A DNA stretch of 64,000 bases from Lachnospiraceae bacterium UBA7784 (GTDB taxonomy: Bacteria > Bacillota > Clostridia > Lachnospirales > Lachnospiraceae), in assembly GCA_002480925.1 (NCBI GenBank), contig DLDA01000017.1, positions 5,584 through 69,583 on the forward strand, given 5' to 3'. This document shows, in pieces, positions 1-64,000 of this stretch. The notes under the pieces are model-generated. The model did no database searches, was not told the origin of the DNA, and worked only from the letters and a program-made list of their open reading frames with translations. Position numbers and translations under genes: made by a program. Within the stretch, counting starts at the first letter, position 1. Every line of letters starts with the position of its first letter.

Positions 1-2
1 AA

Positions 3-74
3 GCGGAAAAGCTGGGGCTTGAAACGGAGCAGGATGTTAACGATCAGATGAAGTCTATAAGAGATGAGGATTGA
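3..74 (+). CDS. C-terminal fragment of a probable antitoxin
   Basis: The gene enters from outside the window and only its last 23 codons are visible; the peptide is charged and ends in RDED. The stop lies two bases before the ATG of a PIN-domain toxin fragment. That spacing is typical of type II toxin-antitoxin pairs, so an antitoxin role is inferred from position alone. The family (ribbon-helix-helix, VapB-like or other) cannot be decided from this fragment. Confidence 0.4.
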   Translation, partial: AEKLGLETEQDVNDQMKSIRDED

Positions 75-76
75 GG

Positions 77-217
77 ATGAAGGTATTTATTGACAGCAAC
101 GTCCTGTTCTCAGCCGCACTTTTTCCCGGAAGCACACCTGCTATTGAAATAGCGTTCCATGGGAGCATTGTCATACGGATAAATAAAAAAATCATATGCT
201 TTCGACCAGGCATATGA
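77..217 (+). pseudogene. Truncated PIN-domain toxin
   Basis: The 46-codon frame begins MKVFIDSNVLFSAALFPGS, which matches the first strand and catalytic Asp region of PIN-domain ribonucleases (VapC-like; family knowledge). PIN toxins are normally about 130 residues, and the homology stops near residue 28. The remaining residues are translated from the tRNA-operon terminator. The other conserved acidic residues are missing, so this is a broken gene. The truncation point lies about 90 bases from tRNA-Lys, which suggests deletion or recombination at the tRNA locus (inference). Confidence 0.6.
184..217 (-). terminator. Intrinsic terminator of the tRNA operon
   Basis: On the minus strand, arms of eight bases (TCATATGC at 192-199 and GCATATGA at 210-217) form a hairpin followed by a run of T residues (184-191). 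It lies downstream of tRNA-Lys, the last gene of the operon. Confidence 0.75.
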
Positions 218-260
218 CCTTATATAAATATCATAATATAATTCATAAAGAGGGATAAAA

Positions 261-333
261 TGAGGCATGGGGGATTTGAACCCCCGACAACTTGATTAAA
301 AGTCAAGTGCTCTACCAACTGAGCTAATACCCC
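261..333 (-). tRNA. tRNA-Lys (anticodon TTT)
   Basis: A 73-base cloverleaf with a 7-bp acceptor stem, discriminator A, loop CTTTTAA giving anticodon TTT, and T-loop TTCAAAT. The 3' CCA is not encoded. It is the last gene of the six-tRNA operon. Confidence 0.95.
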
Positions 334-337
334 GTTT

Positions 338-409
338 CTGGGCCAGCCGGATTCGAACCGGCGAATGCAGGAATCAAAATCCTGTGCCTTACCGCTTGGC
401 GATAGCCCA
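338..409 (-). tRNA. tRNA-Gln (anticodon TTG)
   Basis: A 72-base cloverleaf with acceptor TGGGCTA paired to TGGCCCA, discriminator G, loop TTTTGAT giving anticodon TTG, and T-stem GCCGG/CCGGC. Confidence 0.95.
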
Positions 410-453
410 CCAAAGAATCCAACTGAAAGTGAAAGATAGACTAAAAAGTCAAG

Positions 454-528
454 GGTGGATAAAGGGATTCGAACCCTTGGCCTCCAGAGCCACAATCTGG
501 CGCGCTAACCAGCTGCGCTATACCCACC
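454..528 (-). tRNA. tRNA-His (anticodon GTG)
   Basis: A cloverleaf with loop TTGTGGC giving anticodon GTG. An extra 5' G at 528 faces discriminator C at 454, the diagnostic G-1 pairing of histidine tRNAs, so the coordinates include it. Confidence 0.95.
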
Positions 529-532
529 ATAA

Positions 533-606
<74 letters not shown>

Positions 607-667
607 ATTTACATTCATAAATGTCCGCACAATGCTTATCAGAGTGCGGACAATAAACATGAATAGA

Positions 668-738
668 AGCAGGTGATGAGAATCGAACTCACGTATCCAG
701 CTTGGAAGGCTGGTGTTCTACCATTGAACTACACCTGC
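668..738 (-). tRNA. tRNA-Gly (anticodon TCC)
   Basis: A 71-base cloverleaf with acceptor GCAGGTG/CACCTGC, loop CTTCCAA giving anticodon TCC, and T-loop TTCGATT. Confidence 0.95.
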
Positions 739-742
739 ATAA

Positions 743-816
743 TCGAGGTGACAGGATTCGAACCTGCGACCTCCTGGTCCCAAACCAGGCGCTCTACCAA
801 GCTAAGCTACACCTCG
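743..816 (-). tRNA. tRNA-Pro (anticodon TGG)
   Basis: A 74-base cloverleaf with acceptor CGAGGTG/CACCTCG, loop TTTGGGA giving anticodon TGG, and discriminator A. It is the first gene of the operon. Confidence 0.95.
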
Positions 817-850
817 AAACAAGAGCGTTTTCTCTCGAAACGCAAGTAAG

Positions 851-879
851 AGTATATAACAATGTCGGACGCTTGTCAA
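851..879 (-). promoter_or_regulatory. Promoter of the tRNA operon
   Basis: On the minus strand, a perfect -35 TTGACA (874-879), 17-bp spacer and -10 TATACT (851-856) lie about 35 bases upstream of tRNA-Pro. This is a near-consensus vegetative promoter, as expected for stable RNA genes. Confidence 0.85.
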
Positions 880-999
880 GCACAAATTTCAAATTCGAGT
901 AAATAGAATTCTGCTTCGAGTATATGGCAGCATTCCAGCCATTTCAAGCTCACATGGATATCCTTTTAGATATAAAAATATCAGCGAAAGGAGAAATCT

Positions 1000-1422
1000 A
1001 TGGAAATCTTTAAGCAGGCGGACAAAGGCTTTGATAACAGCAAGGGCAAAAAGGAAAAGAAGGAAAAGGCTGTAGCGCTTGTCGAGCAGACATTCGGAGA
1101 GAGATTAGAGCAGGTACTTCTTGAAAGCGGCATTGCAAAGAAGGTGTTTGCGGAGAGCATAGGTATAGCTCCTAATACACTGAGCGGTTATCTGAAGGGA
1201 GCCCATCTGCCGGATCTTCTTACCTTTACTATTATATGCAGGAAGCTCGATGTTTCCGCTGACTATATGCTTGGAAGAACCGAGAACAGGAATGTGGACA
1301 GGAAACATACCAGAAGGGAGAGCGATCTTTTATCCTTCTACAGCATGATATCGGCCGGACGTCAGGAGCAGCTCATAGGTGAGGCAAGAGCATTTGCCAA
1401 GATGGAAAACAGGATGAGGTAA
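1000..1422 (+). CDS. Xre-family helix-turn-helix transcriptional regulator
   Basis: A 140-residue protein, probably a DNA-binding regulator. The first 27 residues are Lys/Glu-rich and look disordered. Residues about 30-90 form an Xre/Cro-type helix-turn-helix, with GIAKKVFAESIGIAPNTLSGY as the region spanning the recognition helices and ADYMLGR as the typical end of this domain. The start has GAAAGGAG seven bases upstream. Enolase follows with its own promoter, so the two genes need not be co-regulated. The target and effector are unknown. Confidence 0.75.
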   Translation: MEIFKQADKGFDNSKGKKEKKEKAVALVEQTFGERLEQVLLESGIAKKVFAESIGIAPNTLSGYLKGAHLPDLLTFTIICRKLDVSADYMLGRTENRNVDRKHTRRESDLLSFYSMISAGRQEQLIGEARAFAKMENRMR

Positions 1423-1429
1423 ATGTTGC

Positions 1430-2796
<1,367 letters not shown>

Positions 2797-2820
2797 AGCA
2801 GGATCTTAAATAAATAACAG

Positions 2821-2888
2821 AGTACACGAAAGTGCACGAAGGGGCACACCACCTTGGGCGTGAGTCTTCTTCGTGTACTTTTTTTTTA
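2821..2888 (+). terminator. Intrinsic terminator after eno
   Basis: A long hairpin with arms AGTACACGAA (2821-2830) and TTCGTGTACT (2870-2879), closed by a run of T residues to 2887. The 39-base interior contains further partial pairing. It separates eno from the thiamine genes, and no promoter was identified between it and thiS. Confidence 0.75.
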
Positions 2889-2916
2889 TTGTCTTTGTAG
2901 ACGAGAAAGGAGGCAT

Positions 2917-3111
2917 ATGCGGATAAATGGCGAGGAATTCCCCGCAGATGGGAAAAGCGTAGAGGCGCTTATAGAGGAGAGAGGACTGAAGAAGGAAATG
3001 GTAGCGGTGGAGCTCAATGAAAGGATTCTGCCGCGAGAGGAATATGGGACTTGTATTCCTCTCGAAGATGATGTGATAGAAATAGTTCAGTTCATGGGCG
3101 GCGGTCGGTGA
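2917..3111 (+). CDS. thiS: Sulfur carrier protein ThiS
   Basis: A small ubiquitin-like protein that carries the sulfur for the thiazole ring of thiamine as a C-terminal thiocarboxylate. The start at 2917 has AAAGGAGG just upstream and gives 64 residues, the family's usual length; a longer upstream reading would run through the terminator. The body ([18 protein letters not shown]) and the QFMGGG end fit ThiS. Oddly, one Arg follows the glycines (GGGR), whereas the reactive tail of ThiS normally ends in glycine. No adenylating enzyme ThiF is in the window. The gene leads thiG and thiH. Confidence 0.85.
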
Positions 3112-3133
3112 ACAAAAGAAAGGAAGGCAAAAA

Positions 3134-3898
3134 ATGTCAGATACGTTAAAGCTCGGGAACAAGGAATTTACATCAAGGTTTATCCTTGGATCAGGGAAAT
3201 ACTCTGTGGATCTGATAAAGGCAGCTGTAAATGAGGCGCATGCCCAGATTATAACACTAAGTGTCAGGCGGACCAATACAAGGAAGTCAGAGAATATCCT
3301 TGAGTATATACCTGATGGGGTAACCCTTCTCCCGAATACCTCCGGAGCCAGGAATGCCGAGGAGGCAGTACGTATCGCTCATCTGGCAAGAGAGCTTGGA
3401 TGCGGGGATTTCGTAAAGATCGAGATAATGGGAGATACCAAGTATCTTCTTCCGGATAATAATGAGACAGTTAAGGCAACTGAGATCCTTGCAAAGGAGG
3501 GCTTTATTGTGCTTCCATATATGTATCCGGACCTCTATGCAGCAAGAGCCTTAAGAGATGCGGGAGCTGCAGCGATAATGCCACTGGCATCTCCTATCGG
3601 ATCAAACAGAGGGCTTTCTACAAAGGAGTTTATCCAGATCATTATCGATGAGATCGATCTTCCTGTGATCGTCGACGCCGGTATAGGAAAGCCGTCAGAG
3701 GCAGCCTGTGCAATGGAGATGGGAGCAGCAGCTGTAATGTGCAATACTGCAATAGCTACGTCTGAGAATATACCTCTTATGGCAGGCGCCTTTGCAGAGG
3801 CCATAAGTGCAGGAAGAAAGGCATATCTTGCCGGAACTGGCAGGGTGCTTGAAAGAGGAGCAGAATCATCTGATCCCCTGCTTGGTTTTTTGAGATAA
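3134..3898 (+). CDS. thiG: Thiazole synthase ThiG
   Basis: Forms the thiazole phosphate of thiamine from deoxyxylulose phosphate, dehydroglycine and ThiS-bound sulfur. The 254-residue TIM barrel is full length. Family landmarks include the N-terminal [12 protein letters not shown], the [15 protein letters not shown] segment, [25 protein letters not shown] and [20 protein letters not shown] precedes the ATG. It sits between thiS and thiH with short gaps, so it is translated from one operon with both. Confidence 0.96.
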
Positions 3899-3923
3899 GA
3901 GTGAAGGAAGGCAGTAACATAAA

Positions 3924-5186
3924 ATGGAAGAACAGAAAAATCAGTTTTTTGTCGATGGAAAGCAGTTAAGCGAGGCTGCCCTTAAGAGAAAGCACGAGCT
4001 GGAAAATAACCCTGAGAGCCGGACAGATTCTATGAAGTTCATGCCGGGTATGGACAGGATCGATCCTGCCATAAGGAATACAGTGATCGACCAGATGAAT
4101 TCATACGATTATAATAAGTACACAGATATGGACGTAAGGAGGGCTTTAAGGAAGAGGAGGATAGATATAGAGGACTTCAAGGCGCTTTTGAGCCCGGCAG
4201 CCTTTCCTCATCTGAACGAGATGGCAGAGAGAGCCAGGTATGACACAGCCCGTCAGTTCGGAAACACAGTATATATGTTTACTCCGCTTTATATAGCCAA
4301 CTACTGTGAGAATTACTGTATATACTGCGGCTTCAACTGCTATAACGATATTCACAGGAAGCAGCTCGATAAGGATGAGATCCGTCATGAGATGGAGGTA
4401 ATCGCTGATACCGGGATCGAGGAGATACTGATCCTTACCGGGGAAAGCAAGAAAAGGAGCTCGGTCGAATATATAGGAGAGGCCTGCAAGCTGGCAAAGG
4501 AATACTTCAGGAATGTAAGTCTTGAGGTATATCCCGGCAACATAGACGATTATAAATACTGGCATGAGTGCGGAGCCGACTATGTGACAGTATTTCAGGA
4601 AACCTACGATGCGAAGAAATATGAGACCCTCCATCTGCTAGGTCACAAAAGGATCTTTCCTTACAGGTTCGAGGCCCAGGAAAGGGCCCTGCTCGGAGGC
4701 ATGAGAGGAGTAGGCTTCTCGGCTCTCCTGGGCTTAAGCGATTTCAGGAAGGATGCGCTTGCGACAGGCCTTCATGTATATTATCTTCAGAGAAAGTATC
4801 CATGGGCTGAGTATTCGCTTTCATGTCCCAGACTTCGCCCTATTATAAACAATGAGAAGATAAATCCGCTCGATGTAGGAGAGGCCCAGCTGACACAGAT
4901 ACTCTGTGCATACAGGATCTTTCTTCCGTTTGCGGGAATAGTGGTAAGCTCCCGTGAGACAAAGCGCTTCAGGAACGGTATAGTAAAGATAGCGGCCACC
5001 AAGGTTTCAGCCGGGGTATCTACCGGAATAGGAGATCATGAGGCTAAATATACCCACACCGAGGAGAAGGGGACCGGCGATGAACAGTTCGAGATCGCCG
5101 ATACCAGATCCTTCGACAGCATGTATTCCGATCTCTACGATGAAGGAATGCAGCCTGTCACCAATGACTATGTATATGTAGGATAA
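3924..5186 (+). CDS. thiH: 2-iminoacetate synthase ThiH (radical SAM)
   Basis: Cleaves tyrosine to give dehydroglycine for thiazole formation by ThiG, with p-cresol as by-product; it is the anaerobic alternative to ThiO. The radical SAM cluster motif is visible around residue 127 as CENYCIYC (CX3CX2C). The downstream LEVYPGN, VTVFQETYD and SCPRLRPI segments fit ThiH. The length of 420 residues lies between E. coli-type and longer clostridial forms. The enzyme requires a [4Fe-4S] cluster, consistent with an anaerobe. Confidence 0.93.
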   Translation: MEEQKNQFFVDGKQLSEAALKRKHELENNPESRTDSMKFMPGMDRIDPAIRNTVIDQMNSYDYNKYTDMDVRRALRKRRIDIEDFKALLSPAAFPHLNEMAERARYDTARQFGNTVYMFTPLYIANYCENYCIYCGFNCYNDIHRKQLDKDEIRHEMEVIADTGIEEILILTGESKKRSSVEYIGEACKLAKEYFRNVSLEVYPGNIDDYKYWHECGADYVTVFQETYDAKKYETLHLLGHKRIFPYRFEAQERALLGGMRGVGFSALLGLSDFRKDALATGLHVYYLQRKYPWAEYSLSCPRLRPIINNEKINPLDVGEAQLTQILCAYRIFLPFAGIVVSSRETKRFRNGIVKIAATKVSAGVSTGIGDHEAKYTHTEEKGTGDEQFEIADTRSFDSMYSDLYDEGMQPVTNDYVYVG

Positions 5187-5190
5187 AAAA

Positions 5191-5217
5191 TGCGCCCCAT
5201 ATGGGGCGCACCTTTTC
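5191..5217. terminator. Terminator between thiH and the convergent DUF5684 gene
   Basis: A perfect 8-bp stem TGCGCCCC/GGGGCGCA with loop ATAT, with T-rich sequence on the + side and an A run on the other, so it can serve both directions. Confidence 0.75.
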
Positions 5218-5224
5218 TCAAGAC

Positions 5225-5578
5225 CTATTGCGGTCCGTAGTACTGGGAAGAATCGAATCCCAGTATAAGCTGGAAAATATTCGGCAGGAAGATAAGTCCT
5301 ACGGCGAATCCGCCTGATTTCCCGAATGCATGTGCAAGCTTTACTTCATAGATGATGCTTATCACGACATTTACGATCGGGATCAATAACAGAAGAAATA
5401 ACAGACCATTTCCCCATGCTATCTTGTACTGAACGTACAGATTATAGAATGGGATAAGACTCGCCCAGCCAGGCTCTCCGGCCTTTTCGAAGATCTTCCA
5501 GTTCGCTATGATCAGAAGAATATATAATACCAGACACCAAACCCAGTAGACAGCAAGTAATGCAAATAAGCCTTCCAT
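5225..5578 (-). CDS. DUF5684 small membrane protein
   Basis: A 117-residue protein with three to four predicted membrane segments (about residues 5-25, 50-90 and 92-110). The loop sequence FEKAGEPGWASLIPFYN matches the uncharacterised DUF5684 family (recognised by pattern). No catalytic motif is evident and its function is unknown. It has its own promoter, a strong AGGAGG site, and interrupts the thiamine genes in the opposite orientation, so a thiamine-related role cannot be assumed. Confidence 0.7.
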   Translation of the reverse strand: MEGLFALLAVYWVWCLVLYILLIIANWKIFEKAGEPGWASLIPFYNLYVQYKIAWGNGLLFLLLLIPIVNVVISIIYEVKLAHAFGKSGGFAVGLIFLPNIFQLILGFDSSQYYGPQ

Positions 5579-5613
5579 TGCTTTCGTCCTCCTTTCTCTT
5601 AAAATTTGATTAA

Positions 5614-5642
5614 ATTATAATCTTTTTGTAAACACGCGTCAA
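5614..5642 (-). promoter_or_regulatory. Promoter of the DUF5684 gene
   Basis: On the minus strand, TTGACG (5637-5642), a 17-bp spacer and a perfect TATAAT (5614-5619). Confidence 0.7.
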
Positions 5643-5651
5643 GCTAAAAGT

Positions 5652-5680
5652 TTGTAAGTCCTGATAAAAAATGCTATATT
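5652..5680 (+). promoter_or_regulatory. Promoter of the ThiE/TenI gene
   Basis: TTGTAA (5652-5657), a 17-bp spacer and TATATT (5675-5680), about 36 bases before the start codon. No thi-box (TPP riboswitch) sequence was seen in the short leader. Confidence 0.6.
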
Positions 5681-5716
5681 AGATAAAGCGATTTACAGGA
5701 AAAGGAAGCGGAACTT

Positions 5717-6382
5717 ATGAAGGTGATCTGCATTACAAATCATGAGCTTCTGCCTGACGGCAGACTGGGGGAGATGTCCTACAGGTCATGGAAGAAGGCC
5801 TATGTGGAGGAGATAAAGAGGATAGACCGCTGCGGTCCGGCAGCAGTGATAGTAAGGGAAAAGCTGCTGTCCGGAATAGAGTATACAGATCTCTATCAGG
5901 CACTTTCCAGGGACTCCATTACAGAGCAGACGGAGCTTATCTGGCATGATCATTACGAGGCGCTGCGGCTTTTTATGAGATTCCACAGGAGATCTGAATG
6001 GCCGGCATCCGTATTCTTCTCAGGACGTGAGGCGGGTGCTATTCCTGATGCGGATCTAAGAGAGCTAAAGAGAGACGGGATCAGATTCGGACTGCCATGC
6101 CACAGTATGATCGAGCTTAAGGACGCACTCTGCGCAGGAGCTGACTTCATTACTGCAAGCCATATCTTTAATACTGCCTGCAAGATAGGAAAGAGGCCGA
6201 AGAGTCTTGACTTCCTGAGGGAGGTTTCGTCTGCGGTTACTATACCTGTCATAGCCCTTGGCGGTATAGATGTATCAAATGCCGCATCATGTATCGAGGC
6301 CGGAGCAGCCGGAGTGGCTGTCATGTCTCTTGCGATGAGGGAAGACAAGGCTGCTCTTAGGGATCTTATAGCCTTGGAATGA
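5717..6382 (+). CDS. Thiamine phosphate synthase / thiazole tautomerase family protein (ThiE/TenI)
   Basis: A 221-residue TIM-barrel protein of the ThiE/TenI family. ThiE joins the thiazole and pyrimidine halves of thiamine; TenI aromatises the thiazole. The AVIVREK segment, VIALGGID phosphate loop and GAAGVAVMS end fit both. The strand containing HIFNTACK resembles the TenI pattern (F-x-T-x-C-K) more than the usual ThiE GPVFPT. The expected HLGQ-type motif of ThiE is replaced by FGLPCHS. Which activity it has is therefore open. It is separated from thiSGH by the opposing DUF5684 gene. Confidence 0.75.
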   Translation: MKVICITNHELLPDGRLGEMSYRSWKKAYVEEIKRIDRCGPAAVIVREKLLSGIEYTDLYQALSRDSITEQTELIWHDHYEALRLFMRFHRRSEWPASVFFSGREAGAIPDADLRELKRDGIRFGLPCHSMIELKDALCAGADFITASHIFNTACKIGKRPKSLDFLREVSSAVTIPVIALGGIDVSNAASCIEAGAAGVAVMSLAMREDKAALRDLIALE

Positions 6383-6470
6383 GTTGTGCTAATATTCAGA
6401 AAATTACGACTTTGCTTTTTTTGCGTTTTACCCTTTTAATATTCCCTGGAATGTATTATCATATATCCAA

Positions 6471-6488
6471 CGCACAATATATAGTGCT
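6471..6488 (+). promoter_or_regulatory. Candidate NrdR box upstream of nrdD
   Basis: The palindrome-like CACAATATATAGTGC at 6473-6487 resembles the NrdR operator (ACACWATATATWGTGT; established for ribonucleotide reductase genes). Only one convincing copy is visible, whereas two boxes are usual. A possible promoter, TTGCTT-N17-TTTAAT (6412-6440), lies upstream. Confidence 0.55.
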
Positions 6489-6508
6489 TTATAGATCAGA
6501 CATAACTA

Positions 6509-6548
6509 CACTTAGTTGTTGCATGAGTCCACAACTAAGTGATTTTTT
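6509..6548 (+). terminator. Strong terminator or attenuator in the nrdD leader
   Basis: A perfect 11-bp stem (CACTTAGTTGT/ACAACTAAGTG) with an 11-base loop, followed by a run of T. It lies after the possible NrdR box and only about 55 bases before nrdD. No promoter was found between it and the gene, so it may end the upstream thiamine transcript or attenuate nrdD. Confidence 0.75.
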
Positions 6549-6602
6549 CCTGTATGACCTGGTGAGGGGTTTGTCAGGATAAGGAAAGGAAGATTCTTTT
6601 TG

Positions 6603-8915
6603 ATGGATACTATCGTAGTAAAGACAAATGTGATCAAGCGAAACGGCCGTGAGGTCAGCTTCGATGAACAGAAGATCATAAATGCCATAATGAAGGCCAA
6701 CAAGGAGGTGGAGGGTATCCATCAGCTCAATCATGCTCAGGTTCAGGCTGTTGCTGACGGTATCTCAAGACAGGTGGCCGCTTCTCCCCATGCGGTAAAT
6801 GTCGAGGACATTCAGGACCTCGTTGAGAAGGGCATTATGGAGATGAGATGCTACGAGGTAGCCCAGAAGTATGTCAGATACAGATACAAGAGAGAGCTTT
6901 CCCGTAAGTCCAATACGACCGACAATGGTATCCTTGCCCTTATAGATCAGGTCAACGAGGAGGTAAAGCAGGAGAACTCCAATAAGAACCCGGTGATAAA
7001 CTCAACCCAGAGGGACTATATGGCCGGAGAGGTATCAAAGGATCTGACCAACAGAGTCCTTCTGCCTGAGGATATAGTAAAGGCACATAAGGAAGGGATA
7101 ATCCATTTCCATGACGCCGATTATTTTGCCCAGAGGGAGCACAACTGCGATCTGATAAATCTCGAGGATATGCTTCAGAACGGGACGGTCATATCAGAGA
7201 CCATGATAGAGAAGCCGAAGAGCTTCTATACTGCCTGCAATATAACTACACAGATAGTGGCCCAGGTGGCTAGCAACCAGTACGGAGGCCAGTCCTTCTC
7301 CCTGGCTCACTTAGCTCCATTTGTGGATGTGAGCCGTCAGAAGATAAAGAAGCAGGTCATTGCTGAGAGAGAGGAGATCGGAGATGATCTCGATCCGGAA
7401 AAGGTCATGAAGGTTGTTGACCATCGCCTTCAGTCAGAGATCGAGTCGGGTATACAGACGATACAGTACCAGCTCGTTACCCTTATGACTACAAACGGCC
7501 AGACTCCGTTTGTGACCATGTTTATTTATCTTGATGAGGTGCCTGAGGGGCAGACCAGGGACGATCTGGCCCGCCTGGCAAAGGAGGTCTTCCGTCAGAG
7601 GATCCAGGGAATAAAGAATGAGAAGGGAGTCTGGGTGACTCCTGCCTTCCCTAAGATCATCTATACGCTTGATCAGGACAATATAGAGGAGGGAAGCCCT
7701 TACTATGATCTGACAAAGCTTGCTGCAGAATGTACAGCCAAGCGGATGGTGCCTGATTATATTTCCGCCAAGGTCATGAAAGAGCTTAAGGGCGATGTAT
7801 ATACCTGTATGGGATGCCGTTCCTTCCTTACTCCTGACAATGAAGATAATGACGAGGGACTCTGCAATGCAGGAAATAAGTCCGGAGCTCTTGATTACAA
7901 GGAGGGTGAGCACAAGTATTACGGCCGCTTCAATCAGGGAGTCGTCACCATAAATCTTGTTGATGTGGCCTGCTCTGCTGTAAAGGAAGCAGAGGAGAAG
8001 GGCACAGACAGATTCGAGGAGTTCGATCGGATCTTTGACGAGAGGCTTGAGCTCTGTCACAGGGCTCTTCTCTGCAGACATAACCGTCTTATGGGGACAT
8101 CATCAGACGTGGCTCCTATACTCTGGCAGCACGGAGCTCTTGCCCGCCTGAAGAAGGGTGAGAAGATAGACAAGCTTCTTTTCGGGAATTACTCAACGAT
8201 CTCACTCGGCTACTGCGGTATCTCTGAGATGACCTATGAGATGACAGGCGTAAGCCATACTGATCCTAAGGGCAAGGAATTCGCGCTCAAGGTCATGAGG
8301 CATCTGAATGATAAGTGCGCGGAATGGAGAAGGGCTGAGAATATCAGCTATTCTCTTTACGGGACTCCTATGGAGTCGACGACCTACAAGTTCGCCAAGT
8401 GCCTGCAGAAGAGATTTGGTATCATACCTCATGTGACCGACAAGAACTATATCACCAACAGTTATCATGTCCATGTGACAGAGGAGATAGATGCATTCAG
8501 CAAGCTGAAGTTTGAATCGGAGTTCCAGAAGCTTTCTCCGGGAGGAGCCATAAGCTATGTGGAGGTTCCTAACCTTCAGACCAATATACCTGCTGTTCTA
8601 TCTATAATGAAGTATATCTATCAGAACATCATGTATGCGGAACTCAATACCAAGAGTGACTACTGTGAGGTCTGTGGCTATGACGGACAGATAAGGATAG
8701 TAGAGGATGACAACGGAAAGCTGGTCTGGGAGTGCCCTAAGTGCGGCAACCGTGACCAGAGCAGGATGAGCGTTGCCCGTCGTACCTGCGGATACATAGG
8801 AACTCAGTTCTGGAATCAGGGACGTACCCAGGAGATAAGAGACAGGGTGCTTCACCTTTCTATACCTGAGTTCAGTGATACGAACGAGATGAATGTAAAC
8901 GCTTCAGTAAAATAG
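6603..8915 (+). CDS. nrdD: Anaerobic (class III) ribonucleoside-triphosphate reductase
   Basis: Reduces ribonucleotides to deoxyribonucleotides under anaerobic conditions using a glycyl radical. The first ~95 residues form the ATP-cone allosteric domain (VIKRNGREVSFDEQKI). The catalytic ten-stranded barrel follows, and near the C terminus there is a Zn site (CEVCGYDG...CPKCG) and the glycyl radical motif RTCGYIG about 40 residues from the end. AAGGAAAGGAAG precedes the ATG at 6603; a TTG one codon earlier is possible but less likely. It is followed after 14 bases by its activase nrdG. Confidence 0.97.
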   Translation: MDTIVVKTNVIKRNGREVSFDEQKIINAIMKANKEVEGIHQLNHAQVQAVADGISRQVAASPHAVNVEDIQDLVEKGIMEMRCYEVAQKYVRYRYKRELSRKSNTTDNGILALIDQVNEEVKQENSNKNPVINSTQRDYMAGEVSKDLTNRVLLPEDIVKAHKEGIIHFHDADYFAQREHNCDLINLEDMLQNGTVISETMIEKPKSFYTACNITTQIVAQVASNQYGGQSFSLAHLAPFVDVSRQKIKKQVIAEREEIGDDLDPEKVMKVVDHRLQSEIESGIQTIQYQLVTLMTTNGQTPFVTMFIYLDEVPEGQTRDDLARLAKEVFRQRIQGIKNEKGVWVTPAFPKIIYTLDQDNIEEGSPYYDLTKLAAECTAKRMVPDYISAKVMKELKGDVYTCMGCRSFLTPDNEDNDEGLCNAGNKSGALDYKEGEHKYYGRFNQGVVTINLVDVACSAVKEAEEKGTDRFEEFDRIFDERLELCHRALLCRHNRLMGTSSDVAPILWQHGALARLKKGEKIDKLLFGNYSTISLGYCGISEMTYEMTGVSHTDPKGKEFALKVMRHLNDKCAEWRRAENISYSLYGTPMESTTYKFAKCLQKRFGIIPHVTDKNYITNSYHVHVTEEIDAFSKLKFESEFQKLSPGGAISYVEVPNLQTNIPAVLSIMKYIYQNIMYAELNTKSDYCEVCGYDGQIRIVEDDNGKLVWECPKCGNRDQSRMSVARRTCGYIGTQFWNQGRTQEIRDRVLHLSIPEFSDTNEMNVNASVK

Positions 8916-8929
8916 AAACCACTAGACAA

Positions 8930-9454
8930 ATGAATTACGGACAGATATACTATGCAGACGTTGCAAATGGTCCGGGATGCAGGACCTCGCTCTTCGTGAG
9001 CGGCTGCACCCACCATTGCAGGGGCTGCTTCAACCAGGAGACCTGGGATTTTTCATTCGGACACGAATACACAAGGGAAACCGAAAACAGGATACTTGAA
9101 TCAGTAAAGCCATCCTATATAGATGGCCTTACGGTCTTGGGAGGCGAGCCGATGGAGCCCTCGAATCAGAAGGCTCTCCTGCCGCTCTACAGGCGGATAA
9201 AGGAAAAGGTCCCTCATGCAGACATATGGATATACAGCGGATATACCTGGGAGGAGCTTACAGATCCTTCGAATAAGCGCGCCCATACAGACTGTACAGA
9301 TGAGATCCTTTCTCTTACAGATGTGCTTGTAGACGGCGAGTTCGTAGAGGACTTAAAGGACATCTCCTTATGCTTTCGCGGCTCTTCCAATCAGCGTATA
9401 ATAGACGTGCAAAAGACAATTGAATATGGTAAAATAACTCTGAAGGATATCTGA
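8930..9454 (+). CDS. nrdG: Anaerobic ribonucleotide reductase activating protein
   Basis: A radical SAM enzyme that installs the glycyl radical on NrdD. At 174 residues it is full length. The cluster motif is CTHHCRGC (CX3CX2C) near residue 24, followed by FNQETWDF typical of NrdG, and LGGEPM for SAM binding. It is co-transcribed with nrdD. Its last codons overlap a terminator hairpin. Confidence 0.96.
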   Translation: MNYGQIYYADVANGPGCRTSLFVSGCTHHCRGCFNQETWDFSFGHEYTRETENRILESVKPSYIDGLTVLGGEPMEPSNQKALLPLYRRIKEKVPHADIWIYSGYTWEELTDPSNKRAHTDCTDEILSLTDVLVDGEFVEDLKDISLCFRGSSNQRIIDVQKTIEYGKITLKDI

Positions 9455-9471
9455 TCCAACGGAGTTTTTTT
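9436..9471 (+). terminator. Terminator overlapping the nrdG stop codon
   Basis: AACTC (9436-9440) pairs with GAGTT (9462-9466), with an inner GGAT/ATCC pairing, followed by a run of T. Confidence 0.55.
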
Positions 9472-9475
9472 ATTT

Positions 9476-10168
9476 ATGGCAGAGATATATTTTTTGCGTC
9501 ACGGTCAGACAGATATGAATATTTCCCATATGCTGCAGGGCCGGACCAATACCGATCTGAATGACAGAGGAAGAAGACAGGCAGAAAGTACAGGAAAAGC
9601 AATAGCAGAAAGAGGCATAAGGCCGGATATCATCTTTTCATCGCCTCTTAACAGGGTGAGACAGACGGTATGCGGGGCACTTAGTGCGCAGAACCTTACC
9701 CCTATCGATATGACGCTTGGAGAGGCTCTTGTATATCAGGGAGACAAGGTTCCTCTGGTTACCGATGAGCGGCTTATAGAGATGAGCTTCGGAGAGGCCG
9801 AGGGTATCCCTATGGATGAGCTGCCGGATGATTTTGCAGACATATTTTTTCATGATCCTGAGAACTATTCTCCAGTAGCCGGAGCAGAGTCCTATCAGGA
9901 GCTTGTAGCAAGATGCAGGGATTTTCTGGAATCGCTTCGCAGGGATATAAGACCAAGCGGCATTCTTTCTGATAAGACCATCTTCTGTGCGACTCATGGC
10001 GGAGTCATGCACTGCATTTTTCTTCTGCTGTCACACAGGCAGCTTAAGGATTTCTGGAGGCAGTCGGTTCTTAACTGTGCAGTAATAAGGGCATTCCTTG
10101 GAGACAGACAGGATGATGACAGGGTTTCGTTTATCGAGGAAGGATTTACAGGAGAGGAAAGAATTTGA
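9476..10168 (+). CDS. Histidine phosphatase (phosphoglycerate mutase-like) family protein
   Basis: A 230-residue branch-2 histidine phosphatase. FLRHGQTDMN carries the phospho-accepting His, SSPLNRVRQT the arginine pair, and ATHGGVMHCIF the second catalytic His. Substrate specificity cannot be read from the sequence; members include phosphoglycerate mutases, cobalamin phosphatases (CobC) and broad phosphatases. It is translationally coupled to the following deacetylase gene (stop and start overlap by one base). Confidence 0.85.
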   Translation: MAEIYFLRHGQTDMNISHMLQGRTNTDLNDRGRRQAESTGKAIAERGIRPDIIFSSPLNRVRQTVCGALSAQNLTPIDMTLGEALVYQGDKVPLVTDERLIEMSFGEAEGIPMDELPDDFADIFFHDPENYSPVAGAESYQELVARCRDFLESLRRDIRPSGILSDKTIFCATHGGVMHCIFLLLSHRQLKDFWRQSVLNCAVIRAFLGDRQDDDRVSFIEEGFTGEERI

Positions 10169-11052
10169 TGAAGAAGGCAGCATTATTTCTTGGAGCAATA
10201 TGCATGAGCTTATCCATGATCGTGCCAGAGGGCTCATCGGCAGTTCAGGCAAGGGTGGTTACAGAAGCAGATGTTGGTAAGAAAAATGAGACCAGCGCAA
10301 CAAGTGGCTCAGCCATAAAGACAAAGCCCCAAAGGCCATCAAAGCCGGCTAAGTCAAATAAGCCGGTGAAGAAGAACAATAATAAGCCGGTGAAGAAGAA
10401 CAAGAAAAAGAAGCATAAGAAGCAGCCGAAGAAGACGGTATATCTTACCTTTGATGACGGACCGGGAAGCAGGGTCACACCAAAGCTCCTTAAGGTCTTA
10501 AAGGACAATAAGGTAAAGGCTACTTTCTTTATAGTAGGCTATGAGGGAAAGGCAAATAAAAAGCTTCTGAAGCGGATAGTGAAGGACGGCCATACAATAG
10601 CCATTCATACCTACACCCACGATTACAGGAAGATCTATTCCAGCAAGAAGGCTTTTCTTTCAGACTTCCATAAGACAGAGAAGCTTATAGTGGATACGAC
10701 CGGGGTAAAGCCGCATTACTTCAGATTCCCTGGAGGAGGCAACAATCACTATATGTCAAAGAAGCTGAGAAAGTCAATACTTAAGGAGCTTCATAAGGAA
10801 GGCTATACAGAAATGGACTGGAACTGCGGTACCTCTGACGCGGCAGCGACCTATTATAGTGCGGCCCAGCTTATCAGATATGGTAAGACTACTCACTGGG
10901 GACCGGATCCTATCGTCTTGCTGCAGCATGATGCCAATACCAAGTATCATACACCGGAGGTCACAAGGGCACTGATAAAGTATTACAGATCAAAGGGATA
11001 TCATTTCAGCGGCCTGTCTGATTATCCGGGACCGGAGATGTGCTTTAAGTAG
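10168..11052 (+). CDS. Secreted polysaccharide deacetylase (NodB domain)
   Basis: A 294-residue exported enzyme, probably removing acetyl groups from cell-wall glycans such as peptidoglycan. An N-terminal signal peptide (residues 1-~29) is followed by a very basic Lys/Pro/Asn linker (about 50-90), then the NodB domain with motif 1 TFDDGPG, motif 2 HTYTH, motif 3 RFPGGG, a DWN motif and the C-terminal LLQHD. All catalytic positions are present. The linker may bind the anionic wall. The start at 10168 overlaps the previous stop (TGATG), and GGAGAGGAAAG lies upstream. Confidence 0.9.
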   Translation: MKKAALFLGAICMSLSMIVPEGSSAVQARVVTEADVGKKNETSATSGSAIKTKPQRPSKPAKSNKPVKKNNNKPVKKNKKKKHKKQPKKTVYLTFDDGPGSRVTPKLLKVLKDNKVKATFFIVGYEGKANKKLLKRIVKDGHTIAIHTYTHDYRKIYSSKKAFLSDFHKTEKLIVDTTGVKPHYFRFPGGGNNHYMSKKLRKSILKELHKEGYTEMDWNCGTSDAAATYYSAAQLIRYGKTTHWGPDPIVLLQHDANTKYHTPEVTRALIKYYRSKGYHFSGLSDYPGPEMCFK

Positions 11053-11076
11053 AGAGTCTTTTAAAGGAGGGCAACA

Positions 11077-13197
11077 ATGACAGACAAAAGTGTACTGATA
11101 ATCGATGATTCACCGACCAACAGAAAGATGCTGGCGGATATCTTAAAGGATGAGGTCGATGTGCTTGAGGCAGATACAGGCGAGAAGGGTCTTGGCCTTT
11201 TGAAGAGCCATATAGGTCATATAGGGATAGTGCTTCTTGATCTTATCATGCCGGGAATGAGCGGCTTTGATGTGCTAAGTGAGATGAAGCGTGAGCATAT
11301 GATGGACTATGTGCCAGTGATCATGATCTCCAGCGCAGATGAACCGGGCAATATAGAGAAGGCATTTGATCTGGGAGCCCTGGACTTCATATCGCGTCCA
11401 TATTCTGAGAGGATAGTTAGGAGAAGAGTGCTTACTACTATAAGCCTCTTTCAGAAGCAGGCCAGCATAGCGAGTAAGATCGACAGGCAGTACAAGGCCG
11501 ATGACGAGCTTATCGACAAGAGGACCGGACTTCCTTATAAGAAGAATTTTTTCAATCAGGTAGACACGGCGCTAAGGAACCCGAACCTTGTACCTCTGTA
11601 TATGGTTGCCATGGACATAGATCATTTCAAGCTCTTCAACAGCTATTACAGCTGGGAGAGAGGAGATGAATACATCAAAAAGATAGGATCGATACTTGCT
11701 TCATCTACACAGAGACATGGAGGAGTCGCCGGCTATCTGGGTGGTGATGATTTCGCCCTGCTCTGTCCGGCGAGATTTGATCTTGTCAATTCCCTTTCAG
11801 AGCAGCTGAACCGCTATCTTTCTGAAAACAGCTTTGAGCCCTCTTTCCGTACTAATTTCGGAATCTATTCGGTGGACATGGCGCGTGCGACGGATGCCAA
11901 AGCCCTCTACGATCTTGCTGCAATAGCGCTTGAGACCATAAGAGGCGATTATACAAGGACTGTTACGGTCTACGATCCTGCTATGATCCAGAAGGAGCAG
12001 GATGAATACAAGCGGCTTCTTAATATCAGAAGCGGTATCAAAAATGGAGAATTCACTATCTATATCCAGCCAAAGGTAGATATGAATACAGGTCATATCC
12101 TGGGTGGCGAGGCTCTGGCCAGATGGATCCATGACGGTACAGTATATTCTCCCGGACTTTTTGTCCCGGTGATGGAGAAGAATGGACTTATTTCCTCTCT
12201 TGACAAGCTGATCTGGGACAGAAGCGCCAGATATATAAAGAAGCTTATAGGGGAGGGGATAAATCCTCTGCCTATCTCTGTAAATATATCAACGACCGAT
12301 ATCTTCACTATGGATGTACCGGAGTTCTTCAGTGAGCTGATAAGGGCTTATGACATACCTCCGGCCCTTCTTGAGGCTGAGCTGTCTGAGAGCACCTTCC
12401 AGAAGGCGCCAGAGAGAGCTGCCGATGTGGTATCGAGATTCCATGACATAGGAATGAGCGTCTCCTATGATGATTTCGGCAGCGGCTATGCACCTCTGTC
12501 CACGATCGAGTCCATGGATGTGGATATGCTAAAGATCGATACGACCTTCCTGCGTATGTCACATGAGAATCCGGAAAGGAGCAGGAATATCCTTGAGCCT
12601 GTGCTTGCTATGGCTCAGCAGATCCAGCTTCCTGTGATAATAGAGGGAGTAGAGACCGAGGGACAGGCTGACTTCCTTAAGCGTATGGGCTGCTACTATG
12701 CTCAGGGCTATCTGTTCTATACACCTATGCCTACAGAGCGTTTTACAAGGCTTATAAGCGATCCGGCAATGGTCGAGACCGAGGGACTCATGATTGGGGC
12801 ACCTCAGGCCTACAGGGTAAGACAGATCTTAAGCTCTGACTACATATCGGATGATATGGTGACAAATTTATTCGGATCAATAGTCATCTTAAACAGGATA
12901 GGAAGTATAGTCCATGTCGGATGGTCCCTGCTCGACCACTACAGGAATTCAAGCCTCCAGGAGCTTGTCGATAAAGATAACAGTACGTCGATATCAGACT
13001 TTGTACAGGATGAGGACAGGGAGAAATTTGACAGGCTTTTCGAGAGCGCTGTTGAGAATAAGGATCAGGGAGCAAAGGGCACTATCACCTTTGTCACATC
13101 AGAGGGACAGATAAGAGTCAGGATAAGGCTTTATTATTTGAGAAGCAATGTAAATGAGCAGATCTTTTATTCAATGTTAGACCAGATCGACGAATAA
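11077..13197 (+). CDS. Response regulator with degenerate GGDEF and EAL domains (probable c-di-GMP phosphodiesterase)
   Basis: A 706-residue signalling protein. Residues 1-125 are a receiver domain with phosphoacceptor Asp55, acidic Asp10/Asp11 and Ser85; the conserved Lys is replaced by Arg107 (FISRPY). The GGDEF domain (about 145-300) reads GGDDF at 222-226, lacks the RxxD inhibitory site, and has Ser instead of Asp in the FN(D) motif, so cyclase activity is doubtful. The EAL domain (about 318-560) keeps EALARW, SVNIS, YDDFGSGY, LKID and IEGVET, consistent with active phosphodiesterase. The C-terminal 120 residues resemble a PAS domain (weak). No partner histidine kinase is adjacent. Confidence 0.9.
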   Translation: MTDKSVLIIDDSPTNRKMLADILKDEVDVLEADTGEKGLGLLKSHIGHIGIVLLDLIMPGMSGFDVLSEMKREHMMDYVPVIMISSADEPGNIEKAFDLGALDFISRPYSERIVRRRVLTTISLFQKQASIASKIDRQYKADDELIDKRTGLPYKKNFFNQVDTALRNPNLVPLYMVAMDIDHFKLFNSYYSWERGDEYIKKIGSILASSTQRHGGVAGYLGGDDFALLCPARFDLVNSLSEQLNRYLSENSFEPSFRTNFGIYSVDMARATDAKALYDLAAIALETIRGDYTRTVTVYDPAMIQKEQDEYKRLLNIRSGIKNGEFTIYIQPKVDMNTGHILGGEALARWIHDGTVYSPGLFVPVMEKNGLISSLDKLIWDRSARYIKKLIGEGINPLPISVNISTTDIFTMDVPEFFSELIRAYDIPPALLEAELSESTFQKAPERAADVVSRFHDIGMSVSYDDFGSGYAPLSTIESMDVDMLKIDTTFLRMSHENPERSRNILEPVLAMAQQIQLPVIIEGVETEGQADFLKRMGCYYAQGYLFYTPMPTERFTRLISDPAMVETEGLMIGAPQAYRVRQILSSDYISDDMVTNLFGSIVILNRIGSIVHVGWSLLDHYRNSSLQELVDKDNSTSISDFVQDEDREKFDRLFESAVENKDQGAKGTITFVTSEGQIRVRIRLYYLRSNVNEQIFYSMLDQIDE

Positions 13198-13201
13198 AAA
13201 A

Positions 13202-13231
13202 ACGCTGACGGATCCGCCGTCAGCGTTTTTT
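13202..13231. terminator. Bidirectional terminator between the EAL gene and nadC
   Basis: A perfect 10-bp stem ACGCTGACGG/CCGTCAGCGT flanked by an A run on one side and a T run on the other. It can end the converging transcripts. Confidence 0.85.
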
Positions 13232-13233
13232 AT

Positions 13234-14088
13234 TTAATCTGTAGGATGAAGATTCTTAAGAGAAAGATCGAGGATCGGGGCTGAATGGGTAAGAGAGCCG
13301 CTTGATACGAAGTCGGCTCCCAGGTCCTTTATCATGTCCACATTCTCACAGCTTACGTTTCCTGAGATCTCAGTCAGGGCCCGGCCGTCTATTAAGGCTA
13401 TGGCCTGCTTCATTGTCTCGTGATCCATATTATCAAGCATTATGATATCAGCGCCTGCGTCAAGAGCCTCCTGGACCTGGTCTATGCTTTCGGTCTCGAC
13501 CTCTATCTTTCTGACGAATGGAGCATAGTCCCTTGCCAGCTTCACGGCTCTGCTTATAGATCCTGCAGCTCCTATATGGTTGTCCTTTATCAGGACTCCG
13601 TCAGTCAGATTATATCTGTGGTTCGTGGCCCCTCCGACCTTTACAGCATATTTCTCAAAAAGACGCATATTAGGAGTGGTCTTTCTGGTATCAAGAAGCC
13701 TTGTCTTAGAACCCTCTAGAAGATCTACCATACGTCTAGTCATAGTAGCTATACCGCTCATCCTCTGAAGGTAATTAAGCGCTGTACGCTCTCCTATAAG
13801 CAGGGTCCTGATGTCGCCCAGAACCTCAGCTATCTTCTGGCCGGATCTTATTTTCTCTCCGTCCTTTACGAAGACCTCGAACTCTGTTGTGAAATCGAGA
13901 AGAGTAAAGACTCTTTTGAATACATCGAGACCGCAGAGTATACCATCTTCCTTTGCGATCAGATCCACCTGACCGGGAGTACTCTTCGGCATTATAGCGT
14001 TTGTCGTCACGTCCTCTGAGGTCACATCCTCTCTTAATGCAGAAAGGATATAAGGGTCAGCGTTTAATTTAAGAGTTATATCTGTCAT
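13234..14088 (-). CDS. nadC: Nicotinate-nucleotide diphosphorylase (quinolinate phosphoribosyltransferase)
   Basis: Converts quinolinate and PRPP to nicotinate mononucleotide, the third step of de novo NAD synthesis. The start chosen (14088) has AAAGGAG six bases upstream and gives 284 residues, normal for NadC; the longer frame extends into nadB. Motifs include LREDVTSEDVTT, LNYLQRMSGIAT, LLDTRKTTPNMR and IKDNHIG, and the DIIMLDNM strand. It is the last gene of nadABC. Confidence 0.96.
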   Translation of the reverse strand: MTDITLKLNADPYILSALREDVTSEDVTTNAIMPKSTPGQVDLIAKEDGILCGLDVFKRVFTLLDFTTEFEVFVKDGEKIRSGQKIAEVLGDIRTLLIGERTALNYLQRMSGIATMTRRMVDLLEGSKTRLLDTRKTTPNMRLFEKYAVKVGGATNHRYNLTDGVLIKDNHIGAAGSISRAVKLARDYAPFVRKIEVETESIDQVQEALDAGADIIMLDNMDHETMKQAIALIDGRALTEISGNVSCENVDMIKDLGADFVSSGSLTHSAPILDLSLKNLHPTD

Positions 14089-14101
14089 ATGTTCTCCTTT
14101 A

Positions 14102-15460
14102 CTATTCGGCGTTCTGATCCATAAGAGTGTTTTCCCTGTCGATTTCATCCCAGATCAGCTGTCTGTTTTCCTGATCCCTGTCTTTGGTATCATAAAGACT
14201 GTCAAGATCGAGATCATAGATCGCTGCAAGCTCTGACAGGGACTTGTCAAGATTAGAGACATAGCGGGGCTTCCTGCCCTCCCAGGCCCTCTGCCCGTCT
14301 ATCTTTACCATATGTTCGGCTGCATTCTTTGCGAATACAAGGCTTTCCAAAAGGGAGTTGCTGGCAAGGCGGTTCTTGCCATGGACACCATTGCAGCAGG
14401 TCTCACCTGAGGCATAGAGATGGTCCATGGATGTATGTGAATTCAGATCGACATGGATACCACCCATGAAATAATGCTGGGCAGGGACCACAGGCACATA
14501 CTCCTTCTTCGGATCTATACCGCATTCGAGACAGTGCTTTACTATATGAGGAAATCTCTTTGCTATGTCGAATTTCGTGATCGCCATCATATTGAGATTG
14601 ACATACTTAGTATGATCCTTTGCCATCTGCTTAAGGATCTCCTGTGACAGCAGATCTCTTGGCAGAAGCTCATTTGTGAAGCGCTCTCCGTTCTTGTCAA
14701 GAAGAGTCGCACCCTCACCGCGCACAGACTCTGAGACAAGAAAACGTCTTTCCTTCTTCTCACTGTAAAAGGTCGTCGGATGGATCTGCACATAGTTCAC
14801 ATGCTCCAGCTTTATACCGCGGCGAAGACACAGAGCCAGCGAATCTCCGGTAAGTGAAGGATAGTTGGTCGAATTCTCATAGATGCCGCCAATACCGCCG
14901 GTAGCCAGAAGTATATGGGAGGCAAAGACAGTGTGGAGCTCTCCGTCACCGTCAAGAACCACTATTCCGTCGCAGCGGTTATTTTTACAGAGGAGGTCTA
15001 CCATTCTGGTGTATTCAGAGATCTCGACGTTCGGGAGTTTCTTTACTGCTGCCTGCAGATGGGTGGTAATCTCCTCTCCTGTGATATCCTCGTGGTGGAG
15101 GATACGGTTAGTCGAATGGGCGGCCTCCCTGGTAAACTCAAGCGTGCCGTCAGGGTTTCTCGCGAAGTCTACCCCGTAGCCCATAAGCTCCTCAATGACT
15201 CCCTTTGAGGAACGTATCATGCAGTCAACCGATTCCTTCCGGTTCTCATAATGCCCTGCCCTCATCGTATCCTCAAAGAAGCTGTCATAGTCGGAAGGAT
15301 CCTTTAGCACACAGATACCACCCTGTGCCAGATATGAATCACATTCCTCCATACCCTTTTTTGTTATCATAAGGATCTGTTTGTCTGCAGGAAGATGCAG
15401 AGCCGCAAAGCAGCCCGCTACACCGGCACCTGCAATTATTACATCGTATTTCTTTTTCAT
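14102..15460 (-). CDS. nadB: L-aspartate oxidase
   Basis: An FAD enzyme oxidising aspartate to iminoaspartate for quinolinate synthesis by NadA; in anaerobes it uses an acceptor other than oxygen (family knowledge). The N-terminal dinucleotide fold AGAGVAGCFAALHL, the GGIC/GGIGGIY glycine loops, HPTTF and NRLASNSLLESLVF are visible. At 452 residues it is shorter than the roughly 540-residue E. coli enzyme, mostly through a reduced C-terminal helical domain. The start overlaps the end of nadA by four bases (ATGA), implying translational coupling. Confidence 0.95.
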   Translation of the reverse strand: MKKKYDVIIAGAGVAGCFAALHLPADKQILMITKKGMEECDSYLAQGGICVLKDPSDYDSFFEDTMRAGHYENRKESVDCMIRSSKGVIEELMGYGVDFARNPDGTLEFTREAAHSTNRILHHEDITGEEITTHLQAAVKKLPNVEISEYTRMVDLLCKNNRCDGIVVLDGDGELHTVFASHILLATGGIGGIYENSTNYPSLTGDSLALCLRRGIKLEHVNYVQIHPTTFYSEKKERRFLVSESVRGEGATLLDKNGERFTNELLPRDLLSQEILKQMAKDHTKYVNLNMMAITKFDIAKRFPHIVKHCLECGIDPKKEYVPVVPAQHYFMGGIHVDLNSHTSMDHLYASGETCCNGVHGKNRLASNSLLESLVFAKNAAEHMVKIDGQRAWEGRKPRYVSNLDKSLSELAAIYDLDLDSLYDTKDRDQENRQLIWDEIDRENTLMDQNAE

Positions 15461-16392
15461 TTTGAAAGTCTTAGCATTTTCTCCATAGGTAAAGCGGCAT
15501 CCCTCATTATATCATCAGGAAGCGTGATCTGATTGTCTTCATATTCAAGCACATGAAGAAGCTTCTCCATAGTAAGCTTTTTCATGTTCGGACAGATCTG
15601 CATAGGACCTGCAGGGTAGAAGCTTTTGTCAGGATATCTCTTGCCCAGCTCATGCATGACGCCTAGCTCTGTGGCGACGATGAATTCCCTGGCATCTGAC
15701 TCTCCGGCGTATTTTATTATGCCTGAGGTGGATCCGACATAGTCAGCAAGAGCCACTACACCAGGCTTGCATTCAGGATGAACCAGAAGCGGGGCATCGG
15801 GCTTCAACTCCTTTGCCTTCTTTACTACATCTGCCTTTATCGAATTGTGCACATGGCAGAAGCCGTCGTTAAAGATGAAATTCTTGTCAGGAAGCTGGTC
15901 TGCAATATAGCGGGCCAGATTCTGATCCGGAATGAAGAAGATATTCTTCTGAGGAAGCCGGCTTACGATCTTTAGAGCATTGGCGCTTGTCACGCATACA
16001 TCTGAGGCAGCCTTTAAGTCTGCTGTGGAATTTACATAGCAGACGACTGCAAGATCATCATACTTACTCCTCATCTCTGCGATCGAATCGGTCGTGGCCA
16101 TATGAGCCATAGGACAGTCAGCGGCTATCTCAGGGATCAGAACCTTCTTGTCAGGATTCAAGACCTTGGCGCTCTCCCCCATGAAACGGACTCCGCAGAG
16201 TACTATTATATCTGCATCGGTCTCAGTAGCCTTCTTTGCCAGGAAAAATGAATCCCCCACATAGTCCGCTATATCCTGGATCTGATCAGCCACATAGTAG
16301 TGAGCCATAATCACAGCGTTTTTCTGATTCTTTAAAGCATTGATACGGTCTGCTATTTCTTTCGTGTTCACAGGCATGCCTTTCCATTTCAT
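15457..16392 (-). CDS. nadA: Quinolinate synthase
   Basis: Condenses iminoaspartate with dihydroxyacetone phosphate to quinolinate, using a [4Fe-4S] cluster. The three cluster cysteines are in VLCGVRFMGESA, HPECKPG and MQICPNM. The AHYYVADQIQDIADYVGDS region is characteristic. The true start is uncertain: ATG 16392 directly abuts a terminator-like U tract and has no ribosome site. GTG 16371, preceded by GGAAAGG at seven bases, or ATG 16377 is more likely. Heads the nadABC operon. Confidence 0.94.
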   Translation of the reverse strand: MKWKGMPVNTKEIADRINALKNQKNAVIMAHYYVADQIQDIADYVGDSFFLAKKATETDADIIVLCGVRFMGESAKVLNPDKKVLIPEIAADCPMAHMATTDSIAEMRSKYDDLAVVCYVNSTADLKAASDVCVTSANALKIVSRLPQKNIFFIPDQNLARYIADQLPDKNFIFNDGFCHVHNSIKADVVKKAKELKPDAPLLVHPECKPGVVALADYVGSTSGIIKYAGESDAREFIVATELGVMHELGKRYPDKSFYPAGPMQICPNMKKLTMEKLLHVLEYEDNQITLPDDIMRDAALPMEKMLRLSK

Positions 16393-16422
16393 AAAAAGGC
16401 TGTGAAAAGAATATTCACAGCC
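16393..16422 (-). terminator. Terminator-like hairpin at the start of nadA (possible attenuator)
   Basis: On the minus strand GGCTGTGAA (16414-16422) pairs with TTCACAGCC (16398-16406) across a 7-base loop, followed by five T residues that run directly into the first possible nadA start codon. It lies downstream of the nadA promoter, so it belongs to the nadABC leader transcript. Confidence 0.65.
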
Positions 16423-16439
16423 CTTGGTTTTTCCGAATC

Positions 16440-16468
16440 AGTTTACCACTATTAAAATGATTTTACAA
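16440..16468 (-). promoter_or_regulatory. nadA: Promoter of nadABC overlapped by direct repeats
   Basis: On the minus strand, TTGTAA (16463-16468), a 17-bp spacer and TAAACT (16440-16445). Two near-identical direct repeats, TTTACCACTATTAAAATGA (16442-16460) and TTTACAACTATTAAATGA (16462-16479), cover this promoter. They are a likely repressor operator; NiaR is a candidate by pathway only. Confidence 0.6.
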
Positions 16469-16490
16469 CTATTAAATGAAAGTCTCCGGA

Positions 16491-16519
16491 TTGACTTCAT
16501 TGATTTGAAGTGATATAGT
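16491..16519 (+). promoter_or_regulatory. Promoter of the ABC transporter genes with internal inverted repeat
   Basis: TTGACT (16491-16496), a 17-bp spacer and TATAGT (16514-16519). The inverted repeat ACTTCA-N6-TGAAGT (16494-16511) lies between the two hexamers and could be an operator. The leader is too short for a T-box. Confidence 0.7.
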
Positions 16520-16563
16520 GAAAAAATCGAAAGTATATTTCAAGGAAGGAGTCTATAATTATA

Positions 16564-17562
16564 ATGAAGAAGAAAAAGATCATCACACTGTTCCTTGCAG
16601 CCGCAATGGCTGTGACTTCACTGGCTGGCTGTTCCGGGGCGTCGAATGGCAAGTCAGCTGACAAGGGAGGCAAAGGGGGGAAAACCTATAATATAGGTAT
16701 CTGTCAGCTGGTACAGCATCCGGCGCTTGATGCCGCTACGAAGGGCTTCAAGGATTATCTGAAGGAGAAGCTGGGAGACAGGGTGAAGTTCGATGAGCAG
16801 AATGCCGCAGGTGATTCTGCAAACTGCTCGACCATCTGCAACGGCTTCGTCTCTGCCGGAGACGATCTTATCATGGCTAATGCGACAGCAGCTCTTACAG
16901 CAGCTACTCAGGCTACGACCACTATCCCTATACTGGGCACCTCGGTTACCGATTATGGCACAGCCTTAAGCATCAAGGACTGGAGCGGAAAGAGCGGAAG
17001 CAATGTATCAGGGACTACAGATCTGGCTCCTCTCGACCAGCAGGCTTCAATGCTGAATGAGCTTTTCCCGGACGCAAAGAAGGTAGGCATCCTTTACTGC
17101 TCTGCAGAGGCCAATAGCAAGTATCAGGTCGATACCATCACTCCTTTCCTTGAGAAGTACGGATATACAGTAAAGGCTTATACATTCTCGGATTCGAATG
17201 ATGTGGCTCAGGTCACAAAGCAGGCCTGCGCTGACTCGGATGTCCTCTACATCCCTACTGACAATACTGCAGCAAACTGTGCTGAGAATATCAATAACGT
17301 TGCCCTTCCGGCAAAGACTCCTATTGTATGCGGAGAAGAGGGAATCTGCTCAGGCTGCGGAGTAGCGACTCTTTCGATAAGCTATGAGGATCTGGGAAGA
17401 AAGACCGGAGAAATGGCCTACGATATCCTTGTCAATGGCAAGAATCCTGGCGACATGCAGGTCGAGAGCGCAGAGAACTTCACAAAGGAGTATGATGCTG
17501 ATCGTGCCAAGAAGCTTGGCGTAACGATCCCTGATGATTATAAGGCAATTAGTAAAGAGTGA
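16564..17562 (+). CDS. ABC transporter substrate-binding lipoprotein (ABC_sub_bind/TrpX-like family)
   Basis: A 332-residue lipoprotein with a signal peptide ending in the lipobox LAGC (Cys23). The mature part fits the two-lobed ABC_sub_bind family (TrpX-like), with ICQLVQHPALDAATKGF, GTSVTDY, KKVGILYCSAEANS and VLYIPTDNT segments. Members import aromatic amino acids or unknown small molecules, so the substrate is unresolved here. It heads an operon with the permease and ATPase genes and, apparently, the tetrapyrrole genes. A good AAGGAAGGAG site precedes ATG. Confidence 0.88.
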   Translation: MKKKKIITLFLAAAMAVTSLAGCSGASNGKSADKGGKGGKTYNIGICQLVQHPALDAATKGFKDYLKEKLGDRVKFDEQNAAGDSANCSTICNGFVSAGDDLIMANATAALTAATQATTTIPILGTSVTDYGTALSIKDWSGKSGSNVSGTTDLAPLDQQASMLNELFPDAKKVGILYCSAEANSKYQVDTITPFLEKYGYTVKAYTFSDSNDVAQVTKQACADSDVLYIPTDNTAANCAENINNVALPAKTPIVCGEEGICSGCGVATLSISYEDLGRKTGEMAYDILVNGKNPGDMQVESAENFTKEYDADRAKKLGVTIPDDYKAISKE

Positions 17563-17569
17563 TAAAGAT

Positions 17570-18511
17570 ATGGGACTTAATGTAATGACTCTGATCGGGG
17601 CACTTCCCGGAGATGTGGCCCAGGGACTGATATGGGGAGTGATGGCTATAGGCGTTTTCATCACGTATAAGATACTTAATTTTCCGGATCTGACAGTTGA
17701 CGGCAGCTTCGCTACAGGCGGAGCTGTGGCCGTGATGCAGATCCTTGGCGGACATTCGGTAGCATCAGCGCTTGTCATGGCGCTTATAGCAGGCCTTATA
17801 GCAGGCCTGTGTACAGGCCTTCTGCATACACTTCTTGGTATACCAGATATCCTTGCGGGGATCCTGATGCAGATAGCGCTTTTTTCCATAAACCTCCATA
17901 TAATGGACGGAGGAGCCAATAAGGCTGTTTCATCGACCCAGTACAAGCTTATAGTTAGTCTTCGTGATGTGAACCAGTCTATCCTTGTAGCACTTATATT
18001 TGTAGCTGTAGTGATAATAGCCTGCTACTGGTTCTTCGGAACAGAGGCCGGCTCGGCAATAAGAGCCACCGGTAACAACCCGGCGATGAGCAGGGCTCAG
18101 GGTATCAATATCAAGGTCTGCAAGGTCGTTGCACTTTCATTATCAAATGGACTTGTGGCCCTCTCAGGAGGACTTTTCGCCCAGTACCAGGGCTTCTCTG
18201 ATATCAATATGGGCAGGGGCTCAATCGTTATCGGGCTTGCAGCAGTCATAATAGGTGATGTGCTTGGAAACGCTATCCTCGGAAAGAAAATGAACTTTGC
18301 GGTAAAGCTGGTCTTTGTCGTCATTGGTTCCATAATCTATTATCTGGTGATAGGAGTCGTTTTATGGCTTCGTATGCCTACAAACGATCTGAAGCTCTTT
18401 ACAGCTATAATCGTTGCGATCTTCCTTGCTATCCCTTATCTTAAGGACAGCATAGGGCATTCCTTTGCTCATGCCAAAAGAATAGGAGGCAGAGAGAATG
18501 ATCGAGCTTAA
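17570..18511 (+). CDS. ABC transporter permease
   Basis: A 313-residue integral membrane protein with about eight to nine hydrophobic segments, of the BPD_transp_2 (branched-chain amino acid/TrpY-like) class. Landmarks include FPDLTVDGSFATGGAV and ATGNNPAMSRAQGIN, the cytoplasmic loop that contacts the ATPase. The start at 17570 is chosen because it follows the previous stop by seven bases; the reading frame opens earlier inside the lipoprotein gene. Its end overlaps the ATPase gene by 14 bases. Confidence 0.88.
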   Translation: MGLNVMTLIGALPGDVAQGLIWGVMAIGVFITYKILNFPDLTVDGSFATGGAVAVMQILGGHSVASALVMALIAGLIAGLCTGLLHTLLGIPDILAGILMQIALFSINLHIMDGGANKAVSSTQYKLIVSLRDVNQSILVALIFVAVVIIACYWFFGTEAGSAIRATGNNPAMSRAQGINIKVCKVVALSLSNGLVALSGGLFAQYQGFSDINMGRGSIVIGLAAVIIGDVLGNAILGKKMNFAVKLVFVVIGSIIYYLVIGVVLWLRMPTNDLKLFTAIIVAIFLAIPYLKDSIGHSFAHAKRIGGRENDRA

Positions 18512-19292
18512 TAATATAAAAAAGACCTTCAATCCCGGTACCATAAATGAAAAGCATGCCTTAAACGGCCTTTCCCTGAAGCTTAACGATGGTGACTTCG
18601 TCACAGTTATCGGAGGAAACGGAGCAGGAAAGTCAACTATGCTAAATGCTCTTGCAGGAGTCTGGCCTATAGATTCCGGCCAGATCATAATAGACGGTGT
18701 GGACGTGACCGGTTATCCTGAGCATAAGAGAGCTCCATTCCTTGGAAGGGTCTTCCAGGATCCTATGACAGGGACGGCTACAGACATGCAGATCGATGAG
18801 AATCTGGCTCTTGCTGCAAGAAGAGGAAAGCATAGAGGCTTAGGCTGGGGTATCACAAAGGCTGAGCGAGAGAAGTACAGACAGCTTCTGTCGAAGTTCA
18901 ATCTGGGACTTGAGGACAGGCTTACAGCAAAGGTCGGGCTCCTTTCCGGAGGACAGAGACAGGCTCTTACCCTTCTGATGGCTACTCTTGTAAAGCCAAA
19001 GGCCCTGCTGCTCGATGAGCATACAGCAGCTCTCGACCCCAAGACTGCGGCAACTGTTCTTGCCGCTACAGACCGTATCGTAAGCGAGAACAAGCTGACT
19101 ACCATAATGGTCACTCACAATATGCGAGATGCCATAGCTCACGGTAACAGACTTGTGATGCTAAATGACGGAAAGGTGATGCTTGACATCAAGGGAGAGG
19201 AGAAAAAGCATCTTACGGTCGAGGATCTCCTTCATAAGTTCGAAGAAGCCAGTGGCGAGGAGTTCGCTAACGACCAGGCAATACTTTCATAA
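18498..19292 (+). CDS. ABC transporter ATP-binding protein
   Basis: The 264-residue nucleotide-binding subunit of the preceding transporter. Walker A is GGNGAGKST (about residues 37-45), the signature LLSGGQRQAL, Walker B ALLLDEHTAAL, and the switch His MVTHNM. It overlaps the permease gene and is followed after six bases by a glycosyltransferase gene, so transcription probably continues. Confidence 0.95.
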   Translation: MIELNNIKKTFNPGTINEKHALNGLSLKLNDGDFVTVIGGNGAGKSTMLNALAGVWPIDSGQIIIDGVDVTGYPEHKRAPFLGRVFQDPMTGTATDMQIDENLALAARRGKHRGLGWGITKAEREKYRQLLSKFNLGLEDRLTAKVGLLSGGQRQALTLLMATLVKPKALLLDEHTAALDPKTAATVLAATDRIVSENKLTTIMVTHNMRDAIAHGNRLVMLNDGKVMLDIKGEEKKHLTVEDLLHKFEEASGEEFANDQAILS

Positions 19293-19298
19293 GAATTC

Positions 19299-20447
19299 AT
19301 GTATAATATCATTTTTTTCAAGGGCATCCTTGAAACAATGGATTATTTCACAGACAAATGCACCGAGGCGCTTAGCTTACTTGGAGCAGATACCTATATC
19401 ATAGACGCCGGAGATCCTTCCACCTATAACGGGGAGGATTTCCGGCGTTTCATGGAAAGAGAGAATAAGGCGGTTTTCCTCTGGAATCAGATCGGGCTTA
19501 ACATGACAGTCGATGGGAACAATCTCTGGGAGAAATACGGGGTGCCCATATATGATTCCATACAGGATCATCCGAGGAATTTTCCTGATACTCTTACAAG
19601 TCCTCCCGGAGATTTCCATGCTCTTGTACTCGATAATAACCATGCGGCCTTCATAAGGGAGTTTTATCCAGCTATAAGGGATATACGTTTTTTCCCTAAC
19701 GGCGGGGCCTGCGAGGGTCAGATGATACCCTATGATAAAAGAAGTATTCCGGTTCTTTACTGTGGCTCTGTGCAGAAGGCTGTAAGCGGTTTCCCTATGC
19801 TCTCCATTTTTGCAGATCAGGGAAAAATGTATTACAATCAGACCATTGGCCTTATGATTTCTGACCCGTCTCTTACCACAGAGCAGGCAGTAAGCAGGGT
19901 GATAGATGGATGTGGCTTTTCTCCTGACGAGTACCACAGGCTCTTTTTTGCCACATCTGTACAGATAGATATGTATGTCAGACGGTATTTCAAGCTCAGC
20001 TTTATGCATGCGCTTGAGAAAAAACGGATTCCTGTTGCTGTTTACGGTGACCACTGGGATGATGGATTTTCTGAGCCAATATCTATACATACAAGGATAA
20101 GCTCAAGGCGATGCAATGAGCTTGCCTCTGATGCCAGGATCTCGCTTAATTTCATGCCCTGGTACAAGGACGGATCGAGCGAGAGAGTCTTTAACAATAT
20201 GCTTGGAGGCTCCCTCTGCATTAGCGACAGGAGCAGATACCTAAGCGACCATTACAGGGATGGAGAGGATATAGTTTTCTTTGATTTGAAGGACCCGGAT
20301 GGCTTTGCAGACAAGGTTTCCTATTACCTGTCTGATATGGATAAGGCAGCGGAGATCGCTGCAAATGGAGCAAGGAAAGCAGCAGAAAATGACAGCTGGT
20401 ACTGTCGTATGAAGACCTTTCTTTCGTTTCTAGAGGAAGAAAAATGA
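19299..20447 (+). CDS. CgeB-like family 1 glycosyltransferase
   Basis: A 382-residue protein whose C-terminal third (about 280-380) carries the pattern of CgeB/Glyco_trans_1_2 proteins: ISLNFMPWYKDGSSERVFN, then NMLGGSLCISD, then GEDIVFF. The N-terminal half has no clear family match by eye. It probably transfers a sugar to an unknown acceptor. No signal peptide is seen. There is no evident ribosome site, suggesting coupling to the upstream ATPase. It overlaps the tetrapyrrole fusion gene by four bases (ATGA). Confidence 0.7.
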   Translation: MYNIIFFKGILETMDYFTDKCTEALSLLGADTYIIDAGDPSTYNGEDFRRFMERENKAVFLWNQIGLNMTVDGNNLWEKYGVPIYDSIQDHPRNFPDTLTSPPGDFHALVLDNNHAAFIREFYPAIRDIRFFPNGGACEGQMIPYDKRSIPVLYCGSVQKAVSGFPMLSIFADQGKMYYNQTIGLMISDPSLTTEQAVSRVIDGCGFSPDEYHRLFFATSVQIDMYVRRYFKLSFMHALEKKRIPVAVYGDHWDDGFSEPISIHTRISSRRCNELASDARISLNFMPWYKDGSSERVFNNMLGGSLCISDRSRYLSDHYRDGEDIVFFDLKDPDGFADKVSYYLSDMDKAAEIAANGARKAAENDSWYCRMKTFLSFLEEEK

Positions 20448-23296
20448 CTTATTTTCCTTTTTATATAAATATTGATGATAAAAGATTCCTTATAGTCGGA
20501 GGCGGCAGGATAGCCGGAGAAAAGCTTTCAAGACTTAAGCAGTTTACAGGAAATATAACTATAGTTGCAGAGGAGTTTTCCTTTGACACAGCAGGCATCG
20601 ATATCAGGAAAAAACCCTTTGCGGCAGCAGATCTTGACGGCTTTGATTACTGTATCGCCGCAACAGATGACTGTAAGCTGAACAGATCTATCGGGTCTCT
20701 TTGCCGTGAGAGGGGCATACTTGTAAATACAGTAGATGACGAGTCATACTGTGATTTTATTTTTCCTTCTATAATAAAGGAGGGAGATCTGACCGTTTCT
20801 GTCTCGACAAACGGCTCATCTCCGGCAATGGCAGCTCTTCTTAAGAAAAGGATAAGGGAGATCCTGCCGGATAATATAGATCAGGTGGCCAGAGAAATGA
20901 AAGCTGCCCGCTCTGTTATAAGGAAAAGTGTTCCTGATCAGGATGACAGGAAGGCTGTATACAAGCAGATGCTTAAGACCTGTCTTGACGGAGGAAGGCC
21001 GGATATTTATTTTCCCCACAGGATAGTCATTGCTACACGCGGATCGAAGCTGGCCCTGGCTCAGGCAGAAATAGTGAAAAAAAAGCTGGCATGTCTTGGA
21101 ATGGAGAGTGAGCTTAGGATCATAAGGACCCAGGGAGATAAGGAACAGAAAAAATCGCTGGCTAAGATCGGGGGCCGGGGAGTCTTCGTAAAGGAAATAG
21201 AAAGGGCCCTGCTTTCGGGAGAGGCAGATATAGCTGTACATAGTGGAAAGGATCTGCCTTTCGAGCTTGCAGCTGGTCTTACCATAGCAGCTACTCCTGA
21301 GGCGGAAAGCGACAGGGACGTAATGCTTTCTGTGACAGATGATCCGGTAAGGATAGGGACAGGCTCACTTCGCCGGATAATGCAGCTTAAAGCTGTTTTT
21401 CCTAAGGCAGAATTCATACCGATCAGAGGAAATGTCGACACCAGGCTTGAAAAGCTGAGATCAGGTCAGGTCGATGCCATTGTGCTTGCGCGTGCAGGGC
21501 TTAACCGGCTTTCTATAGATACCGGAGATCTTATAGTAAGGGAATTTACTGACAGAGAGTGTATACCGGCAGCCACTCAGGGAATAATAGCTGTCGAATG
21601 CAGGAGGGACAGGAGAGACCTTCTGAATCTTCTCTCACTTATAGACGACAGTAAGGTCCACAGGAGATTCAACGGAGAGAGAGCCTGTGTCAGGGCACTT
21701 GGGGCAGACTGTACCTTTGCAGCTGCCGCCAGATACTATCAGAGCGGCGATAAGGACCTGCCTTTACATGAGACACTTCGAGAGGGAGAGTATCTGATGC
21801 CTGTTATGTATCAGGGAATGAGCCATATATTTAAGGGAGATGTTTACAGCTTTGACAGAGACATGTCTTTTGAAACGGTAAGAAGGATATTCCATACAGG
21901 AGCCCAGAGGAAGCGGGGGAAGGTATATATTGCCGGAGCCGGGCCTGACTATGAGCTTCTTACCCTAAGGACAAGACAGCTGATAGGAAGCTGTGATGAC
22001 ATAGTCTATGATGATCTTATAGACCCATCTGTACTTTCTCTGGCAAGGCCAGATGCGGCCTTTCATCCGGTAGGGAAAAGGCTTGGCTCCCATAAGGCCT
22101 CGCAGCAGCAGATAAATGATTTCCTTGTGACACTTGCTGTATCAGGAAGACAGGTGCTGCGTCTTAAGGGCGGAGATCCGTTTGTATTCGGTCGGGGCGC
22201 TGAGGAGGCACAGGCGCTTGGGGGAGCAGGCATAGAATATGAGCTGGTGCCAGGCATCACATCCGCAGTCGCTGTGCCTGAGCATTTCGGGATACCAGTC
22301 ACAAGTCGGGGAGTTGCGAGTGGCTTTATCGTAGAGACAGGACATGCGGCAGAACTTCACAGGGATTGCCTGTCAAGGGTATATCTGATGGGTATCACAA
22401 GGCTTGCCCAGATAGTAGATGAGCTGACAAGCGAGGGCTTTCCTGCTGATACTCCGGTTGCAGTGATGAGCAGGGGCTTTAGGAGAGATGAGACTATAAT
22501 AAGAGGAAGGCTTTCTGATATTGTAGAAAAGGCAGCAGACGCGCCGATGCCAGGTATAATATTTGTCGGTGAGGGTGCCGGGTTTTCTCTTTCCGCCCAC
22601 AAAAGAGAGTCAGTTACGGTGACAGGTACAAGAAGCTTCGTAGCAAGGGCTGAAAGGATACTTACAGACAGAGGTTTCAGGGTAAAGCCTCTGCCGCATC
22701 TCATCACCGAAACAAACGGTGAGGACCTTCCTGACAGCTTTGAGACGGGAAGCATTCTTGTATTTACATCTGCCAACGGAGTGGACAGCTTCTTTAAGGC
22801 ATATGGTAAGGATCTTAGGACTCTTGCATCTCTAAGGTTTGCTGTGATAGGGCCGGGCACTGGAGATGAGCTTCGCAAAAGAGGCTTCTCCTATGACTAT
22901 ATGCCAGAGAACTATACCAGCGAGGCCCTGGCAGAGCTGCTTATAGAAAAGACAGGAGATGAGAGAATATATCTTCTCAGGGCAGACAATGCCTCTGATA
23001 CTCTGCCAGCCCTTCTTGACTCAGCGCATAAAAAGGTAGAAAATATATGCGTATACAGGACAACTGTGGATCAGAGGCTTATCGCCTCATATGACCCTGA
23101 TACGGATTATATACTGTTCGGGTCTGCTAACGGGGTTCGCTCATACATTGAGGCAGGAGGAAAAACCAGTAACACCAGAGTGGTCTGCATAGGAGAGCTG
23201 ACGGCAAGGGCATATGGAAAAAAATGCATTGTAGCCAAAAGGCCGGATCTATACAGCCTGGCAGATGAATTGGAGGCAGCTGTAAGAAATGAGTAG
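20444..23296 (+). CDS. Four-domain tetrapyrrole enzyme: precorrin-2 dehydrogenase, HemC, uroporphyrinogen-III methyltransferase, HemD
   Basis: A 950-residue fusion that can carry porphobilinogen to sirohydrochlorin. Residues 1-~190 resemble CysG-B/Met8p (FLIVGGGRIAGEKLSRL; CDFIFPSI). Residues ~193-485 are porphobilinogen deaminase, with Asp270 (HSGKDLP) and the cofactor Cys423 in LGADC. Residues ~492-718 are SUMT (LRLKGGDPFVFGRG; VPGITSA; VETGH). Residues ~723-950 are uroporphyrinogen-III synthase (VFTSANGV; YLLRADNA). The SUMT N-terminal loop reads GAGPDYELLT, one residue shorter than the usual GAGPGDPELLT. Translationally coupled at both ends. Confidence 0.92.
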   Translation: MTYFPFYINIDDKRFLIVGGGRIAGEKLSRLKQFTGNITIVAEEFSFDTAGIDIRKKPFAAADLDGFDYCIAATDDCKLNRSIGSLCRERGILVNTVDDESYCDFIFPSIIKEGDLTVSVSTNGSSPAMAALLKKRIREILPDNIDQVAREMKAARSVIRKSVPDQDDRKAVYKQMLKTCLDGGRPDIYFPHRIVIATRGSKLALAQAEIVKKKLACLGMESELRIIRTQGDKEQKKSLAKIGGRGVFVKEIERALLSGEADIAVHSGKDLPFELAAGLTIAATPEAESDRDVMLSVTDDPVRIGTGSLRRIMQLKAVFPKAEFIPIRGNVDTRLEKLRSGQVDAIVLARAGLNRLSIDTGDLIVREFTDRECIPAATQGIIAVECRRDRRDLLNLLSLIDDSKVHRRFNGERACVRALGADCTFAAAARYYQSGDKDLPLHETLREGEYLMPVMYQGMSHIFKGDVYSFDRDMSFETVRRIFHTGAQRKRGKVYIAGAGPDYELLTLRTRQLIGSCDDIVYDDLIDPSVLSLARPDAAFHPVGKRLGSHKASQQQINDFLVTLAVSGRQVLRLKGGDPFVFGRGAEEAQALGGAGIEYELVPGITSAVAVPEHFGIPVTSRGVASGFIVETGHAAELHRDCLSRVYLMGITRLAQIVDELTSEGFPADTPVAVMSRGFRRDETIIRGRLSDIVEKAADAPMPGIIFVGEGAGFSLSAHKRESVTVTGTRSFVARAERILTDRGFRVKPLPHLITETNGEDLPDSFETGSILVFTSANGVDSFFKAYGKDLRTLASLRFAVIGPGTGDELRKRGFSYDYMPENYTSEALAELLIEKTGDERIYLLRADNASDTLPALLDSAHKKVENICVYRTTVDQRLIASYDPDTDYILFGSANGVRSYIEAGGKTSNTRVVCIGELTARAYGKKCIVAKRPDLYSLADELEAAVRNE

Positions 23297-24263
23297 TTTT
23301 AGAAGATTCAGAAGGCTTCGGCAGAATGAGGCCATCAGGAGCTTTGTAAGAGAAAATGAGCTTCATGCGTCGGATTTTATCTATCCGGTGTTTGCTGTGG
23401 CCGGGAAAAACATGAAGGTGCCGGTAAAGTCAATGCCAGGCATCTGTCAGTATTCGCTAGACAGGATCGACGAGGAAATAGACAGGGTAGTAGCAGCAGG
23501 GATACCGGCTATCCTTATTTTTGGCATCCCTGATCATAAGGATGATGTAGCAAGCGGAGCCTATGATCATCACGGAGTGACCCAGGAGGCCATAAGACAT
23601 ATTAAGGAGAGGTATCCTGACCTTATAATAATAGCAGACGTCTGCCTTTGTGAATATACCTCGACAGGACACTGCGGAATGGTTGATAAGAAGGGATATG
23701 TGATGAATGACGAGACCCTGCCTCTTCTTACAAAGACAGCAGTAAGCATGGCAGAGGCCGGAGCAGACATAGTGGCTCCATCAGACATGATGGATGGAAG
23801 AGTGGCAGCCATAAGGGAGGGACTTGATAAGGCAGGATTTATGCTCACACCTATCCTTTCCTACAGTGCCAAATTCGCAAGCGCCTATTACGGACCCTTC
23901 AGGGATGCTGCAGAGTCAGCTCCGAAATTCGGCGACAGGAAGTCATATCAGATGGATCCGGCAAACAGCAGGGAGGCAATGAGAGAGATAGAGGATGATC
24001 TGGAGGAGGGAGCCGATATGATCATTGTAAAGCCTGCTATGGCTTATCTCGATATCATGAAGGAAGCCAGACGCAGATTCGAGGTACCTCTTATCGCCTA
24101 TAATGTGAGCGGAGAGTATGCAATGATAAAGGCAGCAGCACAGAATGGCTGGATCGATGAGAAACGGATCACTCTGGAGACGCTTACAGGAATGAAGAGA
24201 GCTGGGGCTGACAGGATAATCACCTATCATGCTATAGAAGCCGCAGGATGGCTTTGTGAATAA
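23289..24263 (+). CDS. hemB: Delta-aminolevulinic acid dehydratase (porphobilinogen synthase)
   Basis: Condenses two 5-aminolevulinate molecules to porphobilinogen. It is 324 residues, full length. The active-site lysines are in SYSAKFASAYYGPFRDA and IIVKPAMAYLDI. The metal-binding segment is CLCEYTSTGHCG, with the cysteines of zinc-type enzymes. It overlaps the fusion gene by eight bases and hemA by one base. Confidence 0.97.
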   Translation: MSSFRRFRRLRQNEAIRSFVRENELHASDFIYPVFAVAGKNMKVPVKSMPGICQYSLDRIDEEIDRVVAAGIPAILIFGIPDHKDDVASGAYDHHGVTQEAIRHIKERYPDLIIIADVCLCEYTSTGHCGMVDKKGYVMNDETLPLLTKTAVSMAEAGADIVAPSDMMDGRVAAIREGLDKAGFMLTPILSYSAKFASAYYGPFRDAAESAPKFGDRKSYQMDPANSREAMREIEDDLEEGADMIIVKPAMAYLDIMKEARRRFEVPLIAYNVSGEYAMIKAAAQNGWIDEKRITLETLTGMKRAGADRIITYHAIEAAGWLCE

Positions 24264-25366
24264 TGTTTGCTATATCTATAAACAACAGGACAGCTGATGA
24301 AAGGCTAAGAGGTGCCCTTACGGTAGCAGACGGGCAGCTTGATTACATGCTTGGCAGGATAAGTGACAGGAACCATGATGCTGTGGTCATCTGCACCTGT
24401 AATCGTACTGAGATCTATGGAGAGCTTGGGACAGAAAAGGCTATAAATGCGCTTTCAGCTGTTAGCGGAGTAGATCCCTCTCTCATCAGGGAGCACTGCC
24501 TGGTTTTTACAGGTGAGGCAGCCATAGGACATCTGTTCAATGTTGCAGCAGGACTTGATTCAATGGTGATAGGAGAGGATCAGATCTTAGGACAGGTAAA
24601 GGATGCAGCAAAACGGGCTAGAGCAGCCGGTTGCTATGGTAACTCATTCCCACAGATATTTCAGGCAGCCTTTGCAGCAGCAAAAAAGGTAAAGACCGAT
24701 ACCCTGCTGTCAAAGACTTCTGTTTCTATAGCGACCCTGGCTGCCTCCTGCTGTCACAGGTTTTCTGATCATAAAAAGAAGATCCTTATGATAGGGGCCG
24801 GAGGCGATATAGGAAGCTCGCTCAGAAAGGACCTGCTTTCCTACGGCGACTGCCAGATCACGGCTACTGTTCACAGGAACCGCTTCAGTGACAGAGGTAT
24901 AAGACTTATCGACTATCATGACAGATATCAGGGGATAGAGAATTACGATATTATCATTTCCGCTACCAAAAGTCCTCACTATACAGTGATAAGGACCAGA
25001 CTTCCAGACCAGATGACCGATAAGAGCAGGCTTTTTATCGATCTGTCGGTTCCATCTGATATAGATCCTGCAGTAAGCGGTATAAAGGGGGCAAGACTTG
25101 TCACTATAGATGATTTCAGGCAGCTTGCCAGGGAAAACAATGACAGGAAAGCCACCGCTGTAGAAAAGGCGGAAATGATAATAAAGGAAGAAAAGGAGGC
25201 TCTGTTAAAGGAGATTAGTATCAAGCAGATAATTCCGGATCTGGACAAATATTCCAACAGATATGGCCAAGGCTTCAGGAAATTCCTGTTTGATTACAAG
25301 AAAAAGGCAGATGCCGATGATTTCGCGAAGTTTATCAGTACAGCTCTTTCTATGATAGAGCATTAA
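24263..25366 (+). CDS. hemA: Glutamyl-tRNA reductase
   Basis: Reduces glutamyl-tRNA to glutamate-1-semialdehyde, the first committed step of the C5 tetrapyrrole pathway. The catalytic Cys is in ICTCNRTEIYG; HLFNVAAGLDSMVIGEDQILGQVKDA is the family signature; an NADPH fold follows near residue 175 (ILMIGAGGDIG). At 367 residues it is somewhat shorter than the usual ~420, mainly at the C-terminal dimerisation region. The start overlaps the hemB stop (TAATG). Confidence 0.95.
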   Translation: MFAISINNRTADERLRGALTVADGQLDYMLGRISDRNHDAVVICTCNRTEIYGELGTEKAINALSAVSGVDPSLIREHCLVFTGEAAIGHLFNVAAGLDSMVIGEDQILGQVKDAAKRARAAGCYGNSFPQIFQAAFAAAKKVKTDTLLSKTSVSIATLAASCCHRFSDHKKKILMIGAGGDIGSSLRKDLLSYGDCQITATVHRNRFSDRGIRLIDYHDRYQGIENYDIIISATKSPHYTVIRTRLPDQMTDKSRLFIDLSVPSDIDPAVSGIKGARLVTIDDFRQLARENNDRKATAVEKAEMIIKEEKEALLKEISIKQIIPDLDKYSNRYGQGFRKFLFDYKKKADADDFAKFISTALSMIEH

Positions 25367-25376
25367 GGAAATTGAG

Positions 25377-26516
25377 ATGGCGACAAGTGTTTTTGTGATG
25401 GCCCACAGGCCATATGACAAGCCCGATGATCCTGCATACAGGACCCTGTTCGTCGGTGCAGCCGGTAAGGAAGACATAGAAAAAGGCTGCCTTAGGGATG
25501 ACAGGGGAGAGGATAATATTTCTGACTTGAATCCCTATTTTTCTGAGCTGACAGGGATCTACTGGCTTTTTAAGAATTATAAGGGTCAGGAAAATATAGG
25601 GGCCTGTCATTACAGGAGGTACTTCTGCGACAGAGCCTTAAGGGTGCTTTCGGGAGAGAGACTTGACCAGCTGCTTGATGAATATGATCTTATCACCTCA
25701 AAGAATATAAGGACAGAGATCAGCTACCGGGACAGCTATGCCAGGGCACATAATGTGGCCGATCTTGACGCTGTCGGAGAAACGATAGCGAGACTATATC
25801 CTGATTACAGCAGGGCCTTTGAAGAGGTGATGAACGGAAGGGACCAGTATTTCGGCAATCTTTTCTGTATGCCAAGGCCTCTTTTTGACGAATACTGTCA
25901 GTGGATGTTTACGATCCTGCTTGAAACCATGCCTGCCATAGATATGACTGGCTACAATGCTTATCAGCAGAGGGTTTATGGCTTTCTTACAGAAAACCTA
26001 CCTATGGTCTTCATAAGGGCAAGGGGGCTTAAGAACTATGAGAGCAATATAGTCTGCACCGGGGAAAAGACTGAGACAAGGGAGGTCCTTCTTGCTGTCA
26101 GGGAGCTTCTCTTAGAAAAAAGAACCGCTAAGGCAAAGAGCATGCTTCAGGAGATCCTGAAGGAGAGACCGGAGGTGGCATTGCCTACGTCTGATCCCCG
26201 CGCAAGCCTTGAGCTTACCAAGCAGATCCTTTTCATAAAGGACCACCAGGAGCAGACCGGGGCAGACAGCTATTTCGCAAGGGAAAATGATCTGAAAGCC
26301 CTGATAGATCACTATAAGGAATGCTATCTGGCTCTGTCACATCTCTCAGATCATGAGGAAGTAGGAGCTGATCTGACAAAAAGGCTTATTGATGACGGAT
26401 TTGATCTCTTCGAGGCAAATGTGATACTTTCAAATGATCCGTCTGAGAGATTCGGGAGAGAGAAGCTTGATCCATCGAATATAATAAAAGGGATCGGAGC
26501 TATATGCAGGAAATGA
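25377..26516 (+). CDS. DUF4422 glycosyltransferase-like protein
   Basis: A 379-residue protein. Residues ~1-230 match the DUF4422 family found in capsule and exopolysaccharide loci: the N-terminal VFVMAHRPYDKP, NPYFSELTGIYWLFKN, and IGACHYRRYF. Residues ~230-379 are helical, of unrecognised type. DUF4422 is regarded as glycosyltransferase-like. Its place between hemA and hemL, with gaps of about ten bases on each side, is unusual. AAGGAAATTGAG precedes the ATG. Confidence 0.75.
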   Translation: MATSVFVMAHRPYDKPDDPAYRTLFVGAAGKEDIEKGCLRDDRGEDNISDLNPYFSELTGIYWLFKNYKGQENIGACHYRRYFCDRALRVLSGERLDQLLDEYDLITSKNIRTEISYRDSYARAHNVADLDAVGETIARLYPDYSRAFEEVMNGRDQYFGNLFCMPRPLFDEYCQWMFTILLETMPAIDMTGYNAYQQRVYGFLTENLPMVFIRARGLKNYESNIVCTGEKTETREVLLAVRELLLEKRTAKAKSMLQEILKERPEVALPTSDPRASLELTKQILFIKDHQEQTGADSYFARENDLKALIDHYKECYLALSHLSDHEEVGADLTKRLIDDGFDLFEANVILSNDPSERFGREKLDPSNIIKGIGAICRK

Positions 26517-26526
26517 GGTTATTATA

Positions 26527-27795
26527 ATGGGACTTAATACAGAAAATTCAGAAATAGCATTTAAGGATGCGAAAAGCTATATACCCGGAGGAGTGGATTC
26601 TCCGGTCAGGGCCTTTAAGAATGTCGGCATGACTCCTCTTTTTATCAATAAGGCAAAGGGAGACAGGATATGGGATATAGACGGCAATGAGTTCATAGAC
26701 TATGTCGGATCATGGGGACCTAACATAATAGGGGCAGCAAATGAGAGGGTAGTAACGGCAGTAAGCGCTGCAGCGCAGAAGGGACTTACCTATGGTGCTC
26801 CGACAATCGCAGAGACCATACTTGCAAGGGAAATATGCGAGGCTTATCCCTCTGCGGAAAGGGTGAGGCTTGTAAACAGCGGGACTGAGGCCTGTATGAG
26901 CGCTATCCGCGTGGCCCGCGGCGCTACAGGAAGAGACAAGATAATAAAGTTCCGCGGCAACTATCATGGCCATTCGGATGCTCTTCTGGCATCAGCAGGT
27001 TCAGGAGTGCTTACCGATTCCCTGCCTGACTCCGCAGGAGTACCGGCTAATGCGACGAAGGACACCCTGCTTGCAGACTATAATGATCCGGAGTCTGTCG
27101 AAGCACTTTTTCTGGCTAATAAGGACCAGATAGCAGCTGTCATAGTCGAGCCTGTCGCCTGCAATATGGGAGTAGTCCCTCCTAAGAAGGGCTTTCTTGA
27201 GGCCTTAAGGAGTATTACAAAAAAATACAGGGCTCTTCTCATATTTGACGAGGTGATCACAGGATTTCGGCTTTCCTATGGCGGAGCAGCCCAGGCCTTT
27301 GGCATTTCACCTGATATGGTCTGCTTCGGAAAGATAGTCGGAGGCGGAATGCCTCTGGCAGCCTATGGCGGAAAAAAATGGATAATGAGTAAGGTGGCTC
27401 CTGAGGGAGATGTCTATCAGGCAGGGACCCTGTCAGGAAACCCGATAGCTGTTGCAGCTGGTATAGAGACTCTTTCTATACTAAAAAGTCATCCTTCCAT
27501 CTATGAGAGGATCGACCAGAAGGCAGCTCTGCTCGAGCGGGCATTCAGGGATAAGGGGCTTAATGTAAACAGGGCCGGATCGCTTCTTTCTGTATTCATG
27601 ACAGACCAGCCTGTCACGGACGAGAAGAGCGCCAAAAGCTCAGATACCGAAAAGTTTGCCGGCTATTTTTCACAGATGCTTAATAATGGCATCTATGTGG
27701 CTCCGTCACAGTTTGAGGCCATGTTTGTTTCGGCAGTCCATACAAAAGAAGACATCGCAAAAACCTGCGATGTCATAAAGGCGCTTGATATTTAA
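26527..27795 (+). CDS. hemL: Glutamate-1-semialdehyde 2,1-aminomutase
   Basis: A PLP enzyme converting glutamate-1-semialdehyde to 5-aminolevulinate, supplying HemB. Length 422 is normal. The N-terminal YIPGGVDSPVRAFK, VNSGTEACMSAIRVARG, NYHGHSD, FDEVITGFR and the PLP lysine in CFGKIVGGGMPL are present. It ends the + strand gene run and overlaps truA convergently by four bases. Confidence 0.97.
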   Translation: MGLNTENSEIAFKDAKSYIPGGVDSPVRAFKNVGMTPLFINKAKGDRIWDIDGNEFIDYVGSWGPNIIGAANERVVTAVSAAAQKGLTYGAPTIAETILAREICEAYPSAERVRLVNSGTEACMSAIRVARGATGRDKIIKFRGNYHGHSDALLASAGSGVLTDSLPDSAGVPANATKDTLLADYNDPESVEALFLANKDQIAAVIVEPVACNMGVVPPKKGFLEALRSITKKYRALLIFDEVITGFRLSYGGAAQAFGISPDMVCFGKIVGGGMPLAAYGGKKWIMSKVAPEGDVYQAGTLSGNPIAVAAGIETLSILKSHPSIYERIDQKAALLERAFRDKGLNVNRAGSLLSVFMTDQPVTDEKSAKSSDTEKFAGYFSQMLNNGIYVAPSQFEAMFVSAVHTKEDIAKTCDVIKALDI

Positions 27796-28544
27796 TAATC
27801 GACACTTAAAAGCATAAGACCCTTTGCCGGAGCAGTGGGTCCGGCAGCCTTACGGTCCCTGGCTTCGAGGATATTTTTAACATCTTCCGGCTCTATTCTT
27901 CCTTGGCCAACAAGGAGAAGTGTGCCTACTATTATCCTTACCATGTTCTGAAGGAAGCCTGTTCCATGGAGAGTGAAGTAGATATAGCCCTTTGATCTTC
28001 TGATCTCTATTCTGTCAACGACTCTTACAGTGGATTTTTTGAATCTTGAATTGCCGCAGAAGCTTCTGAAGTCATGTGAGCCCTGAAGGAAGGCAGCAGC
28101 ACGCTGCATTTTCTCAATGTCCACATCGTTTTCAAGGATGCTTATATATTTCCTGTTGAATACAGGATGGACAGGCCCATAGAAGGCGCTGTATCGGTAG
28201 GTCTTGCCGACAGCGTTGTATCTGGCATGGAAGCGGTCGCTTGCAAGGCTTACCTCTCTTATTGCTATATCATCAGGGAGATATCTGTTACAGTAGTCCC
28301 TTATCTGGTCGCATGAGAGGTCAGTGTCCATTTTTACAGAGGCTATCATGCCTCTTGCATGGACTCCGGCGTCTGTCCTTCCGGCTCCTATCAGGTCAGG
28401 GACAGGCGCGATTTCCTGATCAGGATAGAGCATACGGGATAGAACACTCTCGATCTTTCCCTGTATGGTAGGCTTATCAGGCTGGTGCTCCCAGCCGAAG
28501 TAACGGCTTCCGTCATATTCTATTTTAAGCTTGTAGTTTTTCAT
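27792..28544 (-). CDS. truA: tRNA pseudouridine(38-40) synthase TruA
   Basis: Isomerises uridines in the anticodon arm of tRNAs. The 250-residue protein is full length. The catalytic Asp lies in GAGRTDAGVHARG. The N-terminal YDGSRYFGWEHQP and C-terminal GFLQNMVRIIVGTLL are characteristic. The start overlaps the stop of the preceding zinc phospholipase-like gene by four bases, so the two minus-strand genes form one unit. Confidence 0.96.
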   Translation of the reverse strand: MKNYKLKIEYDGSRYFGWEHQPDKPTIQGKIESVLSRMLYPDQEIAPVPDLIGAGRTDAGVHARGMIASVKMDTDLSCDQIRDYCNRYLPDDIAIREVSLASDRFHARYNAVGKTYRYSAFYGPVHPVFNRKYISILENDVDIEKMQRAAAFLQGSHDFRSFCGNSRFKKSTVRVVDRIEIRRSKGYIYFTLHGTGFLQNMVRIIVGTLLLVGQGRIEPEDVKNILEARDRKAAGPTAPAKGLMLLSVDY

Positions 28545-29515
28545 AAGGCAAGACCACTGTCATAGGAGAGGTTGGAAAGATCGTTTTTCAGCATATCGAC
28601 ATAGCTGAAGTAATCACGGCTGCCGCATTCAGAGGAGAAGAGACAGAAATAAAGGTAAAGTCTCCTTATATATTTCTTCTCCGCACTTGCGAAAAGCTCA
28701 TAGAATGAGGCCCTCGAATGGTGGGTCAGATCCCATGGATTCTTCCATTCGAGATGTCTTAGGTTGCATGGATCTGTATATGTCTTATGGCCGTCGTTTG
28801 CTATCATGGCAGAAAACTGGGGATGTTTCAGGAAATCATCCTCAAAGCTTCTTACAAGCTTTTTCTTCCATTTATTCCTGTCCTCCATAAGGTCATAGAC
28901 TATCCTTGTGAAACGGAAGGCCTGGGTGACCTCAAAGGATACAAGGACCATTTCCGGATAGGTCATGGCTGCAGCTCTCTGGATCAGGGATCCTATCAGG
29001 ATAGCATCGGCCTGACTAATCTCTATAGTCTTCGATGGTATGAATTCCGACGGGCGAAGCTTCAGATAGTGGGCTAAAAGAGCGCAGTCTATATCGGCTT
29101 CGAGAAACATATGGTTGTAGAAGCCCCTGTTGCTGTGGTCATTTATGTCCTTCTTTGTCCTGTAATGGATATAAGGGTGACAGGTCGTATCCATAGTATA
29201 ATGTCCGATGAATCCGGCCGTATAGGCATGGGCGACCCCTCTTAGTCCGGGATCGTTTATGGATTCGGATACCTTTATCAGATTCGTGATAAAGGCCAGG
29301 GTCCTGTCGTGGTGCATTATCTCTCCGGTATTTCTCTTGTGGGTATAGGACAGGGGGTTATAAAAAAATATATCCGGTCCCTGCTGTCCCAGGGCATATA
29401 CCGCCGGATGAGATCTGACTACATCCCACATTGAAAGACTCTCTGGTGTATTGAGTTTTTTTAAGATATTCCGGGATTCTATCCCGAAAACATAGTGTGA
29501 ACGAAAACCTGGCAT
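28541..29515 (-). CDS. Zinc-dependent phospholipase C family protein
   Basis: A 324-residue protein matching the Zn_dep_PLPC family. It has many His/Asp residues arranged as in zinc phospholipases C: GFRSHYVFG, LGQQGPDIFFYN, EIMHHDRT, GFIGHYTMDTTCHPYIHYR and NHMFLEADID. No signal peptide is evident, so its role may be intracellular. It is the first gene of a two-gene unit with truA. Confidence 0.8.
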   Translation of the reverse strand: MPGFRSHYVFGIESRNILKKLNTPESLSMWDVVRSHPAVYALGQQGPDIFFYNPLSYTHKRNTGEIMHHDRTLAFITNLIKVSESINDPGLRGVAHAYTAGFIGHYTMDTTCHPYIHYRTKKDINDHSNRGFYNHMFLEADIDCALLAHYLKLRPSEFIPSKTIEISQADAILIGSLIQRAAAMTYPEMVLVSFEVTQAFRFTRIVYDLMEDRNKWKKKLVRSFEDDFLKHPQFSAMIANDGHKTYTDPCNLRHLEWKNPWDLTHHSRASFYELFASAEKKYIRRLYLYFCLFSSECGSRDYFSYVDMLKNDLSNLSYDSGLAL

Positions 29516-29623
29516 GATTCCTGCTTTCTAGTCTGCTTTTTTAACCACGATATTATAACAGAATAATCACCTTTTAGGAAGTAGTAAGGGACATGTGATG
29601 ATAAAAGAAAGGAAGTGTATTTA

Positions 29624-30337
29624 ATGCGACTTGATAAATATCTTGCCTCGGCTACACAGATGACTAGAAGGGAGATAAAGAGAGCTCTTAAGAAAACGCC
29701 GGCCGTAGTGGACGGGGTAAAGGTATCTGCTCCAGAGACCCAGGTGGATGTCAGGTCAGTAGTCCGCTTTATGGGTGAAAAAATAGAATACCATGAATAT
29801 ACCTATATACTTATGAACAAGCCTGCCGGTCTGGTCTGTACAAACAGGGAGGGCAGGAATCCGACTGTTTTCTCTATTCTCGATGACAGGCTTAAGGGGA
29901 AGGAGCTCTTTACTGTCGGAAGGCTCGATAAGGATACGACAGGACTTCTTATAATAACGGATGACGGTGATCTGTCCCATAGGATGATGCATCCGAAAAA
30001 GCATGTGGAAAAGACCTACAGCCTGACCTGTGACAGACCTATCCCTCAGTCAGCTGTGGAGAGCTTCAAGGCGGGGATAGACATAGGAGATGATAAGCCG
30101 ACAAAGCCGGCTGATCTTGTGATTTCAGGGATTGACGAAAAAAGCGCCCTTCTTACTATCTCTGAGGGCAGATTTCACCAGGTAAAAAGGATGATGAAGG
30201 CAGTCGGCTGTGAGGTCATAGCGCTTAACAGATGCTCTGTCGGTGACTTTGACCTGAAGGATGGCCCCTCGGTCGGGGAATATCGTTTCTTCAACGAGAG
30301 AGAGCTTGAAATAGTGGACAAAATAAAGAATCAGTAA
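29624..30337 (+). CDS. RsuA-family rRNA pseudouridine synthase
   Basis: Modifies a uridine in ribosomal RNA, by family either 16S (RsuA) or 23S (RluB/RluE). An N-terminal S4 RNA-binding domain (LDKYLASATQMTRREIKRAL) precedes the catalytic domain with the Asp motif VGRLDKDTTGLLIITDDG. The ATG at 29624 has AAAGGAAG at eight bases; a GTG at 29615 would overlap the ribosome site. The 237-residue length is normal. It is followed by the DnaA-box region. Confidence 0.9.
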   Translation: MRLDKYLASATQMTRREIKRALKKTPAVVDGVKVSAPETQVDVRSVVRFMGEKIEYHEYTYILMNKPAGLVCTNREGRNPTVFSILDDRLKGKELFTVGRLDKDTTGLLIITDDGDLSHRMMHPKKHVEKTYSLTCDRPIPQSAVESFKAGIDIGDDKPTKPADLVISGIDEKSALLTISEGRFHQVKRMMKAVGCEVIALNRCSVGDFDLKDGPSVGEYRFFNERELEIVDKIKNQ

Positions 30338-30342
30338 AAAAC

Positions 30343-30709
30343 TGTGGATAAGCTTATCCACAATACAGATGATGGCCTGATATAAAAAGGTTATTAAACC
30401 GCGTTTTTATTGACTGTGATCCAGAGAAAATAGTTGGTTTATGAATAAACTATTTCACGGGGCGAATTATCCACATAATAAACGAGAAATGGCCGATCAC
30501 TTATCGACAGCTTTCCACAGGATTTTGTGGAAAAAAGTCCGCTATCTTAACTGATGAATGGTTTTTCAACGGCTTTATCCACTTTCTCCACATTTCAAGG
30601 GTGTATAGATATCGTTGATGCACGGATCACCCATTAAAACCTGCCGAATCTGGCCGTATTCATTATTTCTGGTTGGAAAAGCTGTGGAAAAACAGTGGAA
30701 AAATCCACT
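30343..30709. other. Cluster of about ten DnaA-box-like sites
   Basis: The intergenic region holds three perfect TTATCCACA boxes: 30343-30351 (-) and 30354-30362 (+), which form the palindrome TGTGGATAAGCTTATCCACA, and 30467-30475 (+). Near matches lie at 30501-30509, 30511-30519, 30526-30534 (-), 30575-30583, 30584-30592, 30683-30691 (-), 30694-30702 (-) and 30701-30709. It resembles an origin or a DnaA-titration cluster. dnaA and dnaN are not here, and gene orientation does not switch at this point, so a regulatory DnaA cluster is more likely than oriC (inference). Confidence 0.75.
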
Positions 30710-30737
30710 TGAAATCTTTCTCAAAATCCTGTATTAT
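30709..30737 (+). promoter_or_regulatory. Promoter for the acidic protein-tRNA-Leu-luxS genes
   Basis: TTGAAA (30709-30714), a 17-bp spacer and TATTAT (30732-30737). DnaA-like boxes end at its -35, so DnaA could influence it. The leader contains two short hairpins (GCTG/CAGC at 30744-30759, GGGAG/CTCCC at 30777-30796). Confidence 0.65.
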
Positions 30738-30819
30738 AAAGAAGCTGTTTTAAGGCAGCATGTAGTCCGGTGACTCGGGAGGCTTACAGGGCTCCCTGAT
30801 TATTATTGAAGGTAAGCAT

Positions 30820-31032
30820 ATGGCAAAGGATGAAGCAACCGTTAAAGAGGGTCAGGAGAGCAGTACTGAGGCAGAGATAAGAGAGTTCAGATCGCATCTC
30901 GGCATAGGAGACCATGATGACGAGACACCTCTGATCGGGAAGATGGAGCAGGCGCTCGATCGTTTCGCGGAGGTAGACAGCAAGGATATCCTTGATGCTC
31001 TGAATAGTCTTTCGGACGAGGACGACAGATAG
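30820..31032 (+). CDS. Small acidic protein of unknown function
   Basis: A 70-residue soluble protein rich in Asp and Glu (for example GIGDHDDETP and LSDEDDR at the end), with a predicted helical centre (GKMEQALDRFAEV) and no Cys. GAAGGT seven bases before ATG and the promoter upstream support translation. I do not recognise the family. It lies directly between the DnaA-box cluster and tRNA-Leu (four-base gap), so it is probably co-transcribed with the tRNA. Confidence 0.6.
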   Translation: MAKDEATVKEGQESSTEAEIREFRSHLGIGDHDDETPLIGKMEQALDRFAEVDSKDILDALNSLSDEDDR

Positions 31033-31036
31033 TCAG

Positions 31037-31116
31037 GCGGATATGGCGGAATTGGCAGACGCGCCAGATTTAGGTTCTGGTGGGAGACCGTGCAGGTTCA
31101 AGTCCTGTTATCCGCA
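31037..31116 (+). tRNA. tRNA-Leu (anticodon TAG)
   Basis: Acceptor GCGGATA/TATCCGC, discriminator A, anticodon loop TTTAGGT giving TAG, and an extended variable arm typical of class II tRNAs. Total 80 bases, CCA not encoded. Confidence 0.93.
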
Positions 31117-31129
31117 GCTTACTATGGAC

Positions 31130-31178
31130 GGGGATGCATTGGAGCCGGCTGGCACCGATGTGTCTCTGTTTTTTTGTG
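31130..31178 (+). terminator. Weak terminator between tRNA-Leu and luxS
   Basis: An imperfect hairpin (GCATTGG against CCGATGT with G-U pairs, enclosing AGCC/GGCT) is followed a few bases later by seven T residues. There is no room for a separate luxS promoter after it, so read-through is likely. Confidence 0.4.
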
Positions 31179-31197
31179 TATGATAGAAAGGATGGCT

Positions 31198-31674
31198 ATG
31201 GAGAAGATTACAAGCTTTACGATCAACCATCTGAAGCTGCTTCCTGGAGTCTATGTATCCAGAAAGGACAGCTTCGGCGATGCGGTGATCACCACATTTG
31301 ATCTTAGAATGACTGCTCCGAACAGGGAGCCTGTGATGAATACGGCTGAGATGCATACTATAGAGCATTTAGGCGCCACATTCCTAAGGAACCATAAGGA
31401 CTTTGGGGACCGGACTGTTTATTTCGGGCCTATGGGATGCAGGACAGGATTTTATATGCTGCTTGCCGGTGACTATGACTCTGAGGATATCCTTCCGCTT
31501 GTCATAGAGATGTTTGAATTCATCAGGGACTTCGACGGAGACGTACCGGGGGCTGCTCCCCGTGACTGCGGCAATTATCTGGATCAGAATCTGTCTATGG
31601 CGCATTATCTTGCAAAGAGGTATCTTAAAGTGCTTAAGGATGCGACGGAGGAGAACCTCCATTATCCGGAGTAG
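31198..31674 (+). CDS. luxS: S-ribosylhomocysteine lyase LuxS
   Basis: Cleaves S-ribosylhomocysteine to homocysteine and DPD, the precursor of autoinducer-2. The start at 31198 has GAAAGG six bases upstream and yields 158 residues, the family's usual length. Metal ligands His53 and His57 (HTIEH) and Cys124 (DCGN) are present, with catalytic Cys81 in GPMGCRTGFY. The next gene supplies its substrate, so together they form the LuxS branch of the activated methyl cycle. Confidence 0.95.
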   Translation: MEKITSFTINHLKLLPGVYVSRKDSFGDAVITTFDLRMTAPNREPVMNTAEMHTIEHLGATFLRNHKDFGDRTVYFGPMGCRTGFYMLLAGDYDSEDILPLVIEMFEFIRDFDGDVPGAAPRDCGNYLDQNLSMAHYLAKRYLKVLKDATEENLHYPE

Positions 31675-31696
31675 AAATAAGGAATAAGGTGTTATT

Positions 31697-32398
31697 ATGA
31701 GGATTGGTATTATTGGAGCCATGGAGGTCGAGGTTGACCATCTGAAGGCTGAAATGAATGTAAGTCGTACTGTTGAACGTGCAGGGATGAGCTTTTTCGA
31801 GGGAAAGATTGGAGACTCGGATGTAGTAGTGGTAAGATGCGGTATAGGTATGGTAAATGCCGGTGCCTGCGTTCAGATACTCGTTGACTGCTTTGATGTG
31901 ACTCATGTGATAAATACAGGAGTGGCCGGCTCACTTGACAACCGTATAGATATAGGAGACATTGTCGTATCAGAGGATGCGGTGGTGCATGATTTTGATG
32001 TGACACCGCTTGGATACAAGCCTGGAGAGATCCCGGGAGTGGGTACCTTAAGCTTCCCGGCAGACAGCTATCTTAAGGAATGTGCGATCAGTGCGGTTAA
32101 GGAGGCTGCGCCTGATATCCATGTCTTCTCAGGAAGAGTCGTATCAGGAGACCAGTTTATAGCAGGAAACGAGAAGAAGAAGGCTATAATCGACCAGTTC
32201 GGCGGTATGTGTACAGAGATGGAGGGAGCCGCTATAGCCCAGGTCGCTTATCTGAACAGGGTTCCGTTTGTCATAATAAGGGCCATATCTGATAAGGCTG
32301 ATAATTCAGGCAGCGAGGACTATCCTTCATTTGAGAAGAAAGCAGCAAGACATTGTGCTGCTATAGTAGAGTACATGCTGAAGAATATCAGAGCATAA
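31697..32398 (+). CDS. mtnN: 5'-methylthioadenosine/S-adenosylhomocysteine nucleosidase
   Basis: Removes adenine from S-adenosylhomocysteine and methylthioadenosine, giving S-ribosylhomocysteine for LuxS. The 233-residue protein has GIIGAMEVEV at the N terminus, NTGVAGSLD, SGDQFI, the substrate-binding EMEGAAIAQVA and the catalytic Asp in RAISDKAD. It lies 22 bases after luxS. Confidence 0.95.
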   Translation: MRIGIIGAMEVEVDHLKAEMNVSRTVERAGMSFFEGKIGDSDVVVVRCGIGMVNAGACVQILVDCFDVTHVINTGVAGSLDNRIDIGDIVVSEDAVVHDFDVTPLGYKPGEIPGVGTLSFPADSYLKECAISAVKEAAPDIHVFSGRVVSGDQFIAGNEKKKAIIDQFGGMCTEMEGAAIAQVAYLNRVPFVIIRAISDKADNSGSEDYPSFEKKAARHCAAIVEYMLKNIRA

Positions 32399-32406
32399 AG
32401 CCCTGC

Positions 32407-32435
32407 TTGACAACCATAGATAGATTGTGTACAAT
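32407..32435 (+). promoter_or_regulatory. Promoter of the MarR-family gene
   Basis: TTGACA (32407-32412), a 17-bp spacer and TACAAT (32430-32435). Confidence 0.75.
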
Positions 32436-32439
32436 GAAA

Positions 32440-32456
32440 TAGTGCTTTGTGCACTA
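32440..32456. promoter_or_regulatory. Candidate MarR operator
   Basis: A perfect inverted repeat TAGTGC-N5-GCACTA lies just downstream of the -10 of the marR-type gene, where bound repressor would block transcription. Autoregulation is inferred. Confidence 0.55.
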
Positions 32457-32479
32457 ATCTATCTGACTGGAGATCTTTT

Positions 32480-32920
32480 ATGGGTGACAATAAGTATGAT
32501 TGCCTGAAGCTGGAGAACCAGCTGTGTTTTCCGCTTTACGCCTGCGCTAAGGAGGTCGTAAGAGCATATAAACCGTATCTTTCCAAGCTTGATCTGACCT
32601 ATACCCAGTATATCACTATGATGGTGCTATGGGAAAGGAAGCAGATGAATGTAAAAGAAATAGGTGAATGTCTCTACCTTGATTCCGGGACGCTTACCCC
32701 GCTTCTGAAGAAGCTTGAATCCAAGGGATACATAAAGAGACACAGGAGTGAAAAGGACGAGAGAAACCTGCTGATTTCGATCACGCCTTATGGTATGAAG
32801 CTGAGGGATAAGGCACTTGCAGTACCTGAGAGGATGTCGGAATGCTTATGCCTGAGCAGTGACGAATCAAAGGAGCTCTACAGGCTTTTGTACAAGTTTT
32901 TGGATAATAATAGAAAGTAA
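32480..32920 (+). CDS. MarR-family transcriptional regulator (OhrR-like)
   Basis: A 146-residue winged-helix regulator. The N-terminal ENQLCFPLYACAKEVVRAY resembles OhrR, whose Cys in this position senses organic peroxides. The winged helix is YTQYITMMVLWERK through LTPLLKKLESKGYIKRHRSEKDERNL. The start at 32480 has GGAG seven bases upstream; an earlier in-frame ATG overlaps the operator. No peroxidase gene is adjacent, so its target is not evident. Confidence 0.85.
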   Translation: MGDNKYDCLKLENQLCFPLYACAKEVVRAYKPYLSKLDLTYTQYITMMVLWERKQMNVKEIGECLYLDSGTLTPLLKKLESKGYIKRHRSEKDERNLLISITPYGMKLRDKALAVPERMSECLCLSSDESKELYRLLYKFLDNNRK

Positions 32921-32998
32921 GAGCCTCTGGCTCTTTGTACCGAGCGGTATCGTTATTCCAGTGGATATGATCACCGCTTTTTTGATTAAGGAGAAGAA

Positions 32999-34852
32999 AT
33001 GGCAAAGTGGATGAGCCTTATGAAGAAGGCTGATTTCAAGAAGATAGCAGCCGATCTGGGCATAGATCAGGTGACTGCGAGGGTGCTTGTAAACAGGCAT
33101 TTATCCGAGGAGGATATGAAGGTTTTTTTGAATCCCGACCTTGGCAGCTTAAATGATCCTCTTCTTATGTCGGACATGGAGCGGGCCTGTGAGCTTATCA
33201 GAGGGCTTATCAAGGATAAGAAGAGGATACGGGTGGTGGGAGATTATGATGCCGATGGCATATGTTCTACCTATATCCTTATCGATGCATTAAGAAGGCT
33301 GGGGGCAGACTGTGACTTTTGTCTGCCGGACAGGGTAAAGGACGGATACGGTCTGAATCCTGACATGGTAGAGCAGGCAGCAGAGGATGGTATAGAAGCC
33401 ATCATCACCTGTGATAATGGTATAGCAGCCTCTCCTGCTGTAAGTCTGGCTAAGGAGAAGGGTATGACTGTAATAGTAACAGATCATCATGAGATACCCT
33501 TCTCCACAGCAGAGGGAAATGAGGGAGAGTTGCCAGAGGCCTTTGATACCGGATCGGGAGTCTATGACGCCATATCAGGGGACAAGATATACCATCTCCC
33601 TCATGCTGATGCTGTAATTGATCCACACAGGATAGATGACAAATATCCATTTCCGGGGATATGTGGAGCAGTCGTAGCATGGAAGCTTGTATTTGTCCTG
33701 TTTTCCGGAGAGGCGGATTCATATATGGATTATCTGCCAGAGGCAGCCTTCGCTACGATCACAGATATAATGGAGCTTGTCGATGAGAACAGGATAATAG
33801 TCTATTACGGACTTAAGGCAATGGCTGAGGCGAAAAATCCGGGACTTGATGCACTTATAGAATGCTCTGGCCTGGATAGGACAAGGATCAGTGCATATAA
33901 TGTGGGCTTTGTCCTAGGCCCATGCTTTAATGCGTCAGGCAGGATAGATACGGCAGAGACAGCAGTATCGCTTCTTCTTGAAAATGACAGGGAAAAGGCT
34001 TTGGCTATAGCAAACAAGCTGGTGAAGCTTAACGATCAGAGAAAGTTCATGACCACAATGGGTGTAAACAAGGCCTTTGCCATGCTAAGCGAGCTTGCGG
34101 AGATACCGGATGTGATAGTCATATATATGCAGGATCTGCATGAGAGTCTCTGCGGTCTTGTCGCAGGAAAGCTCAAGGAAAAGTACAACAGGCCTGTTTT
34201 TGTCCTTTGTAAGACAAAGACCGGAGAGGTAAAGGGAAGCGGAAGAAGCATCGAGGCATATTCGATGTATGAGAAAATGGTAGAGGCAAACGAGGCTTAT
34301 GAGCAGGAGAATCCGGACAATGGAGGAGTATTTATAAGGTTCGGCGGACATCCAATGGCAGCAGGCCTTTCAATGAGGGAGACGGATATAGACTGGCTCA
34401 GGAATTATTTGAACCAGCATTCAGACCTTTCGGCCTCGGATATGGAAAAAAGAGTCATAATAGATGTGCCAATGCCACTATGGTATGTTAAAATACCTCT
34501 TATAGACGAGCTTTCACGACTTGAGCCCTTTGGGAATGGAAACCCGAGGCCTGTCTTTGCGGAAAAGGGGCTTCCACTCGTGTCCTATCGGATGATAGGA
34601 AAGGGGCAGCAGTACAGGAAGCTTCGCCTTTCATCCCATGGCAGGGTCGTGGATGCACTCTATTTCGGGGAGGGCGCAGCCATGGATGGAGCCATAAGAG
34701 AGGCCTTTGGCAGAAGCCAGCTCGATAAGGCTATGGCCGGGATGAAAAATGATATCAGGCTTGACATAGTCTATTATCCTGATATAAATGATTATATGGG
34801 GACAAAAAGTGCGGAGGCCCGTATCACGGATTTCCGCGTAAGGAAAGGTTAA
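32999..34852 (+). CDS. recJ: Single-stranded-DNA-specific exonuclease RecJ
   Basis: A 5'-3' exonuclease acting in recombination and repair. The 617-residue protein has the DHH-family motifs VVGDYDADGICS, ITCDNGIAA, VTDHHEIP and DPHRIDDKYPFPGICG, then the DHHA1 motif around RFGGHPMAAGLS, and an OB-like C-terminal region. AAGGAGAAGA precedes the ATG. Length is slightly over the usual ~570. Confidence 0.94.
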   Translation: MAKWMSLMKKADFKKIAADLGIDQVTARVLVNRHLSEEDMKVFLNPDLGSLNDPLLMSDMERACELIRGLIKDKKRIRVVGDYDADGICSTYILIDALRRLGADCDFCLPDRVKDGYGLNPDMVEQAAEDGIEAIITCDNGIAASPAVSLAKEKGMTVIVTDHHEIPFSTAEGNEGELPEAFDTGSGVYDAISGDKIYHLPHADAVIDPHRIDDKYPFPGICGAVVAWKLVFVLFSGEADSYMDYLPEAAFATITDIMELVDENRIIVYYGLKAMAEAKNPGLDALIECSGLDRTRISAYNVGFVLGPCFNASGRIDTAETAVSLLLENDREKALAIANKLVKLNDQRKFMTTMGVNKAFAMLSELAEIPDVIVIYMQDLHESLCGLVAGKLKEKYNRPVFVLCKTKTGEVKGSGRSIEAYSMYEKMVEANEAYEQENPDNGGVFIRFGGHPMAAGLSMRETDIDWLRNYLNQHSDLSASDMEKRVIIDVPMPLWYVKIPLIDELSRLEPFGNGNPRPVFAEKGLPLVSYRMIGKGQQYRKLRLSSHGRVVDALYFGEGAAMDGAIREAFGRSQLDKAMAGMKNDIRLDIVYYPDINDYMGTKSAEARITDFRVRKG

Positions 34853-34866
34853 ATAGAAAATGATCT

Positions 34867-35823
34867 ATGGTAAAGGAGAATTTTTCACTTAAGTCATCTG
34901 ACGATGCAGGGACAGATCTCCATTGCGTGGAATGGAAAGCGGACGAGTATATGCCACCTAAGGGAGTCATCTTCTTAGTCCATGGTATGATCGAGTATAT
35001 CGAAAGATACGAGGGCTTCGCCAGATATCTGACAGACCGGGGATTTGTCGTTATTGGCCATGACCACATCGGTCATGGAGAATCGGTATCAGGAGATGAC
35101 GGATCAGAGCTTGGTATTATGCATACGAGGACTCCGGATAGGACCATGTGTTTTGATATGAGGACGGTCTTCCATTATGGAAGAAATAGGTATCCGGAAA
35201 TACCATGCTTTTATCTGGGACACTCTATGGGAAGCTTTCTCTTAAGGGAGTTCCTTTGTATCTACCCTGAGGAGACTAAAGAGCTGAATGGGGCTGTGAT
35301 AGTAGGGACAGGTACAACTCCGACTCCTGCCATAATCCTCGCAAAGCTTGTGATAGGAGCTGCGGCTCTTTTTCATGGATGGGACTATAAGAGTCAGCGG
35401 GTCACGGACTTTCTGTTTTCAGGCGACTATCACAGATTCAATATGGATGGTTCACAGCCAAAGGACAGCTGGCTTACAAAGGATATTGAAATAGTAAAAA
35501 AATATTATAATGATCCTTATGACACCTTTCTTTTCTCCCTGAACGGATACAGAGGACTTACCTCGGCCATGCTCTATGACAATTCGGTCAGTAACATAAG
35601 GAGGATAAGAAAGGATCTGCCGGTCCTGTTTGTCTCTGGCTCAGACGATCCTGTCGGCTCCATGGGCAGGGGAGTAAGAAAGGCCTGTGACAGGTTTAAA
35701 AGGGCTGGCCTTTCGGATGTCTCCATCAGGCTTTTTCCCGGAGACAGACATGAGGTCCTTAACGAAACCGACAGGGATAAGGTCTATGACTTTATTTATG
35801 ATTGGATAGAAAAACATGTGTGA
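34867..35823 (+). CDS. Alpha/beta hydrolase (monoacylglycerol lipase-like)
   Basis: A 318-residue serine hydrolase of the Hydrolase_4 type. FLVHGMIEYIERYEGFARYL holds the oxyanion region, GHDHIGHGES follows, and GHSMGSF is the nucleophile elbow; candidate acid and base are the Asp in VSGSDDPVG and the His in GDRHEVLNE. Probably a lysophospholipase or monoglyceride lipase in the cytoplasm; the substrate is unknown. It leads a run of four genes and overlaps the next by eight bases. Confidence 0.85.
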   Translation: MVKENFSLKSSDDAGTDLHCVEWKADEYMPPKGVIFLVHGMIEYIERYEGFARYLTDRGFVVIGHDHIGHGESVSGDDGSELGIMHTRTPDRTMCFDMRTVFHYGRNRYPEIPCFYLGHSMGSFLLREFLCIYPEETKELNGAVIVGTGTTPTPAIILAKLVIGAAALFHGWDYKSQRVTDFLFSGDYHRFNMDGSQPKDSWLTKDIEIVKKYYNDPYDTFLFSLNGYRGLTSAMLYDNSVSNIRRIRKDLPVLFVSGSDDPVGSMGRGVRKACDRFKRAGLSDVSIRLFPGDRHEVLNETDRDKVYDFIYDWIEKHV

Positions 35824-36631
35824 TGCATATACATCATTTGCAGAGGTTTATGACCTCTTTATGGACAATGTGCCTTATGATGACTGGAGCAGGAGAATCG
35901 ATCTGCTGCTTAAGGAATATCTGCCCCGGAGGTCAGATCAGGCGCCCATGGTGCTTGACCTGGGCTGCGGAACAGGTCAGATCACAAGGCGCTTAAGAGA
36001 TATGGGATATGATATGACAGGAGTCGATGGCTCAGATGAGATGCTTTATATAGCAAGATCGAAGGAGAGCGACGACTCCATTCTATATATCTGTCAGGAT
36101 ATGAGGCAGCTTGACCTTTTTGGCACCTATAATGCAGTAGTAAGTGTCTGCGACTGCATGAACTATATCACAGATATAGATGACCTGACAGAGGTCTTCT
36201 TCAGGGTCAATAACTTCCTTGATCCGGGAGGACTGTTTGTCTTTGATATAAATACTATTTACAAGTATGAAAATGAGCTTTCTGACAATACATTTGCCGA
36301 GAACAGGGAAGAGGGAAGCTTCATCTGGGAGAATTCCTATGACAGGGCGAAAAGGATGAATTACTATGAGCTGACTCTATATATAAGAAAGCATAAGGAC
36401 AGCTACAGCCGCTTTTTCGAGGAGCATATACAAAGGGCCTACAGCCGGGAGGAGATAGTAAGTGCCCTTGAGAAGGCTGGCCTTATGCTTATAGAGGTGC
36501 TCGATACCGACAGTGGACTTGCTGTAAGGCCTGATTCGGAAAAGATCACGTTTGTTGCCAGAGAATACATGAAGGACCCTTTAAGACCAGGATTCTATAA
36601 GGATGGAACAAGACAGAAAGGATTACTATGA
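35816..36631 (+). CDS. Class I SAM-dependent methyltransferase
   Basis: A 271-residue methyltransferase with motif I VLDLGCGTGQ, the acidic end of the second strand in MTGVDGSDEML, and motif IV region CDCMNYI. The acceptor is not predictable. It overlaps the hydrolase before it and the Hsp33 gene after it, so expression is coupled. Confidence 0.88.
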   Translation: MCDAYTSFAEVYDLFMDNVPYDDWSRRIDLLLKEYLPRRSDQAPMVLDLGCGTGQITRRLRDMGYDMTGVDGSDEMLYIARSKESDDSILYICQDMRQLDLFGTYNAVVSVCDCMNYITDIDDLTEVFFRVNNFLDPGGLFVFDINTIYKYENELSDNTFAENREEGSFIWENSYDRAKRMNYYELTLYIRKHKDSYSRFFEEHIQRAYSREEIVSALEKAGLMLIEVLDTDSGLAVRPDSEKITFVAREYMKDPLRPGFYKDGTRQKGLL

Positions 36632-37491
36632 AGGATTACCTCGTAAGAGCTATAGCTGCAGATGACCAGATCAGGGCCTTTGCGGTAAGCGACAGAGGAG
36701 TGGTAGAGACGGCAAGAGCCAGTCACGATACCTGGCCGGTTGCAACGGCTGCTCTGGGAAGAGCACTTTCGGCCTCGCTTATGATGGGCTCCATGATGGA
36801 GGGAGAAAGGGACGAGGTCACCCTGCAACTGATCGGTGACGGTCCCCTGGGCGGAGTGACTGTAACCGCTGATTCGGCCGGCCATACAAAGGGCTTTGTG
36901 AATAATCCCCATGTAGATCTTCCTGAAAAGGAAAACGGCCATCTGGATGTCGGAGCAGGGATAGGGAAAGGATATCTAAGGGTCATAAGGGATATGGGAC
37001 TAAAGGAGCCCTACAGCGGGACCATAGGACTGGTATCGGGAGAGGTCGCAGAGGATCTGACATATTACTATGCCGAGAGCGAGCAGGTCCCTTCATCGGT
37101 AGGGCTTGGGGTCTTAGTAGATACCGACCTTACTGTCAGGCAGGCAGGAGGCTTTATAGTCCAGCTGATGCCGGGGACAGATGATGCGACGATCGACCGT
37201 CTGTCAGACAATATTTCAAGGATCGAGTCTGTTACAGACATGCTTGAAAAGGGATATAGTCCTGAGATGATGCTTCAGGAAATACTTGACGGCTTTGATA
37301 TGGAGCTTACCGAAAAGCGGGATGTATCGTTTTTCTGCGGCTGCAGCCATCAGAGATTTGCAGAAAAGATAAGGACCCTGTCGAGACAAGACAGGGAGGA
37401 TATAGCCGTAGGAGATGGGCCTGTCGAGGTAGTCTGCAGGTTCTGTGGAAAGAAATACACCTTTTCACCTGAGGAGATTCTTGGAAGATAA
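36628..37491 (+). CDS. hslO: Redox-regulated chaperone Hsp33
   Basis: A holdase chaperone activated by oxidation. At 287 residues it is normal. The four zinc cysteines are visible near the C terminus as CGC (FFCGCSH) and CRFC. The body has RAIAADDQIRAFAV and GVTVTADSAGHTKGFV. It overlaps the methyltransferase stop by four bases. Confidence 0.95.
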   Translation: MKDYLVRAIAADDQIRAFAVSDRGVVETARASHDTWPVATAALGRALSASLMMGSMMEGERDEVTLQLIGDGPLGGVTVTADSAGHTKGFVNNPHVDLPEKENGHLDVGAGIGKGYLRVIRDMGLKEPYSGTIGLVSGEVAEDLTYYYAESEQVPSSVGLGVLVDTDLTVRQAGGFIVQLMPGTDDATIDRLSDNISRIESVTDMLEKGYSPEMMLQEILDGFDMELTEKRDVSFFCGCSHQRFAEKIRTLSRQDREDIAVGDGPVEVVCRFCGKKYTFSPEEILGR

Positions 37492-37501
37492 GGAGGCTGT
37501 T

Positions 37502-39415
37502 ATGTCAGATGGATTCGTTCGTGTCGCGACGGTGACGCCGGAAACGATAGTAGGAGATACGGTATCAAATGCACAGGCTATAGTCGAATGGGCTGCTAGG
37601 GCAGCAGGAGAGGGAGCACAGATCATAGTATTTCCTGAGCTTTGCATTACCGGTTATACCTGCGGCGAGCTCTTTTTTCAGGATAGTCTGCAGAGGGGAG
37701 CGATCGCAGCCTTAAGAGGTATAGCCGAAAACACCAGGGAGCTCGATGCCATAATCTTTGTCGGCCTGCCGCTCAGATTCAAGGGACATCTGAGAAATGT
37801 CGCTGCAGCAGTCTGTCACGGAAGGATTCTGGGCTTTGTCCCTAAGATGAATCTTCCAAACTACGGCGAATTCTACGAGGCAAGATACTTTAGCCCTGGT
37901 CCACAGTATCCTGAGACTATTTCTCTTCCGAACGGTGAGGTGCCGATCGGAAGCACGCTCATATTTTCCTGCGAGAGCATACAGGGTATAGATATAGGAG
38001 TGGAGCTCTGCGAGGATCTCTGGGTGCCGGATTCTCCCTCGACCCATGCGTCTATGTCAGGGGCAGATATTATAGTAAACCTTTCTGCCTCGGATGAGCT
38101 GACAGGCAAGGCCTCATACAGGAAGCAGCTTATAGCCATGCAGTCCGCAAAGACCTATACCAGCTATCTCTATGCGAGCGCCGGTATCGGAGAATCCACT
38201 CAGGATCTGGTATATTCAGGCCATTGCCTTATTGCTGAAAATGGCCGGATCCTTGCAGAAACAAGGCCCTTTACCGGAAATATGGCCATAAGTGAGATCG
38301 ATACAGAGGAATCCCTTAAGCGCAGGGAGCAGATGAATACCTTTCAGGAAAACTATGAGTATGATATTGTTCCGTTCAGGCTTTCTCCTGTAAGGGTGGA
38401 GCTTTCGAGACAGATCGATCCCCATCCATTCGTTCCTTCAGACAGCAGCCATCTTAGAGCGCGCTGTGAGGAGATACTTGATATTCAGGCCTATGGACTG
38501 AGGAAAAGATTAGCTCATACGAAAGCGAAGACTGCAGTGATAGGCATATCCGGAGGTCTTGATTCTACGCTTGCTCTTCTTGTCACCGTAAGGGCATTTG
38601 ATATATTAGGCCTTGACAGAAAGAATATAATCGGAGTCACAATGCCTGGCTTCGGAACGACAGACCGGACCTATGATAATGCTGTCTCTATGATAAGGAC
38701 CCTTGGAGCCACTCTGCGCGAGGTCGATATAAGGGCAGCTGTAAGGCAGCATTTCATCGATATAGGGCAGGATCAGGACAAGCATGATGTGACCTATGAG
38801 AATTCCCAGGCCAGGGAAAGGACCCAGATCCTTATGGATATAGCAAACAAGGAGGGCGGTCTGGTTATAGGGACCGGAGATATGTCTGAGCTTGCACTGG
38901 GCTGGGCCACCTATAACGGAGATCATATGTCTATGTATGCGGTGAACTGCTCGGTTCCAAAGACTCTTGTCCGTCATCTGGTAAGCTTCTATGCGGATTA
39001 TTATGGAAAAGAAAATGAGGAACTGAGGAAGGTCCTGCTTGATGTCCTTGATACTCCCGTTTCACCGGAGCTTCTGCCTCCTGAGGAGGATGGCAGCATA
39101 GCACAGAAGACAGAGGACCTTGTCGGCCCATATGAGCTGCATGATTTCTACTTATATTATATGCTAAGATACGGATATTCTCCGGAAAAGATCTATTTCC
39201 TTGCGAAAAATGCCTTTGCTGATCTGTATGATGAAGAAACGATAAGGAAGTGGCTTAAGGTATTCTACAGGAGATTCTTCGCCCAGCAGTTCAAGAGGAG
39301 CGCGATACCGGATGGACCTAAGGTCGGTACGGTGGCTCTTTCTCCAAGAGGAGACTTAAGGATGCCGTCCGACGCGTCAGCTGCTATATGGCTTCAGGAG
39401 ATAGAGGACCTCTAA
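37502..39415 (+). CDS. nadE: Glutamine-dependent NAD+ synthetase
   Basis: Amidates nicotinate adenine dinucleotide to NAD+, the last step of the pathway begun by nadABC in this window. The start at 37502 (AAGGAGG at five bases) gives 637 residues. The N-terminal nitrilase domain carries Glu in FPELCITGYTC, Lys in VPKMNLPNYGEFYE and Cys in GVELCEDLW. The C-terminal synthetase has the ATP loop GISGGLDSTLA and GTGDMSELALGW. Confidence 0.96.
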   Translation: MSDGFVRVATVTPETIVGDTVSNAQAIVEWAARAAGEGAQIIVFPELCITGYTCGELFFQDSLQRGAIAALRGIAENTRELDAIIFVGLPLRFKGHLRNVAAAVCHGRILGFVPKMNLPNYGEFYEARYFSPGPQYPETISLPNGEVPIGSTLIFSCESIQGIDIGVELCEDLWVPDSPSTHASMSGADIIVNLSASDELTGKASYRKQLIAMQSAKTYTSYLYASAGIGESTQDLVYSGHCLIAENGRILAETRPFTGNMAISEIDTEESLKRREQMNTFQENYEYDIVPFRLSPVRVELSRQIDPHPFVPSDSSHLRARCEEILDIQAYGLRKRLAHTKAKTAVIGISGGLDSTLALLVTVRAFDILGLDRKNIIGVTMPGFGTTDRTYDNAVSMIRTLGATLREVDIRAAVRQHFIDIGQDQDKHDVTYENSQARERTQILMDIANKEGGLVIGTGDMSELALGWATYNGDHMSMYAVNCSVPKTLVRHLVSFYADYYGKENEELRKVLLDVLDTPVSPELLPPEEDGSIAQKTEDLVGPYELHDFYLYYMLRYGYSPEKIYFLAKNAFADLYDEETIRKWLKVFYRRFFAQQFKRSAIPDGPKVGTVALSPRGDLRMPSDASAAIWLQEIEDL

Positions 39416-39419
39416 GTCA

Positions 39420-40073
39420 CTAGTCCAGCCAGGCAGGGATCCGGATCCATTTGAAAAATACAGGATAGAGGACAGAAAACATTATAAATGCCCCTATTAT
39501 ATCAAGTATAGTATGCTGCTTTATAAATACTGTTGAGAGTATGATAAGAATAGCTATGACAGGTGCAGCAATACGGGTCAGCATGTTATTTCTGGCCTCC
39601 TTTGATCTCTCGATAGCTGTGCATATCACGAGCGAATTGTAGACGTGTATCGAGGGCATCACATTTGTCGGAGTATCAGCGGCATAGATAGCACCGACCA
39701 TTTTTGAAAAAACATCATTTCTCAGAGAGGAAGGCCGCAGCCCCTGCGCATTTGGGAAGATGATGGATACTATTATGAATATTGTCATGCCTGAAAACAG
39801 CGCAAACGCTATCCTGTAGTACTCATCTCCATCATCGTGGAGAAAGGCCGGCAGAAGCCCCCATACATGGTAGAAAAACCACAGATAATATGCGATTACG
39901 AACTGGGGTATGAATGGGATCATATGGTCGAATTGGGTGTCGAGAATGAAGAAATGTCTGTTGACAAGTACATGTTCAATGATATAGAAACACACCAGAT
40001 ATATTATGAAATAGGAAAGGACAGCTATCCTTTTCCTTTTCTTATATAAAAAATCCTTTACCTTTATACTCAT
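39420..40073 (-). CDS. PAP2-family membrane phosphatase-like protein
   Basis: A 217-residue membrane protein with about six hydrophobic segments. PSIHVYNSL and KQHTILDIIGA correspond to the second and third PAP2 phosphatase motifs (His residues). The start at 40073 is chosen because it begins before the first membrane helix; the frame continues upstream into the divergent promoter region. Probably an inositolphosphotransferase-like or lipid phosphatase; specificity unknown. Confidence 0.8.
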   Translation of the reverse strand: MSIKVKDFLYKKRKRIAVLSYFIIYLVCFYIIEHVLVNRHFFILDTQFDHMIPFIPQFVIAYYLWFFYHVWGLLPAFLHDDGDEYYRIAFALFSGMTIFIIVSIIFPNAQGLRPSSLRNDVFSKMVGAIYAADTPTNVMPSIHVYNSLVICTAIERSKEARNNMLTRIAAPVIAILIILSTVFIKQHTILDIIGAFIMFSVLYPVFFKWIRIPAWLD

Positions 40074-40080
40074 GGTGGAT

Positions 40081-40100
40081 ATTGTATCATAGAATACAAT
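40081..40100. promoter_or_regulatory. Inverted repeat between divergent PAP2 and L,D-transpeptidase genes
   Basis: ATTGTAT-N6-ATACAAT is a perfect 7-bp inverted repeat in a 75-bp divergent intergenic region. A TTGAAA-N17-TACCAT promoter for the + gene begins at its right edge (40100). It may be a shared operator. Confidence 0.45.
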
Positions 40101-40148
40101 TGAAAAAAAGAGCTTTTTGTAGTACCATAGGCACGTTAAGGAAAAACT

Positions 40149-41567
40149 ATGAAAAAGAAGATCATGATACCAATAGCTGTGGTTACGGCCGCAGCGGCAG
40201 TCTATGCAGGAGGCTGTGCATACTTTGGCAGTCATATGCTGCCTAACAGCGTTCTTGTCGAGGAGGACGCATCAAATCAGGACAGGAAGGGCATAATAGA
40301 CATTCTCGACAGGGATGCGGATTCATATACCCTTGAGATAGACGGAGATTCTACAACCGACGTGATCTACGGTAAGGAGGTTTCCCTGGAGCTTGACGGA
40401 GCAGCCAGGGAGAGGGCAGCAGACCAGATCCTTTCATCGCAGGATGTGGCATCATGGCCTTTAAGGTTCTTTGGCGGCAAAAAGGAGGTCTTAGTCCCGG
40501 CACTTTCAGCAGACTTTGACAAGGCCTTACTGGATAAGCGGATAGATGAGCTTACGGCTGTGAATGAAAAAGCGAGAAAGTCAGAAAATGCATCCTGCAA
40601 GCTAAAGGGAGAGAAGTTCGTTATAGTGCCTGAGGTCTATGGCACACAGATAAAGAAGGAGACCCTGAAGCAGAATATAATAGATTCCCTTTCGACTCTT
40701 TCAGACCGGCTTGACCTGAGAAAGAGCGGCTGTTACAAGGATCCTTCGATAAAGAAAAATGACCCTGTTCTTAAGAAAGCAGAGAAGAAGCTTAATGCAT
40801 ATCTTAAGCCCAATATAAGTTACAGGCTTGGAGGAAGGTCGGTTACAGTTTCGAAGGAGGACCAGGCAAAGTGGTTTAAGGCTGATAAAAAGGGCAATGT
40901 AAGCTTTGATGATGATGCCATCTATGCATTTGTCAGAAGCTGCGGCTATAAGTACAATACCTTCGGACTGCCGAGAAAGCTTAAGACCCAGTATGGCAGG
41001 ACAGTTACCATAAAGGGCGGAGACTACGGCTGGTGGATAAACTATCCTGCAGAGGTAAAGCAGCTCAAGGCCGATGTAAGGGCCGGTAAAGATGTGAAGA
41101 GAGATTTCATCTATCACAGCGAGGCGGCAAATCACGGCCCGGCAGCAAGCGACTACGGTGACACCTATGCCGAGGTCAATATAGGTGAGCAGCATATGTT
41201 CATGATAGTAAAGGGAAAGAAGGTCCTTGAATCCGACTTCGTATCAGGAAACACCAGTCTGAACCGCGGTACGCCTACAGGCACATATACGATCAAGTAC
41301 AAGGAAAAGGATGCGACACTTAATGGAGAAAACTATTCCACACCGGTAAGCTGGTGGATGCCGTTTAACGGCGGTATCGGCTTCCATGACGCACCATGGC
41401 GTCACGGCAGGTTTGGCGGAGAGATCTACAAGACAGCAGGATCCCACGGTTGTATAAACCTTCCGCCGGAGGTGGCAAAGAAGCTTTTTACCTATGTATA
41501 TAAGGGTATGCCGGTACTGGTATATAATTACAAGGCAAAGGATACGAAAAAAGCAGCTGAGGATTGA
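40149..41567 (+). CDS. L,D-transpeptidase (YkuD domain), membrane-anchored
   Basis: A 472-residue cell-wall enzyme that makes 3-3 or lipoprotein-type peptidoglycan crosslinks (family knowledge). An N-terminal anchor (residues 1-~25) precedes a region resembling paired peptidoglycan-binding (PG_binding_4-like) domains, then YkuD at about 335-460 with IGFHDAPWRHGRFG and the catalytic SHGCINL. It is full length. AAGGAAAAACT precedes ATG. Confidence 0.9.
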   Translation: MKKKIMIPIAVVTAAAAVYAGGCAYFGSHMLPNSVLVEEDASNQDRKGIIDILDRDADSYTLEIDGDSTTDVIYGKEVSLELDGAARERAADQILSSQDVASWPLRFFGGKKEVLVPALSADFDKALLDKRIDELTAVNEKARKSENASCKLKGEKFVIVPEVYGTQIKKETLKQNIIDSLSTLSDRLDLRKSGCYKDPSIKKNDPVLKKAEKKLNAYLKPNISYRLGGRSVTVSKEDQAKWFKADKKGNVSFDDDAIYAFVRSCGYKYNTFGLPRKLKTQYGRTVTIKGGDYGWWINYPAEVKQLKADVRAGKDVKRDFIYHSEAANHGPAASDYGDTYAEVNIGEQHMFMIVKGKKVLESDFVSGNTSLNRGTPTGTYTIKYKEKDATLNGENYSTPVSWWMPFNGGIGFHDAPWRHGRFGGEIYKTAGSHGCINLPPEVAKKLFTYVYKGMPVLVYNYKAKDTKKAAED

Positions 41568-41587
41568 TCAGAGAAAAGAGAAAGATT

Positions 41588-42652
41588 ATGAGCACCTGGG
41601 AAGAAAAAGTTCATAAGGTGACTCCCTATACTCCGGGAGAACAGCCGAAGAATAAGAATGTGATAAAGCTTAATACGAATGAGAACCCATATCCGCCGGC
41701 CTCCTCTGTAAAGAGGATAATAGAGTCGGCTGACTATGAGGTCCTGCGCAGATATCCGGATCCACTGGCATCCGGATTATTACAGGCTCTCTCTGACAGC
41801 TACGGAGTTCCTAAGGATCAGATCTTCGTAGGAGTAGGCTCTGATGATGTGCTTGCAATGAGCTTCCTTACCTTCTTTACATCAGGAGAGAGAATCCTTT
41901 TCCCTGATGTGACCTATTCGTTCTATGACGTGTGGGCAGATGAATTCCGTATACCATTTGATACAGTACCCTTAAGGGAAGATCTTTCTATAGATAAGGA
42001 AGGCTTTATCGGTAAAAACTCTGGCGGAATTGTGATTCCCAATCCTAATGCTCCTACAGGTCTTGATGCCGGAGTAGATACGCTTGAGGAGATCATAAGG
42101 GATAATCCCCAGTGCGTTGTGATAATAGACGAGGCATATGTGGACTTCGGAGCAGAATCGGTTCTGCCGCTTATAGACAAGTATGACAATCTGCTTGTGA
42201 CCCAGACCTTCTCGAAGTCAAGGGCCCTTGCCGGCAGCAGGATAGGCTTTGCCTTCGGCAGCAGGAAGCTTATAAAGTATCTGAATGATGTAAAGTTTTC
42301 ATTTAATTCATACACTATGGACTATATCACCCAGCAGGTGGGTATAGCCTCACTTCAGGACAGGGATTATTTCAGGATGCGCTGTCTTGAGATAATAAAT
42401 GAAAGAGAACGCGCCAAGAAGGAATTTAGCCGGCTGGGATTTGATTTTCCGGACTCTAAGAGCAATTTCATCTTTGTCCACCACAAGGACAGAAGTGCAG
42501 TCGATATCTTCAATGCCCTGAGGGAAAATGATATTTATGTAAGACATTTTGACGGAGAACGCACAGGAGACTATCTGAGAGTCACTATAGGTACAAGAGA
42601 GCAGATGGACGCCCTGTTTGGATTCCTTTCTGACTATCTTGGGGAGGGCTGA
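41588..42652 (+). CDS. hisC: Histidinol-phosphate aminotransferase
   Basis: A PLP aminotransferase of histidine synthesis. Landmarks are IKLNTNENPYPPASS, VGVGSDDVLAM, NPNAPTG, IDEAYVDFG and the PLP lysine in FSKSRALAGSRIGFAFG. The start at 41588 has AGAGAAAG upstream and gives 354 residues, normal for HisC; an earlier ATG at 41564 is possible. No other his gene is nearby, so the gene is an outlier of the pathway. Confidence 0.92.
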   Translation: MSTWEEKVHKVTPYTPGEQPKNKNVIKLNTNENPYPPASSVKRIIESADYEVLRRYPDPLASGLLQALSDSYGVPKDQIFVGVGSDDVLAMSFLTFFTSGERILFPDVTYSFYDVWADEFRIPFDTVPLREDLSIDKEGFIGKNSGGIVIPNPNAPTGLDAGVDTLEEIIRDNPQCVVIIDEAYVDFGAESVLPLIDKYDNLLVTQTFSKSRALAGSRIGFAFGSRKLIKYLNDVKFSFNSYTMDYITQQVGIASLQDRDYFRMRCLEIINERERAKKEFSRLGFDFPDSKSNFIFVHHKDRSAVDIFNALRENDIYVRHFDGERTGDYLRVTIGTREQMDALFGFLSDYLGEG

Positions 42653-42654
42653 CA

Positions 42655-43158
42655 TTGAACTCTTTTGTGACATGGTTTGCAGGGACCCTGGGTAAGTATA
42701 TATCTAAGGAGCTTGCGGTCTTTATCATAAGTCTCTTCCCTATCCTTGAATGCAGGGGAGGCCTTATTGCCTCGGCTCTTCTTAAGGTTCCGATTCTTAA
42801 GGCAATCCCTATCTGCATAATCGGAAATATAATCCCTATCCCATTCATCCTTCTTTTCATAAGAAAGATCCTTGACTGGATGAAGGGCACCAGGCTGCAC
42901 GGGATTTCGGAATGGGTGGAATCGCATGCCCTGAAACGGTCCGGCAAGCTTAAAAGCGGTGAGTTCATTGCGCTAATGCTCTTTGTCGGAATCCCTCTTC
43001 CAGGAACAGGAGCCTGGACTGGAAGCCTCATAGCTGCTCTTCTTGGTATGGATATAAAGAAGGCAGTAATAGCAGAGCTTATAGGAGTTGCGATAGCGAC
43101 ATGTATAGTATCAGCCTTAAGCTACGGCCTTTTGGGCGCTATAGGCAGTCTTGGCTGA
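42655..43158 (+). CDS. Small multidrug export family membrane protein (COG2426)
   Basis: A 167-residue protein with about four hydrophobic segments and the ECRGGLIASA and FVGIPLPGTGAWTGSLIAALLGMD segments typical of the Sm_multidrug_ex family. The start appears to be TTG at 42655, three bases after hisC, with GGGAGGG upstream. Transport function is by family name only. Confidence 0.8.
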   Translation: MNSFVTWFAGTLGKYISKELAVFIISLFPILECRGGLIASALLKVPILKAIPICIIGNIIPIPFILLFIRKILDWMKGTRLHGISEWVESHALKRSGKLKSGEFIALMLFVGIPLPGTGAWTGSLIAALLGMDIKKAVIAELIGVAIATCIVSALSYGLLGAIGSLG

Positions 43159-43168
43159 AGGAGGCAAA

Positions 43169-43348
43169 ATGAGATTTGAAGGAGTGACAACAAACTTTGT
43201 CTGTCTTGTAGCAGGCGTCTTTATCTATCTTGGCATAATGCACACAGGCTGGGGAAAGGCTCATACCAGATATCAGGTCTTTATCATGATAGTATCTATC
43301 GCGGCAGCCTGTCTTGTGGGCGGGCTCATAAGACATTTCGTTATTTAG
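43169..43348 (+). CDS. Small two-helix membrane protein of unknown function
   Basis: A 59-residue protein with two hydrophobic segments separated by a short polar loop (GWGKAHTRYQ). A perfect AAGGAGG is placed six bases before the ATG, so it is very likely expressed. No family recognised; it follows the COG2426 gene by ten bases and probably shares its transcript. Confidence 0.65.
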   Translation: MRFEGVTTNFVCLVAGVFIYLGIMHTGWGKAHTRYQVFIMIVSIAAACLVGGLIRHFVI

Positions 43349-43360
43349 GCCATTTTGCTA

Positions 43361-43389
43361 TTGAAAACTATGGTGAAAAGTCTTAAAAT
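43361..43389 (+). promoter_or_regulatory. Promoter of pfkA
   Basis: TTGAAA (43361-43366), a 17-bp spacer and TAAAAT (43384-43389), 40 bases before the start codon. Confidence 0.7.
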
Positions 43390-43428
43390 GTGAAAGATTG
43401 GAAAAAGATTTACGGAGGATTTTTTCTT

Positions 43429-44436
43429 ATGGCAACAGAAGTAAATACAATCGCAGTTCTTACCAGCGGCGGTGATGCACCGGGAATGAATGCCTGCATC
43501 CGTGCAGTGGTACGTCAGGCGATCGCCAGAGGCAAAAAGGTCATGGGTATCCGCAGAGGATATGCAGGTCTTCTGAATGAGGAGATCGAGCCTATGGATA
43601 CACACAGTGTTTCGGACATCATTTCACGCGGAGGTACTATTCTCCAGACCGCAAGATGTCTTGAGTTCAAGGAGCTTGAGTATCAGAAGCAGGCTGCTGA
43701 GATCTGCAGGAAGAAGAATATCGATGGTTTAGTTGTCATCGGAGGCGACGGTTCATTCAAGGGAGCGCAGAAGCTTTCTGCTCAGGGCATCAATACCATA
43801 GGTGTTCCTGGAACCATAGATCTTGATATAGCCTGCACTGATTATACGATCGGATTCGATACTGCTGTAAATACAGCAATGGAGGCCATCGATAAGGTAA
43901 GGGATACCTCTACCTCACATGAGAGATGCTCTATCATCGAGGTAATGGGAAGAGGCGCCGGATATATAGCTTTATGGTGCGGCATAGCAAACGGAGCAGA
44001 GGATGTACTTCTTCCTGAGCTATATGACTATGACGAGCAGACTATAGTAAACCATATCATTGACGGCAGACGCCGCGGTAAGCAGCACCATATCATAGTA
44101 AATGCCGAGGGAATAGGACATTCAGCATCGATGGCAAAGCGTATCGAGGCAGCAACCGGAATCGAGACAAGAGCTACTATCCTTGGACATATGCAGCGAG
44201 GCGGATCTCCTACAGCCAAGGACAGGGTATATGCTTCAACTATGGGAGCTATGGCAGTCGATCTGCTCTGCGAGGGCAAGTCAGACAGACTTGTGGCTCA
44301 TAAGCATGGTGATTTTGTGGATTTCGATATCGATGAGGCTCTTGCAATGCAAAAGACCCTTGATCCGTATCAGGTAGAGATCTGCAAGACTCTTGGAAAC
44401 AGCGACTACAAGCTTCCTCCTATCAAGAAGGACTGA
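43429..44436 (+). CDS. pfkA: ATP-dependent 6-phosphofructokinase
   Basis: Phosphorylates fructose 6-phosphate in glycolysis. The 335-residue enzyme starts at 43429 after GGAGG. The ATP site is TSGGDAPGMN and GGDGSFKGA; the Gly in this position marks the ATP-dependent rather than pyrophosphate type. The catalytic loop reads PGTIDLDIACTDYTIGFDTA, with Leu in place of the usual Asn between the two essential Asp residues. It is flanked by its own promoter and terminator. Confidence 0.95.
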   Translation: MATEVNTIAVLTSGGDAPGMNACIRAVVRQAIARGKKVMGIRRGYAGLLNEEIEPMDTHSVSDIISRGGTILQTARCLEFKELEYQKQAAEICRKKNIDGLVVIGGDGSFKGAQKLSAQGINTIGVPGTIDLDIACTDYTIGFDTAVNTAMEAIDKVRDTSTSHERCSIIEVMGRGAGYIALWCGIANGAEDVLLPELYDYDEQTIVNHIIDGRRRGKQHHIIVNAEGIGHSASMAKRIEAATGIETRATILGHMQRGGSPTAKDRVYASTMGAMAVDLLCEGKSDRLVAHKHGDFVDFDIDEALAMQKTLDPYQVEICKTLGNSDYKLPPIKKD

Positions 44437-44457
44437 TACAGGGATAACGCTGTGAGC

Positions 44458-44492
44458 GGGGCTGTGAATCATTAGCTTCACAGTCCCTTTTT
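44458..44492 (+). terminator. Terminator after pfkA
   Basis: The stem GGG-CTGTGAA/TTCACAG-CCC with a short loop, followed by five T residues. Confidence 0.85.
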
Positions 44493-44500
44493 ATTTGCCT

Positions 44501-45289
44501 ATGTATATATCTTCAAGAAATAATGATATAATAAAACATATCAGAAAAATAAAGACGAACTCAAGGACCAGAAGGAAGGAGGGACTGTTTTTTGCCGAGG
44601 GAAGACGGCTTATATCAGAGACTCCGCCAGAGCTTTTGTCTCAGGTCATCGTGGCAGAGGACTTTAAGCCAAAGGATACTTGGGCTGATAAGAGGCTTGA
44701 GAGACTTCTTAAGGACTTTGACGGGATCGTTACAGTAAGTGATCAGGTCTTTTCAGAGATATCTGAGACAAGCCACAGTCAGGGGATAGCAGCCCTTGTA
44801 AGATGCCCTGTCTATAAGCCGTCTGACCTGCTGGGAGATGTGCCTCTGCTTCTTGTGCTTGAGAATATTCAGGACCCCGGTAATCTGGGGACCATGATAA
44901 GGACCTCGCTTGGAGCCGGAGCGACCGGAATAGTTATGACAGAGGGCTGTGTAGATATCTTTTCTCCTAAGGTGGTGAGAGCCACTATGGGCGCTATCTA
45001 CAGGATGCCCTTCATAGTTGTTCCCGATATCGGCTCACTGTCTGACAAGCTCCCGCAGGGTATCAGGCTTTTTGCTGCATCCCTTAATGGGAAGAGCTCC
45101 TACGACAGCTTTGACTACAGGCAGGGCTGCGGTTTTCTGATCGGTAACGAGGGAAGAGGCTTAAGCGAAAAGGCAGTGGAGGCAGCCGATCAGGAAATGC
45201 TAATCCCTATGGAAGGTGGCCTCGAGTCGCTCAATGCAGCCATGGCTGCTGGAATCCTGCTCTATGAGGCTCACAGACAGAGACAATGA
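44501..45289 (+). CDS. TrmH/SpoU-family RNA 2'-O-methyltransferase
   Basis: A 262-residue knotted-fold RNA methyltransferase. The N-terminal substrate-binding domain includes RTRRKEGLFFAEGRRLI. The SPOUT motifs are LVLENIQDPGNLGTMIRT (motif 1), FLIGNEGRGLS (motif 2) and IPMEGGLESLNAAMAAGILLYE (motif 3). The target RNA is not predictable. It overlaps the following small gene by four bases. Confidence 0.92.
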   Translation: MYISSRNNDIIKHIRKIKTNSRTRRKEGLFFAEGRRLISETPPELLSQVIVAEDFKPKDTWADKRLERLLKDFDGIVTVSDQVFSEISETSHSQGIAALVRCPVYKPSDLLGDVPLLLVLENIQDPGNLGTMIRTSLGAGATGIVMTEGCVDIFSPKVVRATMGAIYRMPFIVVPDIGSLSDKLPQGIRLFAASLNGKSSYDSFDYRQGCGFLIGNEGRGLSEKAVEAADQEMLIPMEGGLESLNAAMAAGILLYEAHRQRQ

Positions 45290-45549
45290 AGATATGGTAT
45301 AAGCTTGTCAGGAATAATCACATGATAAAGGATACGACAGTCTGTGATGATTCGACTGACACAAGGACACATAAGATAATGCGCGGGACCGAGGAGGCCT
45401 GCCACAGGCTTGATACGGGAATCCCGATCTGGCTTGATGTAAATATAAGAGAATTCAAACGATTCGCAAGGACCCGTTTCACAAAGGATTCCTTTGTTGA
45501 GGGGCTTGATGCGGATTATCTTGAGATTGAGGTTATAGAGGAGGATTAG
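45286..45549 (+). CDS. Conserved-looking small protein of unknown function
   Basis: An 87-residue soluble protein with a strand-rich N terminus (MKIWYKLVRNN) and an acidic C terminus (VIEED). Its ATG overlaps the SpoU methyltransferase stop by four bases and the alarmone synthetase gene follows after 26 bases, so it is probably an operon member. I do not recognise a family. Confidence 0.65.
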   Translation: MKIWYKLVRNNHMIKDTTVCDDSTDTRTHKIMRGTEEACHRLDTGIPIWLDVNIREFKRFARTRFTKDSFVEGLDADYLEIEVIEED

Positions 45550-45575
45550 GATCCTCCCCTGCAAGGAGAGTTATT

Positions 45576-46280
45576 ATGGATCAGGTAGAATATGTCCGTG
45601 AGCTGGCCGGCCACAAGGAGATCGACACATGGATGAGGACAATGCTTCTCTACAATTCTGCGATCAAGGAGATCGGCACCAAGATAGATATTCTGAATGA
45701 AGAGTTTCAGGAGACTCACCGTTATAATCCGATCGAATATGTAAAGAGCAGGGTCAAGTCGCCGGAGAGCATAGCAAAAAAGCTCAGGAGATACGGCTTC
45801 GAGGATGATATCTTAAATATGGTGACTCACTGCAATGATATAGCAGGGACAAGGATAGTATGCTCCTTTACCTCGGATATATACAGGCTGGCCGATATGA
45901 TAGGCCGTCAGTCTGATATCAATGTGATCTCGATAAAGGACTATATCAAGCATCCCAAGATAAGCGGCTACAAGAGCTACCATATGATAGTAAGCATTCC
46001 GATTTTTCTGTCGGATGCAGTGGTTGACACAAGGGTAGAGATCCAGATAAGAACCATGGCCATGGATTTCTGGGCCAGCCTAGAGCATAAGATCTACTAC
46101 AAATTCGAGGGTCAGGCTCCTGACTATATAAGCCGGGATCTGAGAGAATGCTCTAAGATCGTCTCTATGCTTGATGCCAAGATGCTCTCGCTTAATGAAG
46201 CTGTCATAAAGGCCAAGAAGGAGCAGGATGCAAGTTTTATGTCCACAGATGATGATCTGCCTGCAGTAAGGGAGGGCTGA
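45576..46280 (+). CDS. Small alarmone synthetase (GTP pyrophosphokinase, RelQ/YjbM-like)
   Basis: A single-domain (p)ppGpp synthetase of 234 residues, without hydrolase or regulatory domains. The RelA/SpoT fold shows RVKSPESIAKKL, NDIAGTRIVCSF, ISGYKSYHMIV and VEIQIRTMAMDFWASLEHKIYYK, with the catalytic Glu in the last segment. AAGGAGAG precedes the ATG. The carbonic anhydrase-like gene begins immediately after its stop. Confidence 0.93.
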   Translation: MDQVEYVRELAGHKEIDTWMRTMLLYNSAIKEIGTKIDILNEEFQETHRYNPIEYVKSRVKSPESIAKKLRRYGFEDDILNMVTHCNDIAGTRIVCSFTSDIYRLADMIGRQSDINVISIKDYIKHPKISGYKSYHMIVSIPIFLSDAVVDTRVEIQIRTMAMDFWASLEHKIYYKFEGQAPDYISRDLRECSKIVSMLDAKMLSLNEAVIKAKKEQDASFMSTDDDLPAVREG

Positions 46281-46760
46281 ATGGATATTGATGAATCTGT
46301 ATATATAGGTCCGGGTGCATTCATAAGCGATGATGTGACCCTTAGGGAAAATGTCTCTGTCTTTCCAAATGCGGTAATACGCGGAGATGAGGGGGCTATA
46401 TTTGTTGACCGTGATACTAACATTCAGGACTGTGCTGTTCTTCATTGCGGCGACGGCTATACCGTTCATGTAGGAAGGGGAGTGACCATAGGTCACTCTG
46501 CCATTGTACATGGAAGCACAGTAGGCGATGACTCGCTTATAGGCATGGGTGCCATACTTCTGAACGGTGCTAAGGTAGGCTCATGTTGCATAATAGGCGC
46601 CGGTTCCCTTGTGACCGGTAAGATGGAGATCCCTGATGGCTACATGGCTTTCGGAAATCCGTGCCGTCTTATAAGGAAGCTTACTCCTGAAGAGATAGAG
46701 GGCAACAGAAAAAATGCCAGACTCTATGTGGAGCTGGCACGCGAAAAGCGCGGCCTGTAG
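46281..46760 (+). CDS. Gamma carbonic anhydrase-like hexapeptide protein
   Basis: A 159-residue left-handed beta-helix built of hexapeptide repeats. The three candidate metal histidines lie in VLHCGDG and TIGHSAIVHG, as in gamma carbonic anhydrases of the YrdA/CaiE group. Activity is often unproven in this group. The end has a helical cap. It abuts the alarmone synthetase stop. Confidence 0.88.
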   Translation: MDIDESVYIGPGAFISDDVTLRENVSVFPNAVIRGDEGAIFVDRDTNIQDCAVLHCGDGYTVHVGRGVTIGHSAIVHGSTVGDDSLIGMGAILLNGAKVGSCCIIGAGSLVTGKMEIPDGYMAFGNPCRLIRKLTPEEIEGNRKNARLYVELAREKRGL

Positions 46761-46787
46761 GACGATTCTCCTCCGACATTCGATTAT

Positions 46788-46940
46788 ATGATTTACAAGT
46801 TAATAAAGGGGCGCCTTGTCTTTATTAGAGACGAGAGTGGTTTTGACAGCCGCCATAATACTCTTTTCCTCCATAACTGGAAATGGTATGATTACTATAT
46901 GCCAGTCGCAATCCTCTTCGTCCTGGGCTTTATAGGATAA
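46788..46940 (+). CDS. Possible 50-residue peptide with C-terminal hydrophobic segment
   Basis: A short frame ending in a hydrophobic run (MPVAILFVLGFIG) after a charged, aromatic region (HNWKWYDYY). There is no ribosome binding site before the ATG and no clear promoter. Its reality is doubtful; it is listed because it fills the 280-bp gap before tRNA-Gly. Confidence 0.25.
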   Translation: MIYKLIKGRLVFIRDESGFDSRHNTLFLHNWKWYDYYMPVAILFVLGFIG

Positions 46941-46968
46941 GGAAAATCGAAAAAAATAAAAAAAGTGC

Positions 46969-46997
46969 TTGACATCATATATAAAGTCTAGTATACT
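46969..46997 (+). promoter_or_regulatory. Promoter of tRNA-Gly
   Basis: A near-consensus TTGACA (46969-46974), 17-bp spacer and TATACT (46992-46997). A leader hairpin (TGTCGC/GCGACA) lies between it and the tRNA. Confidence 0.85.
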
Positions 46998-47040
46998 ATC
47001 CATTGTCGCGAGTGATCAAACAGCAAGCGACAGGATATAT

Positions 47041-47113
47041 GCGATGGTGGCGTAGTTGGTAACGCGCGACCTTGCCAAGGTCGAGACCGCGGGTTCGAGT
47101 CCCGTCCATCGCT
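47041..47113 (+). tRNA. tRNA-Gly (anticodon GCC)
   Basis: Acceptor GCGATGG/CCATCGC, discriminator T, loop TTGCCAA giving anticodon GCC, T-loop TTCGAGT; 73 bases. Complements the TCC isoacceptor at 668-738. Confidence 0.95.
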
Positions 47114-47122
47114 CTTTTCAGG

Positions 47123-47147
47123 GGCTGCCGGAATGGCAGTCTTTTTT
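47123..47147 (+). terminator. Terminator after tRNA-Gly
   Basis: Seven-base-pair stem GGCTGCC/GGCAGTC (one G-T pair), a five-base loop and six T residues. Confidence 0.8.
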
Positions 47148-47181
47148 GTGTCTATCAACCTTTTGCAACTAGAACATCTTC

Positions 47182-47210
47182 TTGCAATATGCATCGTAAC
47201 ATGAGATAAT
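47182..47210 (+). promoter_or_regulatory. Promoter of the YjfB-like gene
   Basis: TTGCAA (47182-47187), a 17-bp spacer and GATAAT (47205-47210). Confidence 0.6.
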
Positions 47211-47239
47211 AGTGATATAGATTTATTGGAGGTGACCAT

Positions 47240-47458
47240 ATGGATACTATGGATATAGCTTCATTATCAATGGGCCTTAGCCAGTCGAGGACTATGGGCC
47301 AGGTAGGTACCCTGATGCTTGCCAAGTCACTCGATACCCAGAAGGATCTGGCGATGGGAGAGGTCGGCATGATAGAACAGGCGCCGGCTCCTTCGAGGCC
47401 GGCAATGGAGAGATCGGTGAATCCTTCAGTCGGAGGGAATGTAGATCTCTATCTGTAA
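47240..47458 (+). CDS. YjfB-like putative motility protein
   Basis: A 72-residue protein whose start (MDTMDIASLSMGLSQSRT) and internal LMLAKSLDTQKDLAMG fit the YjfB family, associated with motility in Firmicutes; the function is unproven. The promoter looks like a vegetative rather than a flagellar sigma site, and no flagellar gene is near. GGAGGTGA lies just upstream of the ATG, and a strong terminator follows. Confidence 0.7.
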   Translation: MDTMDIASLSMGLSQSRTMGQVGTLMLAKSLDTQKDLAMGEVGMIEQAPAPSRPAMERSVNPSVGGNVDLYL

Positions 47459-47476
47459 CATAGGAGACAGGGTGAG

Positions 47477-47504
47477 CAGGAGACCATGAGTCTCCTGTTT
47501 TTTT
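47477..47504 (+). terminator. Terminator after the YjfB-like gene
   Basis: Perfect 8-bp stem CAGGAGAC/GTCTCCTG, loop CATGA, seven T residues. Confidence 0.85.
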
Positions 47505-47564
47505 AAGCCCTTTATTTTTTTGCAGTAATTTGGTAGAATAAGTAGATTATTGAAAGGATAAGCT

Positions 47565-48521
47565 ATGAGCCAGGCAGACAGGATCTTTAGAGCGATGTGC
47601 AGGGATATAATAGATCACGGCACAGATACAAGGGGACAGGCGGTGCGTCCGCACTGGCCGGATGGAGAAGCAGCATATACGATAAAGCAGTTCGGTATCG
47701 TGAACAGATATGACCTGAGAGAGGAATTCCCAGCCCTTACATTCAGGCGCACAGCTATAAAGAGCGCGACAGACGAGATCCTCTGGATCTGGCAGAAGAA
47801 GTCTAATAATATAAAGGATCTCCACTCTCATATCTGGGATGAATGGGCGGGTAATGACGGAAGCATAGGAAAGGCCTACGGATATCAGTTGGCGAGGAAA
47901 TACTGCTGGAAGGATATCACAGAGGAGGGTCTTATCAGGGTATATGGAAGCGCAGATGTGCCGATTGTTGGAGAGGGCGACCATATAGCAGCGCAGACCC
48001 ATGTGGTATACAATTCTGACAGACAGATGTATATGATGGATCAGGTGGATAAGGTTCTCTATGATCTGAAGACCCATCCTTTCTCGAGAAGGATAATGAC
48101 GAATCTGTATGATTTCTGTGACCTTCCGGAGATGAATCTCTATCCATGCGCTTACAGCGCTACCTTTAATGTGACAGAGGAGAAAGATGGTCTGGTTCTT
48201 AATATGGTCCTGAACCAACGCTCACAGGATACGCTTACAGCAAACAACTGGAATGTATGTCAGTATGCAGTGCTTTTGTCTATGATAGCAAGGGATGTGG
48301 GAATGAAGCCCGGGGTCCTTCTCCATGTGATAGCGGATGCCCATATCTATGACAGGCATGTGCCTCTTGTGGAGGAGCTTATATCAAGAGAAGAGCATCC
48401 GGCTCCATCCTTCTGGCTTAATCCTGACAAGAAGGATTTCTACTCCTTTACCAGAGATGATGTAAGGCTTGATGATTATGTGACAGGAGAACAGATAAAG
48501 GATATACCGGTGGCAATCTGA
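47565..48521 (+). CDS. thyA: Thymidylate synthase (ThyA type)
   Basis: Methylates dUMP to dTMP using methylenetetrahydrofolate; the dihydrofolate it releases is recycled by the next gene. The 318-residue protein keeps the catalytic Cys (LYPCAYSATFNV), the NQRSQDTL arginine region and DAHIYDRH. Several positions differ from classic ThyA (for example NNWNVCQY in place of the usual PFNIASY), so it is a divergent branch. AAAGGATAAG precedes the ATG. Confidence 0.9.
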   Translation: MSQADRIFRAMCRDIIDHGTDTRGQAVRPHWPDGEAAYTIKQFGIVNRYDLREEFPALTFRRTAIKSATDEILWIWQKKSNNIKDLHSHIWDEWAGNDGSIGKAYGYQLARKYCWKDITEEGLIRVYGSADVPIVGEGDHIAAQTHVVYNSDRQMYMMDQVDKVLYDLKTHPFSRRIMTNLYDFCDLPEMNLYPCAYSATFNVTEEKDGLVLNMVLNQRSQDTLTANNWNVCQYAVLLSMIARDVGMKPGVLLHVIADAHIYDRHVPLVEELISREEHPAPSFWLNPDKKDFYSFTRDDVRLDDYVTGEQIKDIPVAI

Positions 48522-48537
48522 ACCGGAAGGAGAAGAT

Positions 48538-49059
48538 ATGATAGCAATCGCAGCCGTTGACAGGAACTGGGGTATAGGATATAAGGGAAAACTACTAACC
48601 AGTATACCCAATGATATGAAGCTTTTTCGGAACGAGACAAAGGGAAATGTGATAATATGCGGGCGAAAGACCCTTGAGAGCTTTCCTGGTGGAAGGCCTC
48701 TGCCGGGACGAGTCAATATAGTGCTTACCTCCTTCCCCGGATACAGAAGCGGTGACGCTGTTGTCGTACATGATATGGACGAGCTTTTTGCGAAAATAAA
48801 GGATTATCCTGATAAAAATATATATGTTGCAGGCGGGGCATCGGTCTATTCAGAGCTTCTGCCATATTGTGAAAAGGCGCTTATCACGAGGATAGACTTC
48901 TCCTTTGACGCGGATACCTACTTCCCGGATCTTGATAAGGAGGAGGGCTGGAGGCTTGATGGCCTAAGCGAGGAGGAGACCTACTTTGATCTGTGCTACA
49001 CGTTTACAGAATACAGGAATGAGAAAGTAAAGAAATGGACATCACAGGAAGAAAACTGA
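48538..49059 (+). CDS. folA: Dihydrofolate reductase
   Basis: Reduces dihydrofolate to tetrahydrofolate, partner of thyA 16 bases upstream. The 173-residue enzyme begins MIAIAAVDRNWGIGYKGKL, followed by the acidic active-site helix IPNDMKLFRNET and ICGRKTLESFPGGRPLPGR for NADPH binding. AAGGAGAAG precedes the ATG. Its 3' end overlaps ilvB by 25 bases. Confidence 0.96.
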   Translation: MIAIAAVDRNWGIGYKGKLLTSIPNDMKLFRNETKGNVIICGRKTLESFPGGRPLPGRVNIVLTSFPGYRSGDAVVVHDMDELFAKIKDYPDKNIYVAGGASVYSELLPYCEKALITRIDFSFDADTYFPDLDKEEGWRLDGLSEEETYFDLCYTFTEYRNEKVKKWTSQEEN

Positions 49060-50765
49060 TAGTAAAGGCTCTTGCAGAGGAAGGCGTTGATACCGTTTTT
49101 GCATATCCCGGAGGGATGATCACGGATATAGTAGACGAGCTTTACAAGCAGGAGGACAAGTTCCGGCTTATCCTGCCGCGCCATGAGCAGGCTCTTGTCC
49201 ATGAGGCAGAGGGCTATGCCAGAGCGACTGGTAAGCCGGCGGTATGTCTGGTTACAAGTGGCCCTGGAGCCACTAATGCGATCACCGGCATAGCAGATGC
49301 ACATTATGACAGCATTCCTCTTGTTGTGATCACAGGACAGGTGGCCCAGCCTCTGATAGGAAACGATGCCTTCCAGGAGGTCGACATAGTCGGAATGACA
49401 AGAAGCATAGTAAAGTACGGTGTGACCGTCCGTGACAGGAAGGAACTTGGCCGTATACTGAAGATGGCTTTTTATATAGCTGCAAGCGGTAAGCCGGGGC
49501 CGGTGCTTATAGATATACCTAAGGATATACAGCAGAAGTCAGGCCCTGAGGAATATCCATCACATGTCGATATCAGAGGCTATAAGCCTAATACATCTGT
49601 CCATATAGGACAGCTGAAGCGGGCATACAAGACTCTTCGGAATGCGAAAAAGCCTCTGATCCTGGCTGGTGGCGGTATCCATATTTCGGGAGCAGAGAAG
49701 CTTCTTACTGATTTTGCCAGAAGGATGAGGGTGCCTGTAGTCACCACAGTGATGGGTAAGGGATCCATGCCTGAGGATGATCCGCTATATGTCGGAAACT
49801 CAGGAATGCATGGCAGATATGCTGCAAATATGGCAGAGATGGAATGTGATCTGCTCTTTTCCATAGGTACCCGTTTCAATGACAGGATCACCGGGGACCT
49901 GAATGAATTTGCGCCAAAAGCAAAGATCGTACATGTGGATATCGATACTGCCTCTATCTCGAGAAATGTAGTAGTGGATGTGCCTGTGGTATCTGACGCT
50001 TCTCTTGCCCTTACTCATCTGCTTGAATGGGCAGAACCCCTTGATACGGCTGACTGGCAGGCTCAGATAGCAGGCTGGCAGAAGGAGTATCCTCTTTCGG
50101 TAAAGGTAAAGGAGGGCCTGAATCCCCAGGTCATAATGGAAGATATAGCAGATGTGTTCGGTGAGGCCACATATGTAGCCGATGTGGGACAGCATCAGAT
50201 GTGGGCCACACAGTTTTTGAAGCTTGTCGGGAATTCAAGGCTTTTTACCTCGGGAGGTCTGGGGACAATGGGATTCGGTTTTCCTGCATCCCTTGGCGCT
50301 AAGGCTGCGGATCCTGACAGGGCAGTCGTATGCATAACAGGTGACGGAGGCTTTCAGATGAATATGCAGGAGCTTGCGACATCGGTATGCGATGATATAC
50401 CGGTGACCATATGTCTGATGAATAACAGATATCTGGGAATGGTGCGTCAGCAGCAGCAGTATTTCTACGGCAAGCGCTATGAGCTCACATATCTTGGAAA
50501 AAGAGACAGGAATGTCCTCCATCCGGATAGATTTGAGAACATGGATCCGTTTTATGCCCCTGACTATATAAAGCTTGCGGCTTCATATGGAATAGATGGC
50601 ATGAGGGTAAGCCGTGAGGAGGACATAATAAAGGCTCTTCAGGCCGCGTCAGCAGCTCAGAAGAATGGACATTCATATCTGGTTGAATTTGAGATATCAC
50701 CGGAGGATGTCGTGCTTCCTATGGTAAAGGGCGGAATGGCAAACTCTGATATGATATTAAGGTGA
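49035..50765 (+). CDS. ilvB: Acetolactate synthase, large (catalytic) subunit
   Basis: A thiamine-diphosphate enzyme making acetolactate for branched-chain amino acids. At 576 residues it is full length. The catalytic Glu region is LPRHEQALVHEAEGYARATG, and the ThDP motif runs from GDGGFQMNMQEL to NNRYLGMVRQQQ. The start lies inside the dihydrofolate reductase gene. The regulatory subunit gene follows with overlapping ends. Confidence 0.96.
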   Translation: MDITGRKLIVKALAEEGVDTVFAYPGGMITDIVDELYKQEDKFRLILPRHEQALVHEAEGYARATGKPAVCLVTSGPGATNAITGIADAHYDSIPLVVITGQVAQPLIGNDAFQEVDIVGMTRSIVKYGVTVRDRKELGRILKMAFYIAASGKPGPVLIDIPKDIQQKSGPEEYPSHVDIRGYKPNTSVHIGQLKRAYKTLRNAKKPLILAGGGIHISGAEKLLTDFARRMRVPVVTTVMGKGSMPEDDPLYVGNSGMHGRYAANMAEMECDLLFSIGTRFNDRITGDLNEFAPKAKIVHVDIDTASISRNVVVDVPVVSDASLALTHLLEWAEPLDTADWQAQIAGWQKEYPLSVKVKEGLNPQVIMEDIADVFGEATYVADVGQHQMWATQFLKLVGNSRLFTSGGLGTMGFGFPASLGAKAADPDRAVVCITGDGGFQMNMQELATSVCDDIPVTICLMNNRYLGMVRQQQQYFYGKRYELTYLGKRDRNVLHPDRFENMDPFYAPDYIKLAASYGIDGMRVSREEDIIKALQAASAAQKNGHSYLVEFEISPEDVVLPMVKGGMANSDMILR

Positions 50766-50770
50766 TCGTG

Positions 50771-51268
50771 ATGAAAAACAGATGGATTGCATTATATGTG
50801 GAAAATGAGGTCGGAGTCCTTGCAAAGGTGTCGGGTCTGTTTTCGGGAAAGAGCTATAATCTGCAGAGTCTTACAGTAGGGACAACAGAGCATGATGACG
50901 TCTCCAGGATGACTATAAGTGTAGAGGCCGATGATGTGACCTTTGAGCAGATAAAGAAGCAGCTCAATTCGATGGTAGAGGTAATAAAGGTAATGGACCT
51001 TACCGATGTTCCTATCCACAGCAAGGAGATCCTCTATGCCAAGATAGCAGGTATAGATTCAGAGGGTAAGGATGAGGCCTTCCGTATAGCCCAGGCTTTC
51101 AGGATCAGGGTGATAGATATAGGAAAGGATTCACTGCTGCTCGAAAGCGCTCTTACAGAGCGAAGAAACAATGAGCTGGTAGCCCTGCTTAAGAAGACCT
51201 ACCGCCGGATAGAGGTCGTACGAGGCGGAGCAGTCGCAATAGAGAGTATAAGCACAAGCTGTAGATGA
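50771..51268 (+). CDS. ilvN: Acetolactate synthase, small (regulatory) subunit
   Basis: A 165-residue ACT-domain regulator giving valine feedback control. The N-terminal ACT domain is IALYVENEVGVLAKVSGLFS followed by YNLQSLTVGTTE. The ATG at 50771 has AAGGTG six bases upstream; a GTG at 50762 is possible. No terminator was seen after it; the following 270 bases are repeats. Confidence 0.94.
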   Translation: MKNRWIALYVENEVGVLAKVSGLFSGKSYNLQSLTVGTTEHDDVSRMTISVEADDVTFEQIKKQLNSMVEVIKVMDLTDVPIHSKEILYAKIAGIDSEGKDEAFRIAQAFRIRVIDIGKDSLLLESALTERRNNELVALLKKTYRRIEVVRGGAVAIESISTSCR

Positions 51269-51272
51269 CCGA

Positions 51273-51360
51273 AAGCCTGTAGGCGAGAGCAAGCCGAAGG
51301 CGCAGCTCAAGCCACAGGCGAGGTCGTTCTGTGAGATTAGCGAAAGCAAGCCGTAGGCGA
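51273..51360. repeat. Four copies of a GCC-GGC palindromic repeat
   Basis: AAGCC-N3/4-AGGCG occurs at 51273-51285, 51291-51302, 51309-51320 and 51348-51359. Each copy is a small GCC...GGC palindrome, so the array could form successive RNA hairpins after ilvN. No protein-coding signal is seen here. Confidence 0.65.
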
Positions 51361-51365
51361 AGCTT

Positions 51366-51509
51366 GAGCTTAGCGAGCAGAACTTCCTTATAAGCGAAGG
51401 TCGAACCTAGCGAAGAGAACTTCCTTAGCAAAATAGGTGTGAGGTCCGAGGTCAGAGGTGTGAGGCCGAAAGCATAGAGATAAAGACGAGCTTAGCGAAA
51501 AGAACTTCC
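51366..51509. repeat. Three copies of a 22-bp repeat ending GAACTTCC
   Basis: GA-C-TAGCGA-AGAACTTCC-type units occur at 51366-51387, 51403-51424 and 51488-51509, identical at about 18 of 22 positions. The first two are spaced 37 bases apart. The spacing and the lack of cas genes argue against CRISPR. Confidence 0.65.
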
Positions 51510-51536
51510 ATGATTCATATACGATAGGACACGATA

Positions 51537-52571
51537 ATGATAAACTTTTTTAAAGAACACAAAGACAGATGGCTTGCCTCCCTGATCGTTCTTATCCTTC
51601 TTATAGTATGCTTTGCAAACGCAGACAGCGGAGAGATAAGAGAGGCAGCTATTACAGATTCAAAGCATTACAAGCCGACAGCAGAGTGGATGAGAGATAT
51701 AGCTGATGATACCTATCTTTCATCGATTTCTATTCCTGGGACACATGATAGCGCGGCCAGATATGTATTTCCTGGATATTCGCTCAGGACACAGAAAATG
51801 ACTATTGCCGACCAGCTGACTAGCGGATACAGATACCTGGACATAAGGCTTGCTATCGAGAATACCAGAGAGGGCAAAAGGCTTGGATTTGTGCATAATC
51901 TGGGAAAATGCCGTAAGTCAAAGTTCATCTTTTCAAAGCAGATATATCTTGACGAGGTTCTTGATCAGATATATGCCTTCCTGAAGGCGCATCCGTCAGA
52001 AACAGTCCTGTTCTGCGTAAAGGATGAGAACAGCAATGATAAGGCAGACGAGTTTGAAAGGCTTCTATTTAATGAGATAGACAAGAAACCGTCAGACTGG
52101 TATCTCGATGATACTATACCGAAGCTCTCTTCAGTTCGGGGCAGGATAGTGCTTTTAAGGCGTTTCAGTAATCCGCTGGCCAAAAGTGCCGGGCTTGATT
52201 TCAGCTGGGAGGATCAGGGAAGCAGCCAGGTCGTGGACCTGCCATATGTGAACTATCCGATAGGAGATAATGCGACGCTCTGGGTACAGGACAGATACAG
52301 ATATACTGTTGCAGAGAAGGAGGACGCCTTTATCGATATGCTTGAGAATGTACAGCCGGATGATTCTACATTTACTCTGAATTTCCTTTCTACAACGAAT
52401 GGAAGCGGAATATCGCATCCGGCCTCCTATGCATCACTACTAAACGAAAAGCTCATGGGGATCGATCTGCATCCGAACACAAGCTACGGGATCATAGTCG
52501 TGGATTTCGGGACCAGACAGCTAGCACAGCATATCTACATGACAAACTACAAGACAGCAAACCAGCAATAA
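51537..52571 (+). CDS. Phosphatidylinositol-specific phospholipase C-like protein
   Basis: A 344-residue protein with an N-terminal membrane anchor or signal (SLIVLILLIVCFANA, residues ~15-30). The PI-PLC X domain shows the first catalytic His in IPGTHDSAARY and the second in GFVHNLG, with YRYLDIRL between. Probably acts on phosphoinositides or glycolipids outside the cell; bacterial substrates vary. It follows the repeat region and has no clear ribosome site beyond weak purines. Confidence 0.85.
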   Translation: MINFFKEHKDRWLASLIVLILLIVCFANADSGEIREAAITDSKHYKPTAEWMRDIADDTYLSSISIPGTHDSAARYVFPGYSLRTQKMTIADQLTSGYRYLDIRLAIENTREGKRLGFVHNLGKCRKSKFIFSKQIYLDEVLDQIYAFLKAHPSETVLFCVKDENSNDKADEFERLLFNEIDKKPSDWYLDDTIPKLSSVRGRIVLLRRFSNPLAKSAGLDFSWEDQGSSQVVDLPYVNYPIGDNATLWVQDRYRYTVAEKEDAFIDMLENVQPDDSTFTLNFLSTTNGSGISHPASYASLLNEKLMGIDLHPNTSYGIIVVDFGTRQLAQHIYMTNYKTANQQ

Positions 52572-52575
52572 GGAT

Positions 52576-52598
52576 CTGATGGCTCAATCGGCCATCAG
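52576..52598 (+). promoter_or_regulatory. Stem-loop at the translation start of the DUF4317 gene
   Basis: A perfect 8-bp stem CTGATGGC/GCCATCAG with a 7-base loop ends three bases before the ATG at 52602 and no T run follows. No ribosome site is visible between it and that start codon. Confidence 0.5.
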
Positions 52599-52601
52599 CA
52601 G

Positions 52602-53828
52602 ATGAAAAAGAGAATGACAAAGAAAGATATACAGGAGATAAAGAGGCGGTATACAAAGGACAAGCATAACTTTACCCGGATTGCCGGCTGCTATGTGGAC
52701 AACGAGAAGAATAAGATCATAAGCTTTTCAGAGTCGCCTGAGCAGATGGCAGAGGATGATTTTTTCAAATACCTTGCTATAGCAGGCAAATGTCTGTCAG
52801 GAAGGCTGAATGACAATATCCTCCAGCTGCCGTTTCCTGATACAGAAATACTTAACGGAGAGAGGTATGACCTGCTTCAGAGGCTCAGGAAAAGCGAGCT
52901 GAAGGACCAGGAGATACTGGAAGAGTTTTTTGACATAGTAATCGAAAACTATACTATAGCAGGAAATTTCCTGATGCTTCTGTTCCGCGATGTATATGAC
53001 ATACCTATGAAGACAAAGGACCAGCTGGATACAGATGAGTCAGAATATGTCTATGACTATATACTTGGAGCCATCTGTCCGGTAAACCTCTCAAAGGCTG
53101 CTCTTGGCTACAGGGAGGATACAAATGAGATAGGAGCCCTGAGGAGGGAATGGACCGTAAGCCCGGTGGAAAGTGGCTTCATGTTTCCGAGCTTTTCAGA
53201 GAGAAACGCTGATTTCAATACAGTGACCGTATACCAGAAGAATCCAAAGGCGCCGCACAGGGAATTCTTCGAGAACTGCCTTCATGCGACCTCAAGGCTT
53301 ACCTCATCTGAGAAGAAAACGGCCTTTGAGCAGATGGTGAATAAATCCCTACCGGAGGATGACAAGGATATCCATTGCAGCATAGCAGATAACCTTAGTG
53401 AGTTCATCGACAGGAAAACAGCAGAGCAGGCTCAGGATACTCCGGTTGCTATCAGCGGAGACGATGTGAAGGAGATCCTTACAAGCTCAGGAGTCGAGGA
53501 GATAAAGGCCGACAGGATAAAGGAGAGGTTTGAGGGTTTCTTTAACGATACTTTTAATGAGCCGGAGGCAGACGAGCTACTTGACAAGAGACTCTTAAAG
53601 GATAAGGAGCTTCGTGATGAAAAGGCAGCACTGGCAAGAGAGGTACATACTCTGCAGCAGCAGTTAAACGAGGCAGGAGCAGATCAGGAAGCCGATATCA
53701 CTGTAAGGGTTCCGCCGGAAAGAGCCGCAGAGGTTACGACAGCCTTTATCGATGAGAAAAGATGTCTTGTCATACCACTTGATCCGGCGGATACGGCTAG
53801 GGTCAATGGAGAGGAGAAGGCATTGTGA
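52602..53828 (+). CDS. DUF4317 family protein
   Basis: A 408-residue protein matching DUF4317, common in clostridia: TKKDIQEIKRRYTKDKHNF, RIAGCYVDNE, and a central PVESGFMFPSFSERNADFN. The C-terminal ~70 residues include a short coiled coil (AALAREVHTLQQQLNEAG). There is no known function. The start may be ATG 52614, four codons later, as relatives tend to begin MTKKD. Confidence 0.8.
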   Translation: MKKRMTKKDIQEIKRRYTKDKHNFTRIAGCYVDNEKNKIISFSESPEQMAEDDFFKYLAIAGKCLSGRLNDNILQLPFPDTEILNGERYDLLQRLRKSELKDQEILEEFFDIVIENYTIAGNFLMLLFRDVYDIPMKTKDQLDTDESEYVYDYILGAICPVNLSKAALGYREDTNEIGALRREWTVSPVESGFMFPSFSERNADFNTVTVYQKNPKAPHREFFENCLHATSRLTSSEKKTAFEQMVNKSLPEDDKDIHCSIADNLSEFIDRKTAEQAQDTPVAISGDDVKEILTSSGVEEIKADRIKERFEGFFNDTFNEPEADELLDKRLLKDKELRDEKAALAREVHTLQQQLNEAGADQEADITVRVPPERAAEVTTAFIDEKRCLVIPLDPADTARVNGEEKAL

Positions 53829-53878
53829 TCCACTTGTTTTTTCGATGCTAATGCGTTAAACTGTTAGTTTAGAGAAAC

Positions 53879-53901
53879 AGGGCAGGCGATAAGCCCTTTT
53901 T
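53879..53901 (+). terminator. Possible terminator before asnS
   Basis: AGGGC/GCCCT stem with a 9-base loop and five T residues. The stem is short, so the call is tentative. Confidence 0.45.
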
Positions 53902-53945
53902 ATGAATTTATCGTATGATTTCAGTATATATAAAGGAGCAGCATA

Positions 53946-55343
53946 ATGAGACAGGAGCTTACTGACGTAAAGCAGTTGTTTACAGACACAGAAAGATATG
54001 TCGGGACTACGGTAAAGGTAGCCGGATGGGTCAGGAGCAACCGCAGTTCCAAGAACGTGGGATTTCTCGTTGTAAATGACGGGACATACTTCACGCCGCT
54101 TCAGGTAGTCTATACAGCGGATACAAAGGATTTTGACAAGCTTGGCAGCATCAATGTAGGAACTGCCGTTATAGCAGAGGGAGAGCTTGTTGCCACGCCG
54201 GATGCAAAGCAGCCATTCGAGCTTTCGGCAAGGGTAGTGGAGATAGAGGGAGAGAGCACTCCTGATTATCCTCTTCAGAAGAAAAGACATACAATGGAGT
54301 ATCTGCGTACCATACCGCATCTTAGGGCCCGTACCAATACATTCGAGGCTGTCTTTAAGGTAAGAAGCCTTGCAGCCTATGCTATCCATAAGTTTTTTCA
54401 GGAGAGGAACTTCGTATATGTCCACACTCCTCTTATCACCGGAAGCGATGCCGAGGGAGCAGGAGAGATGTTTCAGGTGACGACTCTTGATATGGATCAG
54501 ATACCTCACACCGAGGACGGGGCTGTCGACTATTCTAAGGATTTCTTCGGAAAGGAGACCAACCTTACTGTATCAGGCCAGCTGAACGGAGAGACCTTTG
54601 CCCAGGCCTTTAAGAATATCTATACGTTCGGACCTACCTTCCGTGCAGAGAATTCCAATACCACAAGGCATGCGGCTGAGTTCTGGATGATAGAGCCGGA
54701 GATCGCCTTTGCCGACCTTGAGGATGATATGGAGCTTGCGGAGTCCATGCTTAAATACATCATAAACTATGTCCTGGAGAACGCGCCGGCCGAGATGGAG
54801 TTTTTCAACAGCTTTGTGGACAAGGGGCTTATCGAGAGACTTCATAATGTAGTAGACAATGATTTCGCGAGAGTCACCTATACAGAGGCAGTCGATATAC
54901 TGATGAAGCACAACGACAAGTTCGATTACAAGGTGAGCTGGGGATGCGATCTGCAGACAGAGCACGAGAGATATCTGACAGAGCAGATCTACAAGAGACC
55001 TGTATTCGTGACTGACTATCCTAAGGAGATAAAGGCCTTCTATATGAAGCTGAACCCGGATGGAAAGACGGTTGCAGCAGTTGACTGCCTTGTACCGGGA
55101 ATAGGCGAGATAATCGGAGGCTCACAGCGTGAGGATGACTTCGAGCTCCTTAAGAAGAGAATGGATGAGCTGGGAATGGACGAGAGTCAGTACGGTTTCT
55201 ATCTCGATCTGAGGAAGTACGGTTCTACCCGTCATGCCGGATTCGGTCTTGGCTTCGAGAGATGCGTGATGTATCTTACAGGAATGGGCAATATCAGAGA
55301 CGTGATCCCGTTCCCGCGTACAGTAGGTAACTGCGAGCTGTAA
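53946..55343 (+). CDS. asnS: Asparaginyl-tRNA synthetase
   Basis: Charges tRNA-Asn. The 465-residue class IIb enzyme has an N-terminal OB fold ([21 protein letters not shown]) and class II motifs: [42 protein letters not shown] (motif 2) and [15 protein letters not shown] (motif 3). AAAGGAGCAG precedes ATG. No T-box leader was found in the 117 bases upstream. It is followed by asnA, so both use asparagine. Confidence 0.97.
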
Positions 55344-55377
55344 TTTTATAAAAATATTTAGAAAAGGGAAAGAAAAT

Positions 55378-56388
55378 ATGGCAGGCATTATAATTCCGGA
55401 TAATTACAAGCCGGTGCTGGGATTAAAGGAAACCCAGATCGCGATCAAGAGAGTAAAGGATTTCTTCCAGAGTCAGCTGTCAGCTGAGCTTAATCTTCAC
55501 AGGGTTACGGCGCCACTGTTCGTTACCCCTGAGTCAGGATTAAATGACAATCTGAACGGAGTTGAAAGACCGGTTTCCTTTGGTATCAGGGAGCTTGGCG
55601 ATAAGAAGGTGGAGATAGTCCATTCGCTGGCCAAGTGGAAGAGGATGGCTCTGGGAAGATACGGCTTTCTTCCGGGAGAAGGCCTTTATACAGATATGAA
55701 CGCGATCAGGCGTGATGAGGAAACGGACAATATACATTCTATATATGTGGACCAGTGGGACTGGGAGAAGGTCATCACACATGACAAAAGAAACGAATCC
55801 ACTCTTATAGATACTGTAAAGAACGTATATGAGGCTCTTCGTGTGACTGAAAAGCATATGAGCAATCTCTACGATTATATTGACTGCTTCCTGCCGGAGG
55901 AGATCTTTTTTATAACCAGCCAGGAGCTTTTAGACAGATGGCCGGATATTACTGCTAAGGAAAGAGAGTACAGGATAGCAAAGGAGCATGGTGCAGTCTT
56001 CATACAGAAGATAGGAGGCCCGCTTTCCGATGGCAAGCCTCATGACGGCAGGGCCCCTGACTATGATGACTGGGAGCTGAACGGGGATATAATAGTATAT
56101 TATCCAGTAGATGATATCTCACTTGAGCTGTCATCGATGGGTATAAGAGTGGATGAGATCTCTCTCCCTAAGCAGCTTAAGGCAGCAGGCTGTGAGGATC
56201 GCCTGTCGCTTCCTTTCCACAAGGCTATAATGGAGGGAAGGCTCCCATATACCATAGGCGGAGGGATCGGACAGTCGAGGATCTGTATGTTTTTCCTGAG
56301 AAAATGTCATATCGGTGAGGTTCAGGTATCGGTATGGCCGGAGAGTGATATAGAAGAGGCAGACAGACAAGGGGTGACACTTTTATGA
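55378..56388 (+). CDS. asnA: Aspartate-ammonia ligase (asparagine synthetase A)
   Basis: Makes asparagine from aspartate, ammonia and ATP. At 336 residues it is full length; the fold resembles class II synthetases. Landmarks are RVTAPLFVTPESGLNDNLNG, VDQWDWEKVI and GGGIGQSRICMFFLRKCHIGEVQ. AAAGGGAAAG lies before the ATG. It overlaps the YerC-like gene by four bases. Confidence 0.97.
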   Translation: MAGIIIPDNYKPVLGLKETQIAIKRVKDFFQSQLSAELNLHRVTAPLFVTPESGLNDNLNGVERPVSFGIRELGDKKVEIVHSLAKWKRMALGRYGFLPGEGLYTDMNAIRRDEETDNIHSIYVDQWDWEKVITHDKRNESTLIDTVKNVYEALRVTEKHMSNLYDYIDCFLPEEIFFITSQELLDRWPDITAKEREYRIAKEHGAVFIQKIGGPLSDGKPHDGRAPDYDDWELNGDIIVYYPVDDISLELSSMGIRVDEISLPKQLKAAGCEDRLSLPFHKAIMEGRLPYTIGGGIGQSRICMFFLRKCHIGEVQVSVWPESDIEEADRQGVTLL

Positions 56389-56672
56389 GCAAGAATCTGC
56401 ATTCACCGTCTATGGACAAACTCATGGATGCCCTCTGTTCCCTTACAGACAGGGATGAGGCATACCGTTTTATGGAGGATTTGTGCACGGTAGGCGAGCT
56501 TGAGGCAATGCAGCAGAGACTTCTGGTTGCTGCAATGCTTCGCCGCCATGATACCTATCAGGTCATAGCAGCAGATACAGGAGCATCGACAGCGACCATC
56601 AGCAGAGTAAGGCGTTCGCTTGATTACGGCGATGACGGCTATGATCTGATACTTAAAAGACTAGGATTATAA
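56385..56672 (+). CDS. YerC/YecD-family TrpR-like regulator
   Basis: A 95-residue protein resembling the Trp repressor fold: LCTVGELEAMQQRLLVAAML, TYQVIAADTGASTATISRVRR as the helix-turn-helix. This family is widespread beside pcrA in Firmicutes; its targets are poorly known. The start overlaps asnA and its stop directly abuts pcrA. Confidence 0.9.
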   Translation: MSKNLHSPSMDKLMDALCSLTDRDEAYRFMEDLCTVGELEAMQQRLLVAAMLRRHDTYQVIAADTGASTATISRVRRSLDYGDDGYDLILKRLGL

Positions 56673-59021
56673 ATGGAAGATTTGAGCAGAATACTTAACA
56701 AGGAACAGCTTGACGGGGTTCTCACGACCGAGGGCCCCGTTCTTATACTGGCTGGAGCCGGCTCAGGCAAGACCAGGGTCCTGACTCACAGGGTAGCCTA
56801 TCTGATAGAGGAAAAGGGAGTAGCACCATGGAACATTATGGCTATCACCTTTACCAACAAGGCCGCAAGGGAGATGCAGGAGAGGGTCGAGGCCTTAAGC
56901 GGGGCCAACAGCGGAGTATGGATTTCCACATTTCACTCAGCCTGTGTCAGGATCTTAAGACGCTTTTCTGAGAGGATAGGCTATAAGAGCGGCTTTTCCA
57001 TATATGACTCGGAGGATTCAAGGACTCTTATCAGACATATCCTGAAGGAAAAGAATGTAGATACGAAAAAGGTCAAGGAAAAATTTTTCCTTAACCAGAT
57101 AAGTCATCTGAAGGATAGTCTTATTTCTCCAGAGTATTCGGAAAAGGGATTCTCCCACAGCTTTCCTGATGGACTGGTACCGGCTGTATACAGGGAGTAT
57201 CAGGCCAGGCTTAAGGCCAATAATGCATTCGATTTCGATGATCTGATAGTAAAGACAGTAGAGCTTTTAAGTCAGGATGAAGAGGTAAGGGCTTATTATA
57301 ACGACAGGATCCATTATCTTATGGTCGACGAGTATCAGGATACAAATGCCGCCCAGTTCGAACTTATAAGGCTTCTTTCTGAGAAGAGGAGGAATCTCTG
57401 CGTCGTAGGAGATGATGACCAGTCCATATACAAATTCCGCGGAGCAGATATTGAAAATATTTTAAGCTTCGAGAAGCGCTTTCCTGATGCAAAGGTCATA
57501 AAGCTGGAGCAGAATTACCGCTCATATTCGACTATACTTGATGCTGCCAATGCCGTTATTAAGAATAATAAGGGCAGAAAGGCCAAGAAGCTTTTCTCCA
57601 GAAGGGGCCAGGGAGATAAGATTGTATTTAAGATGTTTGAAAGCGGCTATGAGGAGGCGGCTTTCATAGCAGATGATATAAGAAGAAAGGAAAAGAGCTT
57701 AAAGGACGATTTCAGGGATTTCGCAGTCCTTTACAGGACAAATGCCCAGTCCCGTCTTCTAGAGGAGAAGATGCTTTTGGAGAATATCCCTTACAGGATA
57801 GTCGGCGGTGTCAACTTCTATCAGAGAAGAGAGGTAAAGGATATGCTCGCCTATCTTCAGGTCATAGAGAATTCCTCAAACGATGTATCGGTCAGAAGGA
57901 TCTTGAATGTGCCTAAGAGAGGCATAGGAGCTACAACTGAGGCCAAGGTCGCTTCGATCGCTGCTTCCAGCGGTATCTCATTCTTTGAGGCCCTCTCACG
58001 TGGAGTATCGGACGGAATGCTTGGCAGAAGCGGAAAAAAGATCACTGAGTTTACCGATCTGATTGAGAAGCTTACTGTCATGCTTAATGAGGACGGAGTT
58101 ACAGGCCTGATAAAGGACATTGCAGAGCAGACAGGCTACCGGGCGGCTCTTAAGGCAGAAAACACAGATGAATCAGAGGAGAGGCTTCTTAATATCGACG
58201 AGCTGGTGAGCAAGGCAGCAGAGTTTGAAAGAAGGCTTAACGCTGATAAGGAGAATGAAGGGCTTACTAACGCCGAAAGACTTACCATGTTCCTTCAGGA
58301 TGTGTCTCTGGTAACCGACGCGGATGCATCGGATGAAAGCGATAACAGAGTGACTCTTATGACAGTTCATGCTGCCAAGGGACTTGAGTTTGCCAATGTA
58401 TATCTGGCAGGAATGGAGGATGGCCTCTTCCCTTCTTATATGTCGATCAATTCTGATACGTCAGATCAGGACATAGAGGAGGAGAGGAGACTTATGTATG
58501 TCGGGATCACAAGAGCCAAGGATTCTCTTACGATAACGGCAGCACGAGCCAGAATGGTTCATGGTGAGATCGAGTATTCCAATGTGAGCCGCTTTGTAAA
58601 GGAGATACCGGAGGGCCTGATAGATGGCTATGTGCCCGGAGGAAAGTACAGATCTGATAAAGGAGGCTTTAATTTAGAGCATCAGCCTTCCTATACTACG
58701 GAGAAAAGGGAGGGCTACGGGAGCCTGGCATATGGAGGAGTCAGAGGCTATTCTGCAACCCCTGGAACAAAGAAAAGGACAAGGAAAAAGACGATTTCGA
58801 CGGACTACACCAAAAAGCTTGATTCCTTAGTTCAAAAGGGCATGTCAAAGCAGACTGTCTTAGATTACGGGGTAGGAGACAGGGTCTCGCATCTCAAGTT
58901 CGGCGAGGGCCAGGTCACGGAGATCAAGGACATGGGTAAGGACTACGAGGTCACGGTAGAGTTTGAAAAGGCCGGCAGGAGGAAACTCTTCGCAGGATTT
59001 GCCAGGCTGAAAAAGGTCTGA
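56673..59021 (+). CDS. pcrA: ATP-dependent DNA helicase PcrA (UvrD family)
   Basis: A 782-residue superfamily 1 helicase for replication restart and repair. Motif I GAGSGKTRVL, motif Ia TFTNKAAREM, motif II VDEYQDTN, motif III GDDDQSIYKFRGA, motif IV LEQNYRS, motif V TVHAAKGLEF and motif VI YVGITRAKD are all present. The C-terminal region (VSHLKFGEGQVTEIKD) is the RNA polymerase-binding Tudor-like domain of PcrA. Confidence 0.97.
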   Translation: MEDLSRILNKEQLDGVLTTEGPVLILAGAGSGKTRVLTHRVAYLIEEKGVAPWNIMAITFTNKAAREMQERVEALSGANSGVWISTFHSACVRILRRFSERIGYKSGFSIYDSEDSRTLIRHILKEKNVDTKKVKEKFFLNQISHLKDSLISPEYSEKGFSHSFPDGLVPAVYREYQARLKANNAFDFDDLIVKTVELLSQDEEVRAYYNDRIHYLMVDEYQDTNAAQFELIRLLSEKRRNLCVVGDDDQSIYKFRGADIENILSFEKRFPDAKVIKLEQNYRSYSTILDAANAVIKNNKGRKAKKLFSRRGQGDKIVFKMFESGYEEAAFIADDIRRKEKSLKDDFRDFAVLYRTNAQSRLLEEKMLLENIPYRIVGGVNFYQRREVKDMLAYLQVIENSSNDVSVRRILNVPKRGIGATTEAKVASIAASSGISFFEALSRGVSDGMLGRSGKKITEFTDLIEKLTVMLNEDGVTGLIKDIAEQTGYRAALKAENTDESEERLLNIDELVSKAAEFERRLNADKENEGLTNAERLTMFLQDVSLVTDADASDESDNRVTLMTVHAAKGLEFANVYLAGMEDGLFPSYMSINSDTSDQDIEEERRLMYVGITRAKDSLTITAARARMVHGEIEYSNVSRFVKEIPEGLIDGYVPGGKYRSDKGGFNLEHQPSYTTEKREGYGSLAYGGVRGYSATPGTKKRTRKKTISTDYTKKLDSLVQKGMSKQTVLDYGVGDRVSHLKFGEGQVTEIKDMGKDYEVTVEFEKAGRRKLFAGFARLKKV

Positions 59022-59024
59022 GGG

Positions 59025-59052
59025 TTTACATTTCCCTTTGATGTGGTATAAT
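59025..59052 (+). promoter_or_regulatory. Promoter of the acidic-tailed membrane protein gene
   Basis: TTTACA (59025-59030), a 16-bp spacer and a perfect TATAAT (59047-59052). Confidence 0.7.
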
Positions 59053-59086
59053 TAAGATAAGTTTATCATACAGGTCAGGAGGTATT

Positions 59087-59407
59087 ATGAAAATATTTTC
59101 CAGAGAACTGACAAAGGACGATCTGGCGGACCTGATAGATGTAAGCAAGCTTCTTAGGATACTTGATAAGCCTGCATCACTGGTCAGAAGCCGTGCGGAG
59201 ATCAAACAGAAAAAGAAGGAGAAAACAGACATGAAAAAGCTGGTAAAGGGAATCCTGATTACAGTCGGAGTTGTAGCTGTTGTATGTGGTATCGCATATG
59301 CGCTCTACCGTTATTTCACGCCGGATTATGATGATGCGTTCGATGATGATTTCGATGACGCATTTGATGACGATGATGACGACCTCTTTGCGGAAGACAA
59401 GGACTGA
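59087..59407 (+). CDS. Membrane protein with Asp-rich C-terminal tail
   Basis: A 106-residue protein of unknown family. Residues 1-~45 are a soluble helical domain (LTKDDLADLIDVSKLLRIL), ~50-58 are basic, ~60-78 are a single membrane helix, and the last ~28 residues are almost all Asp, Phe and Ala in repeated DDAFDD units. The basic side suggests the N terminus is cytoplasmic and the acidic tail outside (inference). AGGAGG lies six bases before ATG. Own promoter and terminator. Confidence 0.75.
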   Translation: MKIFSRELTKDDLADLIDVSKLLRILDKPASLVRSRAEIKQKKKEKTDMKKLVKGILITVGVVAVVCGIAYALYRYFTPDYDDAFDDDFDDAFDDDDDDLFAEDKD

Positions 59408-59428
59408 GAGGATTTTACAGTAGTTAAG

Positions 59429-59458
59429 GCCGCAGCATAAGCTGCGGCTTTTATTTTT
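59429..59458 (+). terminator. Terminator before the RlmCD-like gene
   Basis: Perfect 8-bp stem GCCGCAGC/GCTGCGGC with loop ATAA and a T-rich tract. Confidence 0.85.
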
Positions 59459-59469
59459 GGAGATGACAG

Positions 59470-60654
59470 ATGAGCTGTATTCATTTTGGCGATCCTGACA
59501 ACTGCGGAGGATGCAGATACCAGGACATTCCCTATCAGGAGGAGCTTCTAAGGAAGCAGGAAAAGCTGCGTGAGCTTTTTATCGAGCCCCTGCCTGATTT
59601 CGATCAGATCTTTGAGGGCATAACAGGCAATGAGGCCTGTGCCTACCGCAACAAGATGGAATTTACATTCGGAAACCGCTGTAAGGATGGCCCTCTGGAG
59701 CTTGGAATGCACAGAAAGGGGAGGTTCTACGATATAGTTTCAGTTCCGGACTGTCAGATTACTTCAGCTGATTTTGGCAGGATAACTGAGGCTGTATGCG
59801 GATATTTCAGGGAAAAGGGAACTGATTTTTACAGAAAGAGAGCCCATACAGGATATCTGAGGCATCTTCTGGTAAGAAAGGCCCATTTTACAGGCCAGAT
59901 TCTTGTAGACCTGGTGAGCGCCGGCTATGAGGGATCTGATGAAAAGTCCCTGCTTTCGGGCTTTAAGGACAGGATCCTGTCTCTTGATCTTGACGGAGAG
60001 ATAGCAGGTATCCTCCATACCAGGAATAATTCATTGGCTGATGCTGTAATGGATCAGGGAACAGAGGTCCTGTATGGAAATGACTTTTTCTATGAGAAGC
60101 TATGCGGTCTTACCTTCCGGATCTCTCCATTTTCCTTTTTCCAGACCAATTCAGCCGGAGCCGAAAAGCTATACGGCAAGGCCAAGGAATATATGCTTTC
60201 TGCTCTTTCAGGAGAAAAGCCATCAGAGGTCTTTGACCTTTATTCAGGGACCGGGACCATCACCCAGATTGTTTCCTCCTATGCCACTCATGTGACAGGA
60301 GTGGAGATAGTTCCTGAGGCAGTGGAGGCGGCAAGGGCAAATGCACGGCTGAACGGGATCTCAAACTGCTCATTTATATGCGGAGATGTGTTCAAGGTAA
60401 TTGAAGGACTTGAAGAGCGTCCCGATATGATAATAGTCGACCCTCCAAGGGAGGGGCTGTCGCCAAAGGCTCTGTCAAAGATAGTATCCTATGATGTGGA
60501 TTCGATAATCTATATAGCCTGCAAGCCGGCCTCCCTGGCAAGGGATATCCCGACCTTTACGGCTCATGGATACAGGACAGCCAGGCTGTCCTGCGTAGAT
60601 ATGTTTCCAAGGACCGACAATACTGAATGTATAGCCCTATTCACTAAGAGATAG
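59470..60654 (+). CDS. 23S rRNA (uracil-5-)-methyltransferase, RlmCD/RumA type
   Basis: A 394-residue SAM methyltransferase. The N-terminal [4Fe-4S]-type motif CIHFG...CGGCRYQ replaces the usual TRAM domain, which is absent. Motif I FDLYSGTGTITQI and the catalytic DPPREGLSPKAL and YIACKPASLARD (Cys nucleophile) fit the RumA/TrmA family. The exact uridine is not predictable. It converges with and overlaps the lysophospholipase gene by 18 bases. Confidence 0.9.
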   Translation: MSCIHFGDPDNCGGCRYQDIPYQEELLRKQEKLRELFIEPLPDFDQIFEGITGNEACAYRNKMEFTFGNRCKDGPLELGMHRKGRFYDIVSVPDCQITSADFGRITEAVCGYFREKGTDFYRKRAHTGYLRHLLVRKAHFTGQILVDLVSAGYEGSDEKSLLSGFKDRILSLDLDGEIAGILHTRNNSLADAVMDQGTEVLYGNDFFYEKLCGLTFRISPFSFFQTNSAGAEKLYGKAKEYMLSALSGEKPSEVFDLYSGTGTITQIVSSYATHVTGVEIVPEAVEAARANARLNGISNCSFICGDVFKVIEGLEERPDMIIVDPPREGLSPKALSKIVSYDVDSIIYIACKPASLARDIPTFTAHGYRTARLSCVDMFPRTDNTECIALFTKR

Positions 60655-61617
60655 TTTTTCTGACAGCCAGGAGAATATCTGTCTGTAGTAGTCCTTCCGG
60701 ACCTGGTCGGTGGAATTAAAGATCTCATGCTTTGATGTCTGGTAGGTGATATGACGGGCATCCTTTACTTTTGATAGGAAGTCTCTGTATCCGGATGGAT
60801 CAACCAGATGGTCACAGCCTGCCTCAAATACCAGAAGAGGGGTTTTAATGGATGCTGCCTTTTTTATTAGCTTCCTTGTGGCGGAGACAGAGGCCAGTGA
60901 CCAGCCGAAGGTCGCTCCATAGGTCTGGTAATCAGGACAGGTTAGTCTCTGATCGAACAGATAGTCATATCTGGCCCTTGACTCGGCGCTTGATGTCTCG
61001 AAGACTCTTACTCCATCAAATCTTTGCTGGCCTACTGAGAGCATCCTTTCCTTATGGAAGAGATGGACATATAGCCCAAGAAGCGCGATCTTTGCCCTTG
61101 ATATCCCATTTGTCTGAATGCGCACCATGGGACTTGAAAGTATGGCAAGACAGAAGTCATCCGGATAGCTTTCTAGATAAAGGGAGGCGATCGCTCCTCC
61201 CATCGAATGGGCAAAAAGCACGGCAGGAATACCCTGAGGCTTCTTTACAGAGACGATCCTGTCATAAAAGGTCTTCATATCGGATAAGTACTGGTCATAG
61301 CTTTTAATATATACCAGATCCTTTTCGGCAAGCTTGCCTCCTGAGAGGCCATGACCTCTCATCTCAGGGAAGAAGAAGCCGTAGCCCTCCCTGAAGAAAT
61401 ACCAGGACATCTCTGTATATTTCCCGAAGAATTCGCAGAAGCCGTGAAAGATCACTATGATAGCCCTGGGCTTATCAGGTATCGCATAGTAGTAATGGAT
61501 AGGAGTGCCGTCATATGAATCAAGGTAACCGTCCTTTACAGCCTGTTCTCTCCATTCACGGCACGGCCCATCCATGGCCTCCCTGAAATCATCTTCACCA
61601 AGAATAGCTGTCATCAT
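60637..61617 (-). CDS. Alpha/beta hydrolase, lysophospholipase-like
   Basis: A 326-residue serine hydrolase. FHGFCEFFGKYTEMSWYFF holds the oxyanion-hole region, MRGHGLSGG follows, and AHSMGG is the nucleophile elbow; candidate Asp in FEAGCDHLVD and His in SKHEIFNST. It resembles the hydrolase at 34867 in type. Its start overlaps the glycerophosphodiesterase stop by four bases, so the two act in one unit, plausibly releasing and degrading lysolipids. Confidence 0.87.
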   Translation of the reverse strand: MMTAILGEDDFREAMDGPCREWREQAVKDGYLDSYDGTPIHYYYAIPDKPRAIIVIFHGFCEFFGKYTEMSWYFFREGYGFFFPEMRGHGLSGGKLAEKDLVYIKSYDQYLSDMKTFYDRIVSVKKPQGIPAVLFAHSMGGAIASLYLESYPDDFCLAILSSPMVRIQTNGISRAKIALLGLYVHLFHKERMLSVGQQRFDGVRVFETSSAESRARYDYLFDQRLTCPDYQTYGATFGWSLASVSATRKLIKKAASIKTPLLVFEAGCDHLVDPSGYRDFLSKVKDARHITYQTSKHEIFNSTDQVRKDYYRQIFSWLSEKLSLSE

Positions 61618-62345
61618 GCTCTCCCGTAAAGCCTTAAGGCCTTCTTAGGATAGTTAGTGATGATAGCATTTACTCCTGTCTCTTGACATAATTTCATATG
61701 CTTCTCCTCGTTAACTGTCCATACATTTACAGAAAGACCTCTGTTCCTGCATTCCTGAATGAAATCAGGGTACTGTATGTTATAGAGGGCAGGATGAAGT
61801 GCGTCCACTCCGTGAGTCTGGCCGTATGCAGGCATATCAATAGTGCCGTCGGCATATAGAAAGCCGGTCTTGGCCAGCGGATCGAGCCTTCTGATCTTCA
61901 TCACAGAATAATGATTGAAGGAAGAGTAGATTACTCTGTCAGAAAAACCGTTTTTCTTTGTTAGCTTTACAATGTCCTCCTCTATACCCGGATAGAAGTA
62001 TATGCCGGTCTTTAGCTCTATGTTTATAGTAAGCTCTGTAGGACGCAGGGCATCGAATACCTCCTGCATGGTAGGAATCGTCACGCCCTCGTAGGCCTTG
62101 TTGCCGTTATCGAAATTAAAGGTCTTGAGCTGGGACAGGGTGTAGTCCTTTATCAGGCCGGATCCGTTTGATGTTCTGTCTATGGTCTCGTCATGGCAGA
62201 CTACTATCTTTTTATCCTTTGTGTATTGTATATCAAGTTCTACTCCGTCGGCTCCCATCAGGTTGGCGAGCTCGAATGCGGGGATAGTGTTCTCCGGCGC
62301 ATATCCGCTGGCTCCTCTGTGAGCCCATACAAGTGGTGTGTTCAT
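61614..62345 (-). CDS. Glycerophosphodiester phosphodiesterase
   Basis: Hydrolyses glycerophosphodiesters to glycerol 3-phosphate and an alcohol. The 243-residue protein has the GDPD signature WAHRGASGYAPENTIPAF and the catalytic GVELDIQYTKD and CHDETIDRT. There is no signal peptide, suggesting an intracellular form. The ATG at 62345 has AGGAGGT nine bases upstream. Confidence 0.92.
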   Translation of the reverse strand: MNTPLVWAHRGASGYAPENTIPAFELANLMGADGVELDIQYTKDKKIVVCHDETIDRTSNGSGLIKDYTLSQLKTFNFDNGNKAYEGVTIPTMQEVFDALRPTELTINIELKTGIYFYPGIEEDIVKLTKKNGFSDRVIYSSFNHYSVMKIRRLDPLAKTGFLYADGTIDMPAYGQTHGVDALHPALYNIQYPDFIQECRNRGLSVNVWTVNEEKHMKLCQETGVNAIITNYPKKALRLYGRA

Positions 62346-62366
62346 AAGCAATAACCTCCTTCCATT

Positions 62367-62395
62367 ATTTTATAATTTTCTTGTCAGATATTCAA
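62367..62395 (-). promoter_or_regulatory. Promoter of the glycerophosphodiesterase-hydrolase genes
   Basis: On the minus strand TTGAAT (62390-62395), a 17-bp spacer and TAAAAT (62367-62372). Confidence 0.65.
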
Positions 62396-62415
62396 CAATA
62401 TTACGAACATTTTAC

Positions 62416-62444
62416 TTTTAACGACGCATGGAAACTGATATAAT
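62416..62444 (+). promoter_or_regulatory. Promoter of the GPH symporter gene
   Basis: TTTTAA (62416-62421), a 17-bp spacer and a perfect TATAAT (62439-62444). Confidence 0.6.
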
Positions 62445-62474
62445 GAAAATAGTTTATCAGAACGGAGGTATATT

Positions 62475-63959
62475 ATGAAAGAGGAAAAAAATCATTCCAG
62501 GGGACTATGGGCACAGATGAGCTATGGAATGGCGGAATTTTTTAATGGCGGAGCCTTTGTGATAATCGGTTCCTTTTTCTCCGCTTTCCTGATAAAGGCA
62601 ATGGGGATGCCGCCGGCCCTGGCCGGTACCGTACCACTTGTTGGACATTTCTGGGATGCAATCACAGATCCCGTGATGGGGAATATAACCGACCGGACCA
62701 GCAGGGAAATGGGACCGAAGAGGTTTTATATGCTTATAGGCACGATTGCCACAGCCTTATCCTTCATGGCCATCTGGATCCCGTTTGCTTCATCGGCGGC
62801 AGCCATGACGGTCTTTTATATAGTCATGTACTGCCTCTTTTCCACAGGCTCAACTATCCTTATGGTACCCTACAATGGGCTGCTTGCAGATATGGTGGAT
62901 GATTATGCGGTAAGGTCTAAGTTTTCAAATATGAGGATGATCTGGTCTACGCTCGGGTCTATGGTATGCGGAGTAGTCCCGACCTTTCTTATAGGAGATC
63001 CGACAGACGCCAGTCTCTATTTCAGATGCTGCGTGGTCTTCGGAATCTGTTTCCTTGTGACAGGTCTTGTCACAGTAGCGGGCACCTGGGAGAAGCAGCA
63101 TCCTCCGGTCAGGTCAAGGCTTATAGACAGTTTCGATCATGCAGGAAGCGTCTTTAAGAGCAGAAGCTTCCGTCTCTTTATCGGTATCTATCTGAGCGGA
63201 CAGTGCGCAACGGATTTTGTGACAGGTATGGCAGTGTATTATGTAGATGATGTGCTGAATGGATATGGTAATCATTACTTTACCTATCTGATGGCTGCTA
63301 TTATAGTTTCTCAGCTGGTTGGCATGATTATCTGGGGACCTGTGATGGCAAGGACATCAAAGCGTGCCACTATACTGATAGGAGCTCCCATAAGGATAGC
63401 CTCAACTCTCCTTCTTATACCATTCTCCTATCAGGGAGTAAGCATAATTTTTGTCCTTCTTTTAGCCTGTGGGATAGGAATAGGAAATGCAGCGACTCTT
63501 ACAAGCATATTTGCTATAATGGCTGATATGCCAGATGTGGATGAGCTTCTAACAGGAGTCAGGAGACCCGGAGTAGTATCCGGTATGTCGACCTTTGCCA
63601 GAAAGATTTCATCAGGACTTTCATCCTGGCTTACAGGAGTCCTTCTGGCGGCAGTAGGCTACAGTTCAAAGGTGGCGAAGGCCGGAGGAAGACAAAGTCT
63701 GTATACCCAGCATGGTATAGCTCTGATATTTATCCTGATGCCGGTAATCCTGTGTATACTGCTTTTTATCTTTGCGATGAAATTTCCTATGACAGAAAAG
63801 GAGTACAATGTGATAAAGCGTGATATAGCAAGGAGAAGAGGAGAGGATATTCCTGCTGCGACTGAGGAAGAAAGAAGGATCTGCGAGAGGGTATGTGGAA
63901 TTTCATATAACAGACTCTTTGATCCTGCAAATGAATGGATAGGAAGACATAATAAGTAG
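62475..63959 (+). CDS. GPH-family (glycoside-pentoside-hexuronide) sugar:cation symporter
   Basis: A 494-residue transporter with about twelve membrane segments. The MelB-type signature appears in the second helix loop (FWDAITDPVMGNITDRT) and VPYNGLLADMVDDY. The C-terminal cytoplasmic tail after residue ~450 is hydrophilic with Arg/Glu-rich sequence. The substrate is unknown, since no sugar hydrolase gene is in view. AACGGAGG precedes the ATG. Confidence 0.9.
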   Translation: MKEEKNHSRGLWAQMSYGMAEFFNGGAFVIIGSFFSAFLIKAMGMPPALAGTVPLVGHFWDAITDPVMGNITDRTSREMGPKRFYMLIGTIATALSFMAIWIPFASSAAAMTVFYIVMYCLFSTGSTILMVPYNGLLADMVDDYAVRSKFSNMRMIWSTLGSMVCGVVPTFLIGDPTDASLYFRCCVVFGICFLVTGLVTVAGTWEKQHPPVRSRLIDSFDHAGSVFKSRSFRLFIGIYLSGQCATDFVTGMAVYYVDDVLNGYGNHYFTYLMAAIIVSQLVGMIIWGPVMARTSKRATILIGAPIRIASTLLLIPFSYQGVSIIFVLLLACGIGIGNAATLTSIFAIMADMPDVDELLTGVRRPGVVSGMSTFARKISSGLSSWLTGVLLAAVGYSSKVAKAGGRQSLYTQHGIALIFILMPVILCILLFIFAMKFPMTEKEYNVIKRDIARRRGEDIPAATEEERRICERVCGISYNRLFDPANEWIGRHNK

Positions 63960-64000
63960 TTTTCGGATAAAAAAACCGGCAGCGGCGGTCTGCGATCTCT

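Follow-up and report, generated by a model that had tools for sequence, protein, structure and literature searches.

A conserved array of DnaA boxes outside oriC in a Lachnospiraceae genus, a candidate locus for control of DnaA

Introduction

Why should a dense cluster of DnaA boxes stand in intergenic DNA with neither dnaA nor dnaN beside it? The question is raised by a 64,000-nucleotide stretch of Lachnospiraceae bacterium UBA7784 (GCA_002480925.1, contig DLDA01000017.1, positions 5,584–69,583), hereafter the window, in which an original prediction made from the sequence had noted such a cluster. A DnaA-titrating or DnaA-regulated locus was considered the simpler reading and a relocated or secondary origin the more surprising one. 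The assembly comprises 1.83 Mb in 54 contigs, and the contig that contains the window is 105 kb long. The genomes compared are designated by G-numbers, the present assembly being G000; G008, a relative from the same genus, has its array between the same neighbours.

In B. subtilis, joint deletion of six DnaA-box clusters leads to early initiation and single clusters matter little, according to the sections of two articles that concern them (PMC5295017, PMC13220808). Table 1 of PMC4447404, an article that covers DnaA arrays in vitro, lists 4–11 predicted boxes in 300 bp for those B. subtilis regions outside oriC that are strongest in vitro, and its section 8 describes activation of the sda promoter by DnaA, with several boxes contributing. 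A 2026 review states, in its part on B. subtilis, that the existence of regulators balancing DnaA-ADP and DnaA-ATP is not known there and that datA and DARS are absent (PMC13220808). Origin structure in clostridia is among the subjects of PMC7561715. A literature search of titles and the beginnings of abstracts, with most subscription journals outside its scope, returned no DnaA-box arrays outside oriC in Lachnospiraceae and none linked to hpf.

Results

The intergenic gap contains a dense cluster of DnaA boxes

The array lies between a pseudouridine synthase gene (29615..30337, + strand; Pfam PF00849; NCBIfam TIGR00093 above cut-off) and an ORF for a 70-residue acidic protein (30820..31032, + strand), as originally described; the gap, put at about 480 bp, is exactly 482 bp long (30338–30819). 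The acidic ORF has no Pfam or NCBIfam match and was recognized by eye in G008, G010, and G012, where its relatives sit just upstream of tRNA-Leu. It is followed by a tRNA-Leu gene with anticodon TAG (31037..31116, + strand; tRNA/Rfam search), the sole match in an Rfam search of the region, and by luxS (31198..31674, + strand; Pfam PF02664).

Three exact TTATCCACA boxes begin at 30343 (− strand), 30354 (+), and 30467 (+), and the first two form a 20-bp palindrome, TGTGGATAAGCTTATCCACA (30343..30362); in both respects the original prediction was accurate. Its count of about seven near matches in 370 bp was too generous for one-mismatch boxes, five of which occur between 30343 and 30691 (30501 +, 30526 −, 30575 +, 30584 +, and 30683 −); the further near matches, such as CTTTCCACA at 30511, carry two mismatches. 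The palindromic pair is at the same time a hairpin of 10 pairs (30341–30364) with T's behind it on the − strand, an arrangement that resembles a terminator.

The gap contains eight boxes with at most one mismatch, compared with a mean of 0.17 and a maximum of 3 in 5000 dinucleotide shuffles of its sequence; exact boxes number three, against a shuffled maximum of one. Across the 105-kb contig, eight of the nine boxes found in 24 ORF-free gaps longer than 100 bp are in this one gap, so that, on this contig, the density exceeds that of other intergenic regions, a comparison that the original prediction had named as able to refute it. Genome-wide (1.83 Mb) there are 28 exact boxes and 546 that deviate at no more than one position; at the latter rate the Poisson chance of eight boxes in 359 bp is ∼4e-13, for an interval picked after the boxes were seen. 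The window as a whole has 34 boxes with at most one mismatch where 15 are expected. The box cluster is beyond chance, and dense boxes outside oriC are a feature that it has in common with clusters of the B. subtilis type.

The array is probably not a replication origin

All 21 five-kb bins of the 105-kb contig have positive GC skew, and coding length is mostly on the + strand on both sides of the array, which bears out the earlier impression that replication direction does not switch here. The skew analysis had G008 dnaA and G235 dnaA as positive controls. In G008, dnaA and the array are on separate contigs: skew is negative in 2 of 28 bins of the array contig, neither of them at the array, and on the dnaA contig both skew and gene direction flip at dnaA. 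The original prediction had proposed to locate the genome-wide GC-skew minimum; the skew switch is at dnaA in G008, and there is none on the 105-kb contig of the window. The G008 gene order, gyrA-gyrB-recF-dnaN-dnaA on one side and rnpA-yidC-jag-mnmE-mnmG on the other (names assigned by eye), is the usual one. A match in G235 was considered as a further non-origin array and rejected, since it proved to be the dnaA region of that genome.

A relocated or secondary chromosomal origin would account for the number and density of boxes, which are origin-like; the G008 array, with seven boxes of at most one mismatch in 400 bp, even exceeds the gap upstream of G008 dnaA and the dnaA end taken together. 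Against this stand the dnaA of G008, in standard order with its neighbours, and a lower A+T content, the best 60-bp segment reaching 0.70 in the array and, in the gaps at G008 dnaA, 0.82 and 0.80. The DnaA-trio pattern matched neither the array nor the dnaA controls and is thus uninformative. Of the features of an oriC, the locus has the box cluster, and its flanks lack dnaA-dnaN adjacency and a switch of skew or coding strand. Because skew does not switch at the array, the origin reading was rejected and is regarded as highly improbable.

The dnaA region seems to be missing from the assembly

Neither dnaA nor dnaN has a match of its own kind anywhere in the assembly, which extends beyond the flanks of the array the earlier remark that both genes are lacking there. 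A 12-kb G008 stretch that includes dnaA and is bounded by the end of gyrB and by rsmG (names assigned by eye) gave one 159-bp match in the assembly, located in a gyrB/parE-type gene for which curated models do not decide between gyrB and parE. The control, 12 kb taken from the G008 array contig, gave 11 matches on the window's contig in a separate blastn run. DnaA matches over the cut-off came from 11 of the 12 same-genus relatives: ten are whole, one is truncated at a contig edge, and G003 lacks a match. A genome biologically devoid of dnaA was accordingly rejected as an explanation, given the near-complete lack of the G008 dnaA region from the assembly and the presence of dnaA in 11 of 12 relatives. 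The region seems to be absent from the assembly and not from the organism, and the lack of dnaA consequently says nothing about the array. The assembly from which it is seemingly missing is rated 97.66% complete.

A core of five sites keeps near-fixed spacing

Comparison within the genus delimits a conserved core at 30501..30592 (+ strand), found in 12 of 13 same-genus genomes, the present one included. It comprises site B, TTATCGACA (30501..30509, +); site C, TTTTCCACA (30526..30534, −); site D, TTTTCAACG (30563..30571, +); site E, TTATCCACT (30575..30583, +); and site F, TTCTCCACA (30584..30592, +), which stands in tandem with E at 9 bp. Sites B, C, E, and F were located by box scan and spacing comparison, and site D by spacing comparison and alignment. 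Upstream of the core lies the exact box at 30467..30475 (+), and downstream of it a one-mismatch box, again TTTTCCACA (30683..30691, −), both from the box scan.

For the spacing measurement, site D was sought by pattern and the other sites were taken as the best matches in bounded stretches around it. In all 12 arrays the spacings are 25–26 for B-C, 36–38 for C-D, 12 for D-E, and 9 for E-F, varying by no more than 2 bp, and the core alignment agrees with this pattern-based placement. Pairwise identity averages 83% over the 45 columns that belong to sites and 51% over the 48 that belong to spacers; one column is a gap. In 1000 random draws of columns, the identity of the site columns, which were chosen with knowledge of the alignment, was never reached. 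Site D is TTNTCAACG in 12 of 12 arrays and is the most conserved element of the core, yet as a DnaA box it is non-consensus, with at least two mismatches. Two other sites are poor boxes in part of the genomes: E in 4 of 12 (3–4 mismatches) and C in 6 of 12 (2–3 mismatches).

The palindrome emphasized in the original prediction is not conserved in the genus. It is degenerate in G008, reduced to half in G010, and unrecognized in the remaining seven aligned arrays; like the palindrome, other elements outside the core are present in some relatives and missing in others. Judged from these alignments, the palindrome is the least conserved part of the array and the core at 30501–30592 the conserved part.

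The array is retained while its neighbours change

The original prediction had also suggested counting boxes at corresponding regions of relatives, and the core proved to be present in every genome of the genus except G007, an assembly of 430 contigs and 81% completeness with a single match at E 0.05. A sequence profile built from ten arrays was searched against 98 genomes. The training arrays scored 88.6–99.7 bits, the untrained G003 and G009 arrays 46.6 and 45.8 bits, and the best match in another genus 28.3 bits; some match at E ≤0.1, most of them weak, was found in 88 of the 98 genomes.

The flanking genes occur in at least five combinations within the genus, identified by Pfam for one example of each named kind and otherwise by eye. 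The pseudouridine synthase on the left and the acidic ORF-tRNA-Leu on the right are shared by the present genome, G008, and G010 (whose contig starts in the synthase tail). Varied left genes are paired with an 8-oxoguanine-glycosylase-type gene in G002, G011, G004, and G012, and an oligopeptide-binding protein gene with tRNA-Leu in G001 and G005, a group to which G006 belongs with its left side ending at the contig end. G009 has an opp-type ATPase gene and a small ORF on one side and a hybrid sensor kinase on the other; G003 has a kinase on the right that is 56% identical to that of G009, and a left gene without a name. The gene directly downstream can thus be the acidic ORF, the glycosylase-type gene, tRNA-Leu, or the sensor kinase. 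That the geometry is kept while the neighbours are exchanged is the main argument from sequence comparison, and suggests that the array itself is under selection.

A luxS gene was found in nine of 12 same-genus relatives, all nine with a box cluster upstream of tRNA-Leu-luxS at a distance of ∼90 bp to 6.6 kb. In 10 of 12 genomes, then, no more than 7 kb separates the array from tRNA-Leu-luxS downstream of it. In a named collection of 80 luxS loci with flanks of up to 8 kb, many shortened by contig ends, the best 400-bp cluster scored 6–11 at six loci assigned to same-genus relatives and no more than 4 at the other 74. The pseudouridine synthase was tried as a landmark and discarded, because among 30 loci, the present one apart, the cluster was beside it only in G008; luxS is the better landmark.

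A related pattern recurs in the family and the order

A second profile, built from 12 cores and searched in 299 family genomes, matched at E ≤1e-5 in 39 of them, the present genome included. The best match in another genus, at 48.9 bits, is in G099, upstream of a kinase 38–41% identical to the G003 and G009 kinases; the core therefore occurs beyond a single genus. Searched for with one mismatch allowed, the tandem TTATCCACNTTATCCACA was present in 292 of 392 genomes of the order, whereas the reversed control gave any match in 52 genomes. Whenever more than 40 genomes were scanned, the filters were stricter.

A set of 67 loci, chosen for matching a model or pattern and counting one place in G041 twice, was compared with reference proteins, one of which derives from a locus of the set. 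The D-E-F triplet was recognized by pattern in 41 of these loci, and an hpf relative (Pfam) lay within ∼1.5 kb in 30; the tandem pattern stood at dnaA/dnaN/rnpA in six and at dnaD-type genes in two. The start of hpf is 160–400 bp downstream of the triplet in the cases measured. The triplet upstream of hpf recurs in several genera and in another family of the order (L288:4745–4809, L289:5567–5584, L290:4958–4975). In G416, which belongs to that other family, the contig of 3.12 Mb starts at dnaA and has the hpf-linked array at 245.6 kb. In G001 (L284:4229–4317), G003 (L286:4943–4993), G006 (L285:6388–6471), and G005 (L219:4588–4680), a second D-E-F array stands with an NlpC/P60 gene on one side and, on the other, a PucR-type regulator and then ftsE-ftsX genes.

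The present genome has two matches to the tandem pattern, which we infer to be the array in the window and an array upstream of a dnaD-type operon on contig C25; with this assignment, no hpf- or nlpC-linked copy is seen in it. The C25 array (L002:6648–6745) has two exact boxes and a one-mismatch box between murC and the dnaD-type/helicase-loader-type operon, and similar box groups occur at the dnaD-type operon in G001, G012, and G020. Through boxes of this kind, DnaA may regulate its own helicase-loading partners.

Discussion

The array is most probably a cis-acting DnaA-binding control locus outside oriC, a reading to which we assign a probability of about 0.65. In its favour are a box density far above that of shuffled sequences and of the other gaps of the contig, homology and near-constant spacing in 12 genomes, the turnover of neighbours, and the lack of a skew switch, together with the precedent of the B. 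subtilis clusters. The comparative evidence thus favours the titrating or regulated locus that the original prediction preferred, though not its emphasis on the palindrome. DnaA would bind the array cooperatively, as an ordered complex whose arrangement is set by the near-fixed spacing of the core; the bound protein would lower or alter the DnaA available to oriC, and the altered supply would tune the start of replication, either by titration alone or also through a change in the nucleotide state of DnaA. In the latter respect the locus perhaps works like datA or DARS. G008 DnaA aligns along its length with the solved DnaA structure 8btg. Several observations weigh against a control locus: common descent accounts for some of the conservation, which was itself among the grounds for choosing the sites; E and C are poor boxes in 4 and 6 of the 12 genomes, respectively; and the linkage to tRNA-Leu-luxS in 10 of 12 genomes is not needed for an element independent of its neighbours.

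In the main rival reading, DnaA on the array would regulate the adjacent transcription unit (the acidic ORF, tRNA-Leu, and perhaps luxS), as it does at sda in B. subtilis. This rival is favoured by that linkage, by the frequent position of the triplet near hpf in other genera (30 of 67 loci), and by a promoter-like site, TTGAAA-17-TATTAT (30709..30737, + strand; promoter scan), 18 bp past the last box. However, the three promoter-like sites of the region are not clearly above the 1.5 ± 1.0 of shuffled sequences, making them weak evidence for a promoter, and the gene directly downstream differs within the genus. On balance a regulated promoter appears unlikely. A still less probable explanation holds that the sites serve another protein or are what remains of a mobile element that had inserted close to a tRNA gene. 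The most conserved site, D, is indeed not a consensus DnaA box, and the genes between the array and tRNA-Leu vary as they do at integration sites. Nevertheless, there is a strong excess of consensus DnaA boxes, dnaA/dnaN/rnpA loci share the tandem pattern in 6 of the 67 cases, TTATCAACG is among the boxes upstream of G008 dnaA, and a decaying remnant is not expected to keep its spacing.

Set beside known systems, the proposed control locus resembles the B. subtilis clusters in having DnaA boxes in intergenic DNA away from dnaA, and differs in its setting: none of the six top regions in the table of PMC4447404 is by hpf, luxS, or tRNA-Leu. E. coli datA is likewise a DnaA-site cluster outside oriC beside a tRNA operon; as described in the relevant part of PMC10950094, it needs IHF and sits downstream of its tRNA operon, whereas the array is upstream of tRNA-Leu. 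DARS1 and DARS2 of E. coli are also DnaA-site loci outside oriC and, in the account given in a section of PMC5295017, act on DnaA; they reactivate ADP-DnaA, which the array is not known to do. The sda promoter shares a box array upstream of a gene (PMC4447404, section 8), whereas the downstream gene of the array changes between relatives. Firmicutes origins have DnaA-box arrays too, and some are among the 67 loci with the same tandem pattern, whereas the array has no dnaA/dnaN neighbourhood and no skew switch and is less A+T-rich.

A broader proposal, possible though doubtful, is that the D-E-F triplet with its 12- and 9-bp steps and an upstream partner box is an ancient cis-acting DnaA regulator, the counterpart of datA/DARS in the clostridial order studied here. 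Such a regulator would often be placed upstream of hpf or between the NlpC/P60 gene and the PucR-type regulator-ftsE-ftsX genes, and the copy in this genus, near tRNA-Leu-luxS or a sensor kinase, would have kept its geometry.

What appears to be new here is a DnaA-box cluster outside oriC with conserved internal geometry, as judged by comparison among Lachnospiraceae arrays. As a conserved element the array appears well supported, and its role as a regulator is a candidate one. In the Firmicutes, where control of DnaA outside the origin is poorly known, the array offers defined sites B–F, among them the invariant but non-consensus D, as well as copies with natural variation, by which titration, DnaA remodelling, and promoter control would be separable in direct experiments.
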